From a virus, in IMG/VR virus record IMGVR_UViG_3300030101_000387, positions 1 through 54,801 of that record: a stretch of DNA of 54,801 nt, one strand, 5' to 3'. The translations under genes were made by a program, and so were the position numbers. Positions 1 through 54,801 of this stretch are shown here, in pieces; position 1 is the first letter of the stretch, and every line of letters begins with the position of its first letter. The notes beneath the pieces were generated by a model. It worked only from the letters and a program-made list of their open reading frames with translations. It was not told where the DNA came from and searched no databases.

Positions 1-99
1 CTGCAGAGCAGATCAACAAAGTTGAAAACTACCGTGATCCAGACTCATTTGCAGACATTGTACGTGGTATGCACCTATATGGTCGCAAAATCTTGCGCC
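1..99. repeat. 99-bp direct terminal repeat, left copy
   Basis: It is identical to 54703-54801. The repeat lies inside a protein-coding gene and its length is typical of a k-mer overlap in a circular assembly, so it marks a closed or circularly permuted genome rather than a biological terminal repeat. Confidence 0.95.
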
Positions 100-137
100 C
101 TCAAGCATTGGTGTCAGCCGTTTACAACGCTGCATAA
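1..137 (+). CDS. Major capsid protein, C-terminal end (split by the contig ends)
   Basis: This is the last 44 codons of the capsid gene, read from base 3 (bases 1-2 finish a codon begun at the far end) to the TAA at 135-137. Bases 1-99 are identical to 54703-54801, and the reading frame of the gene starting at 53775 runs into this piece without a shift. Joined across the circle the gene has 354 codons plus stop. It forms the icosahedral shell; see the entry at 53775. The break is an artefact of where the circle was cut, not a truncation. Confidence 0.93.
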   Translation, partial: AEQINKVENYRDPDSFADIVRGMHLYGRKILRPQALVSAVYNAA

Positions 138-153
138 TATTAAATATACTGTT

Positions 154-179
154 GGGCTGGCTTTGTTTATGGCTGGCCC
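154..179 (+). other. Hairpin just after the capsid gene
   Basis: Bases 154-161 pair with 172-179 (8 pairs, two G-T wobbles) around a 10-base loop, 16 bases after the capsid stop. No T-run follows, so it is not a classic intrinsic terminator. It could stabilise the capsid mRNA 3' end or cause partial termination before the adaptor gene. Confidence 0.4.
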
Positions 180-208
180 TTCAGCATATCTAACAGTAGG
201 ATAACTCT

Positions 209-934
209 ATGGCTACTTATGTTACATTAGTAAATGAATTACTAAGACGTTTAAACGAAGTTACGCTTGATACTGCAGGTGATGGCTTTGACTCTGTAAG
301 AAACGTACAAGCCTTAGCTAAAGACGCAGTTAATAGTAGCATTAGACTTATTCTACAGGACGGTCAGGAGTGGCCGTTTCTTAAAACAACCTTTACACAG
401 ACGCTTAGTGTAGGCACGAGACAGTACGACTTTCCTGCAGATTATTCTAGCACAGATTGGGATACATTCTATCTTAAAAAACTAGCTTCCGAAAACAACA
501 GTCCTATGCCATTAAGCACTATATCTTATGAGCAGTACATACAAAATGTGCGTCCATCAGATGACACAGGTGATCAAGTAAATGGAGATGGCCCTCCTGC
601 TATAGTGTATCAAACATTAGGTAATGCTTTTGGTGTCAGTCCTATACCTGATGCAGCTTATGAGATAGAGTACGTGTATTGGAAATTCCCTACGGACTTA
701 ACTGCTTTTAACGATGTAGCAATTATACCAGATCGTTTTAAACATGTAGTTATAGATGGTGCTATGATGTTTATGATGCGTTTCCGTAGCAATGAACAGA
801 GTGCTGCCATGCATCAGAATAATTTTGAAGACGGCATCAAGACAATGCGTAGAGTTACCTTTGATGATACTTTATTTGTACGTTCTACTGTTGTAGGTGA
901 TGCAAGAACAAGTTCCTTTACTAGCGGTATATAA
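209..934 (+). CDS. Head-to-tail adaptor protein (gp4/SU10 adaptor-like)
   Basis: This 241-residue protein lies directly after the capsid gene, where podoviruses encode the adaptor ring that sits under the portal and receives the tail. The fold looks helical at the N-terminus (VTLVNELLRRLNEV, then a helix ending in ILQDGQEWPFL), followed by a beta-rich middle with a typical adaptor motif (YDFPADY) and a C-terminal helical part (FKHVVIDGAMMFMMRFR). Family and position both fit P22 gp4-like or SU10-like adaptors. The ATG follows a purine stretch (AGTAGGATAACTCT). Its stop overlaps the next start by one base, implying coupled translation. The assignment rests on pattern and synteny. Confidence 0.7.
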   Translation: MATYVTLVNELLRRLNEVTLDTAGDGFDSVRNVQALAKDAVNSSIRLILQDGQEWPFLKTTFTQTLSVGTRQYDFPADYSSTDWDTFYLKKLASENNSPMPLSTISYEQYIQNVRPSDDTGDQVNGDGPPAIVYQTLGNAFGVSPIPDAAYEIEYVYWKFPTDLTAFNDVAIIPDRFKHVVIDGAMMFMMRFRSNEQSAAMHQNNFEDGIKTMRRVTFDDTLFVRSTVVGDARTSSFTSGI

Positions 935-2472
935 TGGCTGATAATCTAGCTTCCTTTAAAGTCTTTTGTCAGGGAGGGCTTAACACTAGTAGGGATGTGC
1001 TTTCTCAAGGTGAGACACAGCCTGGATCAGCTATATCATTGCTTAACTATGAACCTGCTGTTACTGGTGGTTACAGAAAGATAAGTGGCTTTGCTAACAA
1101 CTACGGCACAGTTACAGGCACAGGAAGTGTGCTAGGTGTTTGTGTAGCTGATGGTATTAACGATGGCATACTAGCTTGTAGAAAACCATCATCAGGTAAT
1201 AACTACTTACATAAATGGAATAACTCTAGTTCAGCTTGGGATGCTGTAACTACTTCAGGTTCACCTACAATGGTAGGGGTAACTAAAGTTAGATTTTCTA
1301 GGTTTAACTTTGCTACACCAAAGGTTGTTCTAACTGATGGTATAAATCCTGCAGCCACATATGATGGTACAACCTATACGCAGATTACTCACTCTGATGC
1401 ACCAACAGACCCAAAGTTTTCTGCTATATTCCAAAATCATTTATTTTTAGCAGGTGATCCTGCACATCCGACTAAGATATTTTTTAGTGCTCCTCTCGCA
1501 GAAACAGACTTTGCTGCAAGTAATGGAGCAGGTGTAATAAATGTAGGTTTCCCTGTAGTTGCAATTAAATCATTTAGAAACGAACTGTTTATATTTGGCT
1601 CGACTAATATTAAGAAACTATCAGGTACTGCACTAGCTAATTTTGTATTACAAACTGTTACTGACGATCTTGGATGCCTCGCCACAGACAGTGTTATAGA
1701 AATTGGTGGTGACTTACTATTCTTATCTCAAGATGGCCTACGCCCTATATCAGGTACAGATAAGATTGGTGACGTTAATCTTGAAACAGTATCAAAAGAC
1801 ATCCAGTCTATCTTTACAGACATTGTATTTGATATTGACCTTGATGGCCTTAATGCTGTAGTAATTAGACAAAAGACACAATTTAGATACTTCTTTGCAG
1901 CAGCAGACTCTCAAGGTATTATTGGGGGTTTTAGACAAACGCCTAATGGACTACAGTTTGAATATAGCCAAATGCTAGGTATTACAGCCACTTGTGCAGC
2001 TAGTGGTTACATAGGACAAAACGAAATTGTTATACATGGTACTTCAACAGGTAAAGTACAGCAACAAGAAGTAGGTAACAATTTTGATGGAGATCCAATA
2101 CTAAGTGTGTTTCAAACACCTTTTTATCATATGCAAGACCCAGAGCAACGCAAGATATTTTATACTGTAGCGACTTATCTGAGATCAGAAGGTGACAACT
2201 CTATCGTTATGTCGGCTTTGTATGACTACGCAGATGTAGAAACACTAAATCCAACTAACTTTAATTTATCTACTGCAGGTGCTGCAGCTTTCTATAACGA
2301 AGCTACATATAATAGTACAGCAATTTACGATGGTAATCCATCACCAGTGCAACGCACTAATATATCAGGATCAGGTAAATCCGCATCTTTAAAATATGTA
2401 ACTAATGACACAAATGCATCACACAGTATTCAAGGTTTAGTGATTACGTTTGGAGTAGGAGACAGGTTGTAA
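934..2472 (+). CDS. Tail nozzle/hub structural protein
   Basis: This 512-residue virion protein starts on the last base of the adaptor stop. It is rich in beta-strand-like segments with repeated Gly/Asn turns. The stretch around residues 150-270 (FQNHLFLAG, then FRNELFIFG, then GGDLLFLSQDGLRPISG) looks like successive propeller blades, as in podoviral nozzle or P22 gp10-type hub proteins that form the tail tube below the adaptor. Position between adaptor and fibres supports this. Length is in the usual range for that class. The exact family was not confirmed. Confidence 0.6.
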   Translation: MADNLASFKVFCQGGLNTSRDVLSQGETQPGSAISLLNYEPAVTGGYRKISGFANNYGTVTGTGSVLGVCVADGINDGILACRKPSSGNNYLHKWNNSSSAWDAVTTSGSPTMVGVTKVRFSRFNFATPKVVLTDGINPAATYDGTTYTQITHSDAPTDPKFSAIFQNHLFLAGDPAHPTKIFFSAPLAETDFAASNGAGVINVGFPVVAIKSFRNELFIFGSTNIKKLSGTALANFVLQTVTDDLGCLATDSVIEIGGDLLFLSQDGLRPISGTDKIGDVNLETVSKDIQSIFTDIVFDIDLDGLNAVVIRQKTQFRYFFAAADSQGIIGGFRQTPNGLQFEYSQMLGITATCAASGYIGQNEIVIHGTSTGKVQQQEVGNNFDGDPILSVFQTPFYHMQDPEQRKIFYTVATYLRSEGDNSIVMSALYDYADVETLNPTNFNLSTAGAAAFYNEATYNSTAIYDGNPSPVQRTNISGSGKSASLKYVTNDTNASHSIQGLVITFGVGDRL

Positions 2473-2473
2473 C

Positions 2474-4477
2474 ATGGCAGGTTATTCAAGACAATCAGCA
2501 GCAGATATTATCGCTAATGCGGTTATTAAAGCTGCACCAGTAAACGCAGAATATAATGCGATACGAGATGCATTTGCTTTAGCTACTGGACATAAACATG
2601 ATGGTAGTTCCACTGAAGGTGGATACGTACCTTTGATAGCTGACAGTGATGCCTTAAACAAAGTTGTAATAGACACAAGCAATAATCGAATAGGTTTCTT
2701 TAGTGAAGTAAGCGGTTCTGCAGTAGAGCAAGTACGTATACAAGATGGTGCTATTGTTCCTGTAACTGATGATGATATAGACATCGGTAGCTCTTCACTT
2801 AAATTTAAAGATCTTTATGTAGATGGTGTAGGTAATATAGACTCTGTAGTTGTAACAGGTGCTGCTACATTTTCTAACATAGACATTAATGGTGGTGCTA
2901 TAGACGGTGCAACAATAGGTGCAGCATCTGCAGGAGCAGCTACGTTTACTGATCTTACTGCTACAGGAACTACTACAGTAACTACAGCAGATGTAAACGG
3001 TGGTAACATTGATGGCACTATAATAGGTGCTTCTACAGCAGCAGCAGGTACATTCACTGCACTAACCGCTACAGGCACAACAACTGTAACAACTGCAGAT
3101 ATAAATGGCGGTAACATAGATGGTACAACTATTGGTGCTTCTAGTGCTGCAGCAGGTAGCTTTACAACTGTATCGACATCTGGACAAGCTACATTGGCAA
3201 GCGTTGATGTTAACGGTGGTAATATTGACGGCACTATTATCGGTGCGTCAAGTCCTGCTGCTATAACAGGTACAACTATTACAGCAAACTCTGGATTTGT
3301 AGGTAACTTACAGGGTAACATTACAGGTAATATAACTGGTAACATTACAGGTAACATTAGTGGTGATGTGACAGGTAACGTAACTGCAGGTTCTGGTACA
3401 TCTACATTTAACAATGTGACAGTCAATGGAACATTGGACGTTACAGGTACAACAATTGCTAACGTTACAGATCCTAGCAATGCACAAGATGCTGCCACAA
3501 AAAATTATGTTGATTCTGAAATATCTAGTTTAGTAGACTCAGCACCTGGAACTCTAAACACTCTAAACGAACTTGCTGCAGCATTAGGTGACGATGCAAG
3601 TTTTAGTACAACAGTTACAAATAGTATAGCTACTAAGCTACCACTTGCAGGTGGTACGATGTCTGGTGCTATCGCTATGGGTACAAACAAGATTACAGGT
3701 CTAGGTGATCCTACAGCTAACCAAGATGCAGCAACCAAGAAGTATACAACTGATACATTCTTACCGTTAGCAGGTGGTACACTCACAGGTGCAGTAGCAG
3801 CAGGTAGTAACAAGATTACTGCTAGTTATACTCCAAGTGCAGGTGCTGACCTTACAACAAAAACATATGTTGACGGTATTCTAAGTTCTGGTACTGCAGC
3901 AGCAACCTCTGCAACTGCAGCCGCTTCAAGTGCTACTGCTGCCGCAACAAGTGCAACTAATGCAGCAAGTAGTGCAACAGCAGCAGCTTCTAGCGCAACC
4001 TCTGCAGCAGCTAGTTTTGATTCGTTTGATGACAGATACCTTGGTGCTAAATCATCTGCGCCTTCTACAGACAACGATGGTGATGCTCTAGTTATCGGTG
4101 CTCTCTATTTTAATACTACTACAAACTCTATGCAGGTTTTTGGTAGCTCTGGTTTTACTGCAGCAGGTTCATCTGTAAACGGAACTTCATCAAGACAAAC
4201 TTATACAGCCACAAGTGGACAGACTACATTTAACATAACCTATGACGCAGGTTTTGTAGATGTTTATCTTAACGGTGTAAAATTATTAGCAGGTACAGAC
4301 TTTACTGCTACGTCAGGTACAGCAGTTGTACTTGCATCGGGTGCTACAGCAGGGGATATTTTAGACCTAGTAGCTTATGGTACATTTACGCTATCAACCC
4401 ATTATACAAAAACTGAAAGTGATGCTCGTTTTGCCCCAATAGACGATCCCATTGCTTTTGCTATTGCGTTAGGATAA
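2474..4477 (+). CDS. Repeat-rich tail fibre protein
   Basis: This 667-residue fibre has an N-terminal region with a GHKHDGSSTEGG motif common in marine phage fibres. A repeated shaft follows (four versions of the motif N-G-G-x-I-D-G-x-x-I-G-A, about residues 135-265, then a run of GNITGN units). After that come two copies of an LPLAGGTLTG-type segment with nearby DAATKxY motifs, an alanine/serine/threonine-rich coiled-coil-like stretch (about residues 475-515), the motif FDDRYLGAKSSAPSTDNDG, and a C-terminal beta domain. This is the standard plan of a trimeric receptor-binding fibre, attached to the tail through its N-terminus. It starts two bases after the nozzle gene. Confidence 0.75.
   Translation: MAGYSRQSAADIIANAVIKAAPVNAEYNAIRDAFALATGHKHDGSSTEGGYVPLIADSDALNKVVIDTSNNRIGFFSEVSGSAVEQVRIQDGAIVPVTDDDIDIGSSSLKFKDLYVDGVGNIDSVVVTGAATFSNIDINGGAIDGATIGAASAGAATFTDLTATGTTTVTTADVNGGNIDGTIIGASTAAAGTFTALTATGTTTVTTADINGGNIDGTTIGASSAAAGSFTTVSTSGQATLASVDVNGGNIDGTIIGASSPAAITGTTITANSGFVGNLQGNITGNITGNITGNISGDVTGNVTAGSGTSTFNNVTVNGTLDVTGTTIANVTDPSNAQDAATKNYVDSEISSLVDSAPGTLNTLNELAAALGDDASFSTTVTNSIATKLPLAGGTMSGAIAMGTNKITGLGDPTANQDAATKKYTTDTFLPLAGGTLTGAVAAGSNKITASYTPSAGADLTTKTYVDGILSSGTAAATSATAAASSATAAATSATNAASSATAAASSATSAAASFDSFDDRYLGAKSSAPSTDNDGDALVIGALYFNTTTNSMQVFGSSGFTAAGSSVNGTSSRQTYTATSGQTTFNITYDAGFVDVYLNGVKLLAGTDFTATSGTAVVLASGATAGDILDLVAYGTFTLSTHYTKTESDARFAPIDDPIAFAIALG
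2880..3390 (+). repeat. Tandem coding repeats of the fibre shaft
   Basis: Degenerate in-frame repeats encode the N-G-G-x-I-D-G motif about every 100-110 bases between 2880 and 3260. A tighter 12-base repeat, coding GNIT units, lies at about 3314-3383. Such repeats allow the shaft length to change by slippage or recombination. Confidence 0.75.
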
Positions 4478-4487
4478 GGATTCAAAA

Positions 4488-4820
4488 ATGGCTAACACTT
4501 TTAAGAACGCAGTTAGTTCAGCAATAGGCACATCCCAGACAAGTGTTTATACTGTACCTTCTGCAACAACAACAACAGTTATAGGTATGACTGTTGCAAA
4601 CATACACTCATCTGCTATTACAGTGGATGTAGTAGTAACAGATAGCTCTGCTTCTGCTAGTGTATTTATAGTAAAGGCAGCTACTATTCCAGTAGGAGGA
4701 GCATTAGTTCCGATAGGCGGTGATCAAAAGGTAGTGCTAGAAACTACTGACATATTAAAGGTTACAAGTAATACAGCTTCAAGTGCAGACGTTATAGTCT
4801 CTGTACTAGAGCAGACGTAA
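4488..4820 (+). CDS. Small virion-associated protein, unknown
   Basis: This 110-residue protein lies between two fibre genes and has a good ribosome binding site (GGATAAGGATTC). It is predicted almost all-beta, with Ala/Ser/Thr/Val-rich strands and no cysteine, signal or membrane segment. Similar small beta proteins are found beside fibres in marine phages and may cap or decorate them. I do not recognise a named family, so the virion role is inferred from location only. Confidence 0.65.
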   Translation: MANTFKNAVSSAIGTSQTSVYTVPSATTTTVIGMTVANIHSSAITVDVVVTDSSASASVFIVKAATIPVGGALVPIGGDQKVVLETTDILKVTSNTASSADVIVSVLEQT

Positions 4821-4832
4821 GGGAGAGAATAG

Positions 4833-5957
4833 ATGCCATATATAGGAAATCAACCTACACCAGTAAATGTTGGTAGCGATAGTATCACAGATGGTTCTAT
4901 AGTTAATGCTGATATTAATTCAAGTGCAGCTATTGCTATAAGTAAACTTGACGGTGTTACATCAACTAACACAGAGTTAAACTTACTTGACGGTGTAACA
5001 GCTACAACTGCTGAATTAAATTTTGTTGATGGTGTTACTAGCAATGTACAAACTCAGATAGATGCTAAACAACCTTACGCAACAATTGCAGTTACTGTAG
5101 TTAACTCTGGTGGAAATAAGTATGCTCTTGACGGAACAATACAACAACTAGCTTTACTCACACCCTCAGTAACATACAGGTTTGATCAGTCAGATAGCAG
5201 CAACTCAGGACATCCACTACGACTAAGTACAACCTCAAACGGTACTCACGGTGGTGGTAGTGCATTTACTACAGGTGTAACAGCAGTAGGTACTCCAGGT
5301 TCTGCAGGAGCTTACACAGAAGTTAAATTAGAACAAGATGCTCCAGATACATTATATTACTATTGTACAAACCATAGCGGTATGGGTGGAGAGATTGACG
5401 TAAGAGCTACTGTTTCAAGTCTAAGTGATCTTAGCATAACTGCTACAGCATCTGAGTTAAATATTATGGATGGTGTTACGTCTACAGCAGCAGAGCTTAA
5501 TATACTAGACGGTGTAACTGCAACAACTGCTGAGTTAAACTACCTAGACATTGCAACACTAGGATTAACAGCAGCATCTAAAGCTGTAACTGCAGATGCT
5601 AATGGTGTTGTAAGTTTTGATAATGGTACAATAGAAGAGTCAACAACTATAACGTCAAGTTCAAATGCAGCTACAATTAATTTAAGAGATGGTAATGTAT
5701 TTGAGCATGACCTAACTGAAAACGTTACCTATACATTTAGTAACCCTGCAGCGTCAGGACGAGCTTCAGCATTTGTACTAAAAGTTATACAAGACTCTTC
5801 AGCCAGAACAATAACATGGCCTGGAAGTGTAGACTGGGCAGCAGCAACTGCACCTACTTTAACAGCAACAAACAATGGTGTAGACGTTTTTGGTTTTCTT
5901 ACAATTGATGGTGGAACTACATACTATGGGTTTACGTTAGGCCAAGCATTAGGATAA
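4833..5957 (+). CDS. Tail fibre protein with LDGVTATTAELN repeats, copy A
   Basis: This 374-residue fibre has two blocks of the ELNxLDGVT repeat (about residues 35-75 and 205-250), which are typical of marine phage fibre shafts. An inserted beta domain (about 85-195) contains YYCTNHSGMGG, resembling a copper-binding-like segment seen in other fibres. The C-terminal domain (about 280-374) has the motif TFSNPAASGRA. It is paralogous to the protein at 8486-9694, sharing the shaft repeat and the C-terminal domain but not the inserted domain. The following gene is likewise paralogous to 9701-11620, so the pair is duplicated. RBS GGGAGAGAATAG. Confidence 0.72.
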   Translation: MPYIGNQPTPVNVGSDSITDGSIVNADINSSAAIAISKLDGVTSTNTELNLLDGVTATTAELNFVDGVTSNVQTQIDAKQPYATIAVTVVNSGGNKYALDGTIQQLALLTPSVTYRFDQSDSSNSGHPLRLSTTSNGTHGGGSAFTTGVTAVGTPGSAGAYTEVKLEQDAPDTLYYYCTNHSGMGGEIDVRATVSSLSDLSITATASELNIMDGVTSTAAELNILDGVTATTAELNYLDIATLGLTAASKAVTADANGVVSFDNGTIEESTTITSSSNAATINLRDGNVFEHDLTENVTYTFSNPAASGRASAFVLKVIQDSSARTITWPGSVDWAAATAPTLTATNNGVDVFGFLTIDGGTTYYGFTLGQALG

Positions 5958-5961
5958 TAAT

Positions 5962-7941
5962 ATGACAGCTTCTAAATTAGTTTTAAATGCAGCCTCTGGC
6001 GTAGGTGGCGGTGGTCTTGATGTAGATGATGTCTTTTCTGTAGATGTAAGATCAGGAACTGGGCATGGCAATGCTTGGTCTGTAAATAATGGTATTGATT
6101 TATCGGGTGAGGGGGGTCTAGTTTTTTACAAATCAAGAACACAAGCCCAAAATTGGATTGCTTTTGATACTGAGCGTGGAAAACCTTCTGGATATGATGG
6201 ACTAGCTCTTCTTTATCCAAACGCTACTAATTCTAACCAGAATTGGAGTTGGATTACTCAGTTTAATAATAATGGTTTTTCTGGTGACGGACAAGGTAGT
6301 AAAAATGACTCCAATAATGACTACGCCTCTTGGACATTTCGCAAAGCTAAAAAGTTTTTTGATGTTGTGACATATACGGGGGATGGATCTAATTATAGAA
6401 ACATAAGTCATAATTTAGGATCTGTTCCAGGACACGTTATGGTAAAGAAAACAAGCGGTGGTTCGGTAGCAGGTTGGATAAATTGGCATAGAACTTTTAG
6501 CGATTATCAATCTGTATTTTTAAATACAACTGAGGCAACTTACAGTGGTGGTAGTAATGGTGGGGTTTTTGGTCAAGCATCTGGTTTTACAAGCACACAG
6601 TTCCAGTTAGGTGGTCCAAATAACATAACTTATCATAATGAAAATGGCTCAACCTACGTGGCCTACTTATTTGCACACAACAATAATGACGGAGAATTTG
6701 GTCCAGATGGTGACCAAGATATTATTAAGTGTGGAAGTTATACTGGTGATGGAACAACTGATGGCTCTAATCAAGTTACTCTTGGGTTTGAACCTCAGTG
6801 GATTTTTTTAAAAAGATCTGACGGTAGTGGTTATTATTCTCAAGTAATTGACAGTATGAGAGGTATGGTATCGGGTGGCAATGATAAGATTTTATGGCCT
6901 AATGTTGATGCCGTAGAAAACGGCACTCTAAACAGTGTTGATGCAACCGCTACAGGTTTTAGCGTTAATGACTCAGGTAATTCAAATTTAAACGGCAGCA
7001 CTTGGATCTACATGGCAATACGCAGAGGCCCATTAGCTGTACCAGAAGATGCGACTAAGGTATTTAGTATAGATACTCAAGGCAGTAGTGCTCCTTATTT
7101 TGATAGCAATCATATTGTTGATACGGCTCTTGTAAGACCAGTGGGTTCTGGTGGTAGTGGGGGTGGTGGTGCTTTTATCTATGCACGACTGATGGGTGAA
7201 AAATATTTAAAAACAAGTGGTACAAACGCTGAAGCTAATGCAAGCGAAGCTGGCTTTGATTTTATGAATGGTCACATAGATCAAAATTGGGGTGGTACTA
7301 ATACTTACAGTTGGATGTGGAAGCGTGCACCCTCGTATTTCGACTGTGTTTGTTACAGCGGCACAGGAAGCGCAAGAACCCAGAGCCATAACTTAAACGC
7401 AGTTCCAGAAATGATGTGGGTACGTCCTCGTAATCTTGCCGAAAACTGGGCTGTCTATCATAAAGATGTTGGTGCTACTAAGTATCTTCAACTAAATACT
7501 ACTGCTGCTGAAGCAACAAGCTCTACTAGATGGAATGACACAACTCCTACCTCTAGTGTATTTTCACTTGGAGCAGATAATGAGGTAAATGCTAGTGGTG
7601 GCTACACCTACATAGCCTACCTTTTCGCTAGCGTAGCAGGTGTAAGTAAGGTGGGAAGCTATACTGGTGACGGAAATACAGGTAAACAAATAGACTGCGG
7701 TTTTTCTAGTGGTGCTAGGTTTATACTTATAAAAGCTTCAAGTGGCAGTGGTGGTTGGTTTGTTTGGGATAGTGTTCGTGGTATTGTTTCAGGCAATGAT
7801 CCATATTTACAATTAAATAATACAGATGCTGAAGTAACAGGTGGAGATAATGTAGATCCATATTCGGCAGGGTTTATAGTAAATGGCCCTGGTAACAATG
7901 CTTCAGGAGTTACATACATCTTCTACGCAATCGCAACATAA
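5962..7941 (+). CDS. Large tail appendage protein, copy A
   Basis: This 659-residue protein has internally repeated domains. A unit containing SWTFRKAxKFFDVVTYTGxG, then HNLGSVP and YVAYLFAHN, recurs in weaker form later (MWKRAPSYFDCVCYSGTG, HNLNAVPEMMWV, YIAYLFASV, KVGSYTGDGNTG). It is paralogous along its length to the 639-residue protein at 9701-11620. This Gly/Asn/Ser-rich beta architecture is known from receptor-binding or tail appendage proteins of marine phages. It begins four bases after copy A of the fibre, and the two are probably partners in one appendage. No enzyme motif is seen. Confidence 0.7.
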   Translation: MTASKLVLNAASGVGGGGLDVDDVFSVDVRSGTGHGNAWSVNNGIDLSGEGGLVFYKSRTQAQNWIAFDTERGKPSGYDGLALLYPNATNSNQNWSWITQFNNNGFSGDGQGSKNDSNNDYASWTFRKAKKFFDVVTYTGDGSNYRNISHNLGSVPGHVMVKKTSGGSVAGWINWHRTFSDYQSVFLNTTEATYSGGSNGGVFGQASGFTSTQFQLGGPNNITYHNENGSTYVAYLFAHNNNDGEFGPDGDQDIIKCGSYTGDGTTDGSNQVTLGFEPQWIFLKRSDGSGYYSQVIDSMRGMVSGGNDKILWPNVDAVENGTLNSVDATATGFSVNDSGNSNLNGSTWIYMAIRRGPLAVPEDATKVFSIDTQGSSAPYFDSNHIVDTALVRPVGSGGSGGGGAFIYARLMGEKYLKTSGTNAEANASEAGFDFMNGHIDQNWGGTNTYSWMWKRAPSYFDCVCYSGTGSARTQSHNLNAVPEMMWVRPRNLAENWAVYHKDVGATKYLQLNTTAAEATSSTRWNDTTPTSSVFSLGADNEVNASGGYTYIAYLFASVAGVSKVGSYTGDGNTGKQIDCGFSSGARFILIKASSGSGGWFVWDSVRGIVSGNDPYLQLNNTDAEVTGGDNVDPYSAGFIVNGPGNNASGVTYIFYAIAT

Positions 7942-7968
7942 TCAAACTCATTAGAAAGGATCAATCAG

Positions 7969-8466
7969 ATGGGTGAATATAGAAACAGAGAAACAGGCGA
8001 AGTTAAAACGCAAGGCGAATGGAGAGCAGTCTTTAAAAATATGTCTCTTCCGAAAGTGTGGAACAGTAATGTCTGTGACGCAATGAATATTGACCCAGTA
8101 CTAGCATCTCCTGCTGCTACAACCAGTGCATATCAAACAAGTGTGCGTGATGGTGTCGAGCAAGACAGCAAAGGCAACTGGGTTGAAAAGTACGTAGCTA
8201 AAGACATGTTTGCTGATACAACTGTAGATGGTAAAACAACTACAAAAGCAGAACATGAAAAAGCATACCAAGCAACACTGGATGCTAACGTTGCATCAGG
8301 TCATCGTAGTACACGTAACAGCAAACTAGCTGAGACAGACTGGACTGCTATGTCGGATGTTACTATGGCAGATGACATGAAGACCTACAGACAGGCTCTA
8401 CGTGATTTACCAACGCATAAGAATTGGCCTAACTTGGAAGATGCTGACTGGCCTACAAAGCCATAA
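7969..8466 (+). CDS. Tail fibre assembly chaperone
   Basis: This 165-residue protein has the C-terminal signature of phage tail assembly chaperones (APC type). Residues about 110-165 read RSTRNSKLAETDWTAMSD, then YRQALRDLPTH, then NWPNLEDADWPTKP. These proteins help trimerise or attach fibres and are encoded next to them. It lies between the two paralogous fibre cassettes, so it may serve both. The RBS AGAAAGGATC is well placed. The N-terminal half (residues 1-100) is less conserved-looking and may set fibre specificity. Confidence 0.8.
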   Translation: MGEYRNRETGEVKTQGEWRAVFKNMSLPKVWNSNVCDAMNIDPVLASPAATTSAYQTSVRDGVEQDSKGNWVEKYVAKDMFADTTVDGKTTTKAEHEKAYQATLDANVASGHRSTRNSKLAETDWTAMSDVTMADDMKTYRQALRDLPTHKNWPNLEDADWPTKP

Positions 8467-8485
8467 TAAATAGAGGATAGACAAC

Positions 8486-9694
8486 ATGGGTAAACCTAGA
8501 GATTTAGCAAACGTAGTTGCTACTGGAAATATACTTGCTGACGGTGCAGTAGCTCCTGCTGAATTGACAGGTGTTACGTCTACAGCAGCAGAGATAAACA
8601 TACTAGATGGAGTGACTGCAACTGCAGCAGAGTTGAACTTACTTGATGGTGTGACTGCTACCACTGCAGAGCTTAACCATGTAGACGGTGTTACATCTAA
8701 TGTGCAGACACAGATGGACACCAAAGCTCCTGTAGCTGATCCAACGTTTACTGGTACTGTTACTGGTCCTACTATTAACGCTTCTACAGCCTTACAGATA
8801 GGTGGTGTTGCTGTAACAGCTACGGCTGCAGAGTTAAACAAGATGGACGGTGTAACAGTCAGTGCATCTGATATAAACTCTGTAACAGCAAAAGCTCCTG
8901 CTGCATCTCCTACATTTACTGGCGATGTCACACTACCAGAAAGTATTATTCATACAGGAGATACTGATACCAAATTACAATTTAATGATAATGACTCGTT
9001 TAGGATCATTACAGGAGATGAAGAAAGATTTAAAGCCAACAATGGTGAAGTAATTATTAATGACAATAGTGTTGATATGGACTTTCGTGTTGAAAGCAAT
9101 GGCAATGCTAACATGCTATTCGTTGATGGTGGAAATGATCGTGTTGGCATTGGGACGTCAAATCCTGTTGCTCAATTTGCTGTAGGCGGTGCAGGTAGAC
9201 GAATTGAAATTGCAGGTACAGATGGTGTTATTAGGGGTTTTGACAGAAGCGCAAGTTGGGCAAATATAGGCTTCGAAGCAGCAGGTTATACTTTTGGTGT
9301 GAGTGGCTCAGAACGTATGAGTATAGACGCAAATGGTGATGCAAGTTTTGCAGAAGAACTTATAGCCAAATCATATAACGAAACATATGTAAGTTTATCT
9401 GCTGCTGCTACTGTTGATATTAACAACGAGACGGGTAACGTATTTGCTTTAACTACTAATCAAAATACAACGTTTACATTTAGTAACCCACCTGCTTCAG
9501 GTACAGCTTATGGCTTTACACTTAAACTTACATCAGGTGGATCACACACTATAACATATCCAAACTCTGTAGACTTTGCAGGTGGTACAGCCCCAGATGC
9601 TCCTGCATCAGGTGAGACTGACGTACTTGTATTTATTACAGTAGACGGTGGCACTAACTGGTACGGTGCTCTAGCAATTGACGCAGCAGGATAA
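8486..9694 (+). CDS. Tail fibre protein with LDGVTATTAELN repeats, copy B
   Basis: This 402-residue fibre is paralogous to copy A at 4833-5957. The shaft repeats lie at about residues 28-75 and 110-140. The middle differs: residues about 150-280 resemble the phage fibre segment DTKLQFNDNDSFRI, DRVGIGTSNPVAQF and GSERMSIDANGD, which is common in tail spikes. The C-terminal domain again carries TFSNPPASGTA and a V/I-DGGT-x-WYG ending like copy A. The swapped middle domain with conserved ends suggests modular exchange of the receptor-binding part. RBS TAGAGGATAG. Confidence 0.72.
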   Translation: MGKPRDLANVVATGNILADGAVAPAELTGVTSTAAEINILDGVTATAAELNLLDGVTATTAELNHVDGVTSNVQTQMDTKAPVADPTFTGTVTGPTINASTALQIGGVAVTATAAELNKMDGVTVSASDINSVTAKAPAASPTFTGDVTLPESIIHTGDTDTKLQFNDNDSFRIITGDEERFKANNGEVIINDNSVDMDFRVESNGNANMLFVDGGNDRVGIGTSNPVAQFAVGGAGRRIEIAGTDGVIRGFDRSASWANIGFEAAGYTFGVSGSERMSIDANGDASFAEELIAKSYNETYVSLSAAATVDINNETGNVFALTTNQNTTFTFSNPPASGTAYGFTLKLTSGGSHTITYPNSVDFAGGTAPDAPASGETDVLVFITVDGGTNWYGALAIDAAG

Positions 9695-9700
9695 TAACGA

Positions 9701-11620
9701 ATGAGCAACATTGCAAGAATGATGCAAAGAGCTACTGCAGGTGCAGGTGGTGCAAGTCTCGATGTAGACGAGGTGTTCAGCACTTATTTAGTGACAGGCA
9801 CAGGCTCTGCTTACAGTGTTAATAATGGTATTGATCTTTCTGGCGAAGGTGGATTGGTTTGGATAAAAGGTAGAAGTTCAAATGGATACAATCACACTTT
9901 GTATGATACCGAAAGGTCAGGAACTTTATTTAGTGATGCAACAAATGCTGCAAGTGATTACGCTTCAGAAATTGCATCTTATAATAATAATGGATTTACA
10001 ACTGTAAGTAGTGGAGCAGCATATAATAATGTAAGTGGAACAGACTACGTCAGTTGGACATTTCGCAAAGCCCCTAAATTTTTTGATGTTGTGACGTATA
10101 CAGGGAATGGAAGCAGCCCTAGAACTATAAATCACAATTTAAATGCAACAGTTGGTATGTTAGTAGTTAAATGTACCTCAAATACACAGTACTGGCACGT
10201 ATTACATAGAAGTCAAAATGCTTCAAAAGTATTATACTTAAATACGTCTGATGCTGAATACAATGATGTAAATGCTTGGGGTTCTACACATGCAACGTCA
10301 ACACAATTTACCGTAGGTTCAGCCTTAAATATTAGTGGTAGAGAATATGTAGTCTACCTATTCGCACACAATGATGGTGACGGTGGGTTCGGCCCTGACA
10401 GTGACCAAGATATTATTAAGTGTGGGAGTATTTCTGGCGCTAATGGACGTGCTGAATTGGGGTTTGAACCTCAATGGGTTTTATTAAAGTCATCAAATTA
10501 TAATGGTACTAACTGGATTATTTTAGATGTCATGCGAGGATTTGTTTCTAAATATGGTGACAATGCTGACACACATTTATGGGCTAATTTAACTAATGCA
10601 GAAGCAAACTATGAAGGCCCACATTTTGATGCTACTGGTTTTAATTTTGGTCAATCAGGTGATAACTACATCTACATGGCAATACGCAGAGGCCCACTAG
10701 CAGAGCCTACTAGTGCTAGTAATGTTTTCGCTGTTGATTTAAGCACAAGTAGCGGTAGTGGTGTGAACACACATGATCTTGGTTTTGTTCCAGATATGAA
10801 TATTAACGGAAGAACTACTGGTTCAACAAAGTACATAATGACAAGACTTATGGGTAGTCCAGACACTTCAGCAAAGTACCTTAGAACAGATGAAAATTTT
10901 GCAGAAGCAAATATAAATGGTGTAGAGTGGTTTGATGGGCCAACTGGAACTATAGACTTAGATACTGCGTGGTGGGTAAGCACTGCTAATAATATTAGTT
11001 GGACTTGGAAACGTGCTCCTGGTTTTTTTGATGTGGTTACATGGGACTCAGAATCAGTCACTACGTTAAACACAGTAAAACATAATCTTGGAATAAAGCC
11101 AGATTTAGTTATTCTTAAGTATCGTAAACTAGTCGATAATTGGTACGTTTATAACAGTCAAACAACAGGCTATTTAAATCTAGATACTAACGGTGCTACT
11201 GTAGGTAGTACTGATTATATGGCAAGTACAACAGCCACTGACTTGAATGTTACAGGTCTTGTGTCAAATCCTACAAATGATCCAATGGCACTATTGTTTG
11301 GCTCCGTATCAGGTGTAAGTAAAGTTGGAAGCTACACAGGTGATGGAACGACAGGACGTGTTATTGATTGCGGCTTTAGTAATGGCGCTAGTTTTGTTCT
11401 TATTAAAGGCACTTCTGCTAGTGGGTATAATTGGTGTGTGTGGGACTCTACTCGTGGGATTGTTTCTGGAAATGATCCGAAACTAACTTTAGATACTACA
11501 GATGCACAGCAAACAGGCTATGATTTTATTGACCCTCACAGTTCTGGCTTCAGCGTAACAAATCAACCTGACGTCAATAACAATGGTGTTACCTACATCT
11601 TCTACGCAATCGCAGCTTAA
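9701..11620 (+). CDS. Large tail appendage protein, copy B
   Basis: This 639-residue protein is paralogous to copy A at 5962-7941. The N-terminus shares NNGIDLSGEGGLVW, the first unit shares SWTFRKAPKFFDVVTYTGNG, and the end shares KVGSYTGDGTTG and the final VTYIFYAIA. Both copies follow an LDGVT-type fibre at four to six bases. It is beta-rich with no recognisable catalytic motif. Divergence is strongest in the middle of each repeated unit, as expected for surface loops that contact the host. Confidence 0.7.
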   Translation: MSNIARMMQRATAGAGGASLDVDEVFSTYLVTGTGSAYSVNNGIDLSGEGGLVWIKGRSSNGYNHTLYDTERSGTLFSDATNAASDYASEIASYNNNGFTTVSSGAAYNNVSGTDYVSWTFRKAPKFFDVVTYTGNGSSPRTINHNLNATVGMLVVKCTSNTQYWHVLHRSQNASKVLYLNTSDAEYNDVNAWGSTHATSTQFTVGSALNISGREYVVYLFAHNDGDGGFGPDSDQDIIKCGSISGANGRAELGFEPQWVLLKSSNYNGTNWIILDVMRGFVSKYGDNADTHLWANLTNAEANYEGPHFDATGFNFGQSGDNYIYMAIRRGPLAEPTSASNVFAVDLSTSSGSGVNTHDLGFVPDMNINGRTTGSTKYIMTRLMGSPDTSAKYLRTDENFAEANINGVEWFDGPTGTIDLDTAWWVSTANNISWTWKRAPGFFDVVTWDSESVTTLNTVKHNLGIKPDLVILKYRKLVDNWYVYNSQTTGYLNLDTNGATVGSTDYMASTTATDLNVTGLVSNPTNDPMALLFGSVSGVSKVGSYTGDGTTGRVIDCGFSNGASFVLIKGTSASGYNWCVWDSTRGIVSGNDPKLTLDTTDAQQTGYDFIDPHSSGFSVTNQPDVNNNGVTYIFYAIAA

Positions 11621-11621
11621 C

Positions 11622-11876
11622 ATGAACAACATTACACTCACAATAGAACAGATAGAAGAGATGCTAGACAAAGCAGCTAGACGTGGTGCTAAAGAAGCAC
11701 TACGTTCTATTGGGTTACTTGATGATGATGCACAAAAAGATATACTAGAGATGCGTAACTTAATAGAGGCGTGGAGAGATACACGTAGGTCTATATGGTC
11801 TACAGTAGTTAAACTGGCTACCGTTGGAGTCCTGACATTTATTGCAGGTGCGGTATGGATGACAATGGGTAAGTAA
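11622..11876 (+). CDS. Small membrane protein with N-terminal helix
   Basis: The protein is 84 residues from the ATG at 11622, chosen because it directly follows the stop of the preceding gene; an upstream start would overlap that gene. Residues 1-58 form charged amphipathic helices (IEQIEEMLDKAARRGAKEAL). Residues about 60-80 (VVKLATVGVLTFIAGAVWM) form one membrane segment, with a short tail. This layout is common in marine phages next to fibre genes and could be a holin-like or tail-associated membrane protein. Function is not known. Confidence 0.65.
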   Translation: MNNITLTIEQIEEMLDKAARRGAKEALRSIGLLDDDAQKDILEMRNLIEAWRDTRRSIWSTVVKLATVGVLTFIAGAVWMTMGK

Positions 11877-11886
11877 GGAATAAGAT

Positions 11887-14800
11887 ATGGCACTAGAAGC
11901 GTATTTACAAACAGACGGACGGTTTTATCAAGCTGATGTAATAGATTCATTTACCGCACCAGATGGAACAGTGTATGAAGCTAGAGCAGGACATGCAGCT
12001 AATGGCATTGTTAAAATAACTACTAATGAAGATGGCTCTAAAAACGAAGAGGCTTTGACTTATAAGAAAACTGTAGGCGTTAGATATAAAGATAAAACTG
12101 CAGAATCAACTGCTAGAAAAAATACTCAACAAGTAACAGCAGACTTTAATGCATTTAAAAGTGCTGCAGAAGCTGCTGCAAATACTACAGAAGCTATAGG
12201 GTATACTGATGCTGATGTAACATCTGGTGGAGGAGGACTTTTTCAAAGAGATAAGGCTTCTTTCGTAACATTGACTGATGCTGCAGGTAATTCTATAGGT
12301 ACGGTAGGAACAAAAATAGGTTCGACAGGCGATGAAGTATCTGCATCAAAAAAATTAGCTAATGAAATTGTAGGTATAAACCAAGCGGCTATCTCTTTGT
12401 TGCCTGTAGATGACGAAGAAGAGATAGTAGATGGTGAAGAAGAGGTAGTAGATGAGGTAGTAAAGGAGCCAATTGTTGTTGATCCTGAACCACCTGTAGG
12501 TCCTCTACAGCCTGTAAACCCTGCTGTAGCAGGTGGTGCTTTTGAATCTGTAACACCTCCAACAACTGTACAACAAGTACCTGCAGGTGGTGTGCCTGTC
12601 GTTGATCCTGATGAATCTCAAACTGTAGTACAACAAGTGGCTCCTATAACTTATCAAGATGTTCCTGTAAGTATTACGCCAACTGGTACTACACCAGAAC
12701 AAATGACAACATCTCTAACATCACCTACAACAGCATACACTTCTGGTTTTGCACCTCCACAAACCGCTGTAACTGGAACTTTCTCACAGCCTCTGCAAAC
12801 TGCAGGACTTTCTGCTGTACCTCAACAAGTATCATACAAGACACACTATGCAGGCACACAAGGTGCAGTACCACAAACACTTGTAACTACTCAGCCAGGA
12901 ACAGGTGCTGCGTATCCTGCAGTATTTCAGGGATACCAAACTGTACCTTATGGTAATGATTTAGGACAAAGAATAATGATTACTGAATTTAATGGTGTAC
13001 CTACAACATATGTACCTCCAGGTTTTTTTAAAATAACTAAAGAAACAGAGACTACAGGCGCTGCAGATGGTGGCTTGATGGAGAATATGACACTAGAAGG
13101 TAAAGACCGTATATTCCGAAAGATGGGTTACAATGGTCCTAAGACACGAGAAGGTCACGCTAAGTTTGAGGAAGCTAACCCTGCTGCTAAAGCTAAAGGA
13201 CTTGCTATTGGTGGATACATACAGAAGTTTAACAAGGGTGGTACAGTACAAAGGTATGAGACAGGCGGTCTTACTACAGATCAATTAGCTCAAATGCAAG
13301 CCTCTGCTGTTAGGCAAACCATGCAGCCAATGCAACCTACCACAGCTATGATACAACCTACTGCTGCTGACTTCATTCCAGTAGATGCAGGTATGACTAC
13401 TCCTATAGCTCCCTTTGCTGAAGCTGCTACAGTAGGCACTGTACAACAAGCAGGTATGCCTGTTTTACCAACCGTAGCTACCGCCACTGCAGACCAAGTA
13501 ACTGATAAAGTAAAACTACAAACTGCAGGATTAAAAGCGGCTACAGGCACACCTACAAAAGATGTTGTCGCACAGCAGCAATCTGACACTTCCATAAGAG
13601 GCATGGAAGCAGCACTAGGAGATGCTATAAAAGTAGATGCACCTGATCCTAGAGAAATAAAAGAGGGTGAAATAATATCGGGTGAAGCAGATGCTACCAA
13701 AGCTGCTACATTTACTGAAGCAGTACAACACGCAGAAGCTACACCAAGTAAACAGGCAACAGTTGCAGGTCAGCTAGAAACATTGATGGCTGACTTTGAG
13801 GGTGGTGAGACACCTGCTTGGGCTGCAGGATCTATGCGTACCGCAATGGCTACACTCTCTGCTCGTGGTCTTGGTGCGTCTAGTCTTGCAGGTCAAGCTG
13901 TGGTGCAAGCTGCAATGGAGGCAGCATTACCTATCGCTCAGATGGATGCGGCTACTATAGCACAGTTTGAAGCACAGAACTTGTCTAACAGACAGCAAAG
14001 ACAGATACTTGCCGCACAGCAACGTGCTACATTTATGGGTATGGAGTTTGACCAAGCCTTTCAAGCTCGTGTAGCTAACTCTGCTCGTATCGGTGACATT
14101 GCTAACATGAACTTCACGGCTGAACAACAGATAGCCTTGGAGAACTCTCGTGCAGCAAACACTATGGAGTTATCCGACTTGTCTAACAGACAAGCTATGG
14201 TAATGGCTGAGGCTGCTGCATTGTCACAACTTGATATGGCAAACCTCAACAACAGACAACAAGCTGCTGTACAACAAGCCGCTAACTTCTTACAGATGGA
14301 TATGGCTAACTTGTCTAACGAACAACAGACTTCTATGTTCAAGACACAGCAAAACATACAGGCTCTGTTCACAGATCAAGCTGCAGAGAATGCTAATGAA
14401 CAGTTTAACGCATCTAGTGAAAACCAAGTAAATCAGTTCTTTGCTAATCTAGCTAACCAGACTTCACAGTTCAATGCTACACAACAGAATGCTATGGATC
14501 AGTTCAACGTCAACAGTGTGAATGCATTGCGTGAGTTTAACTCTCAGATTCAGCAACAGCGTGACTTGTTTAATGCACAGAATGGTTTGGTCATAGCACA
14601 GTCTAATGCTGCGTGGAGACAGAGTATAGCTACAATCAATACAGCTACACAGAACCAAAGCAACATGGACTTTGCTAAAGTGATCAACGGATTGACTGCA
14701 GCTAACATGGATCAGATATGGCAACGTGAGCGTGACCTTATGAGTTTTGCATTCCAGTTAGAGAATAACAATGCTGATCGTGCCACAACTATTGCCGTAC

Positions 14801-14910
14801 AAGAACTAGCCAATGAAGCAGCAGCAAGTACTGCAGCAGCAAGTAAGAGTGGATCATTTGCAAGAGCTATAGGCTCTGTCGTAGGTGCGGTAATAACAGG
14901 TCCAAAATAA
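11887..14910 (+). CDS. Large internal/structural virion protein, Gln/Asn-rich
   Basis: This 1007-residue protein starts 10 bases after the small membrane protein and its stop overlaps the next ATG. It has an N-terminal globular part (1-170), an acidic linker (about 175-205), a long Pro/Thr/Gln-rich region (about 205-390), a Gly-rich patch (LAIGGYIQKFNKGGTVQRYETGG, cut here for length: about 437-458), and a helical C-terminal half. That half has many heptad-like repeats built around SNRQQ, NNRQQ and QFNA motifs (about 680-900). Long helical proteins at this position are usually ejected with the DNA. No enzyme domain is seen. The internal virion assignment is inference. Confidence 0.62.
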   Translation: MALEAYLQTDGRFYQADVIDSFTAPDGTVYEARAGHAANGIVKITTNEDGSKNEEALTYKKTVGVRYKDKTAESTARKNTQQVTADFNAFKSAAEAAANTTEAIGYTDADVTSGGGGLFQRDKASFVTLTDAAGNSIGTVGTKIGSTGDEVSASKKLANEIVGINQAAISLLPVDDEEEIVDGEEEVVDEVVKEPIVVDPEPPVGPLQPVNPAVAGGAFESVTPPTTVQQVPAGGVPVVDPDESQTVVQQVAPITYQDVPVSITPTGTTPEQMTTSLTSPTTAYTSGFAPPQTAVTGTFSQPLQTAGLSAVPQQVSYKTHYAGTQGAVPQTLVTTQPGTGAAYPAVFQGYQTVPYGNDLGQRIMITEFNGVPTTYVPPGFFKITKETETTGAADGGLMENMTLEGKDRIFRKMGYNGPKTREGHAKFEEANPAAKAKGLAIGGYIQKFNKGGTVQRYETGGLTTDQLAQMQASAVRQTMQPMQPTTAMIQPTAADFIPVDAGMTTPIAPFAEAATVGTVQQAGMPVLPTVATATADQVTDKVKLQTAGLKAATGTPTKDVVAQQQSDTSIRGMEAALGDAIKVDAPDPREIKEGEIISGEADATKAATFTEAVQHAEATPSKQATVAGQLETLMADFEGGETPAWAAGSMRTAMATLSARGLGASSLAGQAVVQAAMEAALPIAQMDAATIAQFEAQNLSNRQQRQILAAQQRATFMGMEFDQAFQARVANSARIGDIANMNFTAEQQIALENSRAANTMELSDLSNRQAMVMAEAAALSQLDMANLNNRQQAAVQQAANFLQMDMANLSNEQQTSMFKTQQNIQALFTDQAAENANEQFNASSENQVNQFFANLANQTSQFNATQQNAMDQFNVNSVNALREFNSQIQQQRDLFNAQNGLVIAQSNAAWRQSIATINTATQNQSNMDFAKVINGLTAANMDQIWQRERDLMSFAFQLENNNADRATTIAVQELANEAAASTAAASKSGSFARAIGSVVGAVITGPK

Positions 14911-16568
14911 TGGCAGAATATAAAACATTAGGCGGTTTAGACTTAGACATTGGTGGCTTCACTGAGTCTATTACTAGTAGGAGTAAGAAAACTCTAGAAG
15001 AAGTGTCTAGGAAGAATCGTGGCATAGGGGCAAAGCCTGTAGAAGAAACAGAAGAGATAGAATTAGACGATAACTTCTTAAAAGGTATAGCACAACTATT
15101 CAGAGACAATGGCTACGAACCTACACAACCTAGCGAAGATGTTACAACTACACCAAAAGACGAAGTGCTAGATGAATACTCTGAGCTAATGAAGAGTGAG
15201 ATTATTCAAGATGTAATGAAAGAAGTATCTACACTAGGTGAATCTCCAAATAAACTAGAAGATATATACACTAGTATGGACACAGACTTTGTGACGCTAG
15301 AGAATCAGCCCACAGTTGACAGTGAGGGTGAACTACTTGAGATAGAACAGACAGAACCATTAGGACTTATGAGTAAACCGTCTGGTGAAACATTAGTAGA
15401 CAGAACTGAGTCACCCTCAATGCCAGATGAAGCTGCGCCAACAGAAGAAGTAAGTGTAGATAAAAAAATATTAAGCCCTGCATTTCTTAACGCTATTGGT
15501 ATTACAGGAAGCTTGACTGAAAAGGGTGTGCAGAGTGAGGTTAAAAAGATACTAAAAGAACAAGGAATGTCGGATGAAGAGATTGCTAATCTTGTTAATA
15601 AGTCTCTTGCTGCTGAGGTGCAGCCTACAGATATACCCGAATTTAGCGAAGAAGAGTTAAGGCTTAGTTTTACTGAATACCCTTCAACTGAAGAGAAAGC
15701 AATAGCATACGCTAGTGATATATACCCTAATAATAAAGTAGCTGCTGCAGCTTTGGCTGCAACAATTCAATTTGAAGGTATGGAAAGTCCTGTTGAATTA
15801 ATAGGAACAAATGAAAAATATAGTCTTAAAAAAGTTTTGCATCCTAACACAAAAAAGGCTCCTTTAAAAAGAAACGATCAGAAAATATATGAGATACTAG
15901 GTTTTCCAAAACAGACAGATGATGATGGTAATATTGTTTATCTAGAAAGACCAAAAACTATTTTAAATAAAGAAGTTCAAGAAGCCTTAAATAAAAAAGG
16001 AATTGATGTAGGTAATGTAGACGGTATAATAGGTAAAAATACAATTTCTGGGATTAAAAGATTTCAAAAAATAAAAGGCTTAAATGTAACAGGGAAGCTA
16101 GACCCTGAAACCTATAAAAAATTAAATATAGAATATAGAGAGTTAGATCATGTAGGACAGCCAATAGCTATGCATGTTGTTAAAAACCCTCCTGAACATA
16201 TACCTCCAGATAAAGCAGAAGAAATATTTGATATTAGATATAATGATCATTACAAAAGCATAAAAATGGGTAATGTAGGAGATAAAAAGTTTGCTACCTA
16301 TAGAGGTAGAGGCCCTATTCAAATTACAGGTATGGATACATATAGAAAAGTAGGAGATGCTATAGGTGTTGATCTTATTAAGAATCCTGATCTCTTAGCA
16401 ACAAATAATGCCGTATCAAAAGCTGCAGTAAAAGCTTACTTAAAAATGAAAGGCTTTTCAAATTACAGTACACCAGAAGAAATGCTAAAAAGTATAAATC
16501 CTGGTGAAAAAAATATTGTTGAGAAAAGATTTCCAACTTATGAAAAATATTTGAAAGAAATAAATTAA
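14910..16568 (+). CDS. Virion lysin: GH19-type glycosidase with peptidoglycan-binding domain
   Basis: This 552-residue protein cuts peptidoglycan either at entry or at lysis. Residues 1-200 are an acidic, low-complexity region. Residues about 265-300 contain a helix (AAAALAATIQFEGMESPVEL) whose FEG resembles the catalytic Glu helix of GH19/lysozyme-like enzymes. Residues about 350-408 are a PG_binding_1 domain (KEVQEALNKKGIDVGNVDGI, then RFQKIKGLNVTGKLDPETYK). Residues about 465-490 hold the GH19 signature GRGPIQITGMDTYRKVG followed by IKNPDLLA. The binding domain thus appears inserted within the catalytic domain. From about 15470 the DNA is clearly more AT-rich than the flanks. Its ATG overlaps the previous stop and its stop overlaps the holin ATG. 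Confidence 0.78.
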   Translation: MAEYKTLGGLDLDIGGFTESITSRSKKTLEEVSRKNRGIGAKPVEETEEIELDDNFLKGIAQLFRDNGYEPTQPSEDVTTTPKDEVLDEYSELMKSEIIQDVMKEVSTLGESPNKLEDIYTSMDTDFVTLENQPTVDSEGELLEIEQTEPLGLMSKPSGETLVDRTESPSMPDEAAPTEEVSVDKKILSPAFLNAIGITGSLTEKGVQSEVKKILKEQGMSDEEIANLVNKSLAAEVQPTDIPEFSEEELRLSFTEYPSTEEKAIAYASDIYPNNKVAAAALAATIQFEGMESPVELIGTNEKYSLKKVLHPNTKKAPLKRNDQKIYEILGFPKQTDDDGNIVYLERPKTILNKEVQEALNKKGIDVGNVDGIIGKNTISGIKRFQKIKGLNVTGKLDPETYKKLNIEYRELDHVGQPIAMHVVKNPPEHIPPDKAEEIFDIRYNDHYKSIKMGNVGDKKFATYRGRGPIQITGMDTYRKVGDAIGVDLIKNPDLLATNNAVSKAAVKAYLKMKGFSNYSTPEEMLKSINPGEKNIVEKRFPTYEKYLKEIN

Positions 16569-17011
16569 TGTTTGGATTACCGCTAGAACTAATCACAATG
16601 CTCTTCTCCACTATACTAGGTGGAGTCATGTCTATCTGGGGTCAGTCAATGAAGAACCGCCAGATGCAACAAGAGATGTTGATGCAACGTGCAGAGTTCA
16701 ATCGTAGTGCTGTAGCTGATGCAAGAGATGCAGGTAAGAATGACAAGCACTTTGCATGGACACGTAGGCTTATAGCTTTATCTGCTGTATTTTCTATAAT
16801 CGTATTGCCTAAATTAGTAGCTGTGTGGTATCCTGAAGTTAGTGTTTATGTAGGATACACTGAGGCTACTGGCGGTTTCTTTAGCTGGATGTTTGGACCA
16901 GACGAAGCTATTAAATGGAAAATGGCTCAGGGATTTGTAATCACACCACTAGATACACACATCGTATCAGCCATAGTAGGACTATACTTTGGCGCAGGGT
17001 TTACTAAATAG
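16568..17011 (+). CDS. Holin with three membrane segments (GTA holin-like)
   Basis: This 147-residue protein has three hydrophobic segments at about residues 5-25 (LELITMLFSTILGGVMSIWG), 67-90 (RLIALSAVFSIIVLPKLVAV) and 128-145 (THIVSAIVGLYFGAGF). A charged coil lies between the first two. This matches the 3-TM holin family found in gene transfer agents and marine phages, which permeabilises the inner membrane so that the lysin can reach the cell wall. Its start overlaps the lysin stop by one base, giving a lysin-holin pair. Confidence in the holin role is good but not proven. Confidence 0.72.
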   Translation: MFGLPLELITMLFSTILGGVMSIWGQSMKNRQMQQEMLMQRAEFNRSAVADARDAGKNDKHFAWTRRLIALSAVFSIIVLPKLVAVWYPEVSVYVGYTEATGGFFSWMFGPDEAIKWKMAQGFVITPLDTHIVSAIVGLYFGAGFTK

Positions 17012-17022
17012 GATATAATAAC

Positions 17023-17586
17023 ATGGCATCATTTCTTGAAGCACCAATAGCAGGACAGTCTCTGACAGATGAACCTAAGAACTGGCCTTGGGAAAATCCA
17101 CCTGAGATGGTTGATCCTGATGAAGTAACTAAATATTACATCAATAGATTAGCTAATGAAGAGGTTATGGATGATCTGTCCGTACTCTTTGGTGGTGACA
17201 TGCCTGTAGCTCCGTTTGTTAAAACGCTAATGACTACAGGTGTTATGAACGGACTGCACAGTGTGGATGTAAGCTTGATTGTAGCTCCTGTCATACACGA
17301 GTTTATTAAAGCATCGATGACTACATATGGCATAGAAGTAAGAGATGACATAGAAGACCCTGAAGAGGCACTCAAAGATCGTGAGAAAAAACGTTTGTCA
17401 CTAGCTATAGAACTAGCAGTAGCTGACGCTAAAGGTAAAGAAGGTGATGTAGGTCTGGACTTGTTGAAGACATTACAAGGTACTCTGGAAGAAGAAACAG
17501 ACGATGTGCCACAGGAAGAAATGGAAGATGAAATGGAAGTAAGCGAAATGGCTGAACCCCAAGGCTTGATGGCAAGAGGAGCTTAG
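17023..17586 (+). CDS. Virion-associated protein, unknown
   Basis: This 187-residue, acidic protein has no membrane segment. Residues 20-110 are helical (EVTKYYINRLANEEVMDDL, then FVKTLMTTGVMNGLHSVDV). The C-terminal 40 residues are very acidic and Met/Glu-rich. It sits in a run of virion genes 11 bases after the holin and 3 bases before the next gene, so it is probably a minor virion or morphogenesis protein. I do not recognise a named family. Confidence 0.65.
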   Translation: MASFLEAPIAGQSLTDEPKNWPWENPPEMVDPDEVTKYYINRLANEEVMDDLSVLFGGDMPVAPFVKTLMTTGVMNGLHSVDVSLIVAPVIHEFIKASMTTYGIEVRDDIEDPEEALKDREKKRLSLAIELAVADAKGKEGDVGLDLLKTLQGTLEEETDDVPQEEMEDEMEVSEMAEPQGLMARGA

Positions 17587-17589
17587 AAT

Positions 17590-19506
17590 ATGGGATTTGA
17601 TTGGAGAGCATTCGCTGAAGGGTTTGCTGAAACAGCAGCAGAGAACATAAAAGAAAAAGGTAAAGAAGCTCGTAAATACAGATTAGAACAAGAGCAGTTA
17701 GCTAAAGATAACATTATGAAGATCTCTAGGCGTAACTCTGTAGTCAACGAGGTGCTAGGTCTTACTAACTACTTAGAGGATCAAGGTGTAAGTACTGCAC
17801 AAATGCAAGCTGCAATAGCAAGTGGACCTCAAGCTATACAAGATTTGTCTACTAAAGTTAGAACAGCAGTTGAGGCTAATGGCGGTAGGAAGCTGAGTGA
17901 TACTGAAGTAGACATGATCATAAAACTACCAGAGGGTTTTCAAGCCCTTGATATGGACATGGATCAGTACGTAAGAAAAACGTATGGCCTTGGTTTAGAA
18001 ACAAAAGGTGCTACTGCAGAAAAACCAGACATAGGTTTCTTTGATAGACTTACTGGTGAAGCAGCTATGATGAGTTCTAAGTACAAGCTTGGTAGTGATA
18101 TTATCTATGATGGATATACTGCTGAAGATATAAATATGTTAGCACGACAGCAAGAGTATGAAGCAATACAGCCATCTACTTACGCAGTGATAGCAGACAT
18201 GAAACGCTACGACTTAAAAGCTAAGAAGTTTGTAAGTGATAGTATAGATAACTTTATTGCAGATAAAATAAGAATTGATAAAGTTTATGAAAAGGCTGTA
18301 GATGACTTAGCAAAACTTGCTGCAAGAGGCAGGTTAACTGTAAACAAAGAAACAGGATTAACTATACTTGAACAAGAGGCTAAAGACAATCCTGATGATA
18401 AGATTCTTCAAAATGAATTAACAAACTATATAGCATCAAAGACTAAAGTAAGATCTGTTGAAATGCCTATTTATAAAGATGTATATGATGAAACTATTGA
18501 TACATATGGTATATCAGCATTTGAAGACTTAGAAGATAGTATGAAAGCCAACGTAGGTGAAGAGTATGTAGAGCAAATGCGTGAATTGCTTGGCTTGCAA
18601 AAAAGTGATGCAGATACAGATAGTTCTGTTGATGCGGCAACTATAGAGGCATTAGGAGAAGTGCCTACAACTAAGAAAATATTTGAGGACATTGAGTTTA
18701 CTGTAACAAAGTCTGATTCAGAAGGTAATCCTCTTGAAGTTATAACTGATGGTGGCAATACTTACACACCAGAGAGTGAAGGGTGGGATGTACTAGTACA
18801 GCATCTAAACAAGAAAGAAACACCTGTAGGTCCAGTAGAAAAGCAAGTCCTCAAAACATTAAACCTAGAAGAGATAGACATTACAGAGAATGTAGCAATC
18901 AGTGAACTTAAAACAGAAGATCCTGTAGAAAAAATGTTGGAGCTAGAGCCTCCTAAGACTGATGTTAAAATAGAAGCCCCAACTGAAACTGCAGAAGAAA
19001 TGGGTATCCGTAAAGCTGCGCTGTACATGGATAGAGATAGAGTTACCTTTGAAGAGTGGGAAGAGATGGGTCCAAACGCTAGGAAGCTACTTGGTCTACC
19101 CACATCTAAGGTTGGTGCACAGAACGCTACAGAGAATGGCTTCATAGAATTACCTAAAGGTAGAGTAAAGCGTGAGACTATTGCTGCACGTATGGCAGAG
19201 CTAGAGCCAGGATCTAAAAAGGTATTAAGCTTAAGAGATAAACTAAAGAGACTCTTCCCCAGAACTACCGATGAAGAAATAGAAAAAGGTATGGATACAG
19301 GTGCTATTACAGAGTTAGATATATCTGTGATGGCTGACTTTGGTGAAGACATATTTAAGTATATGCAAGAGCAAGGTCTGGATGAAGACTCAGAAGCCTT
19401 TGACATTATGAGAGCACTTAGTGAGTGGGCAGATGCAAACAATAAGAGACTGCCATACAACATGGGATTCCTAACGTTACAATTTCAAAAAGCATTTAGA
19501 GGGTAG
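17590..19506 (+). CDS. Internal virion protein, unknown (638 aa)
   Basis: This protein is highly charged and mostly helical. The N-terminus has a Lys/Glu-rich coiled coil (residues about 15-45), and the middle (about 200-290) is another charged helical stretch. Residues about 340-480 are acidic and low-complexity, like linkers in proteins that are unfolded for ejection. No cysteine-rich, membrane or enzyme motif is seen. Position between the lysis genes and the largest helical protein matches internal core proteins of T7-like podoviruses. The role is inferred. Confidence 0.62.
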   Translation: MGFDWRAFAEGFAETAAENIKEKGKEARKYRLEQEQLAKDNIMKISRRNSVVNEVLGLTNYLEDQGVSTAQMQAAIASGPQAIQDLSTKVRTAVEANGGRKLSDTEVDMIIKLPEGFQALDMDMDQYVRKTYGLGLETKGATAEKPDIGFFDRLTGEAAMMSSKYKLGSDIIYDGYTAEDINMLARQQEYEAIQPSTYAVIADMKRYDLKAKKFVSDSIDNFIADKIRIDKVYEKAVDDLAKLAARGRLTVNKETGLTILEQEAKDNPDDKILQNELTNYIASKTKVRSVEMPIYKDVYDETIDTYGISAFEDLEDSMKANVGEEYVEQMRELLGLQKSDADTDSSVDAATIEALGEVPTTKKIFEDIEFTVTKSDSEGNPLEVITDGGNTYTPESEGWDVLVQHLNKKETPVGPVEKQVLKTLNLEEIDITENVAISELKTEDPVEKMLELEPPKTDVKIEAPTETAEEMGIRKAALYMDRDRVTFEEWEEMGPNARKLLGLPTSKVGAQNATENGFIELPKGRVKRETIAARMAELEPGSKKVLSLRDKLKRLFPRTTDEEIEKGMDTGAITELDISVMADFGEDIFKYMQEQGLDEDSEAFDIMRALSEWADANNKRLPYNMGFLTLQFQKAFRG

Positions 19507-19515
19507 ATTATTAAT

Positions 19516-22500
19516 ATGAGTGATTCCTTCTTAGACTTGATGGATCAGTATGGTGTAACAAAAGATGATATTCTTGCGCCTAATGTTATTGATCCTCCAA
19601 GCATAGAACAAATAGATCCTGTACCTGTAAACAGTGAGAGTGAACTTGTTGATACAGGAGCTAAATTAAAAAAGAAAGACTTGTATGAGGCTTCTAACTT
19701 AAGAACCATACGTAGGTACATGGTGTCTCGCAGAGGCATACAGTATAATGATAAAAGTGACGAAGATGTTGTAGAAGATTTTATGGATCATATGCGTAGC
19801 TTCAACACCAACATCATAAACACAGGTGGTGAAGTAAGGCACATTACAAACGCTAGTCAACAAGATAAAGCCTTAGCAGGAGATGCTTACAAGTTATACG
19901 ACAGGCTAGGCAATGTGTTTGTAAATGATGGTTTCTTCGGTGCGGTAGACGGTGTGTTTGACTATATTCAAGCTGCAGCTACAGATCCTTCCAACTATAT
20001 TGGTCTACTTACTGGTGGTTTAGGTAAGGCTGCATCTCTAGGTATAACACAAGGTGGTAAACAGTTAGTCAGACAAGCCGCTATAGAAGCAGGACAAAGA
20101 GCAGCCAAGTCTGGTGCAACAACACAAGGCGCTAAGAAAGCAGCAGATGAAGCAGCAGAACGTGTAGCCCAACGCATAGTAGAATCAGGTATAAAAGGTC
20201 CAGCAGCTAAGAAGTTACAAGAACGTGTAGCTCTACAAGAACAGCGTAATTTTATATATAACGCAAAGAAGAAAGCACAAAAAGAGTTCTTAGATGAAAG
20301 AGCTAAGAAAGCTGTGCGTGGTTCTTTGTTAGCTACCACAGGTATTGATGGATCACTAGCTATGTTGCACGACAACATGATACAGAATGTCATGTTAGAT
20401 GTAGGCGCACAAGAAGAGTACAGCATGCTACAGACAGGATTTAGTTCTGCTCTAGGTCTTGTAGGTGGAGGCGCTCAACTTGTAGGCGGTAAACTAAAAG
20501 GCGTAAGTGGACTCAAAGACACCAAAGGTAAACTTATTGCAGGTAAACGTAAGGCAGAGCTGGAAGCCGACATCGAAGGTAAGCTTTTAGTTCCACTATC
20601 TGATAAGTCTATGAAGAAGTTTACGACTGATGTAAATAAAGCATTGGACTCTTGGGAACAAAAGTGGAAGCGTGGTGATAATATGTTTCAGGCAGGTGTC
20701 ATGCCTGCAGAGTTCTTGGATACTATTATGCGTGGCGAGAATGGCAAGGGTGGCATAGCTAAGATATACTTAGATGAAGTAGGCAAACCTCTGCCTAAGA
20801 ATGTGCGTGTCACAGACGTAATGACCAACACACTAAGACAAATGCCTCAAGACGAACTGCAAGCTATATCTAAGCGTATGCAACCTTTAGTTGGTTACAC
20901 CCTTGGTGACACGACAGAAATAGCACAAGAGATAGGTGATTACATTGCCTCTAATGTTCGTAGAGGTATGACTTATGGTGCAGTGATGTCAGCTACACGT
21001 AGGACAGTAGATGCAGGTCTTATAGCTGGTCACAATGCTATGATTAATTTAGTTCGTAATCCACAGCTAAAAGAAAAAATGGAAGAGGAAATATTAAAGG
21101 CTACAGGGCAAACTAAACGTCCTAAGATAGGAGCTTACACACAGAGTGTGTGGCGTAGGTTGCTTATTTCCTCACCTGCCACAACAGGCTTAAACATTGC
21201 AGGTTTTTCACAGTTCTATATTGGTTCTACACTTGCTGATGTAGCGACAGGCAATATGTATATACTTGGTGGTTTAGCCACAGGTGGTAAGTTTACTAAG
21301 ACAGGTTCAGAATTACTACGTAAAGGTAAAGTGTTTCATCAGATACAAGCACAAAAGATGCGTAACTTAATGGACCCATACACTACTCATGATTCTTACA
21401 TGGACTTCTTATCTCAGAATAGAGACATAGAGAAAGTTTTGTTTGAGAGTGTTACTGGTGGTATTGAAAGATCAGGTAAACGTTTTGATATTAATCCTGA
21501 TGCTAAGTGGTTCAAAGGCGTAGAGGCTGTAGCTAACGGTGCTAACCGTCTAACAGGTGTGCGAGTACAAGATACGTTTACTAAGTCTCAGATGTTTATG
21601 ACTGAGTTAGATAAAAGAATTAGACTGAAGCATAAAGATAGAACCTTAAAAGATGTACTTAACTCAGGAGATATTGATCTAATAGATGACAGCGTAGTTG
21701 GCGGTGCTATCGACACTACGCTAAAATCTGTGTTCTCAAAAGATTACACGACAGATGATCAGCTTCTAAGAGGTGCAGCTGTAATAGCGGAAAGAATATC
21801 TAACATACCGTTGTTTGGTACAATACTTCCTTTCGGTAGATTCTTTAACAATGTAGTTGCTACCTCTTATCAATGGTCTGTAGGCGGTGGTGTGCAGCTT
21901 ATGTCTGCTATAGCTAAGTCGGAAAAACGTAATGTTGAAACTTTAGAAGCTGCATCACGTAGTCTTGTAGGTATAACCGCTATAAGTTTGGCAATGAATT
22001 ATGACAGAGAGAGAAGCGAGAAAGGCTTAGACGTATTTGAAATTGAAGGAACTGGCGGTGCGATCATAGATGCTCGTAACACGTTTCCTTTTTCACTGTG
22101 GTTAGCGGCTGGACGCATTGGTAGATTAATGGAAGATGGAGAGACTGTACCAAAAGAACTTATGATTAAGTTTGGTGAACAGGTAGCCGTAGGGCAACTT
22201 GCTACGGACTTACAGTTTGGTAACGATGTTACTCGAATCATTGATACTTTGGTAAATCAAGATGTAGATTTACGCCAGGCTTCATTTAAAGAAATCGGAA
22301 AGTTTGCAGGTAACTATGCTGCAGGTTTTACCAGACCTCTTGATGCAGTAAACAAACTTACTGGGTTTGTCACCGACACAGACGCAGCAAGAGATATACG
22401 CCAAGCTGAAACAGGCGGTCAGATGTTTACACAGGGTGCAACAAGATACTTTGATAACGTTATAGAAGCTATCACAGACAGAGCAGAAACAGTTTCTGGA

Positions 22501-23025
22501 GAAGAATTAAGGGTTGCAAGTAGACAAGGTAAGATACAGGATGCTAATCCTATGGCTCGAATCTTTGGTATCACTGTTAAACCTGCACGTACATCTACAG
22601 AACAAGCATATTCAATGGCTAACATGCAAGATTGGACAGCCAGTGAACGAACAAGTATGGCTGCTTACGATACCATCTTTAATGAAGCTATAGCTCCTGA
22701 ATTAGAACGTGCCACAGATAATTTATTAAGAGACAAGAAGTTCCTTAATGCTGATCTTGTAGGTAAACGTGCTATGTTGAAGTCTATTGTATCAGAAATT
22801 AAGAAAGATCTACGTGTTGTTCTTAAGAAGTACGGAACTGATGAAACTAAACTAGGCGCAATGAGAGCTAAAGCAACAGAGCATGGTAACAAAGAGCTAC
22901 GCAGCAAAGCTATGAAAACAATGAAAGAGAGATATGGATTTGAAGGTGGTGTGCGTGACATGACTATCACAGAGTTACACTATTTCATGGACTACATAGA
23001 TTACTTGAAAGAGTATTACAAATAA
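19516..23025 (+). CDS. Largest internal virion/ejection protein (1169 aa)
   Basis: This is the last gene of the plus arm, ending just before a terminator hairpin. It is long and predicted helical. An Ala/Lys/Glu/Gln-rich amphipathic stretch lies at about residues 160-260, hydrophobic patches at about 150-175, and a segment with repeated small residues at about 540-590 that could insert in a membrane. Size and place correspond to T7 gp16-type proteins that form the trans-envelope DNA channel. I see no clear transglycosylase Glu motif, so any cell-wall activity would have to come from the lysin at 14910. Confidence 0.62.
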   Translation: MSDSFLDLMDQYGVTKDDILAPNVIDPPSIEQIDPVPVNSESELVDTGAKLKKKDLYEASNLRTIRRYMVSRRGIQYNDKSDEDVVEDFMDHMRSFNTNIINTGGEVRHITNASQQDKALAGDAYKLYDRLGNVFVNDGFFGAVDGVFDYIQAAATDPSNYIGLLTGGLGKAASLGITQGGKQLVRQAAIEAGQRAAKSGATTQGAKKAADEAAERVAQRIVESGIKGPAAKKLQERVALQEQRNFIYNAKKKAQKEFLDERAKKAVRGSLLATTGIDGSLAMLHDNMIQNVMLDVGAQEEYSMLQTGFSSALGLVGGGAQLVGGKLKGVSGLKDTKGKLIAGKRKAELEADIEGKLLVPLSDKSMKKFTTDVNKALDSWEQKWKRGDNMFQAGVMPAEFLDTIMRGENGKGGIAKIYLDEVGKPLPKNVRVTDVMTNTLRQMPQDELQAISKRMQPLVGYTLGDTTEIAQEIGDYIASNVRRGMTYGAVMSATRRTVDAGLIAGHNAMINLVRNPQLKEKMEEEILKATGQTKRPKIGAYTQSVWRRLLISSPATTGLNIAGFSQFYIGSTLADVATGNMYILGGLATGGKFTKTGSELLRKGKVFHQIQAQKMRNLMDPYTTHDSYMDFLSQNRDIEKVLFESVTGGIERSGKRFDINPDAKWFKGVEAVANGANRLTGVRVQDTFTKSQMFMTELDKRIRLKHKDRTLKDVLNSGDIDLIDDSVVGGAIDTTLKSVFSKDYTTDDQLLRGAAVIAERISNIPLFGTILPFGRFFNNVVATSYQWSVGGGVQLMSAIAKSEKRNVETLEAASRSLVGITAISLAMNYDRERSEKGLDVFEIEGTGGAIIDARNTFPFSLWLAAGRIGRLMEDGETVPKELMIKFGEQVAVGQLATDLQFGNDVTRIIDTLVNQDVDLRQASFKEIGKFAGNYAAGFTRPLDAVNKLTGFVTDTDAARDIRQAETGGQMFTQGATRYFDNVIEAITDRAETVSGEELRVASRQGKIQDANPMARIFGITVKPARTSTEQAYSMANMQDWTASERTSMAAYDTIFNEAIAPELERATDNLLRDKKFLNADLVGKRAMLKSIVSEIKKDLRVVLKKYGTDETKLGAMRAKATEHGNKELRSKAMKTMKERYGFEGGVRDMTITELHYFMDYIDYLKEYYK

Positions 23026-23028
23026 ATA

Positions 23029-23057
23029 GGGGCGCATTTAGCGCCCTTACTTTTTTA
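23029..23057. terminator. Terminator between the convergent arms
   Basis: GGGCGC at 23030-23035 pairs with GCGCCC at 23041-23046 around a five-base loop, followed on the plus strand by CTTTTTTAT. It lies right after the stop at 23023-23025 and against the minus-strand stop at 23047-23049, so it serves both arms. The minus-strand T-run is weaker (CTATTTATTT). Confidence 0.8.
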
Positions 23058-23253
23058 TACCATTGAGTTTTGAACTACGTTCTGCCCACATCTGCACAGC
23101 AATTAAATGTTTTCTGGCCTCTGTGGTTTCTGTAGTGTGGTACAAATTATCTGTTATAAAATTATCCAACGATTCTACACGTTGCTTAACTCCCTCTTTA
23201 AAATTATCTTGTCTCCTAGATACAAAGTCTTTCGCTTCCTTTTCTAGGCTCAT
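23047..23253 (-). CDS. Small helical protein resembling Acb2/Tad1 hairpin proteins
   Basis: The protein has 68 residues. The ATG at 23253 is chosen because GGAGGT sits eight to nine bases upstream; the longer reading frame would overlap the previous gene. It is predicted as two helices: a charged N-terminal one (residues 1-35) and a C-terminal one with the pattern E-A-R-K-H-L-x-x-A-x-M-W-A. That ending resembles the helical hairpin of anti-CBASS Acb2 and related cyclic-nucleotide sponges, where a conserved (L)xxAxMWA segment ends the domain. This is pattern memory, not a search. It is the last gene of the early arm. Confidence 0.6.
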   Translation of the reverse strand: MSLEKEAKDFVSRRQDNFKEGVKQRVESLDNFITDNLYHTTETTEARKHLIAVQMWAERSSKLNGIKK

Positions 23254-23258
23254 TATTT

Positions 23259-23450
23259 TTATACCTCCATAGGTATCTCTGTACAATAAGCTTGTGCATT
23301 AGATTCAAAAGTCGGTCTAGTTAACATAAGATTTTCTCTTATAATAGAAGCAGTTTCTTTACACTCTTTCATACTAGAAAAAATATAGTCCATAGCTTTT
23401 ACCTCAGAATATCCATTCCCTGTTGAGAGTATGAATATAAGCACATACAT
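23259..23450 (-). CDS. Small secreted or membrane protein, unknown
   Basis: The protein has 63 residues. The first 8 or so are hydrophobic (MYVLIFILS), followed by a soluble part with two cysteines (KECKE and AYCTE). The ATG overlaps the preceding stop (TAATG). The pattern fits a short signal-anchored or periplasmic protein with a possible disulphide. No family is recognised. Confidence 0.55.
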   Translation of the reverse strand: MYVLIFILSTGNGYSEVKAMDYIFSSMKECKETASIIRENLMLTRPTFESNAQAYCTEIPMEV

Positions 23451-23632
23451 TACTCTGTTGACTCTTCGATAGGATCGTCTGTGGTAACGTCTTTAATAAT
23501 TTCTACACTTTTATCATAAACAATTACACTTGTTTCCCAAGTAGCTTTAGCTACAGGTTTAGCTATATTTTCATAGCTTCCATAAATAGTTAAAGCATAC
23601 ACTACGGGTACTAATAAATTAAATAACAACAT
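23450..23632 (-). CDS. Small membrane-anchored protein, unknown
   Basis: The protein has 60 residues with an N-terminal hydrophobic segment (MLLFNLLVPVVYALTIYG) and then a charged tail ending in acidic residues (DDPIEESTE). AAGGAG lies seven bases upstream of the ATG. It is coupled to the next gene by TAATG overlap, so the two may work together at the membrane. Function is unknown. Confidence 0.58.
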   Translation of the reverse strand: MLLFNLLVPVVYALTIYGSYENIAKPVAKATWETSVIVYDKSVEIIKDVTTDDPIEESTE

Positions 23633-23677
23633 AACTGACTCCTTCTATTGTTGTTTTTTAAGATCTTAACACAGTAA

Positions 23678-24133
23678 CTAAACTATGTCTACTAGTTCAG
23701 CTTCTTGATAAGGGATGTGATAAAAGGTTTCGCCTTTTGGTATTCTATATATTGGACCCGATGCTTCCTTAATATTATTATCTACCATTTGCGAACCTTT
23801 TATTTTCCAGGCTTGAGTATAGTCTTTGTTAAAAATAAAAAAGTATAGATTGTGTATTACATTTTTATACTTCTCAACAAGCCTTCTTTTTCTACCCGGG
23901 ATTCTTATCTCTTCCCAATGTGTAGGCCAATCACCATTCCACTGTGCTTTTCTTTCAGCTTCATGGAAGTAAGTTACACCATCCTTTTCTGATACAACGT
24001 CTGCGTAGTAGTTTTCTTTTGTTCTAGTAATTGTATGACCCTCTGACTCTAAATACTTAATCAAAGCTTTTTTGGAAGGGGCATCTACTTCGTCATAAAC
24101 GTCTTTTCGGAATCGTCTAGTGTATACTTCCAT
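23678..24133 (-). CDS. Putative PD-(D/E)XK-type nuclease-like protein
   Basis: The protein has 151 residues. Residues about 40-65 contain a possible nuclease core: a strand with Asp (YYADVV), then a strand with an E-x-K triad (HEAERKAQW), followed by a Trp-rich segment and LYFFIFNKD, a strand typical of the third core beta. This arrangement resembles PD-(D/E)XK endonuclease-like phage proteins. It follows the reductase gene by 11 bases. The fold is inferred from motif spacing and activity is unproven. Confidence 0.55.
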   Translation of the reverse strand: MEVYTRRFRKDVYDEVDAPSKKALIKYLESEGHTITRTKENYYADVVSEKDGVTYFHEAERKAQWNGDWPTHWEEIRIPGRKRRLVEKYKNVIHNLYFFIFNKDYTQAWKIKGSQMVDNNIKEASGPIYRIPKGETFYHIPYQEAELVDIV

Positions 24134-24144
24134 GAAGTGTTTCC

Positions 24145-26043
24145 TTAAACTATATCGACTACCTCACACACTTCCCCTGAACAGGCCATTGTCTGCATAG
24201 CAATCGTATTATCCTCTTGCTCATACTCACTGAGCCTAGACCAATTAATACTATCTGGCATAATCTTGAGAAGTTTATTGTAATCGTCTTTTGTACAATC
24301 TTGATAAGGAGCTTGTTGATAAGAGTGATCTGAGTGTGGTAAAAAAGACACACCTGACATTTCATCAAAGTGTTTATAAACAAATGCGCCTACTTCCATC
24401 CATTCATCTGCACGAACTGTTATCGTTACAGAGGGCTTATGTTCACACCAGTGTCTCTGATAAACTAGCCATGTCTCCAATTGTTCAATGGCTGTCATAT
24501 CGTTTCGAGTTACAGCTTTTTGTGGTGACTTCATTGGGAAACTAAATACTGTAGTGCTGTCAGGTTTCATAACACAAGGTGCGTTTGGTACACCTTGATC
24601 CTTCATCATCTGTGTTAAGGGGTCATTGTTATCTCCTCTCACAGTTCTGATGTAGTAACGTGAATGACGTGCATGTATACCTGATGCTGAGTCAACTAAT
24701 TGTGATACTGTTCCGCTTGGCTTGACGCAGGTAATTGCTGCACTTGGTGCAATGCCAAGGCGGTTAGCACAGTCACTATTAGTACGAACAGCAGTTTCTC
24801 GTAAATGTTCAAGGGTCTTCTCCAATCCTTTGTTAGCTGATGTCATAAGAGGGTTATCCATAATACCTGTCAAACTTACCCCTAAGAGTCTTTCTTCTTC
24901 TGTGTTTTTTGTCCAGACTTTTCTGAGGTATGGGAATTTTGTGAACGTGCTTTGGATCGTCCCAAGTATTGTGGCGTATCTGACTTTTTTATCCAGGTCT
25001 TCAATCGTGTCCGTGGCTCGTACCACAACTTCTGTAAGATTGCAGAACTGGTAAGGACGCAGTATAATTTCACTGCAAGGATTAGTTCCGAACTCATGGT
25101 TAGGATCACGTCTTTCAAATTTAGCAGCTTGTTTTTTAGATGCTTCACGATTAAAGATACCCCTCTCGCCTGACTTACTTTCTACTAATGCCAACCACTC
25201 ACGCATAAACGTTTCTGAATCTGGCTTTTCTGTATACGATACACTGTTATTAGCTAATGCCCTGTGTCCAGCTTCGTTCCACCACTGTCCTGACTTAGCG
25301 TGGCGCATTCTATCATCACTAAGGTTAGACAAACTAATCATGGCACTACGTCTAACGCCACCTACAACAACTATCTGACCAATGAAGCACATTAGATCGT
25401 GACATTCTAAACTAGAAAGCTTTCTTCCTTGAGCATCTCTGAATGTCTTAACTGTAAAGTTAAACAACTCAACCAAAGGCGCAGGTCCACTAGCTCTACC
25501 GCCAAATGTTTTTAGTCTTGCACCTGCAGGACGAACTCTAGTAACATCCCATTGTGGAATTTCACCTGCCCACAAGAGTGCCAACAATTGTCTGAACGCC
25601 TTAGCCCAGCCCTCCTTGCTGTCCTTTACCACAATGGTAGTATCACTCTCGAAGAGTTCAGGCACTTCGGGGAGCTTGCTAATAAACTGTCTCTCGACAC
25701 TGAATCCGACACCAGTTCCACAAAGGAGAATATGCATAGCTTCATCAAAGGACTTTGGGTCATCTACAGGTAAGTAACTACAGTTATACATGGCAGTGTT
25801 GTCACGTTCTGCAGCAGGTCCAGCAGTCATCATGGCTCTCATGCTAGGCATAATGTCTAACGATATAATTGCTTGTTCTATTTCATTATACGTTTGTTTA
25901 TCAATCTTATCACCAACTACATTTTCCATATATCTGTAGACTGTTTTAGGCCAAGACTCTCTGCCTTTACCATCAATGTATTTAGAGTATCGTGATTTGT
26001 GTATAAAACTTTGATAATCTGTTGGTAAGTAATTACTATTCAT
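24145..26043 (-). CDS. nrdJ: Adenosylcobalamin-dependent (class II) ribonucleotide reductase
   Basis: The enzyme converts ribonucleotides (most likely triphosphates) to deoxyribonucleotides for phage DNA synthesis, using coenzyme B12. It has 632 residues. Key sites visible by analogy with Lactobacillus RTPR are Cys88 (YNCSY), the loop N-P-C323-S-E325-I carrying the thiyl Cys and Glu, Cys334 (QFCNL) as the other active-site thiol, and a C-terminal Cys621-x4-Cys626 pair that re-reduces the site. No small subunit gene is nearby, as expected for class II. B12 must come from the host cell. It lies beside mazG; its ATG overlaps the stop of a 53-residue gene. Confidence 0.93.
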   Translation of the reverse strand: MNSNYLPTDYQSFIHKSRYSKYIDGKGRESWPKTVYRYMENVVGDKIDKQTYNEIEQAIISLDIMPSMRAMMTAGPAAERDNTAMYNCSYLPVDDPKSFDEAMHILLCGTGVGFSVERQFISKLPEVPELFESDTTIVVKDSKEGWAKAFRQLLALLWAGEIPQWDVTRVRPAGARLKTFGGRASGPAPLVELFNFTVKTFRDAQGRKLSSLECHDLMCFIGQIVVVGGVRRSAMISLSNLSDDRMRHAKSGQWWNEAGHRALANNSVSYTEKPDSETFMREWLALVESKSGERGIFNREASKKQAAKFERRDPNHEFGTNPCSEIILRPYQFCNLTEVVVRATDTIEDLDKKVRYATILGTIQSTFTKFPYLRKVWTKNTEEERLLGVSLTGIMDNPLMTSANKGLEKTLEHLRETAVRTNSDCANRLGIAPSAAITCVKPSGTVSQLVDSASGIHARHSRYYIRTVRGDNNDPLTQMMKDQGVPNAPCVMKPDSTTVFSFPMKSPQKAVTRNDMTAIEQLETWLVYQRHWCEHKPSVTITVRADEWMEVGAFVYKHFDEMSGVSFLPHSDHSYQQAPYQDCTKDDYNKLLKIMPDSINWSRLSEYEQEDNTIAMQTMACSGEVCEVVDIV

Positions 26044-26201
26044 ATTTTTTTCACCTCTATTTTTTTAATCACTGCGCTGTCTATGTCGTAGATTATGTCG
26101 TGAAATAATTCAGCAACAGCCTCCTCGTGCATTTCTTCAACAATAGGAAGTATGTATTCTTTTTCATCTATCTCTATTGTCATTATTATTTTGAACTTCA
26201 T
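26040..26201 (-). CDS. Small acidic protein, unknown
   Basis: The protein has 53 residues, starting at 26201 in an ATGA overlap with the mazG stop and ending in an ATGA overlap with the reductase start. It is rich in Glu, Asp and Ile (YILPIVEEMHEEAVAELFHD), with a basic tail (KKIEVKK). The tight coupling on both sides supports translation. A second ATG at 26183 is possible. No family is recognised. Confidence 0.65.
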   Translation of the reverse strand: MKFKIIMTIEIDEKEYILPIVEEMHEEAVAELFHDIIYDIDSAVIKKIEVKKI

Positions 26202-26554
26202 CTTTTATCGCCACTGCCCTTAATGGTTCCTCTCTCCATACGGCTGTGAAGTTTATCTAAATTACATCTAGCTATATATCCCATATCAAAGTTCAGATCA
26301 CGGCATAAAGCTGAGATGTACCAGAGGCAGTCACCCACCTCTGCAGCTACATCTTCCCTGTCAAACTTCCCATCCCTTAACATCTTCTTTACTTTGTTGG
26401 CTACTTCACCTGCTTCACCTGCGAGTCCTAACGCAGGGTAAACTATTTTGTGTTCATCAGGATATATGGCAGTCTTACGTGCCTCTATCTGATAATCACC
26501 GAATGTCATTTCATACATATCTTTCCAAGCATTTATATCATCTGCTGTTATCAT
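26198..26554 (-). CDS. mazG: MazG-like nucleotide pyrophosphohydrolase
   Basis: This 118-residue protein has the MazG core: the helix GLAGEAGEVANKVKK (about residues 43-57), whose Glu residues bind Mg2+, and a second helix EVGDCLWYISAL (about 72-83) with the E-x-x-D metal pair. A typical end, NLDKLHSRMERG, follows. MazG enzymes hydrolyse NTPs or dNTPs to monophosphates. Phage versions are thought to supply dNMPs or to alter host nucleotide signalling. It is placed next to the reductase in a nucleotide-metabolism group. Its stop overlaps the next ATG, and its start overlaps the DUF3310 stop. Confidence 0.9.
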   Translation of the reverse strand: MITADDINAWKDMYEMTFGDYQIEARKTAIYPDEHKIVYPALGLAGEAGEVANKVKKMLRDGKFDREDVAAEVGDCLWYISALCRDLNFDMGYIARCNLDKLHSRMERGTIKGSGDKR

Positions 26555-26817
26555 TTATGCATCTCCTTGTAACGCTCTTCTAGCCTATCAAGATACCACT
26601 TTGCTTTTCTTATATCTTCTAAGCCATTCTTATACTCATGCCGCCAAAGATACTTTAACACATTAGCAGCGTGTGGCGCTGTAGCTCCTGACATATTTTC
26701 TGTCATTGCTTCTATAGCTTCGATGCACTCTATACCACTGTGATTGTAATGCACTGGATTGTTTACTTGATCGTGATCTAAAGTTGTATCACTAGTTAAT
26801 GTTATTGTGTCTATCAT
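26551..26817 (-). CDS. DUF3310 protein (nucleotide kinase-like annotation in phages)
   Basis: The protein has 88 residues. The start at 26817 is chosen because GGGGAGCGC lies directly upstream and the ATG overlaps the previous stop (ATGA). The DUF3310 signature is clear: NPVHYNHSGIECIEAIEAM, then NVLKYLWRHEYKNGLEDI, then KAKWYLDRL. The family is widespread in phages, often beside nucleotide or DNA metabolism genes. Its biochemical role is not settled. Confidence 0.88.
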   Translation of the reverse strand: MIDTITLTSDTTLDHDQVNNPVHYNHSGIECIEAIEAMTENMSGATAPHAANVLKYLWRHEYKNGLEDIRKAKWYLDRLEERYKEMHK

Positions 26818-27152
26818 GCGCTCCCCTTTGTCTTTGTCCATATATCTAATGTATAAACGTTACCGTCTTTACTTACAACAGGTTTGTCTTCTTCCTCACT
26901 ATGTAAACCCAGTAAATAATTTCTGTGATCCTCAACTAAATCGTATATTTCTGGATTATCTGTAGCCACATCTAAAAATGCTGACATCATTGTAGCTATA
27001 CTTATAATTCTAGTCATAACTTTTTGAGGTATTTCATTGTCAGGAGAGATTACTAGCCCTACGTTTATGTCTCCACCCCACTCGTCAGGATCTTCATAAT
27101 CCATAGGACTTATAACTATCGCTATTTCATCGTCTCTTAAATCATGGCCCAT
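26814..27152 (-). CDS. Conserved-looking early protein, unknown
   Basis: This 112-residue acidic protein has no membrane segment. It has an N-terminal strand region (EIAIVISPMDYEDPDEWGGD) and a middle helix with Met residues (IISIATMMSAFLDVA). It overlaps both neighbours by 1-4 bases between endonuclease I and the DUF3310 gene, so it belongs to the same translationally coupled block. No family is recognised. Confidence 0.65.
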   Translation of the reverse strand: MGHDLRDDEIAIVISPMDYEDPDEWGGDINVGLVISPDNEIPQKVMTRIISIATMMSAFLDVATDNPEIYDLVEDHRNYLLGLHSEEEDKPVVSKDGNVYTLDIWTKTKGSA

Positions 27153-27571
27153 TAGCTTTTCCCTTTTGCTTTTAGCTTTATGCGTTTAATTTTAATTTCT
27201 TTACCTGTTTCTTTCAGCCACGCTTCAGGTATAACACGATGCGCCCACTTAAAGCTATGTTTATCACACCAATCATAATATCTAGATTTAGAACCCTTAT
27301 ACAGCTTTGAATTACAATTACTAAATACAAAACGTATGTCTAGCTCTGGGTGCTGCCTCTGTATTTCACGATGCTTGTACCTATCGGCAACACTAAAGAT
27401 ACCCTTTGCTTCAATTATAATACCATTGTCTAAGATAAAATCAGGAGTGTAAGTACGATAACGTAGATCCTCCCATTCTATCTTGAGTACTTCATATCTA
27501 ACTTTTGCTTGTTTCTTTTTTAGATACGAAGCGATATTTTTTTCTAGACCACTACGGTATCTTACAGCCAT
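27152..27571 (-). CDS. T7-type endonuclease I (Holliday junction resolvase)
   Basis: This 139-residue protein aligns by eye with T7 gp3: FRSGLE (here YRSGLEKN), then YTPDFILDNGIIIEAKG carrying the D and E-x-K metal site (about residues 43-56), then REIQRQHPELDIRFVFSN, and KLYKGSKSRYYDWCDKH, SFKWAHRVIPEAW. It cuts branched DNA such as Holliday junctions and helps resolve replication intermediates and degrade host DNA. It overlaps the exonuclease gene by 10 bases at its start. T7 gp3 has 149 residues, so the length fits. Confidence 0.92.
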   Translation of the reverse strand: MAVRYRSGLEKNIASYLKKKQAKVRYEVLKIEWEDLRYRTYTPDFILDNGIIIEAKGIFSVADRYKHREIQRQHPELDIRFVFSNCNSKLYKGSKSRYYDWCDKHSFKWAHRVIPEAWLKETGKEIKIKRIKLKAKGKS

Positions 27572-28332
27572 TTAGGTAAATCAATAACGCTGTAGTTACC
27601 CCACCCTGTTCCATAGTCTAAAGAAAGATCAGCAAAAGCTATTTGATCTAGTGTATCATGCATACGATTTTTAGCGTTATTCAAGAGGTCTGAACTGACT
27701 ACATGCATGTGTGAAACATAAGGACTGGATTTTTCACAAGCTATAAAAGAAAACTCTTTGACTTCAATACCTGCTAATTCTATTACGTATTTGTAAAACG
27801 CTGCCTGAATATCGTATGCATATTTAAAACACTCTTTAGAAAAACCTGCAGGAGAAGCGTCTATAGTTGTCTTAACGTCATAGACTGCACCCTCTTTGGT
27901 TATCATGAGGTCAGGTCTTGTCTTTAACTCTAGTCCTGATCTAGGACATCTTTCAAAAATACTAACTTCGTTAACTCTATCTTTGTGTCTGAGTGCTTTA
28001 CCACATTTGTTATTTTCTAAAGCAGACTTAGCCATCTTGTGTGCCATGTAGTATTCTACTTCAGTAAGAAGAATCTGATCTTCCTGTAGTTCTTTTTCTA
28101 GCTCTTTAAAGGATTTAGATGTTTTAGTTTTTGGACCCTTTACAACTAAGTCCTTATCTTCTTCTAAGAGTAATGCATGAACTGCACTACCTAAATTAAA
28201 AGCTGAGGATTGTTTTTGCTTTTGTCCTCTCCAATGTGCTAGTGATTTTTTATATACTGTCTTGACTGCCGAAGAGGAGATACCACTCATTGAATGATAC
28301 CTCGTATTCGATAAGTCTTTGATTATGCCCAT
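27562..28332 (-). CDS. PD-(D/E)XK exonuclease, RecE/exoVIII-like
   Basis: This 256-residue protein begins with a region typical of RecE-type and DUF3799-type phage exonucleases (ISSSAVKTVYKKSLAHW, then FNLGSAVHALLLE). Residues about 135-160 carry the metal site: ELKTRPDLM (Asp), then AVYDVKTT, where D-x-K is the D/E-x-K pair, followed by a QAAFYKYVIEL helix with the usual Gln/Tyr. It probably degrades one strand of duplex DNA for recombination-dependent replication, with the SSB-like neighbour as partner. It starts within the stop of the preceding gene. Confidence 0.85.
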   Translation of the reverse strand: MGIIKDLSNTRYHSMSGISSSAVKTVYKKSLAHWRGQKQKQSSAFNLGSAVHALLLEEDKDLVVKGPKTKTSKSFKELEKELQEDQILLTEVEYYMAHKMAKSALENNKCGKALRHKDRVNEVSIFERCPRSGLELKTRPDLMITKEGAVYDVKTTIDASPAGFSKECFKYAYDIQAAFYKYVIELAGIEVKEFSFIACEKSSPYVSHMHVVSSDLLNNAKNRMHDTLDQIAFADLSLDYGTGWGNYSVIDLPKWL

Positions 28333-29189
28333 TAATCTTCTTCTTCGACATTTACAAATTCAGCAACTAGTGCAGCTTCCTCTTCAGTTACTGAGTCTTT
28401 ATTTTTTTCTTCCCACTGATCTAAAATCTGTGCGTTTTCATTCGTAATGTACTCTAAGAAGTTACTTAGTATTTCCTGATCAGTATGATCAAGCTCAACC
28501 CTTTCTTTAGCATCAAACGTCATAACGTAATAAGTTTCTCCACCTGGCTCTGCCCCAAAGGTAAGAGTGTGTTGTATGGGCAGGATGTTTTTTCTTGATA
28601 AAGCGTTTACCGCAAGATCAAGACGTTTAATACTTGAAGGTGCAATCTCCATAAAGAAAGCGACAGGATCTTTGATGGCGTCTATTTTATTTCCTTGCTC
28701 ATCAACAACCTCTGAGGCGGTCAATATACCAAAGATAATTTTCTTTCTTTTAATGTTTCTAATTATTTCTTTAGTTTTTTCAGGAACAGAATCCCAATCT
28801 TTAATGTAGCCTGATGGTCTACCTAAATTAAATGTACCCATGTTATCTTTAAGGTCACCCTTGAGGTCTGTAGCCATGACGCTCTTCATCATGAAGTCTT
28901 CATCACTATTCCATTTTTTGTATTGCTGTCGAATAGCAAAGATCCTTACTGTAGGATTTGATAAAAATATTTCTTCGTCATTTTGCGTAAGGACATAAGA
29001 ACCTGCAGAAACCACTTCCGTTTTCATAGCCTTACCGTCAACTTCGATCTCACCCATGATACCTTTGTGCATCAAGTTAAGTCTAGCTAAGTTCGATGTT
29101 CGTCTTTCTACTCCGTCAGAATTTGTTACGCCTACCGCTTCTGCGAGAGACATGCCCAGATCTTTTTGCATTGCTAATTCTGTACTCAT
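28332..29189 (-). CDS. Probable ssDNA-binding protein
   Basis: The protein has 285 residues from the ATG at 29189, chosen because GGAAGTG lies just upstream; longer starts lack a site. It has no catalytic motif. The body looks beta-rich (SAGSYVLTQNDEEIFLSNPT, VRIFAIRQQYKKW), and the C-terminus ends in a strongly acidic tail (VAEFVNVEEED), the hallmark of SSB proteins that dock partners. It lies between DNA polymerase and the exonuclease, where phages of this group encode an SSB. Alternatives include a recombination mediator. The call is by position and tail. Confidence 0.58.
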   Translation of the reverse strand: MSTELAMQKDLGMSLAEAVGVTNSDGVERRTSNLARLNLMHKGIMGEIEVDGKAMKTEVVSAGSYVLTQNDEEIFLSNPTVRIFAIRQQYKKWNSDEDFMMKSVMATDLKGDLKDNMGTFNLGRPSGYIKDWDSVPEKTKEIIRNIKRKKIIFGILTASEVVDEQGNKIDAIKDPVAFFMEIAPSSIKRLDLAVNALSRKNILPIQHTLTFGAEPGGETYYVMTFDAKERVELDHTDQEILSNFLEYITNENAQILDQWEEKNKDSVTEEEAALVAEFVNVEEED

Positions 29190-29230
29190 TTTTTTCACTT
29201 CCTTCAAAGTTAAAGATGGTTAGTTATACT

Positions 29231-31279
29231 CTAAACGTCTATTGTGTCAAGCCAATTATCTCCTATCTTGGCTTCAAGTAAGAGAGGCACATTCATTTCT
29301 ATATCGTATGCGTCTTTTATGACACAGTTTAGATTCTTGTTTATAATCTCAACGATAGTCAAGACTTTACGTACTTCGTCAGGGTGCACATCTATTACCA
29401 TAGAGTCATGCACTGTATTGACTAAGCATGATTGTAGAGGTTCAAGCAATCGCTCAAACTCTAGTAGTACTACAGGAACAATATCACCTGTAGCAAATCC
29501 TTGTACTGGGTAATTCTTTATCATAGTAAAGTGTGACACACTACCATTACTCCTTCGAGTCACTTCAGGGAATGCGTATTGTCTACCACTCACATTAGTA
29601 ATTTTTAGAAACCTCACGGCTTCATCACCTAGATTCTTATGCCACTTGGCTACACCTTTATACTTATCAGTAAAGTGTTGGTAGTAAGCAGCTACAGCTT
29701 TAGTTCTACCGTAACCTGTAGCGCCAAAGAGAGGGGCAAAGGTATGCTCCTTTGCTGCCTGACGCTCTGTAGGCTGTCCTGCATTGCTTATTACCTGTGC
29801 CGTGTAGGAATGCACATCAAATCCTGTTTCTATCTCCTGCATGGCTGTGCTGTCTTGTGAAAGAAATGCAGCAACTCTGAACTCCAACTGGGCAAAGTCA
29901 CATTCCATGATCTGACCACCTTCCCAACGTGATATAAACACACGCTTTACTGGAAATGTTCCTCCTCTAGGCATGTTTTGCATGTTGGGATTTCTTCCAG
30001 AAAATCTACCTGTACTGGTGATGTGCTGGGTAAGGCTGACGTGTAAGATTCCGTTAGGTTTGGTGTGTATTTCGATACCATCCACGAAACTGCTAAGGTA
30101 ACTGCTGATAGCAGACAAACGCTTAAGATCAGTAAGAAAGCTAAGAGCAAGCTGCATATTGTTATTCGTAGCGGTAGTAATAAGACTTTCCAAATTACCT
30201 TTACTAGTACTGAATCCATTTGCGCTTATCCAATTTTTGTTTGGTGCAGAAAAACACAACCCTGCTACTTGTTTTGTTTCTTTTAATTGATAGCCTCGGG
30301 TTTCACAGTCTTTACATTTGTTTGCTTTTTTGTAAGGCGTACCGTCTTTTCTTTTCTTGTGCACATACCCACGTCCACCGCATGTTGCACAGGTAAAAGC
30401 TCTAGTCTTTTTAATGATAGAACTATTTGCTTCAACTGCTTCTTTGAACTCTTGTTTTGTATTCGTGTATTCAAACAGATCAGCCCATTCTTTTTTGTTG
30501 TGCACACGTCTACTAAATATAACTTGAGATGCTTGTTCTGGACTGTTGAGATTGATAGGTGTGTCACCCATAAGATCACGAGTCTTGCGCTGCAGCCTGT
30601 CTTCTATCTCAGCTTTCTCTTTCTCAAACTCTATTCGGACTTGCTGAAGGGCGGTTCTGTCCACACGGATTCCTGACATATACATTCTGGTGAGGGCTTT
30701 ACAGGTGCGGAAGGTAATGTCTTTAACTCTATGTAAGGACTCTGATTCTGGCTTTGCGTAGTCTTGTTCCAAGGCAAGGAACAACTCACGAGTAATGTCG
30801 AGGTCACTCCTAAGATAAAAAAGAAGCTCTTGTAAAGGTATCTCATTGGTGTTGTATCCTTTCTTGTAATACTCTTTGAGAGTGTCTTGCTTCTGGTAGT
30901 TTAGATTCCTACGTTCAGCACAAGCCTCAAGACTTATAGGTTCTTTCTTGCCACGTTGTAATAGATACTCAGCTAACATCGTATCATAGATGTCACCGTC
31001 ATACTTGAAACCCGACTCCCACAACCACATCAAGTCATGCTGTGCGTTATGCATAATTAATAAGGTTGTTTTATCTAGTATATCTTGAATGCTTTTTGTT
31101 TTAGAACCTCCAACATCTTGTGACTCTTTATGATTAAGCGTAAACAAATATGTCTCGTTTACTCTGTCTACATTTTGTACACCCACCTGTACAAGTTCAA
31201 GACCAGGTTCAAACGGATCAAGAATGTTTTTCTTTTCTCTTTTAGTTATCGTATTTTCTACGTCAAGTACAAGTCTCAT
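29231..31279 (-). CDS. Family A DNA polymerase with inserted DnaJ-like zinc finger
   Basis: This 682-residue replicative polymerase has a 3'-5' exonuclease at residues 1-170 (Asp6/Glu8, HNAQHDL near 77-83, YDT near 98, SDLDI near 158). The polymerase has motif A at DFAQLEFRV (Asp461), the O-helix R506-x3-K510-x3-F514 with F518 where Pol I has Tyr766, and motif C at VHDS (His624, Asp625). Between them, residues 297-329 form a four-cysteine finger (CATCGGRGY then CKDCETRGY) like the DnaJ central domain. This insertion was described for SAR116 phage HMO-2011. Position 762 (E. coli numbering) is Phe. Its ATG overlaps the helicase stop. Confidence 0.95.
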   Translation of the reverse strand: MRLVLDVENTITKREKKNILDPFEPGLELVQVGVQNVDRVNETYLFTLNHKESQDVGGSKTKSIQDILDKTTLLIMHNAQHDLMWLWESGFKYDGDIYDTMLAEYLLQRGKKEPISLEACAERRNLNYQKQDTLKEYYKKGYNTNEIPLQELLFYLRSDLDITRELFLALEQDYAKPESESLHRVKDITFRTCKALTRMYMSGIRVDRTALQQVRIEFEKEKAEIEDRLQRKTRDLMGDTPINLNSPEQASQVIFSRRVHNKKEWADLFEYTNTKQEFKEAVEANSSIIKKTRAFTCATCGGRGYVHKKRKDGTPYKKANKCKDCETRGYQLKETKQVAGLCFSAPNKNWISANGFSTSKGNLESLITTATNNNMQLALSFLTDLKRLSAISSYLSSFVDGIEIHTKPNGILHVSLTQHITSTGRFSGRNPNMQNMPRGGTFPVKRVFISRWEGGQIMECDFAQLEFRVAAFLSQDSTAMQEIETGFDVHSYTAQVISNAGQPTERQAAKEHTFAPLFGATGYGRTKAVAAYYQHFTDKYKGVAKWHKNLGDEAVRFLKITNVSGRQYAFPEVTRRSNGSVSHFTMIKNYPVQGFATGDIVPVVLLEFERLLEPLQSCLVNTVHDSMVIDVHPDEVRKVLTIVEIINKNLNCVIKDAYDIEMNVPLLLEAKIGDNWLDTIDV

Positions 31280-32505
31280 GCTAGGAACGTGCTTCTTTCT
31301 ATGTCTAGCTCACAATGTATAGTGCCATGCCAGCCACCCCTAAGTTTATTCTTTGCAATGTTTAAGTGGCGTTGACGTGTTTCTTCTTCACTCATACCTT
31401 CTACTACTTTGTTCTGCGATAAAAGTATCATCAAGTCAGCCTCTGCTGCTTTACCAGTACGGCTACCCTCTAGCATAGATTGATCTGGATGCACTAAACC
31501 TTCTGCTACTGCACTCAATTGAGACATCCATATAACAGCACACTTATACTGCTTTGCTATGTTACGTGCGTGTATTGCAGCCTCTTTTAAATATAAATCG
31601 GATCGTTCACCTTTACCTGATGAAAACTTGTCACCCATATCTAGCACAAGAATGTCTGGTTTAGATTGTTTTACAACAGCCTCAACCCAATCCATATTTT
31701 TACCTGAGCTTTCTTTAATAAAAATATTCTCGTCCACAGGTTTATATCTCAGTGTAGCTAAAGCCCTATTTGCATACACCTCTTCTACGCTCATGTTTGT
31801 AGCTGCACATATATACCTTAAACATACACGTTCATATCCTTCTTCGTTCAGTAAGATAATACATTTAGCCCCTTGCTCCACAAAACCTTTTTCGGATGCA
31901 ATTATACTAGCATGAAAACTTGTTTTACCTGTGTTAGGTCTTGCACCCACAACGATAAAGTGACCAGGGCTAATGCCTTTAACTCTTCGTGCTAATGACG
32001 GTATGTTAAATTTCCATTTAGACTGTTGGTCATTAAGTTTTAATACTGTTTCTAAAGATGTATCATCCCAATCAATAGAAATCTTAGGCAGAAAATTATC
32101 TTCATAATCATTTAGTATACTTCGTAAAGGCTCTAATCCAGTCCTTGAACCGTTGACATAATCAAACCCTACATTGGCAATCTCTTCGCCTATCGTTTGT
32201 TGAAATAGTTTTGACAGAACATCTGTCGCTATCTCTTTATTCAAAGGTTTTTCTTTGGCTATTTTGCTGAATAGATCACGATATAGTTCTCTGTTTGCTG
32301 TAGTCATACTCCTGTTGTTAGACTCAAACAATGCCTGTAGTTCCACAGGAGTAAGGTTCTTGTCGTACGTATCCATAGCGTAGTCTAGTGTTTGCTTGAT
32401 CTTACGTACTTCTTTTGTAAATATTTTATCGGGGCAGCGTATACCTTTGTGATTATTGTAGAACTCTTTGTCCAGCATAGTGTGGATCAATGCTAGTTCC
32501 ATCAT
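31276..32505 (-). CDS. Replicative DNA helicase, DnaB/gp4-helicase type
   Basis: This 409-residue RecA-fold helicase has its Walker A motif in GARPNTGKTS (about residues 186-195), preceded by ISPGHFIVV, and its Walker B strand in PDILVLDMGD (about 274-283). A later arginine/serine-rich segment (LEGSRTGKAAEAD) resembles the H3 region of DnaB-like enzymes, followed by NKLRGG. It unwinds DNA at the fork. The primase is a separate gene here (33431-34219), so the T7 gp4 activities are split. It ends in an ATGA overlap with DNA polymerase, fitting a coupled replisome. Confidence 0.88.
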   Translation of the reverse strand: MMELALIHTMLDKEFYNNHKGIRCPDKIFTKEVRKIKQTLDYAMDTYDKNLTPVELQALFESNNRSMTTANRELYRDLFSKIAKEKPLNKEIATDVLSKLFQQTIGEEIANVGFDYVNGSRTGLEPLRSILNDYEDNFLPKISIDWDDTSLETVLKLNDQQSKWKFNIPSLARRVKGISPGHFIVVGARPNTGKTSFHASIIASEKGFVEQGAKCIILLNEEGYERVCLRYICAATNMSVEEVYANRALATLRYKPVDENIFIKESSGKNMDWVEAVVKQSKPDILVLDMGDKFSSGKGERSDLYLKEAAIHARNIAKQYKCAVIWMSQLSAVAEGLVHPDQSMLEGSRTGKAAEADLMILLSQNKVVEGMSEEETRQRHLNIAKNKLRGGWHGTIHCELDIERSTFLA

Positions 32506-32526
32506 ACTTGTCTCCTCTTAAGCAGT

Positions 32527-32694
32527 CTAGGAATATGTTGCTGCTATTTTCTTTTGTTGCGCTCTGTCTTGAAGCTCCTTCTGCACGTATGCGTAGTCTT
32601 CTTCTATCTTCTTTTTAGGAAGACCATTTGTAATACGCATGAAGAACTCTAACCTGTTAAGCTCCTCTTCTAGTTTGTCTGTCCTCTTACCCAT
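32527..32694 (-). CDS. Small coiled-coil protein, unknown
   Basis: The protein has 55 residues from the ATG at 32694, which has GGAGACTC upstream and overlaps the end of the preceding gene. It is highly charged and helical throughout (DKLEEELNRLEFFMRI, then IEEDYAYVQKELQDRAQQKK). It lies directly before the helicase. It could be a helicase-associated factor; no family is recognised. Confidence 0.6.
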   Translation of the reverse strand: MGKRTDKLEEELNRLEFFMRITNGLPKKKIEEDYAYVQKELQDRAQQKKIAATYS

Positions 32695-32857
32695 AACTAG
32701 AGTCTCCTTTTTTATTATTGTAAACCTCATTTAATTGTTTATCGAACTCTTTATCTGCTTTGTATCTATTGCAAGCTTCCAATACTTCATCAACAGTCAG
32801 ATCAACATACACCTTACCTAAAGGTACACGCTCGTCTATTATTGCTGTCTTTATCAT
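32687..32857 (-). CDS. Small early protein, unknown
   Basis: The protein has 56 residues. A strong ribosome binding site (AAGGAGGGATCG) lies before the ATG at 32857. The sequence (IIDERVPLGKVYVDLTVDEV, then LEACNRYKADKEFDKQL) looks like one beta hairpin followed by a helix. It overlaps the next start by 8 bases. It is shorter than the usual ORF cut-off but has clear coupling and codon sense. No family is recognised. Confidence 0.62.
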   Translation of the reverse strand: MIKTAIIDERVPLGKVYVDLTVDEVLEACNRYKADKEFDKQLNEVYNNKKGDSSYG

Positions 32858-32870
32858 CGATCCCTCCTTA

Positions 32871-33020
32871 TCAAAACATCGGATTCATTAGGTCAAATCT
32901 TTCGTACCAACTGCTACCCTCTAAGGCTAACCACATCAGCACAGGCACACCTAGTATAAAAATTATACAAACCAGGAATGCCCAACCTAAACCTTTTGTT
33001 GTACAATACTGTTCAGGCAT
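32871..33020 (-). CDS. Single-pass small membrane protein
   Basis: The protein has 49 residues. Residues about 9-32 (GLGWAFLVCIIFILGVPVLM) form one membrane segment, followed by a short soluble tail. Its ATG overlaps the stop of the preceding HTH-like gene, so it is read in the same coupled chain. Function is unknown; phage early membrane microproteins often act on host envelope or defence targets. Confidence 0.6.
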   Translation of the reverse strand: MPEQYCTTKGLGWAFLVCIIFILGVPVLMWLALEGSSWYERFDLMNPMF

Positions 33021-33228
33021 GCTTTACTTTGTACTTCTTGGGGAAGTTTTCCATGTTCATTCCCCTGCTGACTTGCTCTGCAGCCCACGAGTAATCCACA
33101 TTAAAATGTCTAGCTGCGTCAGCTATACTCTTGAAGTCCTTACCGTGTAAACGACAAGCCTTACCTCTTTGCTTGACTGTTGGCTCTACTTTAATACGGA
33201 TATGTACTGGTACGTTCTTTGGTTGCAT
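33013..33228 (-). CDS. Small HTH-like DNA-binding protein
   Basis: This 71-residue, basic protein contains, at residues about 33-56, KSIADAARHFNVDYSWAAEQ, which has the spacing of a helix-turn-helix (A-A-x-x-F then V-x-x-x-x-V) and resembles NUMOD1-type modules. Its ATG overlaps the end of the upstream gene. It may regulate early transcription or bind DNA near the replisome. The fold is inferred from pattern. Confidence 0.6.
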   Translation of the reverse strand: MQPKNVPVHIRIKVEPTVKQRGKACRLHGKDFKSIADAARHFNVDYSWAAEQVSRGMNMENFPKKYKVKHA

Positions 33229-33431
33229 TACTTCTCTCCTATGTTTCTGGGTGCATAAACTTCACCGTTGTATTGGCTACCTGTTTCAGTATCTGTTCCG
33301 AAGTTAAAATAAGCTAGTATAACTAGCAGTGCCATTATCCAGTAGAAGGTAACCTTAACCCACTTGATGAATGCCTCGTATGTTTGCTTTGCTTCTAGCT
33401 CTGCTGCGTACTTTGGTTCTACACCCTTCAT
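33228..33431 (-). CDS. Small membrane protein resembling aa3 oxidase subunit IV
   Basis: The protein has 67 residues. A soluble N-terminus (YAAELEAKQTYEAFIKW) is followed by one membrane helix (FYWIMALLVILAYFNF) and a polar tail. The layout (Gln/Thr-Tyr, then F-I-K, then a helix) recalls bacterial aa3-type cytochrome c oxidase subunit IV, a tiny single-pass family of alphaproteobacteria. The likeness is weak and could be coincidence. It overlaps the primase end by one base. Confidence 0.58.
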   Translation of the reverse strand: MKGVEPKYAAELEAKQTYEAFIKWVKVTFYWIMALLVILAYFNFGTDTETGSQYNGEVYAPRNIGEK

Positions 33432-34219
33432 TAAACTATCTCCTCTAGTTTCTTAATATCAGAACTTACTTTGTACTTGATGTCATCGTCAAGTCTTAAA
33501 GCTATTGTTTCTAATCCAGTGAAAGCTTCTATCTCCTTTTTATATTGCAGTGTCTTTTGTGCAGCGTCTGGATCTAAGGCCACTATAACTTTGTGAAAGC
33601 TATCTAAGTGTTGCATATCTGCCACACCAAAAGATGTACCAAGTATTGCTAAACCTGTTACGCCTGGAAACTCTTGGGCTGCAACCGTAGCACTAATAAC
33701 ATCTTCAACTATTATCACCACACCATTAGGTTTACCGATAGCACGAGTAAACACTGTAGGTGTTCTGTCATATCGTAACCACTTAACTTGTCCTGCGTAG
33801 GAAGTACATCTACCTGTAGCTCCTACCAGTCTACCTCTTTCATGGATAGGAAATACTACACGTTCATCCCTTACATCGTACATCAAGTCCTCCCCTTCTA
33901 GACCCCACCTACTTACAAAGCGTGTGAAATTCTTGTGCTCTGCTGTGGGCTTGACTACATACTCAGGCCAAGTGAATAACTCGTGTTCCGACTCAGGCTC
34001 TTCATACTGATTAAGTCTACGTTGTATTTCTTGTGCTGTCATACCTGAAGACACTACACCTTTAACTCTGCAATCAAGCTTGTAACAATTGTAAAGCATA
34101 GCACTGCCATCTCGTGTAGCAGTGAATGTGTTCTTACCTCTACACACAGGGCAGTCACCCCTATGTCTATAATCTTCTTTTAAATCAAGGGTTTCTAGAT
34201 AGCTTCTAATGTTGTTCAT
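33431..34219 (-). CDS. DNA primase, zinc ribbon plus TOPRIM (T7 gp4 primase-like)
   Basis: The protein has 262 residues from the ATG at 34219, which follows AGGAGC; it overlaps the integrase end by 14 bases. Residues about 20-55 hold a zinc ribbon (GDCPVC, then NCYKLDC) used to recognise the primer start. Residues about 135-230 form a TOPRIM fold with the Glu motif VVIIVEDVISA and the D-x-D motif VALDPDA that bind metal. It makes RNA primers at the fork. No helicase domain is fused, unlike T7 gp4; the helicase is the gene at 31276-32505. Confidence 0.9.
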   Translation of the reverse strand: MNNIRSYLETLDLKEDYRHRGDCPVCRGKNTFTATRDGSAMLYNCYKLDCRVKGVVSSGMTAQEIQRRLNQYEEPESEHELFTWPEYVVKPTAEHKNFTRFVSRWGLEGEDLMYDVRDERVVFPIHERGRLVGATGRCTSYAGQVKWLRYDRTPTVFTRAIGKPNGVVIIVEDVISATVAAQEFPGVTGLAILGTSFGVADMQHLDSFHKVIVALDPDAAQKTLQYKKEIEAFTGLETIALRLDDDIKYKVSSDIKKLEEIV

Positions 34220-35123
34220 TTTTGCTCCTGCGCTTATTAAGTGCATTACTTGCCCCACTAAATGTGTTGACTAGGTATGGCTTAACTGAATCAGGATTCA
34301 CATGACCTGTCACTTGCATCAACTCAAGAGTCTCAACACCTGCCTCTACCATCTCAGTGATTGCAGTCCTGCGTAGATCCATAGCTGTCAATTTCTTTGG
34401 TAGTCGTGCAGCTTCTTTGACTTCGTTGATAGCATCATCGATGTGGTCAACTGCGTAAGGTACGTATGCTCCTGCTACTGGTGTAGTCTTTGGTGCTACG
34501 TAGTCTTGGAATCCAAAGTCTTGGCTTTGTTTCTTAAGCATAGAAAGCAGGTCATCAGGTATAGGTAGATGTACATCAGCACCACGTTTACTTTGTGTTA
34601 AATCAACACGTTGTTCGTTGAAGTTAATGTTATCCCAAGTCAAGGTACGCATGTCTCCAACACGCTGCGCCCACTCGTAAGCCATGTGCACGATCAACCC
34701 AATGCTGCGCCACTTAAAGTTACCGTATGCTGTGTCAAGAAAAGACACTACTTGGTCACGAGTCCATTTGACTTTTCGTGGCTTAGTGTTCTTCGTCTTG
34801 ATCAAACGCACTGGATCATTATCCATTACATCTAACCTCATGCTGCACTTCCATGCCTTAGATAGAACAGCCTTACGATAATTAGCTGTACGCACACCTG
34901 ACACAAGCCATTGCTCGTAAGCCTGGTTAGTGTGTCTAGATTTAATACTACGCACTGTGTAGTTACGTAGCAGCTTACCTTCTACTTTAGTATTGAGTAC
35001 AACATCCAAATGTTTAGCGTAGTCTTTCTGAGACTTTGCACTTAGATTAAGGAAGTCATTACTGTGTAAATAAAAATCTACAATGACTTCTAGCTTAGAT
35101 GTATTCTTTGGTATCTCTCTCAT
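34206..35123 (-). CDS. int: Tyrosine recombinase (phage integrase)
   Basis: The protein has 305 residues: an N-terminal SAM-like core-binding domain (residues about 1-105) and a catalytic domain. Catalytic residues visible are Arg in YEWAQRVGDMRTLTW (box I), Lys in QSKRGADVHLP, Arg in MDLRRTAITEM, His in TGHVNPDSV and the Tyr of KPYL. The first His of the H-x-x-R box is Met here. The enzyme would insert the phage genome into the host chromosome. GAGGAG sits just before the ATG. It overlaps the primase gene, so it is transcribed with the replication genes rather than in a separate lysogeny module. Confidence 0.93.
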   Translation of the reverse strand: MREIPKNTSKLEVIVDFYLHSNDFLNLSAKSQKDYAKHLDVVLNTKVEGKLLRNYTVRSIKSRHTNQAYEQWLVSGVRTANYRKAVLSKAWKCSMRLDVMDNDPVRLIKTKNTKPRKVKWTRDQVVSFLDTAYGNFKWRSIGLIVHMAYEWAQRVGDMRTLTWDNINFNEQRVDLTQSKRGADVHLPIPDDLLSMLKKQSQDFGFQDYVAPKTTPVAGAYVPYAVDHIDDAINEVKEAARLPKKLTAMDLRRTAITEMVEAGVETLELMQVTGHVNPDSVKPYLVNTFSGASNALNKRRSKNEQH

Positions 35124-35185
35124 TTTCTCCTCATTTTTATTTTAATCCAACACAACCAAGATTCAAGACAATGGCCTTCTCCCAT
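35120..35185 (-). CDS. Possible 21-residue microprotein
   Basis: ATG at 35185, stop TGA overlapping the integrase ATG. The sequence (MGEGHCLESWLCWIKIKMRR) has two Cys and three Trp/Leu-rich turns. It fills the gap between the 61-residue gene and int and keeps the ATGA coupling seen all along this arm. There is no good ribosome binding site, so it may not be translated. Confidence 0.3.
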   Translation of the reverse strand: MGEGHCLESWLCWIKIKMRRK

Positions 35186-35210
35186 AATCGAATCTATAAT
35201 GTGTACGATG

Positions 35211-35396
35211 TTACTCTTTCCCTCCCTTTTCCACTGGTGGTTTCTTGCGCTCAACGTTTGATTGTTTTGACCTCCTAGAATTACGTTTAACAATATGCTC
35301 ACTGCTATCATTATCCGCTTTAGGTAGATGCCCAAGTCTGTCAGTAATGTCATCATGTGGATCATCTTTCGGGTCAACTTCATCATCATGTGTCAT
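35211..35396 (-). CDS. Small charged protein, unknown
   Basis: The protein has 61 residues, very hydrophilic: Asp-rich start (DDEVDPKDDPHDDITD) and Lys/Arg-rich end (KRNSRRSKQSNVERKKP). It is probably disordered. The ATG overlaps the stop of the upstream membrane microprotein (ATGA). This frame is preferred over an 89-codon frame on the same bases because of that coupling. The opposite charges of the two halves suggest a nucleic-acid or partner-binding linker, but no function is known. Confidence 0.5.
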   Translation of the reverse strand: MTHDDEVDPKDDPHDDITDRLGHLPKADNDSSEHIVKRNSRRSKQSNVERKKPPVEKGGKE

Positions 35397-35500
35397 CTTC
35401 TTTTATTTCTTCCATCGTTGTTACCTTTGTATGTGTCATACACGAACCACACAAATGCGAGTAGATAAACTACGATTATAAGTATCGGTATTTTATACAT
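35393..35500 (-). CDS. 35-residue membrane microprotein
   Basis: The ATG is at 35500. The sequence is a single membrane helix (YKIPILIIVVYLLAFVWFVY) followed by a basic tail (KGNNDGRNKRR). The stop overlaps the next ATG. It is too short for normal gene callers, but composition and coupling make it credible. It could affect the host membrane during takeover. Confidence 0.52.
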   Translation of the reverse strand: MYKIPILIIVVYLLAFVWFVYDTYKGNNDGRNKRR

Positions 35501-35513
35501 TAAAACACTGCTT

Positions 35514-35825
35514 TTACACGTTAATATAAGGGTGAGTATTCATAGTGTACTCTATACCCATCTCGTAGTCAGGACTTGCAGAATATAGCTCTGCTAGTGC
35601 ATCCACTGTAACCCTTACATTATTGTGGAACATACCTGACTTATCCTGATAGTCATCAAAGTCATTGTTTACAGGTATGACTGTAAGTATTTCTTTCCAG
35701 TGTTTCCATCTGTGATCCTCTGGCTTATCATCAGGGTTTAAACACTTACGATGTCTTTCGTATACGTAGATAACTGCATCATGATAGTCACCTACTTTTA
35801 CTTTGTATGTTTTGTCTTCTAACAT
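35514..35825 (-). CDS. Early protein, unknown (103 aa)
   Basis: Soluble, acidic and aromatic-rich (DYHDAVIYVYERHRKCL, then DHRWKHWKEILTVIP, then DYEMGIEYTMNTHPYINV). There is no membrane segment. The ATG overlaps the stop of the upstream gene by one base. No family is recognised. The mix of His/Trp/Tyr suggests a compact small domain. Confidence 0.62.
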   Translation of the reverse strand: MLEDKTYKVKVGDYHDAVIYVYERHRKCLNPDDKPEDHRWKHWKEILTVIPVNNDFDDYQDKSGMFHNNVRVTVDALAELYSASPDYEMGIEYTMNTHPYINV

Positions 35826-35965
35826 TATTTGCTTCCTCTCTTCTTAGCAAAGTCCTCTACTATTCTTTTGTTTCTGCATATAACTAAGACGTATCCATCC
35901 TTATCATACGCAACCCATTTCTTTTTGCGTTTCATAACGATTAATTTATTCTTAGCTCTAGGCAT
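35825..35965 (-). CDS. Small basic protein, unknown
   Basis: The protein has 46 residues, strongly basic (MPRAKNKLIVMKRKKKWVAY, ending EDFAKKRGSK), with a beta-hairpin-like middle (WVAYDKDGYVLVICR). It may bind nucleic acid. The stop/start overlap with the next gene (TAATG) supports it. It is too short for a normal ORF cut-off. Confidence 0.55.
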   Translation of the reverse strand: MPRAKNKLIVMKRKKKWVAYDKDGYVLVICRNKRIVEDFAKKRGSK

Positions 35966-36114
35966 GCTAGTGTCTCACTGTTGTTTGATACCAACACAGC
36001 AGCCTCACTCATTGCTGCAGTACACTCTTCTTCACTAGTGTATGTTTCAACGTGGTAGTATTTTACGGACTGCGAATTAACCAGTAGCTGCATCCATACT
36101 AAAGCCCATACCAT
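35941..36114 (-). CDS. Small, possibly exported protein, unknown
   Basis: The protein has 57 residues. GGAGGGG lies upstream of the ATG at 36114. The N-terminus is hydrophobic (MVWALVWMQLLVNSQS), like a short signal peptide, followed by a Glu/Thr-rich soluble part with two Cys. It overlaps the next gene by 25 bases in another frame. No family is recognised. Confidence 0.52.
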   Translation of the reverse strand: MVWALVWMQLLVNSQSVKYYHVETYTSEEECTAAMSEAAVLVSNNSETLACLELRIN

Positions 36115-36118
36115 TACA

Positions 36119-36289
36119 TTACCCCTCCTTTTTCTTTACAATGTCTTCGCATATGTTCATCAAGGTTTCAGTTGATTCAGGTGGTATGACTAGTGTCTCA
36201 CCTGTGGCATCGTGAGTGACTCTAAGAGTACCGTTGTCGAGTAACTCTGCCTCCCAACCATGACCTAAACTATGTTTTACGTTAGCCAT
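36119..36289 (-). CDS. Small early protein, unknown
   Basis: The protein has 56 residues: MANVKHSLGHGWEAELLDNG, then a beta-strand pair (TLRVTHDATGETLVIPP), then a helix (TETLMNICEDIVKKKE). The ATG overlaps the upstream stop (TAATG). It looks like a small folded domain. No family is recognised. Confidence 0.58.
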   Translation of the reverse strand: MANVKHSLGHGWEAELLDNGTLRVTHDATGETLVIPPESTETLMNICEDIVKKKEG

Positions 36290-36504
36290 TACCATTCCTT
36301 CCTGTCTGTTTCACTGTAATAAGCATCACTGTATTCTTTTATTTGCTCTTTTGTCATTTGAGCTTTCTCAACTCTACACCCTGTGTACGCACCTTCAGGC
36401 CACCAATGAGGGTCATAGACTCTTCCATAATATCTATCTGAACTACCCCTGTCTTCTGGAGAGCCGTGATCAGGTAGTCCTGTAACATCTCCGTATATAT
36501 TCAT
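36289..36504 (-). CDS. Small early protein, unknown (71 aa)
   Basis: Aromatic and Gly/Asp-rich first half (RYYGRVYDPHWWPEGAYTG) with one Cys, and a helical charged end (MTKEQIKEYSDAYYSETDR). It overlaps both neighbours by 1-4 bases. No membrane segment or named family is seen. Confidence 0.62.
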   Translation of the reverse strand: MNIYGDVTGLPDHGSPEDRGSSDRYYGRVYDPHWWPEGAYTGCRVEKAQMTKEQIKEYSDAYYSETDRKEW

Positions 36505-36836
36505 TGCTGTGTCTCCTTTTGTTTTTCTGCAATGTCATGTACCCTATCCATGAATACAGCTAATGCTATATTAAAATCTGTTATGCTACAGTTTTCTGCA
36601 ACATCCCTAATATTATCCCAGAAATCATACTTATGTGGTTTTCTTGCCACGGTTCCAGGATTTGGCTTATTGTCTATAACTTCCTTAGCTGCATCATCTA
36701 TTGCACCAGTGAATGTGTTAAGCCACTTGAGTAGGTTGGGCTTGTCCGTTGGTACTTCTACCATGTCAGCTTTAATCTTCTTAGCCTCAGCCTGTGTGCC
36801 TACCCATTCGCCTTGCTTATTCATGTACAATCTCAT
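36501..36836 (-). CDS. Early protein, unknown (111 aa)
   Basis: The first 35 residues are basic/charged (NKQGEWVGTQAEAKKIKADM), then a helical region (LLKWLNTFTGAIDDAAKEVI) and a C-terminal helix (NIALAVFMDRVHDIAEKQKE). The N-terminal NKQGEWVGTQAEAKK resembles short phage modules that read an extra residue string before a helical body. It is coupled by ATGA at both ends. Function is unknown. Confidence 0.62.
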   Translation of the reverse strand: MRLYMNKQGEWVGTQAEAKKIKADMVEVPTDKPNLLKWLNTFTGAIDDAAKEVIDNKPNPGTVARKPHKYDFWDNIRDVAENCSITDFNIALAVFMDRVHDIAEKQKETQQ

Positions 36837-37045
36837 TTGCCTAGCACCCTCTGTAAATCTTCATCCGTTGTTTCTTTGACGTATACCCAATCGTATATGT
36901 CTTCACCTGCACCTAGTCGTGGCCTGAAGTATCCGACATCTCCTACCTCACCCATGACAACCTTAGCTGCGTTGAATGCATCGATGTCACTGTAGCCTAG
37001 AAACTGCACAGCTTTACCGTTCTTATGATATGTTTTAACTTTCAT
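36833..37045 (-). CDS. Small early protein, unknown (70 aa)
   Basis: Alternating strands and one helix (VQFLGYSDIDAFNAAKVVMG, then YFRPRLGAGEDIYDWVYVKE). It is compact and lacks a membrane segment. It overlaps both neighbours. No family is recognised. Confidence 0.6.
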   Translation of the reverse strand: MKVKTYHKNGKAVQFLGYSDIDAFNAAKVVMGEVGDVGYFRPRLGAGEDIYDWVYVKETTDEDLQRVLGK

Positions 37046-37229
37046 TACTTGTACTTACCCTTACATCTAATCGCCAACTGAAACCTACCAAAGTTTTAGA
37101 TGTTGCTAAACCTATATCTATTATATGTTCGTGTATTACATCAGCAATTGTGTCTATTGTGTGACAGTCTAAGTCTTCTGCTGCTATAACGATGTCTTTA
37201 AACTGTCGTTTTTGATAAGGCGTATTCAT
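37035..37229 (-). CDS. Small early protein, unknown (64 aa)
   Basis: The first part is helical (FKDIVIAAEDLDCHTIDTIA), with DVIHEHIIDIGLATSKTL, and the end is strand-like (LVGFSWRLDVRVSTSN). It overlaps the gene before it by ATGA and the gene after it by 11 bases. No family is recognised. Confidence 0.58.
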   Translation of the reverse strand: MNTPYQKRQFKDIVIAAEDLDCHTIDTIADVIHEHIIDIGLATSKTLVGFSWRLDVRVSTSNES

Positions 37230-37405
37230 GCCAGTATCTCCTCTAGTTGATTGATAATAGCATTGCCCTTGCAGATTTTGTCTACTGCTAGGTGTCTTTC
37301 CTCTTCAGTGTTAAACGGAGACACAGCATCTACTTCCAGTTGTTTGAAGCTAAGTGCCACGTTAACTATCTTCTGTCTGTTAAAAAATAAATCTTGTAGT
37401 TGCAT
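37226..37405 (-). CDS. Small early protein, unknown (59 aa)
   Basis: The start at 37405 is chosen because GGAGG lies nine bases upstream; longer frames would overlap the gene at 37407 without a site. Charged helical sequence (MQLQDLFFNRQKIVNVALSF, then NTEEERHLAVDKICKGNAII). No membrane segment or family is seen. Confidence 0.55.
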   Translation of the reverse strand: MQLQDLFFNRQKIVNVALSFKQLEVDAVSPFNTEEERHLAVDKICKGNAIINQLEEILA

Positions 37406-37406
37406 T

Positions 37407-37733
37407 TTATTCATCCTCCTTCTTGTGAAACCATGCTCTATCATCGTCAGGTAAAACGTATGGACGCCAATGATTAGGATCACCCTCACTATCTGTTGGT
37501 GGTCTGAAGTTAAACATGTCCTTCAATGTTATAGACATATCCTCTAGTTTACTCACCTTGGTCAAATTAGTATCAAACATCTCCCTGAAGTCCGTGCATA
37601 TTGAATCCATAATCCGATATACTTCTAGTAGTTCTTTTACCTCTTCACGAGTTAGATCTGTCTTTAGTTTTACTTTTTTCTTAGCCATAGTTTTAGCTCC
37701 TTCTATTGCTTCCATTATTTCATCACTGTCCAT
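37407..37733 (-). CDS. Early protein, unknown (108 aa)
   Basis: Lys/Glu-rich helical N-terminus (AKKKVKLKTDLTREEVKELL), then a helix with Cys (IMDSICTDFREMFD), and an aromatic end (DPNHWRPYVLPDDDRAWFHK). GAGGAGGAC lies upstream of the ATG. The motif DLTREEVKELLE resembles small phage recombination or regulatory proteins, but no family can be assigned. Confidence 0.62.
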   Translation of the reverse strand: MDSDEIMEAIEGAKTMAKKKVKLKTDLTREEVKELLEVYRIMDSICTDFREMFDTNLTKVSKLEDMSITLKDMFNFRPPTDSEGDPNHWRPYVLPDDDRAWFHKKEDE

Positions 37734-37734
37734 A

Positions 37735-37836
37735 TCAATAGTCCTCCTCTAATCCTGACCATACGTATGCTAGGTATCGCCAAAAGGTTTTACCAAATGC
37801 TTCATTCATTATGTCTTCTAGTTCTTGTTCAGTCAT
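37735..37836 (-). CDS. 33-residue microprotein
   Basis: The start at 37836 is preferred (GAGGT upstream, ATG overlapping the end of the preceding gene). Sequence MTEQELEDIMNEAFGKTFWR, then YLAYVWSGLEEDY. An amphipathic helix is probable. Function is unknown. Confidence 0.5.
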   Translation of the reverse strand: MTEQELEDIMNEAFGKTFWRYLAYVWSGLEEDY

Positions 37837-38047
37837 TGTCTTGTACCTCTTCCCAAGTATAGGGATCAAAACTAAAATCATAGTCTGCCCATTTAAAATC
37901 TGATCCATTTTTAGAAAGCCAGTTGTGGATAGCATTCTTTAGATATGTCTTTGATAGTTTGTCCTTACTGTATTCTAGTATATGTTCTGGCACATCTACA
38001 AAACATTCTTTGTAGACTGTCTCCTCTGCTAATACTCTTATCTTCAT
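37829..38047 (-). CDS. Small early protein, unknown (72 aa)
   Basis: One strand (KIRVLAEETVYKECFVDVPE), then a helix (EYSKDKLSKTYLKNAIHNWL), then an acidic aromatic end (DFKWADYDFSFDPYTWEEVQ). Its ATG overlaps the methyltransferase stop (ATGA). The N-terminus recalls short domains that follow methyltransferases in other phages, but no family is confirmed. Confidence 0.6.
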   Translation of the reverse strand: MKIRVLAEETVYKECFVDVPEHILEYSKDKLSKTYLKNAIHNWLSKNGSDFKWADYDFSFDPYTWEEVQDND

Positions 38048-39063
38048 TGTGTTTCCTCCTTTAATCCTTCAAAGATATGCTTGATAACATCTACTGTCCA
38101 TCCGTTGCCTAGCATCTTGTAGCGTTGTGTGTTCGATACGCCACAGGTATACCCATCAGGTACAGTTTGTAGTCTCTCACATTCTGTTACAGTTAGCTTA
38201 CGCCAATGCATATTATCTATGCTGTCCCATTCATGTCTGTCGTAAGACAAACGCCCTCCTGTCCTGACACATTTAGACTTATCTCGTATCTCTACTTTGG
38301 GTTGAGTATGCCCTCCTGTAGATGCTGTAAGTGTAGGAGATTTACCTTCGGCTGCGTAAACCCTGTTGATTGCTACATACTTATCACTTAGCTTTGCATC
38401 ACCTATATGTATTAACCCATCTTTACTTTTTGGCTCAGGTACATATCCAATAGCGTAGCCATGCGTACCTGCACACACTGTGCCTGACTTACCCTGCTTA
38501 TTTTGCAAGTATTCGCCTGCACGATAGAACTCTGCTGTCTCTTCTTCTAGTATATCTTTGAGCATAATACCTTTGTCTTCTGGCAATCCATCAAAGGGAA
38601 TGTTTGTCCAGTAAAGTCTTTTGCGGTTTTGTGCAGACACTAGCCTACTGTTTATCTCAACAGGTTCTACACCTAGATAGTCAGTAATGACTTGCTCACT
38701 CTCCTTCTTCATCTTGACATTCTCAAGTAGGAAATACTTTGGCTTGAGTTCTTTTAACAGCCTGTCAAACTCAAAGAATAATTTACTGCGTGGATCATCA
38801 AAGTTTAAACCCTTACCGCCAAACGAAAATCCCTGACACGGACTACCGCCAATCAGCAAATCAATCTTGGGTAGAAGTTTGGATGTCACCCATTTAACAT
38901 CACCAACGTGCACCATGTCAGGGTAATTTTTCCTGGCAATCTGGATTGCATACTTGTCAATCTCCGCTGCATAATATTTGTTAACTGGTATGCCTAGCTG
39001 ATCTAATGCGATCTGCCCACAAGACATACCATCAAATAGACTTAGTACGTTTATTTTCTTCAT
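38044..39063 (-). CDS. C5-cytosine DNA methyltransferase
   Basis: This 339-residue enzyme would methylate cytosine at C5 using S-adenosylmethionine. Motif I is LSLFDGMSCGQIAL (residues about 6-19), motif IV is GGSPCQGFSF with the catalytic Cys (about 72-81), motif VI is ENVKMK (about 113-118), motif VIII is QNRKRLYW (about 146-153), and motif X is GNGWTVDVI (about 319-327). No restriction enzyme gene is next to it, so it is an orphan enzyme that likely protects phage DNA or alters host gene control. GGAGG lies upstream of the ATG. Confidence 0.93.
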   Translation of the reverse strand: MKKINVLSLFDGMSCGQIALDQLGIPVNKYYAAEIDKYAIQIARKNYPDMVHVGDVKWVTSKLLPKIDLLIGGSPCQGFSFGGKGLNFDDPRSKLFFEFDRLLKELKPKYFLLENVKMKKESEQVITDYLGVEPVEINSRLVSAQNRKRLYWTNIPFDGLPEDKGIMLKDILEEETAEFYRAGEYLQNKQGKSGTVCAGTHGYAIGYVPEPKSKDGLIHIGDAKLSDKYVAINRVYAAEGKSPTLTASTGGHTQPKVEIRDKSKCVRTGGRLSYDRHEWDSIDNMHWRKLTVTECERLQTVPDGYTCGVSNTQRYKMLGNGWTVDVIKHIFEGLKEETQ

Positions 39064-39157
39064 TTAATTTATTCCTCCAATAAGTAGACATTTCTAGTCG
39101 TATGTATTCTAGCTCAGGATAGTCAACAAATCGTAGCTGTGTTACGCTCAGGTTCAC
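39032..39157 (-). CDS. Possible 41-residue protein overlapping the methyltransferase start
   Basis: GTG at 39157, stop inside the methyltransferase gene. The product (LRFVDYPELEYIRLEMSTYW, then RNKLNEENKRTK) has plausible protein character, but there is no strong ribosome binding site. An alternative 21-codon frame starts at 39188. The gap 39064-39177 therefore holds either this or only leader sequence. Confidence 0.28.
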   Translation of the reverse strand: MNLSVTQLRFVDYPELEYIRLEMSTYWRNKLNEENKRTKSI

Positions 39158-39177
39158 CTTTGTATTTTACAATTACC

Positions 39178-39384
39178 TCAACGAACATCTGCTCTATCCG
39201 TATATGTACAGTACCCCTCGTCAATTAGTCGTTTAGCTGTACGTCCAAACCACCCTTGCAATTGCCACGCTACACCTGTGTCGATCAGGTATTGCCATGC
39301 TGCTGTCTCCTCTTCGATGTCAGACATTACTGACTGTTCACAAATCTCAACAGCGTTTGCTACTGTAAAATTATACTCTTTCAT
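39178..39384 (-). CDS. Small early protein, unknown (68 aa)
   Basis: Helical N-terminus (NAVEICEQSVMSDIEEETAA), then WQYLIDTGVAWQLQGWFGRT and AKRLIDEGYCTY. The core AWQYLIDTG-x-x-WQLQGWFGR is a distinctive conserved-looking string that I associate with a small phage family, without a function. It is preceded by a weak site. Confidence 0.66.
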   Translation of the reverse strand: MKEYNFTVANAVEICEQSVMSDIEEETAAWQYLIDTGVAWQLQGWFGRTAKRLIDEGYCTYTDRADVR

Positions 39385-39388
39385 TTGT

Positions 39389-39739
39389 CTAATCCATTCT
39401 CGTTATAAAATGCTTACCATTTGGTAGTGGTAGAGCCACGATAGCGTAGTCGTAGAAGTATGCATAGCCATGCTTAGTAATCATTCTACCCATGTATGGT
39501 AAATCTGCATCTTCTTCGTGTTCAGATACGTAGTCACCTTCCTCGTTTATCGTGCCTTTAAACTCATACAATCTGCCACAGCCATATCTATCAGTCATGA
39601 ACTTAACTATGTCTGCATCATTATCGTTACCTACATATTCAGCAACCCACATTGGCAGTACCCCTAAAGTTTCTGCAATTTGACTATCGCTGTATTCAGG
39701 GTGTGCTTTGTTGTTAGTGGCTAGCGTTAGTTGTATCAT
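39389..39739 (-). CDS. Early protein, unknown (116 aa)
   Basis: Residues about 18-45 (YSDSQIAETLGVLPMWVAEY) could be a helix-turn-helix. The middle is acidic (INEEGDYVSEHEEDADLPYM) and the end is strand-rich (YAYFYDYAIVALPLPNGKHF). AGAGGGG precedes the ATG. It overlaps the upstream gene by 26 bases. No family is confirmed. Confidence 0.6.
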   Translation of the reverse strand: MIQLTLATNNKAHPEYSDSQIAETLGVLPMWVAEYVGNDNDADIVKFMTDRYGCGRLYEFKGTINEEGDYVSEHEEDADLPYMGRMITKHGYAYFYDYAIVALPLPNGKHFITRMD

Positions 39740-39923
39740 TTGTTAACCCCTCTTTGATTAAGCTGCGTAGTGCGTGATGCAAAGGTAGATCACCTATGAT
39801 CACATACTTTTTCTTGCTTTCCGAATACCTTTTACTTTGTGCAATCTTTAAGATGTCACTAGGTATCCTACGAGTAGAGAGAACATTTTCCATCTCTATT
39901 ATTTGATTAAGTGTTACTGTCAA
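39714..39923 (-). CDS. Small early protein, unknown (69 aa)
   Basis: Helical throughout with a basic middle (IPSDILKIAQSKRYSESKKK, then YVIIGDLPLHHALRSLIKEG). No membrane segment. It begins two bases after the upstream gene. The N-terminal MTVTLNQIIEMENVLSTR suggests a small DNA- or protein-binding helix bundle, unproven. Confidence 0.58.
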   Translation of the reverse strand: MTVTLNQIIEMENVLSTRRIPSDILKIAQSKRYSESKKKYVIIGDLPLHHALRSLIKEGLTNDTTNASH

Positions 39924-39924
39924 T

Positions 39925-40152
39925 TTACTTCTCCTCTTTTACATCTTCTATGAAAGCAAAGCCTCCACCATTACCCTCCTCATCTTGCGATAGGACAAGA
40001 CTGAAAGTATCGCTTGCTAGTTTCATCTTGAACGTAGGCCAATACTGGTGTGGATCGAACTCGCATTGCTGCATTTTGAAATCCAATATTTTTGCTCCTA
40101 CTAATTGTTTGAACTGCTTATTGTATGCTGGTATTGCGTCTTCAGTAATCAT
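39925..40152 (-). CDS. Small early protein, unknown (75 aa)
   Basis: The ATG at 40152 is chosen because it overlaps the upstream stop (ATGA); a longer frame would run into that gene. The product has a helix (AYNKQFKQLVGAKILDFKMQ) and strands (PTFKMKLASDTFSLVLSQDE) ending GGGFAFIEDVKEE. It looks like a small folded domain. No family is recognised. Confidence 0.58.
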   Translation of the reverse strand: MITEDAIPAYNKQFKQLVGAKILDFKMQQCEFDPHQYWPTFKMKLASDTFSLVLSQDEEGNGGGFAFIEDVKEEK

Positions 40153-40565
40153 GATACTATCTCCTCTGTTTTCATGAACCATTGTCTAGCTTGCTGGTTA
40201 GTTAGCTTGTACTCGTTGCCTGATAGAAGATCTTGTGCGATCCACGGCATTTTTCTTGCTTTTGTTTTGTAACCTACTAAACTCATTCTGTATTGGACTG
40301 ACTTATGGTCAACATAGTTTTTAATCTTAGTCGTATCTAAGTTAAACATTGAGGCCATCTGTGTCAGGTCTTTCTGTTCTTTTGTCTCTGCTCCATCAAG
40401 TAATACTCTTACTTTGTAGGTGGCTTCACCGCCATTGTAGTTGCAACTATCAATACTGATCTTATCAATCGGTATATCAATTGTCTCCTCAAATGGATGC
40501 GCTAATAGTAAACTCTGCATTTCAGCACGTAGATTTTTTAGTTGTGTTTTTGTAAAGTTAGTCAC
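40149..40565 (-). CDS. Early protein, unknown (138 aa)
   Basis: GTG start at 40565, overlapping the upstream stop (GTGA) with GAGGAG seven bases before it. The N-terminal helix (KTQLKNLRAEMQSLLLAHPF) is followed by strands (DKISIDSCNYNGGEATYKVR) and a region YVDHKSVQYRMSLVGYKTKARKM cut here (about residues 83-105). It is a soluble domain protein. The last part (YKLTNQQARQWFMKTEEIV) is helical. No family is recognised. Confidence 0.62.
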   Translation of the reverse strand: MTNFTKTQLKNLRAEMQSLLLAHPFEETIDIPIDKISIDSCNYNGGEATYKVRVLLDGAETKEQKDLTQMASMFNLDTTKIKNYVDHKSVQYRMSLVGYKTKARKMPWIAQDLLSGNEYKLTNQQARQWFMKTEEIVS

Positions 40566-40741
40566 GTTGTAGTCTCCTCTGTATAATTATTAATTAGTTC
40601 TTCTAATTCATCTTTAGATACACTTTTTCCTAGATAATATTCTGCCCTGTCCTCAATAACAAAGTCCATTAACTCTTCTAAAGTCCACGCAGCAATCATA
40701 GCTTCAACTGCTTCTATTATTTTATCATCTTTGTATGCCAT
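40562..40741 (-). CDS. Small acidic early protein (59 aa)
   Basis: The ATG at 40741 has AGGAGGAAACACA directly upstream. Acidic helical product (KIIEAVEAMIAAWTLEELMD, then ELEELINNYTEETTT) with no membrane segment. The stop overlaps the next GTG. It is below the usual length cut-off but has a strong site and tight coupling. Confidence 0.6.
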   Translation of the reverse strand: MAYKDDKIIEAVEAMIAAWTLEELMDFVIEDRAEYYLGKSVSKDELEELINNYTEETTT

Positions 40742-40752
40742 TGTGTTTCCTC

Positions 40753-41469
40753 CTATGCGTCCACAACGAATCCTGTTGTGTCTTTCTTGGCTTTACCCTT
40801 TGCGTACAATGCAACAATAGAATTGCTAGGGTCAAGAAAGCGTAAGTCATCTTTGTCACCGTCTGTCACATTTATCCCACGCCACTGTGATAGCTTGTAC
40901 TCCTTACGAAACACCACTGCTGCATTCATACCGTTGTTGAGTGCGTCTTGTAGCTTGTCAGCATACTTATCATTTGCACCTGAGTAAGACCACGTTAAGT
41001 GATAGTTGAATATGTCCTTAGTCTTCCTGTTAGAAATCTTGGTGTAGTCGTAGAATTGCACAGATGGGAATAGCTCAAAGATATTTTGACCATCTACCTT
41101 GATTGTCTCCCAACGTATGTCAGTTGTACCGTTCAGTCTTACGCATGGCTGAATGCCACGCTTCTCACAATAGTTTGTAAATTTGTGTATATCTATAACA
41201 AGCTGATCCATGAAACCCTTACGATCTTTGTAAAACCATTCAGTCTTACGCATTCGTGCAGCTTGCACATTATTGAACGCACCACGCCCTGCTGTGTACA
41301 AACAAGCGTCAATACAGTTTGCTTGTTCAGCCATAGGGCAAGAGTTGAAAGCCTTACCATCCACCATAACTTTCCACGGTGTCATATATAGGATAGCTGT
41401 TAGGTATTCGCTACCATCACCTTTGATAGTTTTGGCATTAGTGCCAACTCCTAATAGTTTGTATGTCAT
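40753..41469 (-). CDS. gp88-like conserved phage protein, first gene of the early arm
   Basis: This 238-residue protein starts with MTYKLLGVGTNAKTIKGDGS, then YLTAILYMTPWK, then CPMAEQANCIDACLYTAGRG with three close cysteines (about residues 44-55), followed by RLNGTTDIRWE and FYDYTKISNR. This pattern matches the phage family often named gene product 88, whose role is unknown. The cysteine cluster may bind metal. It is the most upstream gene of the minus arm, so it is probably the first protein made. RBS CGGAGGAC. Confidence 0.8.
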   Translation of the reverse strand: MTYKLLGVGTNAKTIKGDGSEYLTAILYMTPWKVMVDGKAFNSCPMAEQANCIDACLYTAGRGAFNNVQAARMRKTEWFYKDRKGFMDQLVIDIHKFTNYCEKRGIQPCVRLNGTTDIRWETIKVDGQNIFELFPSVQFYDYTKISNRKTKDIFNYHLTWSYSGANDKYADKLQDALNNGMNAAVVFRKEYKLSQWRGINVTDGDKDDLRFLDPSNSIVALYAKGKAKKDTTGFVVDA

Positions 41470-41561
41470 TGTCTGTCCTCCGTTTGTGTTACTTCATGAG
41501 GGTGCACCTACTTGGGAGGTTTTTAGATACACCCACAAAAAGTAACTTGATTAGTATAGCT

Positions 41562-41700
41562 ACACCCCGAACCCATGCGTCAATAGCGCAAGGATAGGTT
41601 GGCCCATCTTAGCTCAGGGTGTAACCGAATAGTCACAATCTGTTAGCTCTGGTGGCGTTACAGCTCACCAATACGTGCGCTAGTCTTCCTTGGTCTAGCG
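41562..41700 (-). ncRNA. Candidate structured RNA upstream of the early arm
   Basis: Nested pairings on either strand are ACACCC (41562-41567) with GGGTGT (41617-41622), AACC (41570-41573) with GGTT (41597-41600), and TGCG (41576-41579) with CGCA (41587-41590) around a seven-base loop. A neighbouring stem is GTAAC (41621-41625) with GTTAC (41657-41661), sharing two bases with the first, and then CGCTAG (41678-41683) with CTAGCG (41695-41700). It would lie in the 5' leader of the early transcript, 90 to 230 bases before the first gene. It could be a leader switch, an ncRNA or an origin structure. Confidence 0.45.
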
Positions 41701-41850
41701 TAGTATCCACCCTTTAAGAGCACCCTATAGACAAGCAGCTTCCAGGCCTGTCCTTGCAGGTTAGCCCATGCAATTAAGCAAAATCGGCAACATACGTTCA
41801 TCACGAGTATACTATCAGGCATACTAGCTGTAATAAGTTATTCTATAATC

Positions 41851-41903
41851 GTTAGTCTGTTTGTTTTTCTTTCTAGTTAGTTTGTAGTCGTTTAGTCTGT
41901 TAG
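41851..41903. repeat. Degenerate direct repeats of TTAGTCTGTT
   Basis: Three related copies lie at 41851-41862, 41876-41887 and 41890-41903, sharing the core TTAGTCTGTT or TTAGTTTGTA. They could be protein-binding iterons or arm-type integrase sites. Confidence 0.5.
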
Positions 41904-42049
41904 TCATTTGATAGGGCGTTTCACCGTATCCGTCTAAGGACTCTGTTAGTATGAGGATCAAGAGTTTTTAAACTTACTCTCAAGCTAACTTGTCGCTTTC
42001 GATGTATCTACAATAACCCGAACATTTATTGAATTGCAATAGGTTTTTT

Positions 42050-42069
42050 GCAGATTGTGTGCAGATTGT
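42050..42069. repeat. Tandem GCAGATTGT repeat
   Basis: GCAGATTGT at 42050-42058 recurs at 42061-42069, giving an 11-base period. The second copy touches the left arm of the 13-bp inverted repeat. Confidence 0.6.
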
Positions 42070-42219
42070 TGTTAAGCTATTGATATTGAACAAAAAGAAT
42101 ATGTGCATCGTATGGGGTATATTCGACACAATCTTGCTAGGGGTATGGTTTTTTTCATCTATATTGCACCTGCTGAAACTGTATCAGTAGCGCATAATAG
42201 TAAAAACAATAGCTTAACA
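42070..42219. repeat. Spaced 13-bp perfect inverted repeat
   Basis: TGTTAAGCTATTG at 42070-42082 is the exact reverse complement of CAATAGCTTAACA at 42207-42219. The 124-base spacer has no gene. Such a spacing suits a binding site for a looping regulator or a recombination site more than an RNA hairpin. Confidence 0.65.
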
Positions 42220-42408
42220 GGTGTTTTACTATGCAGAACTAACTTAGAATGATTCTAAAAGTGTAAACCACATCGAAAAACCCATAAAAACAAGGCATCC
42301 AACATTTTATTTATCGGGTAGGGCAGGGGCCACGGTGGGGGTCTACGTTATACGTATATGTACAAATACACACACGAGGTTTTTCACAGGGTTACGCAAC
42401 GTAATGTA

Positions 42409-42436
42409 TTGACAGGTGCTTGACATTCTTTATAAC
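42409..42436 (+). promoter_or_regulatory. Sigma70-like promoter for the plus arm
   Basis: TTGACA at 42409-42414 and TATAAC at 42431-42436 are separated by 16 bases. A second TTGACA lies at 42420-42425 within the spacer. No phage RNA polymerase gene is seen, so host polymerase is expected to read this. Confidence 0.55.
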
Positions 42437-42452
42437 TATGGGGGTAAGGGGG

Positions 42453-42600
42453 CATGTTTAACATTTATGTTATTACATACAAAAGTTAAATAAAAAAAAA
42501 ATAGTAAAAACATTAATGTTTAACATAGGAGAGAGTTAATCCCTATACTAGTAACGATAAGAAAAGCTGTTGACAGTATTTTATTGTAAATGTTAAACTT
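42453..42600. promoter_or_regulatory. Three ATGTT-N-AACAT palindromes (candidate operators)
   Basis: ATGTTTAACAT occurs at 42454-42464 and 42516-42526, each an 11-base perfect palindrome about a central base. A third version, ATGTTAAACTT, lies at about 42590-42600 with one mismatch. The third overlaps the -10 region after the TTGACA at 42570-42575. The first lies about 20 bases after the promoter at 42409. The layout suggests repressor or activator sites. Confidence 0.55.
42570..42599 (+). promoter_or_regulatory. Possible second plus-strand promoter
   Basis: TTGACA at 42570-42575 is followed after 17-18 bases by TTAAACT, a weak -10. Overlap with a palindromic operator-like site suggests it is regulated. 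Confidence 0.4.
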
Positions 42601-42760
42601 ATTTCAGTTGCATGTAACGATAACAATAAAACTTTGTAACTATGTGTGTAGATTATCTGTGTAAGTTATAACCGCAGTAGTAGTCTCCTCCTCTCTCTCT
42701 ATGTAGTTTGTACTTAGACGTGGTAGTCTACACACGTTTTTGTATAAATTTTTCTTGACA

Positions 42761-43018
42761 ATGAAAAACAAAACGGTAAAACTGTATGCATCCGAAGATG
42801 TATTGAGTGATTTCTATAACGCATTGGCTAATAATGATGCTAGTGCGATACGTAAAGTTCACATTCCAAAGTCGGATGTATTTTACGTAAGAGAAGCTCT
42901 GTACAATCGCACTGGTGAGTGGTATACACTGGACCATGTAGAACGTGCCATGTATCTTGAAGGTATGCTTACTAGATATGAGGTGCTAGATCCAGATAGG
43001 GAACGTGAGTATGGATAA
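42761..43018 (+). CDS. First gene of the plus arm, unknown (85 aa)
   Basis: The product starts MKNKTVKLYASEDVLSDFYN, with later DVFYVREALYNRTGEWYTLD and HVERAMYLEGMLTRYEVL. It is soluble and helical. The ATG at 42761 has no ribosome binding site; a TATAAAT lies 12-18 bases upstream, so a leaderless message is possible. A TTG at 42740 would lengthen it by seven residues. It overlaps the next start. No family is recognised. Confidence 0.6.
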   Translation: MKNKTVKLYASEDVLSDFYNALANNDASAIRKVHIPKSDVFYVREALYNRTGEWYTLDHVERAMYLEGMLTRYEVLDPDREREYG

Positions 43019-43367
43019 TATGAAACTACCTATAGCACTCGTAGTAGCGATGGGTGCACAATTAGCAGGTGGTGTGTGGTGGGTATCACAACAAGCTGCT
43101 ACTATATCAAGCCTCGAAGAAACCGTATCACAGTTTGCTAGCAAGATGGCTGTAGAAGATAACGTTAATCTTAAACGTGACGTGCTAGACAACATGGATT
43201 ACATCGATGGTGCATTCGCTGAGATAGAAGAACTCTGGGAAGAAACAGAAAGCCTAACTAAAACGATAGGGGCTATTACTGCTTTACAACAACGCATGGC
43301 TTTAATGGAAAACAGTTTGAAGTTTATGAACCGTGACCACATGGAAATGCTAGACCCAAGGAAATAG
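43011..43367 (+). CDS. Membrane-anchored coiled-coil protein
   Basis: The protein has 118 residues from the ATG at 43011, which overlaps the previous stop. Residues about 4-25 (MKLPIALVVAMGAQLAGGVW) are a membrane segment, followed by a long charged coiled coil (ISSLEETVSQFASKMAVEDN, and FAEIEELWEETESLTKTIGA). The layout is like a small i-spanin or a phage membrane scaffold. It has no cysteine for a typical disulphide dimer. Function is uncertain. Confidence 0.66.
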   Translation: MDNMKLPIALVVAMGAQLAGGVWWVSQQAATISSLEETVSQFASKMAVEDNVNLKRDVLDNMDYIDGAFAEIEELWEETESLTKTIGAITALQQRMALMENSLKFMNRDHMEMLDPRK

Positions 43368-43368
43368 T

Positions 43369-43653
43369 ATGGCAACGACTAAAGATGTAGAGCGACTCCC
43401 CAGTGGTAAGTTAAAGTACCGAGGTGAAATATACCCAGGGTACAACAAACCTAAAAGTTTGAAGGGTGAAGCAAAGTCTTCAGCCGTGTTAGCTAAGAAG
43501 GGTAGCGAAGTAAAGGTTGTACGCTTCGGTGATCCTAAGATGCCTATCCGTAAAGATAACCCTGCTGCACGTAAGAGCTTCAGGGCTAGACACAATTGTG
43601 ATACAGCAACTGACAAGTTCACTGCAAGATATTGGAGTTGTAGAGCATGGTAA
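43369..43653 (+). CDS. Basic protein of a conserved phage family (94 aa)
   Basis: The sequence VKVVRFGDPKMPIRKDNPAA, then RKSFRARHNCDTATDKFTAR, then YWSCRAW is a pattern repeatedly seen in marine and T4-like phages and some DUF5872-type proteins. It has Cys in HNCD and SCRAW that may bind metal. It is strongly basic overall. It lies at the start of a run of small basic genes. The function in virions or DNA condensation is unknown. It ends overlapping the next start. Confidence 0.72.
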   Translation: MATTKDVERLPSGKLKYRGEIYPGYNKPKSLKGEAKSSAVLAKKGSEVKVVRFGDPKMPIRKDNPAARKSFRARHNCDTATDKFTARYWSCRAW

Positions 43654-43832
43654 AGAAAGCAAAGAGCAAAGTTAATGCTGCTGGTAACTACACCAAACCG
43701 ACTATGCGTAAGAACTTATTTAACAGCATCAAAGCAGGTGGTAAGGGTGGAAGCCCTGGGCAATGGTCAGCACGTAAAGCGCAGATGCTTGCCAAGCAGT
43801 ATAAAGCCAAAGGGGGAGGATACAAAACATGA
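43647..43832 (+). CDS. Small Lys/Gly-rich protein
   Basis: This 61-residue protein is very basic (VKKAKSKVNAAGNYTKPTMR, then KAGGKGGSPGQWSARKAQML, then AKQYKAKGGGYKT). The motif KAGGKGGSPGQWSARKAQ(M/L)LAKQYK is a distinctive phage string. It overlaps the previous gene by seven bases and the next ATG by ATGA. It probably binds DNA or RNA. It is named only by composition. Confidence 0.7.
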   Translation: MVKKAKSKVNAAGNYTKPTMRKNLFNSIKAGGKGGSPGQWSARKAQMLAKQYKAKGGGYKT

Positions 43833-43903
43833 GAAGGTACATAAAAAGATTGTGGTGTGCAATTATCAATCGTAAATGCCATCCAGAGTGTGATTGCTGT
43901 TAG
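43829..43903 (+). CDS. 24-residue cysteine-rich microprotein
   Basis: ATG at 43829 in an ATGA overlap. Product MRRYIKRLWCAIINRKCHPE then CDCC has five cysteines, four of them in the last eight residues. It could bind metal or anchor in a membrane by its first half. It is too short for gene callers, but coupling on both sides supports translation. Confidence 0.45.
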   Translation: MRRYIKRLWCAIINRKCHPECDCC

Positions 43904-44035
43904 ATGGCATTAAGTAAATCAAATAAAACAAAAGTAAAAAAAGTTGCTAAGGGTTTGAACAAAGCCTCTAAGCTTCATGCTGCTCAGGCAAAGACCTTAA
44001 AAGGCATTCTTAAAAAAAGTAAGAATAAAAAATGA
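43904..44035 (+). CDS. 43-residue highly basic protein
   Basis: The ATG directly follows the previous stop. Lys-rich helical sequence (LSKSNKTKVKKVAKGLNKAS, then KLHAAQAKTLKGILKKSKNK) with no acidic residue. It resembles small DNA-condensing or ribosomal-like basic peptides. The stop overlaps the next ATG. It lies in a run of similar basic genes. Confidence 0.55.
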   Translation: MALSKSNKTKVKKVAKGLNKASKLHAAQAKTLKGILKKSKNKK

Positions 44036-44367
44036 GAGCGCCTCAAAAGTCATTAAAGAAGTGGGGTGACCAGAAGTGGAGGACCAAAAGTGGTAAACCC
44101 TCTACGCAAGGCCCTAATGCTACTGGTGAACGTTACCTCCCTTCTAAGGCTATTAAGTCTCTTAGCAGCAGTGAGTATGCCGCTACAACCAGAGCTAAAC
44201 GAAAAGGCAAGGCGTCAGGTAAGCAGCATGTATCTCAACCTAAAGAAGTCGCAAAGAAAACTAGGAGATTTAGAGCCAACAAAGGTGGTGTTGCTAAAAG
44301 CCCTAGACAACAAGCTGCAATAGCTGTTAGTATGAAGAAGAGAGGTAAAAGGCCGAAAGGAAAATAA
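44032..44367 (+). CDS. Basic protein, DUF5872-like (111 aa)
   Basis: Sequence includes RAPQKSLKKWGDQKWRTKSG, then SKAIKSLSSSEYAATTRAKR and KGGVAKSPRQQAAIAVSMKK RG (split here; about residues 84-105). The motif GDQKWRTKSGKPS and the SPRQAxAIALS-type end are typical of a phage family annotated DUF5872 or similar. It is very basic. It may package with DNA. It overlaps both neighbours by 1-4 bases. Confidence 0.7.
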   Translation: MRAPQKSLKKWGDQKWRTKSGKPSTQGPNATGERYLPSKAIKSLSSSEYAATTRAKRKGKASGKQHVSQPKEVAKKTRRFRANKGGVAKSPRQQAAIAVSMKKRGKRPKGK

Positions 44368-45047
44368 TGCCGTTTCTTACTAGCAGTATACCGTACTTCA
44401 AAGCATGGGTACGTAGAGAATACACGAAGAACTTAGAAGAATACCACGGAGAGTTTTTACATTGTATGGTCATAGGTGTGACCACTATGCCAAATAGAAC
44501 ATTAAGCTTTCAAGTTATGTTCACTGGATTCGAGTCAGACATAGATGATTCAGAGAATATACATGGCGGTGCAATGTGGGCAAGGATGCCTCTTACAGCA
44601 CTTGTAGCTGACACACCTTACGAAGAATGGCCTGAAGAATTACCTCCTTATCTAGCCCAGCCTTGGGATTGTATGTCTCATACGCATTCGGTATATAAAT
44701 TAGAGAGAGCAAGTCCTGCTCCTTGGATAGCTAAAGTTGATGGTGAGTTCTACCCAGCTAAATATTATTTTACGGTAGACTACACTAGTAACGAAGTAGC
44801 AGATGATCCTGCCCAGCATAAACAGTCTCACGTATTAGAGTTGTTAGATGCAGGAGAATACACAGGTAACATGGTTGCGTTACCCAATAATAGAGTGAGA
44901 GTAACTCACCCAGCTTGGTTTGAGACAGGACAAGGTGCTCCAGATTTTAGACCAAACCAACACATCTATAACTCAAAAGAAAACGTAGACTATGTATGGG
45001 ATACGCAACGAGTGTTTAACAATTTATATAGCGAGGAAGAACAATGA
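44367..45047 (+). CDS. Conserved-looking structural-region protein, unknown (226 aa)
   Basis: Strand-rich with conserved aromatic strings (FLTSSIPYFKAWVRREYTKN, then MWARMPLTALVADTPYEEWP, then HVLELLDAGEYTGNMVALPN, then HPAWFETGQGAPDFRPNQHI). It has no membrane segment. It is probably a folded beta domain found in tailed marine phages near the terminase. Its place before the terminase suggests a role in virion assembly. The name is not known to me. Confidence 0.66.
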   Translation: MPFLTSSIPYFKAWVRREYTKNLEEYHGEFLHCMVIGVTTMPNRTLSFQVMFTGFESDIDDSENIHGGAMWARMPLTALVADTPYEEWPEELPPYLAQPWDCMSHTHSVYKLERASPAPWIAKVDGEFYPAKYYFTVDYTSNEVADDPAQHKQSHVLELLDAGEYTGNMVALPNNRVRVTHPAWFETGQGAPDFRPNQHIYNSKENVDYVWDTQRVFNNLYSEEEQ

Positions 45048-45442
45048 AAAAGAAAAAGGGAATGGCCGTAGGTGGCATGAAGAAAAAGAAGAAAGGCATG
45101 GCCGTAGGCGGTGCTAAAATGAAGAAGAAGGGTATGGCTGTCGGTGGTATGAAGAAAAAAGGCATGGCCGTAGGCGGTATGAAGAAAAAAGGTATGGCTG
45201 TTGGGGGCATGAAAAAGAAGGGTATGTCCGTAGGCGGTTTGAAGAAAGCACCAAACAAAGGCGCAGCATCCTTACCTAAAAAGGTTCGTAACCAAATGGG
45301 CTTCATGTACGGTGGCGGTATGACATCGAAGAAAAAAGGCATGGCAGTAGGTGGGTTGGAAACTAGATCCAAAGGCAAAGCTAAAGGTGGAGCCAGAGGT
45401 GGTAGAGGCTTTCCTCATTTAATAAAAAGTAAACGTGGTTAG
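45044..45442 (+). CDS. KKKGMAVGG-repeat basic protein
   Basis: This 132-residue protein is built of seven or more short units of 8-11 residues, each ending GMAVGG or GMSVGG behind a run of lysines (residues 3-66). A globular linker with LPKKVRNQMGFMYGGGM follows, then one more unit, and a Gly/Arg-rich tail (GGARGGRGFPHLIKSKR). It is strongly basic with no acidic residue in the repeat. The DNA is an obvious tandem repeat. It probably binds nucleic acid or acts as an internal virion peptide. Its start overlaps the previous stop. Confidence 0.7.
   Translation: MKKKKGMAVGGMKKKKKGMAVGGAKMKKKGMAVGGMKKKGMAVGGMKKKGMAVGGMKKKGMSVGGLKKAPNKGAASLPKKVRNQMGFMYGGGMTSKKKGMAVGGLETRSKGKAKGGARGGRGFPHLIKSKRG
45050..45245 (+). 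repeat. Tandem coding repeats of the KKKGMAVGG protein
   Basis: Units of about 27-33 bases with the core GGTATGGCTGTCGG or GGCATGGCCGTAGG recur seven times, with silent differences and changes in lysine number. One more unit lies near 45331-45355. Copy number is likely to vary among relatives. Confidence 0.75.
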
Positions 45443-45444
45443 TA

Positions 45445-45801
45445 ATGGCAAAATTTTATGAACAGTACAGGGATGTACTAGAAGCTAACGGATACACTGT
45501 AGAAGAAAGTGGGTGTGTTCGTGACGCTATGGGAAACCAAGCAGCAGCAGAAGATGCCTATGGCAATGTGCAATGCAAAGACCCTAACGTAACAGAGTTG
45601 TGCAGACAGGCAGAAGCTAAACCTGTAGCTAAGAAGAAAGCCAAAACAAAGAAAGCTGCATCTGTAGTGGATGAAGAGATGGAAGAAGTAGCGGTACGTG
45701 CTCGTAACGAAAAAGGCCACTATATAAAAGACGATCCGAATACTCCAGAGAATGAAGCTTGGACAACCAAGTTAGTTAAGAAAGTTAAAGGAAAAGCATA
45801 G
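45445..45801 (+). CDS. Charged protein, unknown (118 aa)
   Basis: N-terminal folded part (FYEQYRDVLEANGYTVEESG) with Cys residues, a Lys/Ala-rich middle (AKPVAKKKAKTKKAASVVDE) and a conserved-looking end (RARNEKGHYIKDDPNTPENE AW; about residues 85-108). Mixed charge. It starts two bases after the repeat protein. Common in marine phages near the terminase. Function is unknown. Confidence 0.65.
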   Translation: MAKFYEQYRDVLEANGYTVEESGCVRDAMGNQAAAEDAYGNVQCKDPNVTELCRQAEAKPVAKKKAKTKKAASVVDEEMEEVAVRARNEKGHYIKDDPNTPENEAWTTKLVKKVKGKA

Positions 45802-45848
45802 CGGCTATTCCATAATTCTACTACTAACTTAACTTCATTTATGTACAA

Positions 45849-45880
45849 CTATGTAGGCTCAAAACAAAGAGCATACATAG
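45849..45880 (+). other. Hairpin in the gap before the terminase genes
   Basis: CTATGTA-G-GCTC at 45849-45860 pairs with GAGC-A-TACATAG at 45869-45880 (11 pairs, one G-A mismatch) around an eight-base loop. It is followed by GGGGTGCAAAAAAA rather than T, so it is not a clear terminator. It could shape the 5' leader of the terminase transcript. Confidence 0.45.
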
Positions 45881-45947
45881 GGGTGCAAAAAAATTAACAA
45901 ACAAATAATGATTTTAATGATGGTAGGAGTACTTTTGGAGGAGGCTC

Positions 45948-46406
45948 GTGGACCCAGTAACAATTATCGGTGGTGCTACCGTAGCTTTCAATGCGTTGAA
46001 GAAAGGCTTTCAGGTAGGTAAAGACCTACAAGATATGTCAGGACAGTTGACCCAATGGGCAGGTGCTATGAGTGATCTGTCCTACGCTGAACAGAAAAAT
46101 AAAAACCCTCCTTGGTGGAAAGCTTTAAACGGACAGTCTGTTGAAGCAGAAGCTCTAGCTATATTTACGGCTAAACGAAAAGCCGAAGCCATGAGAAAAG
46201 AGTTAAAAGATTGGATCAGTTTTAGTATGGGGCCATCCGCATGGGATGAACTGGTGGCTACTGAAGGGCGTATACGTAAACAAAAGAAAGAACAAGAATA
46301 CCGTAAAGCCGAAATGCAAGAAGCTATTGTAACTTGGGGTGTAACAGGTTTGCTTTTAACTGCAGGGTTTGGTATATTCGGATTTGTAATTTACATGGTG
46401 GCATAA
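45948..46406 (+). CDS. Membrane protein beside terminase, unknown (152 aa)
   Basis: GTG start at 45948 with GGAGGAGGCTC before it. Soluble helical N-terminus (MDPVTIIGGATVAFNALKKG, then KAMRKELKDWISFSMGPSAW), with a Trp-rich motif NPPWWKAL at about residue 53. The C-terminus (residues about 125-150, VTWGVTGLLLTAGFGIFGFV) is one membrane segment. The stop is adjacent to the terminase small subunit ATG. A holin-like or packaging-membrane role is possible. No family is confirmed. Confidence 0.68.
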   Translation: MDPVTIIGGATVAFNALKKGFQVGKDLQDMSGQLTQWAGAMSDLSYAEQKNKNPPWWKALNGQSVEAEALAIFTAKRKAEAMRKELKDWISFSMGPSAWDELVATEGRIRKQKKEQEYRKAEMQEAIVTWGVTGLLLTAGFGIFGFVIYMVA

Positions 46407-46778
46407 ATGACTAGAAACCTAACAGAGAAACAACAGAAATTTCTTGATGTCTTATTTGACGATGCAGGAGGAGATGTTGTAAAAGCAAAGAAACTAGCAG
46501 GGTACGGTGAACACTCTAGTACCACAGCTATTGTCGAATCCTTAAAAGATGAAATAGGGGATCGAACAAGAAGTTATTTTGCACGTACCGCACCAAAAGC
46601 TGCAATGGCTATGGTAGGTGCTCTGCATGATCCGACAGAGTTAGGCATACGAGATAAGATGTCTGCAGCAAAGGATTTGCTTGATAGGGCAGGTCTTGGT
46701 AAAGTTGACAGAGTAGATCTAACGTCCTCTAGTGGTGGCGTATTTATACTACCGTCAAAAGAAGGAAAGAACGAATAG
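46407..46778 (+). CDS. Terminase small subunit-like protein
   Basis: The protein has 123 residues. The N-terminus LTEKQQKFLDVLFDDAGGDV, then VKAKKLAGYGEHSSTTAIVE matches the helix-turn-helix start of phage terminase small subunits (LTxKQxxFLxxL, then A-x-x-A-GY). It would bind phage DNA and bring it to the large subunit. The C-terminus ends SSGGVFILPSKEG. Its stop overlaps, in the -1 frame, an open frame whose product begins AKYRESLGYWELP behind an ATA codon (see 46775-47200). Confidence 0.72.
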   Translation: MTRNLTEKQQKFLDVLFDDAGGDVVKAKKLAGYGEHSSTTAIVESLKDEIGDRTRSYFARTAPKAAMAMVGALHDPTELGIRDKMSAAKDLLDRAGLGKVDRVDLTSSSGGVFILPSKEGKNE

Positions 46779-47200
46779 CTAAATACCGTGAATCACTAGG
46801 ATACTGGGAACTACCAAAGCCACACAAGGGTGCAGAAAAAGAATGGCATGTAATAGCTAGAGTAACTAGAACAATACCCTTCGGTTATTCTGTGCATCCT
46901 GACAATGATAAGATACTTCAGCCCAATACCACAGAGCTAGAAGCATTGGAACTTGCAAAGAAACATCTAATGCAGTACTCATACAAAGAAGTAGCACTGT
47001 GGTTAACTAAACAAACAGGTAGATACATATCTGATGCAGGGCTAAAGAAGAGAGTAGACATTGAGCGAAAACGTAAGAAAGCAGCTACAATTAAACGCAA
47101 GCTTGCCAAAAGGCTCGAAGAGACGTTACAAGAGATCCAAAAGCTCGAAGAAGAATGTATCGGAGCTTATACAATCAAGCACAACGGAACAACAGCCTGA
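46775..47200 (+). CDS. Terminase-associated HTH module, no normal start codon
   Basis: This frame is open from 46733 to a TGA at 47198-47200. Its product AKYRESLGYWELPKPHKGAE, then KEWHVIARVTRTIPFGY, then YSYKEVALWLTKQTGRYISD AGLKKR (a helix-turn-helix, about residues 68-94) has strong protein character from codon 46778 on. The only ATG-like codon at its head is ATA at 46775, with GGAAAG well placed upstream; the first standard start is GTG at 46892, inside the conserved-looking part. I recall this module at the N-terminus of the large terminase of related phages. It overlaps the large subunit frame from 47061. Confidence 0.6.
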   Translation: MAKYRESLGYWELPKPHKGAEKEWHVIARVTRTIPFGYSVHPDNDKILQPNTTELEALELAKKHLMQYSYKEVALWLTKQTGRYISDAGLKKRVDIERKRKKAATIKRKLAKRLEETLQEIQKLEEECIGAYTIKHNGTTA

Positions 47201-48650
47201 TCAACAAGTTGTAGCAGCACAAGTCAAAGCGCCTGAGTTTGACGTTGAAGTTGCACAAGACATTGTGTTCCAACCAAACCCAGGTCCACAGACAGACTTC
47301 CTATCCGCATCTGAAAGGGAAGTTTTGTACGGTGGGGCGGCTGGCGGTGGCAAGAGTTTCGCAATGCTGGCTGACCCACTACACGGACTAAACGATCCAA
47401 ACTTTAGTGGTCTATTAGTTCGTCATACTACAGAAGAACTTAGGGAGCTTATACAAAAAAGTCAAGAGCTTTACCCTAAAGCAGTTCCTGGTATTAAGTG
47501 GAGCGAACGTAAGTCACAGTGGATTGCACCTAGAGGTGGCAGACTGTGGATGTCTTACTTAGACAAAGACATGGACGTAACACGATACCAAGGTCAAGCC
47601 TTTAACTGGATTGGCTTTGACGAGTTGACTCAGTGGCCTACACCCTACGCTTGGGATTACATGAGGTCACGACTTCGTTCTGCATATAGCTCTCAGCTAG
47701 GTTTGTACATGAGAGCTACAACAAACCCGGGTGGGAACGGACATCAGTGGGTCAAGAAAATGTTCATTGACCCTGCTCCTCCAAATGATTCTTTCTGGGC
47801 AACAAACATTGAAACAGGAGACATGATAAAGTTTCCTAAAGGGCATAGTCGAGAAGGACAGCCCTTGTTTAGGCGTAGGTTCATACCTGCAAGTCTGTTT
47901 GATAATCCGTACTTGGCAGACAGTGGTGATTATGAAGCAATGCTGTTGTCATTGCCTGAGCATCAAAGAAAACAACTGCTTGAGGGTAACTGGGATGTTA
48001 ACGAAGGAGCAGCGTTTCCTGAGTTCAATAGAAGCATACACGTTGTAGAACCTTCTGAAATACCTAGTGGTTGGGCTAAGTTTAGAGCCTGTGACTACGG
48101 CTACGGATCATACACAGGTGTGCTTTGGTTTGCTGTAACTCCCAGCGAACAATTAATTGTATACAGAGAGCTTTACTGTTCTAAAATTACAGCTACTGAC
48201 CTAGCAGATATGGTACTAGAAGCAGAGGCTGATGACGGCACTATGAGATACGGTGTACTAGATTCATCCCTCTGGCATAAAAGGGGTGACACTGGCCCAT
48301 CACTTGCAGAGCAAATGAACATGAAGGGTTGCCGTTGGCGTCCATCAGATCGCTCTCGTGGCTCAAGGGTTGCAGGTAAGAACGAGATACACCGTAGGTT
48401 GCAGGTGGACGAGTTCACCGAAGAGCCAAGGCTTGTGTTCTTTTCCACCTGCACGAATACCATAGCGCAAATCCCTGCGATTCCGCTAGACAAAAAGAAC
48501 CCTGAAGACGTTGATACAAATTCTGAAGATCACTTGTATGACGCACTACGGTACGGTATAATGACCAGACCTCGTAGTTCAATCTGGGATTTTAACCCAG
48601 CAAAACAAAACTCTGGCTTTCAGATGTCAGACTCGACATTTGGATACTAG
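47061..48650 (+). CDS. terL: Terminase large subunit
   Basis: This is the packaging motor. Walker A is LYGGAAGGGKSFAML (about residues 90-104 from 47061), Walker B is WIGFDELTQWP, coupling is ATTNPGG, and the nuclease acidic sites are ACDYGYGSYTGVL, YGVLDSSLWHKRGD and EDHLYDALRYG. There is no ATG before the Walker A motif; the frame begins only with TTG at 47061 or 47103 or GTG at 47265. The first about 40 residues from 47061 read like a shifted copy of the overlapping frame, so the true start is uncertain. It may be joined to the upstream frame by a +1 shift near 47190-47200. Confidence 0.9.
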   Translation: MSENVRKQLQLNASLPKGSKRRYKRSKSSKKNVSELIQSSTTEQQPDQQVVAAQVKAPEFDVEVAQDIVFQPNPGPQTDFLSASEREVLYGGAAGGGKSFAMLADPLHGLNDPNFSGLLVRHTTEELRELIQKSQELYPKAVPGIKWSERKSQWIAPRGGRLWMSYLDKDMDVTRYQGQAFNWIGFDELTQWPTPYAWDYMRSRLRSAYSSQLGLYMRATTNPGGNGHQWVKKMFIDPAPPNDSFWATNIETGDMIKFPKGHSREGQPLFRRRFIPASLFDNPYLADSGDYEAMLLSLPEHQRKQLLEGNWDVNEGAAFPEFNRSIHVVEPSEIPSGWAKFRACDYGYGSYTGVLWFAVTPSEQLIVYRELYCSKITATDLADMVLEAEADDGTMRYGVLDSSLWHKRGDTGPSLAEQMNMKGCRWRPSDRSRGSRVAGKNEIHRRLQVDEFTEEPRLVFFSTCTNTIAQIPAIPLDKKNPEDVDTNSEDHLYDALRYGIMTRPRSSIWDFNPAKQNSGFQMSDSTFGY

Positions 48651-48652
48651 AT

Positions 48653-48853
48653 ATGAAAACGTTTGTTGTTGTAATAAGTATGTGGGGTAATACAGGCACA
48701 GAATGGGTTTACACTGGTAACCAGTATGTTATGCAGGAACTGTTTACCAAAGAACAGTGTCAACAAATTGTTCAAAGTTCTAACTGGAAAAAGTACGAAG
48801 ATAATAAATACTACGGTTTGCAGTTTGATTGTTTTAATAAGGATGACCGCTAA
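48653..48853 (+). CDS. Small protein between terminase and portal (66 aa)
   Basis: Product MKTFVVVISMWGNTGTEWVY, then TGNQYVMQELFTKEQCQQIV, then WKKYEDNKYYGLQFDCFNKD. The N-terminal strand and two cysteines suggest a small folded domain. It starts two bases after the terminase stop, and its stop overlaps the portal ATG. This kind of gene is common in marine phages at this place; the function is not known. Confidence 0.68.
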   Translation: MKTFVVVISMWGNTGTEWVYTGNQYVMQELFTKEQCQQIVQSSNWKKYEDNKYYGLQFDCFNKDDR

Positions 48854-50964
48854 TGGCAGAAATAGACGATCTATCATTTGAGACAGATGAAGTAATTGCT
48901 GCAGAGAATCAAGAGGATACTCTTTTTTCTAGTGTAAGTAACGTTGTTACATTTGTTAATGACCGATACAAACGTGCAGAGGATGCTCGTAATGCTGACG
49001 AAGAACGTTGGCTTAGGGCTTACAGAAACTATCGTGGTATATATGGACCTGACGTTCAATTTACTTCTAGTGAAAAATCAAAAGTTTTTGTTAAGGTAAC
49101 CAAGACTAAAACACTTGCTGCCTACGGACAAATTGTAGATGTGCTGTTTGGCAACAATAAGTTTCCTCTTTCTATTGACCCATCAGTATTACCAGATGGA
49201 GTAGCAGATGCTGTCCACATTAATATTGATCCGAATGCTGAAAAAGCTACGGATGTACTTCGTGACTCGTTCACAAAAGAAACGACAAAACCGTACCTCA
49301 TAGGTCCAGACACAGAGTTAAAGCCTGGTGAAACTATGGCTGATCTTAGACGTAGGCTAGGACCAGTAGAGGATAAAGTAGCACCTGTTTCAGAAAAAAT
49401 AATAGAAGGTGACGGTAGCACACCTACAAGCGTAACTTTCCATCCTGCTATGATAGCAGCTAAAAAGATGGAAAAGAAAATACATGATCAGCTACAAGAA
49501 AGCGGAGCTTCCAAACACTTACGTAGTATGGCCTTTGAGATGGCGTTGCTAGGTACAGGTGTAATGAAAGGACCGTTTGCCGTAGACAAAGAGTATCCTA
49601 ACTGGGATGACGAAGGAGACTACGATCCGTTAGTAAAAACTGTGCCATCCACCAATCATGTATCAGTGTGGAACTTTTATCCTGACCCTGTTGCTTCCTC
49701 TATGGATGATGCAGAGTACGTAATTGAAAGACATAAGATGTCACGCAATCAGTTACGTGCTTTAAAAGGCAGACCATACTTTATTGATGACGCTATTGAA
49801 AGTGCGATAGACGCAGGACCAGACTACGTGCGTAAGCATTGGGAAATGAAGATGGAGGATGACGATACTGCTCCTTCAGACACAGAGCGTTGGCAAGTCC
49901 TAGAGTTCTGGGGGTACGTTGACACAGATATACTAGAAGAAAATGGTATCAACATTCCTGCTGATCTAAAAGATTTAGACGAGCTAAGTGCAAACATATG
50001 GATAGTTAATGGCAAAGTGATTCGCTGTTTGTTAAATCCATTTAAGCCTGCACGTATTCCTTACTACGCAGTTCCATACGAGCATAACCCTTACTCATTC
50101 TTTGGTGTAGGTATCGCAGAAAACATGGACGATACACAAACTCTGATGAATGGTTTCATGCGTATGGCCGTTGACAACGCAGTTCTTTCTGGTAACTTGC
50201 TTATTGAGATAGACGAAACTAACTTAGTACCGGGTCAAGACATGAGTGTGTATCCTGGCAAGGTCTTTCGCAGACAGGGAGGTGCTCCTGGTCAAGCCAT
50301 CTTTGGCACTAAGTTTCCAAACGTTGCAGGTGAAAACATGCAGCTATTCGACAAAGCAAGAGTATTAGCAGATGAATCAACTGGTTTCCCATCTTTCGCT
50401 CATGGTCAGACAGGCATTAGTGGAGTTGGCCGTACTGCTTCTGGCATTTCTATGCTTATGTCTGCTGCCAACGGTAGCATTAGGACTGTTGTAAAGAATG
50501 TAGACGATTATCTAATAGCACCTATAGGTAGAGCATTCTTTGCGTTCAATATGCAGTTTGACTTTGATGAAAGTATTCGTGGAGATCTAGAGGTTAAAGC
50601 TAACGGTACTGAAAGCCTCATGGCTAACGAAGTACGTAGTCAACGCTTGATGCAGTTCTTACAAGTAACATCAAATCCAATGTTAGCACCTTTTGCAAAG
50701 ATGGATTATATTGTACGAGAGATTGCTAAGAGCATGGATCTAGACCCCGACAAAGTTACAAACTCTATGGCTGATGCTGCAATACAAGCTGAAATCATGA
50801 AAGGTTTCCAACAACCTATGCCTGAGCAACCACAGGCCCAACCTCAAGAAGAGACACCTGCAGGAGCAGACGTGCAAGATCCTACAGGAGCAGGCGGTGG
50901 TAACATAGGTACAGGCGTAGCACCAGCCCCAGATGAACAAGGTTTTAGCGGTAATGTCGCTTAA
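48853..50964 (+). CDS. Portal protein (head-to-tail connector)
   Basis: The protein has 703 residues, the length of podoviral portals. It starts right after the terminase block. Features are a long helical wing region (FVNDRYKRAEDARNADEERW, residues about 35-60), WNFYPDPVASSMDDAEYVIE (about 274-293), and a stem/crown region with FGVGIAENMDDTQTLMNGFM (about 417-436) followed by the C-terminal acidic/Pro-Gln-rich tail (about 655-703). Twelve copies would form the DNA channel at the vertex. It overlaps both neighbours. Confidence 0.85.
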   Translation: MAEIDDLSFETDEVIAAENQEDTLFSSVSNVVTFVNDRYKRAEDARNADEERWLRAYRNYRGIYGPDVQFTSSEKSKVFVKVTKTKTLAAYGQIVDVLFGNNKFPLSIDPSVLPDGVADAVHINIDPNAEKATDVLRDSFTKETTKPYLIGPDTELKPGETMADLRRRLGPVEDKVAPVSEKIIEGDGSTPTSVTFHPAMIAAKKMEKKIHDQLQESGASKHLRSMAFEMALLGTGVMKGPFAVDKEYPNWDDEGDYDPLVKTVPSTNHVSVWNFYPDPVASSMDDAEYVIERHKMSRNQLRALKGRPYFIDDAIESAIDAGPDYVRKHWEMKMEDDDTAPSDTERWQVLEFWGYVDTDILEENGINIPADLKDLDELSANIWIVNGKVIRCLLNPFKPARIPYYAVPYEHNPYSFFGVGIAENMDDTQTLMNGFMRMAVDNAVLSGNLLIEIDETNLVPGQDMSVYPGKVFRRQGGAPGQAIFGTKFPNVAGENMQLFDKARVLADESTGFPSFAHGQTGISGVGRTASGISMLMSAANGSIRTVVKNVDDYLIAPIGRAFFAFNMQFDFDESIRGDLEVKANGTESLMANEVRSQRLMQFLQVTSNPMLAPFAKMDYIVREIAKSMDLDPDKVTNSMADAAIQAEIMKGFQQPMPEQPQAQPQEETPAGADVQDPTGAGGGNIGTGVAPAPDEQGFSGNVA

Positions 50965-51148
50965 GTCTTTTGTAAACAACAAAGCACAGTGGGATTCATT
51001 CTGTGAAGAACTTGACTTAGAGATTGCAGACCTGCATAAACGTCTAGAGCAATCAGAGAGTATAGTAGAAATCCATCAAACTCAGGGTGGTATTCGTGCG
51101 TTACGTAGGCTAAAATATTTGAGGGAAAAATTTAATGGCACTAAATGA
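50954..51148 (+). CDS. Small helical protein after portal (64 aa)
   Basis: The ATG at 50954 lies inside the portal end and is preferred over 50933. The product is one long helix pair (MSLKSFVNNKAQWDSFCEEL, then LHKRLEQSESIVEIHQTQGG, then IRALRRLKYLREKF). Similar small helical proteins follow the portal in many marine podoviruses and may help head assembly. It overlaps the next ATG by 14 bases. Confidence 0.68.
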   Translation: MSLKSFVNNKAQWDSFCEELDLEIADLHKRLEQSESIVEIHQTQGGIRALRRLKYLREKFNGTK

Positions 51149-52526
51149 AGACAACCAAATGGTATTAGCTTTTATGACAGAGGCTGAAGAGGTAGACCCT
51201 GTATCAGGTAATGAAGTACCTCCAGGCTCACTACCTGAAGAAGTACGTGATGACATTCCTGCACGTTTATCTGAGGGTGAGTATGTAGTACCTGCTGATG
51301 TTCTTCGTTTTTACGGTGTTAAGTTTTTTGAAGACCTACGAGAAAATGCTAAGATGGAACTAGCTCGTATGGATAGGGAGGGGCGTATTGGTGGTGAACC
51401 CATACCAGAGGAAAGACTTTCTGATGAAGAGAAAGCAGAGCTAGACGCTATTGGTGCAGCAGTTGGTGGCTTCATTACAGAACAACCTTCACAGTCTACA
51501 ATGCCTGATCCTTATCAACAACAACAGATGATGTACAGACAAGGTGCACCTGTTGCTATGGGTAACGCAGGTTACGATGATGGTGGTGTAGTTAGAGAGA
51601 ATGATCCTACACAAGCTGACTTTGATTTTAGCAAGTATATGGCAGGGTTTTCTTTTGCTACTCCTAATGCATTTGTTCCTGTCTTGATGTACAAAGAAGG
51701 TGAAAATCCTAAATATGCTACTACCCAAGAGATGTATGATCAACTGTTAAGTGATGGGTGGACTACTAAACTTATACAAACCACAACAGAAACCACAGTA
51801 GGTGAAGAGCCAGAAGTAAGTGACAGTGACTCTAGTGATCCAATCTCTACGAGTGTATCCTCTACTGCTGAGTCAATGGACGATAAAGACTTAGAAAAAA
51901 CAACTAAAGGCCTAGGCTTACTAGCTGATCTATCTACTGCACTAGCAGGTTCATTAGGAATACCTGTAACTGCTCTTATAAACGCTAAAGCTGTAGCAGC
52001 TTACAATGATAAACTGACAGATCAAAGTAAACGTAAAGGAAGTATCTTCGGTGGTGAAGGTAGCATCTACGAAGGTTTAGCTGATACGGATGGTATAGAA
52101 GGTAAGTCTTTTGGCGATACATGGTTAGGTGACTTACTTGGTTTTGACGATAAAGGTTTTGGTGTACAGGGAGCTAAACTAAGAGATTCATTCATGGGTG
52201 CACGTAGAGGTGTGGATACAACCCAACTTAAAGGAAGTACTGCAGGAAGTGGTACAAATGTAAGTAACAAACCTAGTTCAGGACCAACACCGACAGTTAT
52301 TCCAACAGGAGCAACCTTGAAACAAGGAACTGTACTAAACAAAGATGATGATCCTGTTATTTTTAGTAAAGATAGTAGCGGCAATACAATAGGACAAAAT
52401 CAATCTACTATTGGACCAAGTGGATCTTTCGATGATTCTCAATTAGGTAAATCTTCCTCTCAGCGTGAAAAGAATGAAGCAGATGCAAGCGTTACATTTG
52501 ATAAAGAAAAAAATATAGGCATATAA
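51135..52526 (+). CDS. Structural or head-assembly protein, unknown (463 aa)
   Basis: N-terminal conserved-looking segment (EVRDDIPARLSEGEYVVPAD, then VLRFYGVKFFEDLRENAKME, about residues 35-80) that is frequent in marine phage head-region proteins. A Gln/Met linker follows (YQQQQMMYRQGAP, about 123-137). The long C-terminal half is acidic, Ser/Thr/Gly-rich and probably partly disordered. It lies between portal and scaffold, so a head-assembly role is likely. No catalytic motif is seen. Confidence 0.65.
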   Translation: MALNEDNQMVLAFMTEAEEVDPVSGNEVPPGSLPEEVRDDIPARLSEGEYVVPADVLRFYGVKFFEDLRENAKMELARMDREGRIGGEPIPEERLSDEEKAELDAIGAAVGGFITEQPSQSTMPDPYQQQQMMYRQGAPVAMGNAGYDDGGVVRENDPTQADFDFSKYMAGFSFATPNAFVPVLMYKEGENPKYATTQEMYDQLLSDGWTTKLIQTTTETTVGEEPEVSDSDSSDPISTSVSSTAESMDDKDLEKTTKGLGLLADLSTALAGSLGIPVTALINAKAVAAYNDKLTDQSKRKGSIFGGEGSIYEGLADTDGIEGKSFGDTWLGDLLGFDDKGFGVQGAKLRDSFMGARRGVDTTQLKGSTAGSGTNVSNKPSSGPTPTVIPTGATLKQGTVLNKDDDPVIFSKDSSGNTIGQNQSTIGPSGSFDDSQLGKSSSQREKNEADASVTFDKEKNIGI

Positions 52527-52543
52527 AACTAAATTCCATATAA

Positions 52544-52575
52544 CTATAAGGCTACCCAGCTACGGCTGGCCCCAA
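52544..52575 (+). other. Hairpin with UACG tetraloop before the scaffold gene
   Basis: CCAGC and GCTGG flank a TACG loop closed by C-G, a UNCG-type tetraloop, inside the 66-base gap ahead of the scaffold. GGAGAAAAC follows and serves as the ribosome binding site. There is no T-run. It may mark mRNA processing or boost downstream translation. Confidence 0.4.
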
Positions 52576-52592
52576 CATAAGGAGAAAACAAA

Positions 52593-53552
52593 ATGGCTGA
52601 AGTAGAACAAGTAGAGGTGCATTCCGCATCTCATATGCGTAACCAAGCAAGAATCAATAAGGATGAAGCAGAGTTACGTGAACTGTTAAAAGAAGCAGGA
52701 TACACACAGGAAGATGAAACTCAAGAAGAACCTGTTGAAGCTGAAGCTGAACCCGATAGCAAAGAGCCTGAAGCTGAACCAGTACAGGCAGAGGGTGATA
52801 CCAAACAAGAAGAAGAACCTAAAGCAGAAGCACAAAAAGCAGATGACGGTGATGATGACCTGAGTGCTGAAGAAAAGACTTTCAAGCAACGCTACGGTGA
52901 CATCAGGCGGCACATGAAAGATAAGGAAGAAGAGTGGAAACGCAAGTTCGACAAACTAGAAGAACAGTTACAGTCTGCAGCTAAGAATGAACTTGTACTA
53001 CCTAAGTCCGAAAAAGAGATAGAAGCTTGGTCTAAGAAGTATCCTGATGTAGCAGGTATAGTAGAAGCGATAGCAGATAAGAAAGCACAGGAACGTTCTT
53101 CAGATATAGATAAACGTTTGAAAGAAGTAGAAGAGCTAAGAGTTACAGCTAAACGTGAAAAAGCTGAAGCTGAACTAGCTGTGATGCATCCTGACTTCAA
53201 CACCATTCGTGAGGATGATTTATTCCATGAGTGGGCAAAAGAGCAACCCAAGTGGGTGCAAGATGCTTTGTATGAGAATGTAGATGATGCTAAATCGGTA
53301 TCTCGTGTAATCGATCTTTACAAGTCGGACAAGGGCATTACTAATAAAACAAAGAAACCCTCAGAAGATAAAAATGCAGCAGCTTCTGTGACAACAAAAC
53401 GTACTACGACACCTAACGCTAGTGAAGAGACAAACTATCTAAGAGAGTCTCAGGTAGCTAAGATGTCGATTAAAGAATACGAGAAGCGTCAAGAAGAAAT
53501 AATGGACGCCCAACGTAACGGAAAGTTTATTTACGATGTGTCAAGAAAATAG
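52593..53552 (+). CDS. Scaffolding protein
   Basis: The protein has 319 residues and directly precedes the capsid gene, the usual place for the scaffold. Residues about 30-90 are extremely Glu-rich with repeated EAEP/EPE units. A Lys/Glu coiled coil follows (KDKEEEWKRKFDKLEEQLQS, about 110-135; EEWKR region). The C-terminus is basic and Ser/Thr-rich (about 245-319). It would guide capsid assembly and then leave. ATG with GGAGAAAACAAA upstream. Confidence 0.78.
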   Translation: MAEVEQVEVHSASHMRNQARINKDEAELRELLKEAGYTQEDETQEEPVEAEAEPDSKEPEAEPVQAEGDTKQEEEPKAEAQKADDGDDDLSAEEKTFKQRYGDIRRHMKDKEEEWKRKFDKLEEQLQSAAKNELVLPKSEKEIEAWSKKYPDVAGIVEAIADKKAQERSSDIDKRLKEVEELRVTAKREKAEAELAVMHPDFNTIREDDLFHEWAKEQPKWVQDALYENVDDAKSVSRVIDLYKSDKGITNKTKKPSEDKNAAASVTTKRTTTPNASEETNYLRESQVAKMSIKEYEKRQEEIMDAQRNGKFIYDVSRK

Positions 53553-53581
53553 TTGACAAATTAAATTACGTAAGTAAAACT
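53553..53581 (+). promoter_or_regulatory. Possible promoter before the capsid gene
   Basis: TTGACA at 53553-53558, 17 bases, then AAAACT. The -10 is poor. The same TTGACA-N17-AAAACT arrangement occurs at 42755-42783. It starts right after the scaffold stop. Confidence 0.3.
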
Positions 53582-53584
53582 ATG

Positions 53585-53616
53585 GCATATACACCCTAAT
53601 TGGTGTGTATGCTTTT
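53585..53616 (+). terminator. Hairpin terminator/attenuator between scaffold and capsid
   Basis: GCATATACACC at 53585-53595 pairs with GGTGTGTATGC at 53602-53612 (one G-T wobble) around a six-base loop, followed by TTTT. Termination may be partial, setting the ratio of scaffold to capsid, or it may act as an mRNA end with a promoter downstream. The remaining leader (53617-53774) has no gene. Confidence 0.55.
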
Positions 53617-53774
53617 ACAAGCACTAGCCACAAAAAGACTTACCTCAAAGTATAGGCCCAGTGCAGACAGGTAGGCCAACCTTTCTGTAAACTGACTACC
53701 CTGATACCAAGAGCCTCTTTATAGTGGATATGTAGTGTCAATTATCACGCCATATCTATAAAGGAGATTTAATT

Positions 53775-54801
53775 ATGGCTATAGCAGTTGCCTCTGGCAA
53801 AACAGGATTTGACGGCAATTTCAGTCCGATAATCTATTCCAAACAAGCACAGATTGCTCTGAGAAAAGCATCTGTTGCAAACGCAATCACTAACAACTCC
53901 TACTTTGGAGAGATTGCAAACCAAGGTGATGTAGTTCGCATCCAGAAAGAGCCTGATGTAACAGTCAACGCTCTTGAGCGTAAAACTGCAATCAGCGTAG
54001 AAGACTTAGACGATTCTGAGTTTTCACTCACCATTGACAAAGCTAACTACTTTGCTTTCAAAATGGATGACATCGAAGATCAGTTCGCATCTGTTGACTT
54101 CGTAAGCCTAGCTGCAGATAGAGCAGCATACAAAATGGCTGACGCAATGGACGCAGACTTGCTTCAGTATATGTCAGGTCACGCTGCAAACGGTGCTATC
54201 ACTACTACCTCTTCAGGTACAGCACAGCACCCAACATCAGGTGAGCTTAACGGTGAATTTCTAAAAGTAAACCGTTTAGATATGTCCGACATTGGACACA
54301 TCACAACATCAGCTTCATCAGGTACAACTGGTGACTCCATTCCTCTAGCTGCACGTCTTCCAGGTGCAACAGCGTTGTCTACATCTGTGACATCTCCGTT
54401 GACTGTGATCGCACGTATGGCTCGTCAGATGGATACAGCAAATGTTGACTCACGAGGCAGATGGCTCGTTGTTGACCCAGTGTTCATGGAAATCTTGAAA
54501 GACGAAGATTCACGTCTATTAAACTCTGATTTCGGTGGCTCAGGTCTACAAAACGGATTAGCTGTTAACAACTTACACGGCTTCCGACTTTATGTATCTA
54601 ACAACCTACCTGCTAAAGGTACAGGTGCAGGTACATCAGGTTCATCAGCACAAGATGATCATTACGGTGTTATCTTGGCAGGTCAGGAAGATGCGGTTGC
54701 TTCTGCAGAGCAGATCAACAAAGTTGAAAACTACCGTGATCCAGACTCATTTGCAGACATTGTACGTGGTATGCACCTATATGGTCGCAAAATCTTGCGC
54801 C
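53775..54801 (+). CDS. Major capsid protein, N-terminal part (continues at base 1)
   Basis: The gene starts at ATG 53775 with AAGGAG eight bases upstream and runs off the contig end; with bases 1-137 it encodes 354 residues. It begins AIAVASGKTGFDGNFSPIIY, then YFGEIANQGDVVRIQKEPDV, then FAFKMDDIEDQFASVDFVSL, and later WLVVDPVFMEILKDEDSRLL, the pattern of P22-like coat (HK97-fold) capsids in marine podoviruses. It forms the shell on the scaffold encoded just before it. It is the natural end of the packaging/head block in the circular order. Confidence 0.93.
   Translation, partial: MAIAVASGKTGFDGNFSPIIYSKQAQIALRKASVANAITNNSYFGEIANQGDVVRIQKEPDVTVNALERKTAISVEDLDDSEFSLTIDKANYFAFKMDDIEDQFASVDFVSLAADRAAYKMADAMDADLLQYMSGHAANGAITTTSSGTAQHPTSGELNGEFLKVNRLDMSDIGHITTSASSGTTGDSIPLAARLPGATALSTSVTSPLTVIARMARQMDTANVDSRGRWLVVDPVFMEILKDEDSRLLNSDFGGSGLQNGLAVNNLHGFRLYVSNNLPAKGTGAGTSGSSAQDDHYGVILAGQEDAVASAEQINKVENYRDPDSFADIVRGMHLYGRKILR
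54703..54801. repeat. 99-bp direct terminal repeat, right copy
   Basis: It is identical to bases 1-99. Merging the copies closes the circle to 54,702 bp and restores the capsid gene in frame. Confidence 0.95.

Follow-up and report, generated by a model that had tools for sequence, protein, structure and literature searches.

The large terminase of the phage analysed here is split, and probably takes the form of two overlapping genes that are initiated independently of each other: an upstream gene for a helix-turn-helix (HTH) protein, which would start at an AUA codon, and terL, which would start at a UUG nested within it. It is likely that the AUA, fused as it is to the preceding stop codon (AUAA or AUAG), provides a packaging gene of a large and abundant marine phage group with a start that is weak by design and coupled to termination. 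Phages of the HMO-2011 type rank among the dominant phages of the ocean (PMC9038755).

Organization and conservation of the terminase genes

The window (the whole stretch of DNA analysed, a viral record of 54,801 bases) belongs to an HMO-2011/CRP-type podovirus. Its TerL is 88-89% identical to those of Roseobacter phages CRP-2 and CRP-603 and 74% identical to that of HMO-2011, and is homologous to HMO-2011 gp52 (73.8% identity across residues 62-529). The genes are ordered terS, HTH gene (-1 frame), terL (frame 0) and portal (Table 1), so that the window has the HMO-2011-type arrangement of a separate, overlapping HTH gene upstream of TerL in the -1 frame. The terS product has a profile match to phrog_2538, terminase small subunit (E 7e-4), and is orthologous to the annotated TerS proteins of CRP-2, CRP-603 and CRP-207; the terL product matches the profiles of phrog_979 (E 1e-56) and Terminase_6N. 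Elsewhere in the window, an ORF at 45044-45442 consists mostly of tandem Lys-rich repeats (MKKKGMAVGG-like).

Table 1. Coordinates of the terminase region and adjoining features in the window.
Feature	Coordinates	Strand	Remarks
terS (small terminase)	46407..46778	+	ORF; ATG start; ends AAC GAA TAG
Open -1 frame	46733-47200	+	Encodes AKYRESLGYWELP...
AAAGAAGG, Shine-Dalgarno-like element	46758..46765	+	Within the 3' end of terS
Proposed AUA start codon of the HTH gene	46775..46777	+	Overlaps the terS stop (ATAG)
HTH gene	46775..47200	+	141-codon protein; putative detached N-terminal module of the large terminase
terL (ATPase/nuclease)	47061..48650	+	TTG start at 47061, nested in the HTH gene
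Dual-coding overlap, HTH gene/terL	47061..47200	+	140 nt
GCC-TGA	47195..47200	+	HTH gene stop; shift site proposed in the first-pass annotation
Portal protein gene	48853..50964	+	3' of terL; SU10_portal (E 7e-25), phrog_332

Both modules are present in 408 non-redundant loci. In 336 of these the frame of the HTH module is offset by exactly -1 from that of TerL, in 71 the two form one continuous ORF, and in one the HTH module is in the +1 frame, which makes that locus the sole exception among the 337 split loci. The split is found in the cultured isolates CRP-1, 2, 9, 13, 207, 345, 603 and HMO-2011. The HTH module is a conserved protein family (336 loci), the layout recurs far beyond chance, and third-position changes in the HTH frame outnumber those at second positions about sixfold (29.9 versus 5.2 changes per codon).

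A first-pass annotation of this DNA had offered a split gene, programmed recoding or an assembly error as explanations for the missing ATG of terL, and of these the split gene stands. The probability that the layout reflects a sequencing or assembly error, or a decayed gene, is next to nil: nothing that would favour either was found, the same layout occurs in cultured isolates and in hundreds of independent contigs (336 of 337 non-redundant split relatives), and the third- and second-position changes of the HTH frame also speak against it. The comparative data already refute such a reading.

The HTH protein and one-piece terminases

The upstream module, which the first-pass annotation had likened to the N-terminus of related large terminases, is indeed homologous to the N-termini of the one-piece TerL proteins of CRP-235, CRP-212, Rhizobium phage RHph_N3_19 and Sinorhizobium phage phiM6 (hhalign probability 97.8%, E 8.6e-13), and because of this homology we regard the organization as a split terminase gene. 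AlphaFold predicts (pLDDT 81) helices at residues 52-64, 70-81 and 87-127 of the HTH protein, i.e. a helix-turn-helix followed by a 41-residue helix. Comparison of the protein with Pfam, PDB sequences and PDB folds gave no significant match. The module (46840-47050, and likewise the N-termini of L088 and L090) has the PFGY...REVA.WL...GR.IS layout of serine-recombinase DNA-binding domains; matches to these domains are weak and, for the window's own HTH protein, below significance. The phrog_95 integrase profile matches two relatives (E 4e-4 and 1.5e-3), PF07508 matches phiM6 below the cut-off (E 0.06), and Foldseek returns serine integrases only at E of about 1.

The HTH protein is presumably the DNA-binding N-terminal domain of a TerL that was once in one piece; now detached, it would act in trans in the packaging motor, a DNA-contacting role suggested by the position of the module at the N-terminus of the one-piece enzymes. 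We infer that it assembles with TerL.

The nested start of terL

As described in the first-pass annotation, the TerL frame contains no ATG ahead of the Walker A motif, and the candidate starts TTG 47061, TTG 47103 and GTG 47265 are all present, preceded by a TAG at 47055-47057. The list was incomplete, as an in-frame TTG at 47325 had been overlooked, but this codon is too near Walker A to matter as a TerL start. The open -1 frame, its overlap with terL and the GCC-TGA are likewise as described (Table 1).

All 336 split loci have a start codon (261 TTG, 73 ATG and 2 GTG) either at the homologous position or no more than a few codons away from it. This position is fixed: it follows closely on an in-frame stop and precedes Walker A by about 282 nt. 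TerL of HMO-2011 as deposited starts at the codon homologous to TTG 47061, which is there an ATG. The HTH residue that overlaps the TerL start varies (I, V, N, H or Y), whereas its codon almost always has the form NNT with GA after it, such that (T/A)TG is preserved despite the change of residue. Counts of Ile ATT at this position are partly circular, since a start codon was searched for, and counts in aligned columns were used instead: TTG or ATG occupies the aligned start column in 281 of the 284 loci in the tree. On the same tree, third positions of the HTH frame changed 29 times in the codon immediately before the TerL start and twice at the start itself, with means of 29.9 changes per codon upstream and 11.9 over the overlap.

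The TerL frame is free of stop codons throughout the overlap in all 336 loci, and in 113 of 113 after thinning. When synonymous codons were redrawn, with corrected HTH ends, about three stops were expected and the frame was open in only ~5-7% of shuffles; upstream of the TerL start, stops in the TerL frame are as many as expected or more. The comparisons thus reveal selection for both the TerL start codon and the open frame. Because the start codon is kept, silent variation collapses there and the TerL frame is open, the evolutionary record places the start of TerL at UUG 47061, within the HTH gene.

The first-pass annotation had suggested that a +1 move at GCC-TGA might join the two frames. 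A programmed, RF2-like +1 frameshift at this site, fusing the HTH module to TerL, is in keeping with the +1 register of the frames, with the existence of one-piece relatives and with retention of GCC-TGA within the window's own subclade, but we consider it very improbable. Were ribosomes to shift at the HTH stop, the context of that stop should be conserved and the TerL frame ahead of it free of selection; the opposite is observed. GCC-TGA occurs in only about 40 of the 336 loci, the codon and stop at the HTH end being diverse (AGT-TGA, GCC-TGA, GAG-TGA, GGT-TGA, AAC-TGA, AAT-TAA and others, with TAG also among the stops), so that no conserved shift-prone codon precedes an in-frame stop; no shift site shared among relatives was seen in the 336 loci, and the HTH stop wanders freely between about -163 and -58 nt from Walker A. 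Nor is the TerL frame without a start or open stretch of its own upstream, as selection on it runs from -282 onward, beginning at the TTG and not at the HTH stop; a late shift needs neither a start codon nor an open TerL frame 140 nt earlier. From codon-anticodon reasoning, the P-site Ala codon GCC would also re-pair poorly with CCU. The frameshift is rejected in favour of separate initiation at the nested UUG, and relatives have what the first-pass annotation had itself named as evidence against recoding: a separate conserved gene (HMO-2011 gp53, HTVC115P gp79) and a terL started by TTG or ATG at the homologous codon.

The start of the HTH gene

The first-pass annotation did not remark that the HTH module itself is without a normal start codon. 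In the window, no ATG, GTG or TTG precedes the conserved part of the HTH gene. The terS/HTH junction is readable in 287 loci, and in each of the 168 of these that have no ATG, GTG or TTG nearby, the window included, terS ends in GAA TAA or GAA TAG, creating an in-frame ATA that overlaps the terS stop (junction motif GA-ATA-A/G). Five further loci have the ATA together with a distant TTG, and with these the tree contains 172 ATA-type loci. Loci with a normal start mostly have GAG at that terS codon and an ATG or GTG five bases after the stop position, and the HMO-2011 clade has an ATG that overlaps the terS stop or closely precedes it (ATGA type), at the same position as the ATA. In 51 loci there are just one or two open codons of the HTH frame ahead of the ATA, and in 49 the ATA is the sole ATA, ATT, ATC or CTG before the module; no other conserved codon was found before the module in the HTH frame, and no later codon is conserved.

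Silent changes at the junction are equally restricted. The terS Glu codon that creates the ATA has undergone no GAA/GAG change on the tree (172 ATA-type loci), whereas the remaining conserved Glu columns of TerS, HTH protein and TerL have, with few exceptions, undergone 3-23. The Glu column within the Shine-Dalgarno (SD)-like element shows one change, and one more Glu column, in the dual-coding overlap, also has no GAG, which dual coding would explain. Recent common descent alone does not account for conservation of the ATA, because amino-acid identity in the HTH protein falls as low as 52% among the ATA loci (60% nucleotide identity). The element AAAGAAGG lies 9 nt before the ATA (10-17 nt upstream) and is essentially invariant, each base being at least 0.99 conserved in the 172 ATA-type loci; the mean anti-SD duplex energy reaches its minimum (-4.5 kcal/mol) in windows ending 6-8 nt before the ATA, so that the best pairing falls at the standard distance (-7). 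Selection for the ATA and for the SD-like element is evident from these site-wise patterns. An independent-pairs sign test of absence of a canonical start against presence of the ATA gave 3-4 informative pairs, all in the expected direction and not significant alone; with few independent switches between ATA and canonical starts on the tree this test has low power, and the case rests on the site-wise silent constraint.

The HTH gene thus appears to begin with AUA, a very rare start codon, which no fewer than 172 distinct viral sequences have kept. Some 46 loci have two ATA codons in a row (ATAATA), and the exact start is ambiguous there. Within the window the HTH gene is alone in this, other long ATA(A/G) overlaps lying mostly near a following ATG or being coincidental. 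The weak start is probably preferred by selection, because replacing one A of the terS stop by G (GAATAA to GAATGA) would give AUG with TerS unaltered, yet none of the roughly 227 loci in the ATA clade has an ATG overlapping the terS stop.

Two other explanations for the junction were weighed. It is improbable, though the less so of the two, that the HTH gene starts at another, unrecognised codon near the terS end and that the ATA is a by-product of a conserved Asn-Glu-stop C-terminus. Asn-Glu is conserved in terS generally, and the AAC (Asn) before the last Glu is invariant in ATA-type loci and nearly so in loci with ATG at +5, a silent conservation (window 46770-46774 and homologous terS ends) that an AUA start alone does not account for. 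However, the Glu codon is GAG in loci with ATG or GTG at +5 and never in loci lacking a canonical start, and the HTH frame ahead of the module holds no further conserved candidate. Still more improbable is a TerS-HTH fusion made by -1 frameshifting just before the terS stop, with no initiation at AUA. The HTH frame is -1 relative to terS, the purine-rich SD-like element lies upstream and an RAACGAATAR block is invariant, as such a shift might have it, but there is no X_XXY_YYZ site, a slip would require tRNA-Glu to leave GAA and pair with CGA, it would be confined to within two codons of the ATA in 51 loci, and sister lineages start the same gene with an ATG or GTG of its own.

We therefore favour initiation on the AUA itself, and infer from the evolutionary pattern that it is coupled to termination of terS, with low expression as its purpose. 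A ribosome ending terS at UAG or UAA would be held by the SD-like element and re-initiate on the overlapping AUA (AUAG or AUAA), yielding modest amounts of the 141-residue HTH protein, while other ribosomes would initiate out of frame at the nested UUG (AUG in HMO-2011) to make TerL. Some 40-50 codons would be read in two frames, and the HTH protein and TerL would act together in the packaging motor, the former in trans. Translational re-initiation and stop/start overlaps are established in bacteria (PMC2268962, PMC9955659).

Implications and comparison with known systems

The open-access papers searched contained no report of AUA starts in phages, nor any of the split arrangement in phages of the HMO-2011 type. 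The HTH gene is missed or truncated by gene callers restricted to ATG, GTG and TTG. The GenBank record of CRP-207 has only a fragment of it (2476-2634 called) and a TerL lacking about 65 residues, apparently because ATA was not accepted as a start; in this genome (MZ892987.1, region 2221-2696) TerL is annotated from 2696 as against the TTG at 2501. If the AUA is a start, these loci would rank among the broadest sets of natural AUA starts to have been tested by evolution, and would offer a clean system for stop/start coupling, in which one base separates AUA from AUG with TerS untouched. The nested UUG suggests how overprinting can serve a split terminase gene as an alternative to re-fusion or recoding.

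Natural AUA starts have been shown by ribosome profiling in Staphylococcus aureus infC and ccpN, and with a strong SD an AUA start in S. aureus gives roughly a tenth to a third of the output of AUG (PMC13009471). As in the proposed HTH gene start, the AUA of infC and ccpN is conserved, has a strong upstream SD and reduces expression; those genes are chromosomal and ribosome-profiled, whereas the HTH gene is a phage gene with a stop/start overlap, and its AUA is read from evolution. The RF2 (prfB) +1 frameshift shares with the window a sense codon before an in-frame TGA and the +1 register, but the site in the window is not conserved and the start codon is conserved instead.

Among terminases, the TerL proteins of CRP-235, CRP-212, RHph_N3_19 and phiM6 are built of HTH module, coil, ATPase and nuclease, arranged as in the window, but in one continuous ORF with no split or overlap. 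Pelagibacter phage HTVC115P has, like the window, a separate (and annotated) HTH gene before TerL (gp79 and gp78), but the two genes only touch, at a TAATG junction, and both are ATG-started. The split is therefore a gene fission, since the two parts are a single protein in CRP-235 and the products of separate genes in HTVC115P. Pelagiphage HTVC033P has an unannotated HTH ORF (~1992-2328), out of frame with and overlapping an ATG-started TerL, and the nested overlap may thus predate the CRP/HMO group. HMO-2011 itself, with gp53 (hypothetical) and gp52 (TerL), shares with the window the gene order, the out-of-frame HTH gene, which overlaps TerL by 122 nt, and the homologous TerL start codon; in HMO-2011 both genes are ATG-started at these positions, whereas the window uses ATA and TTG.
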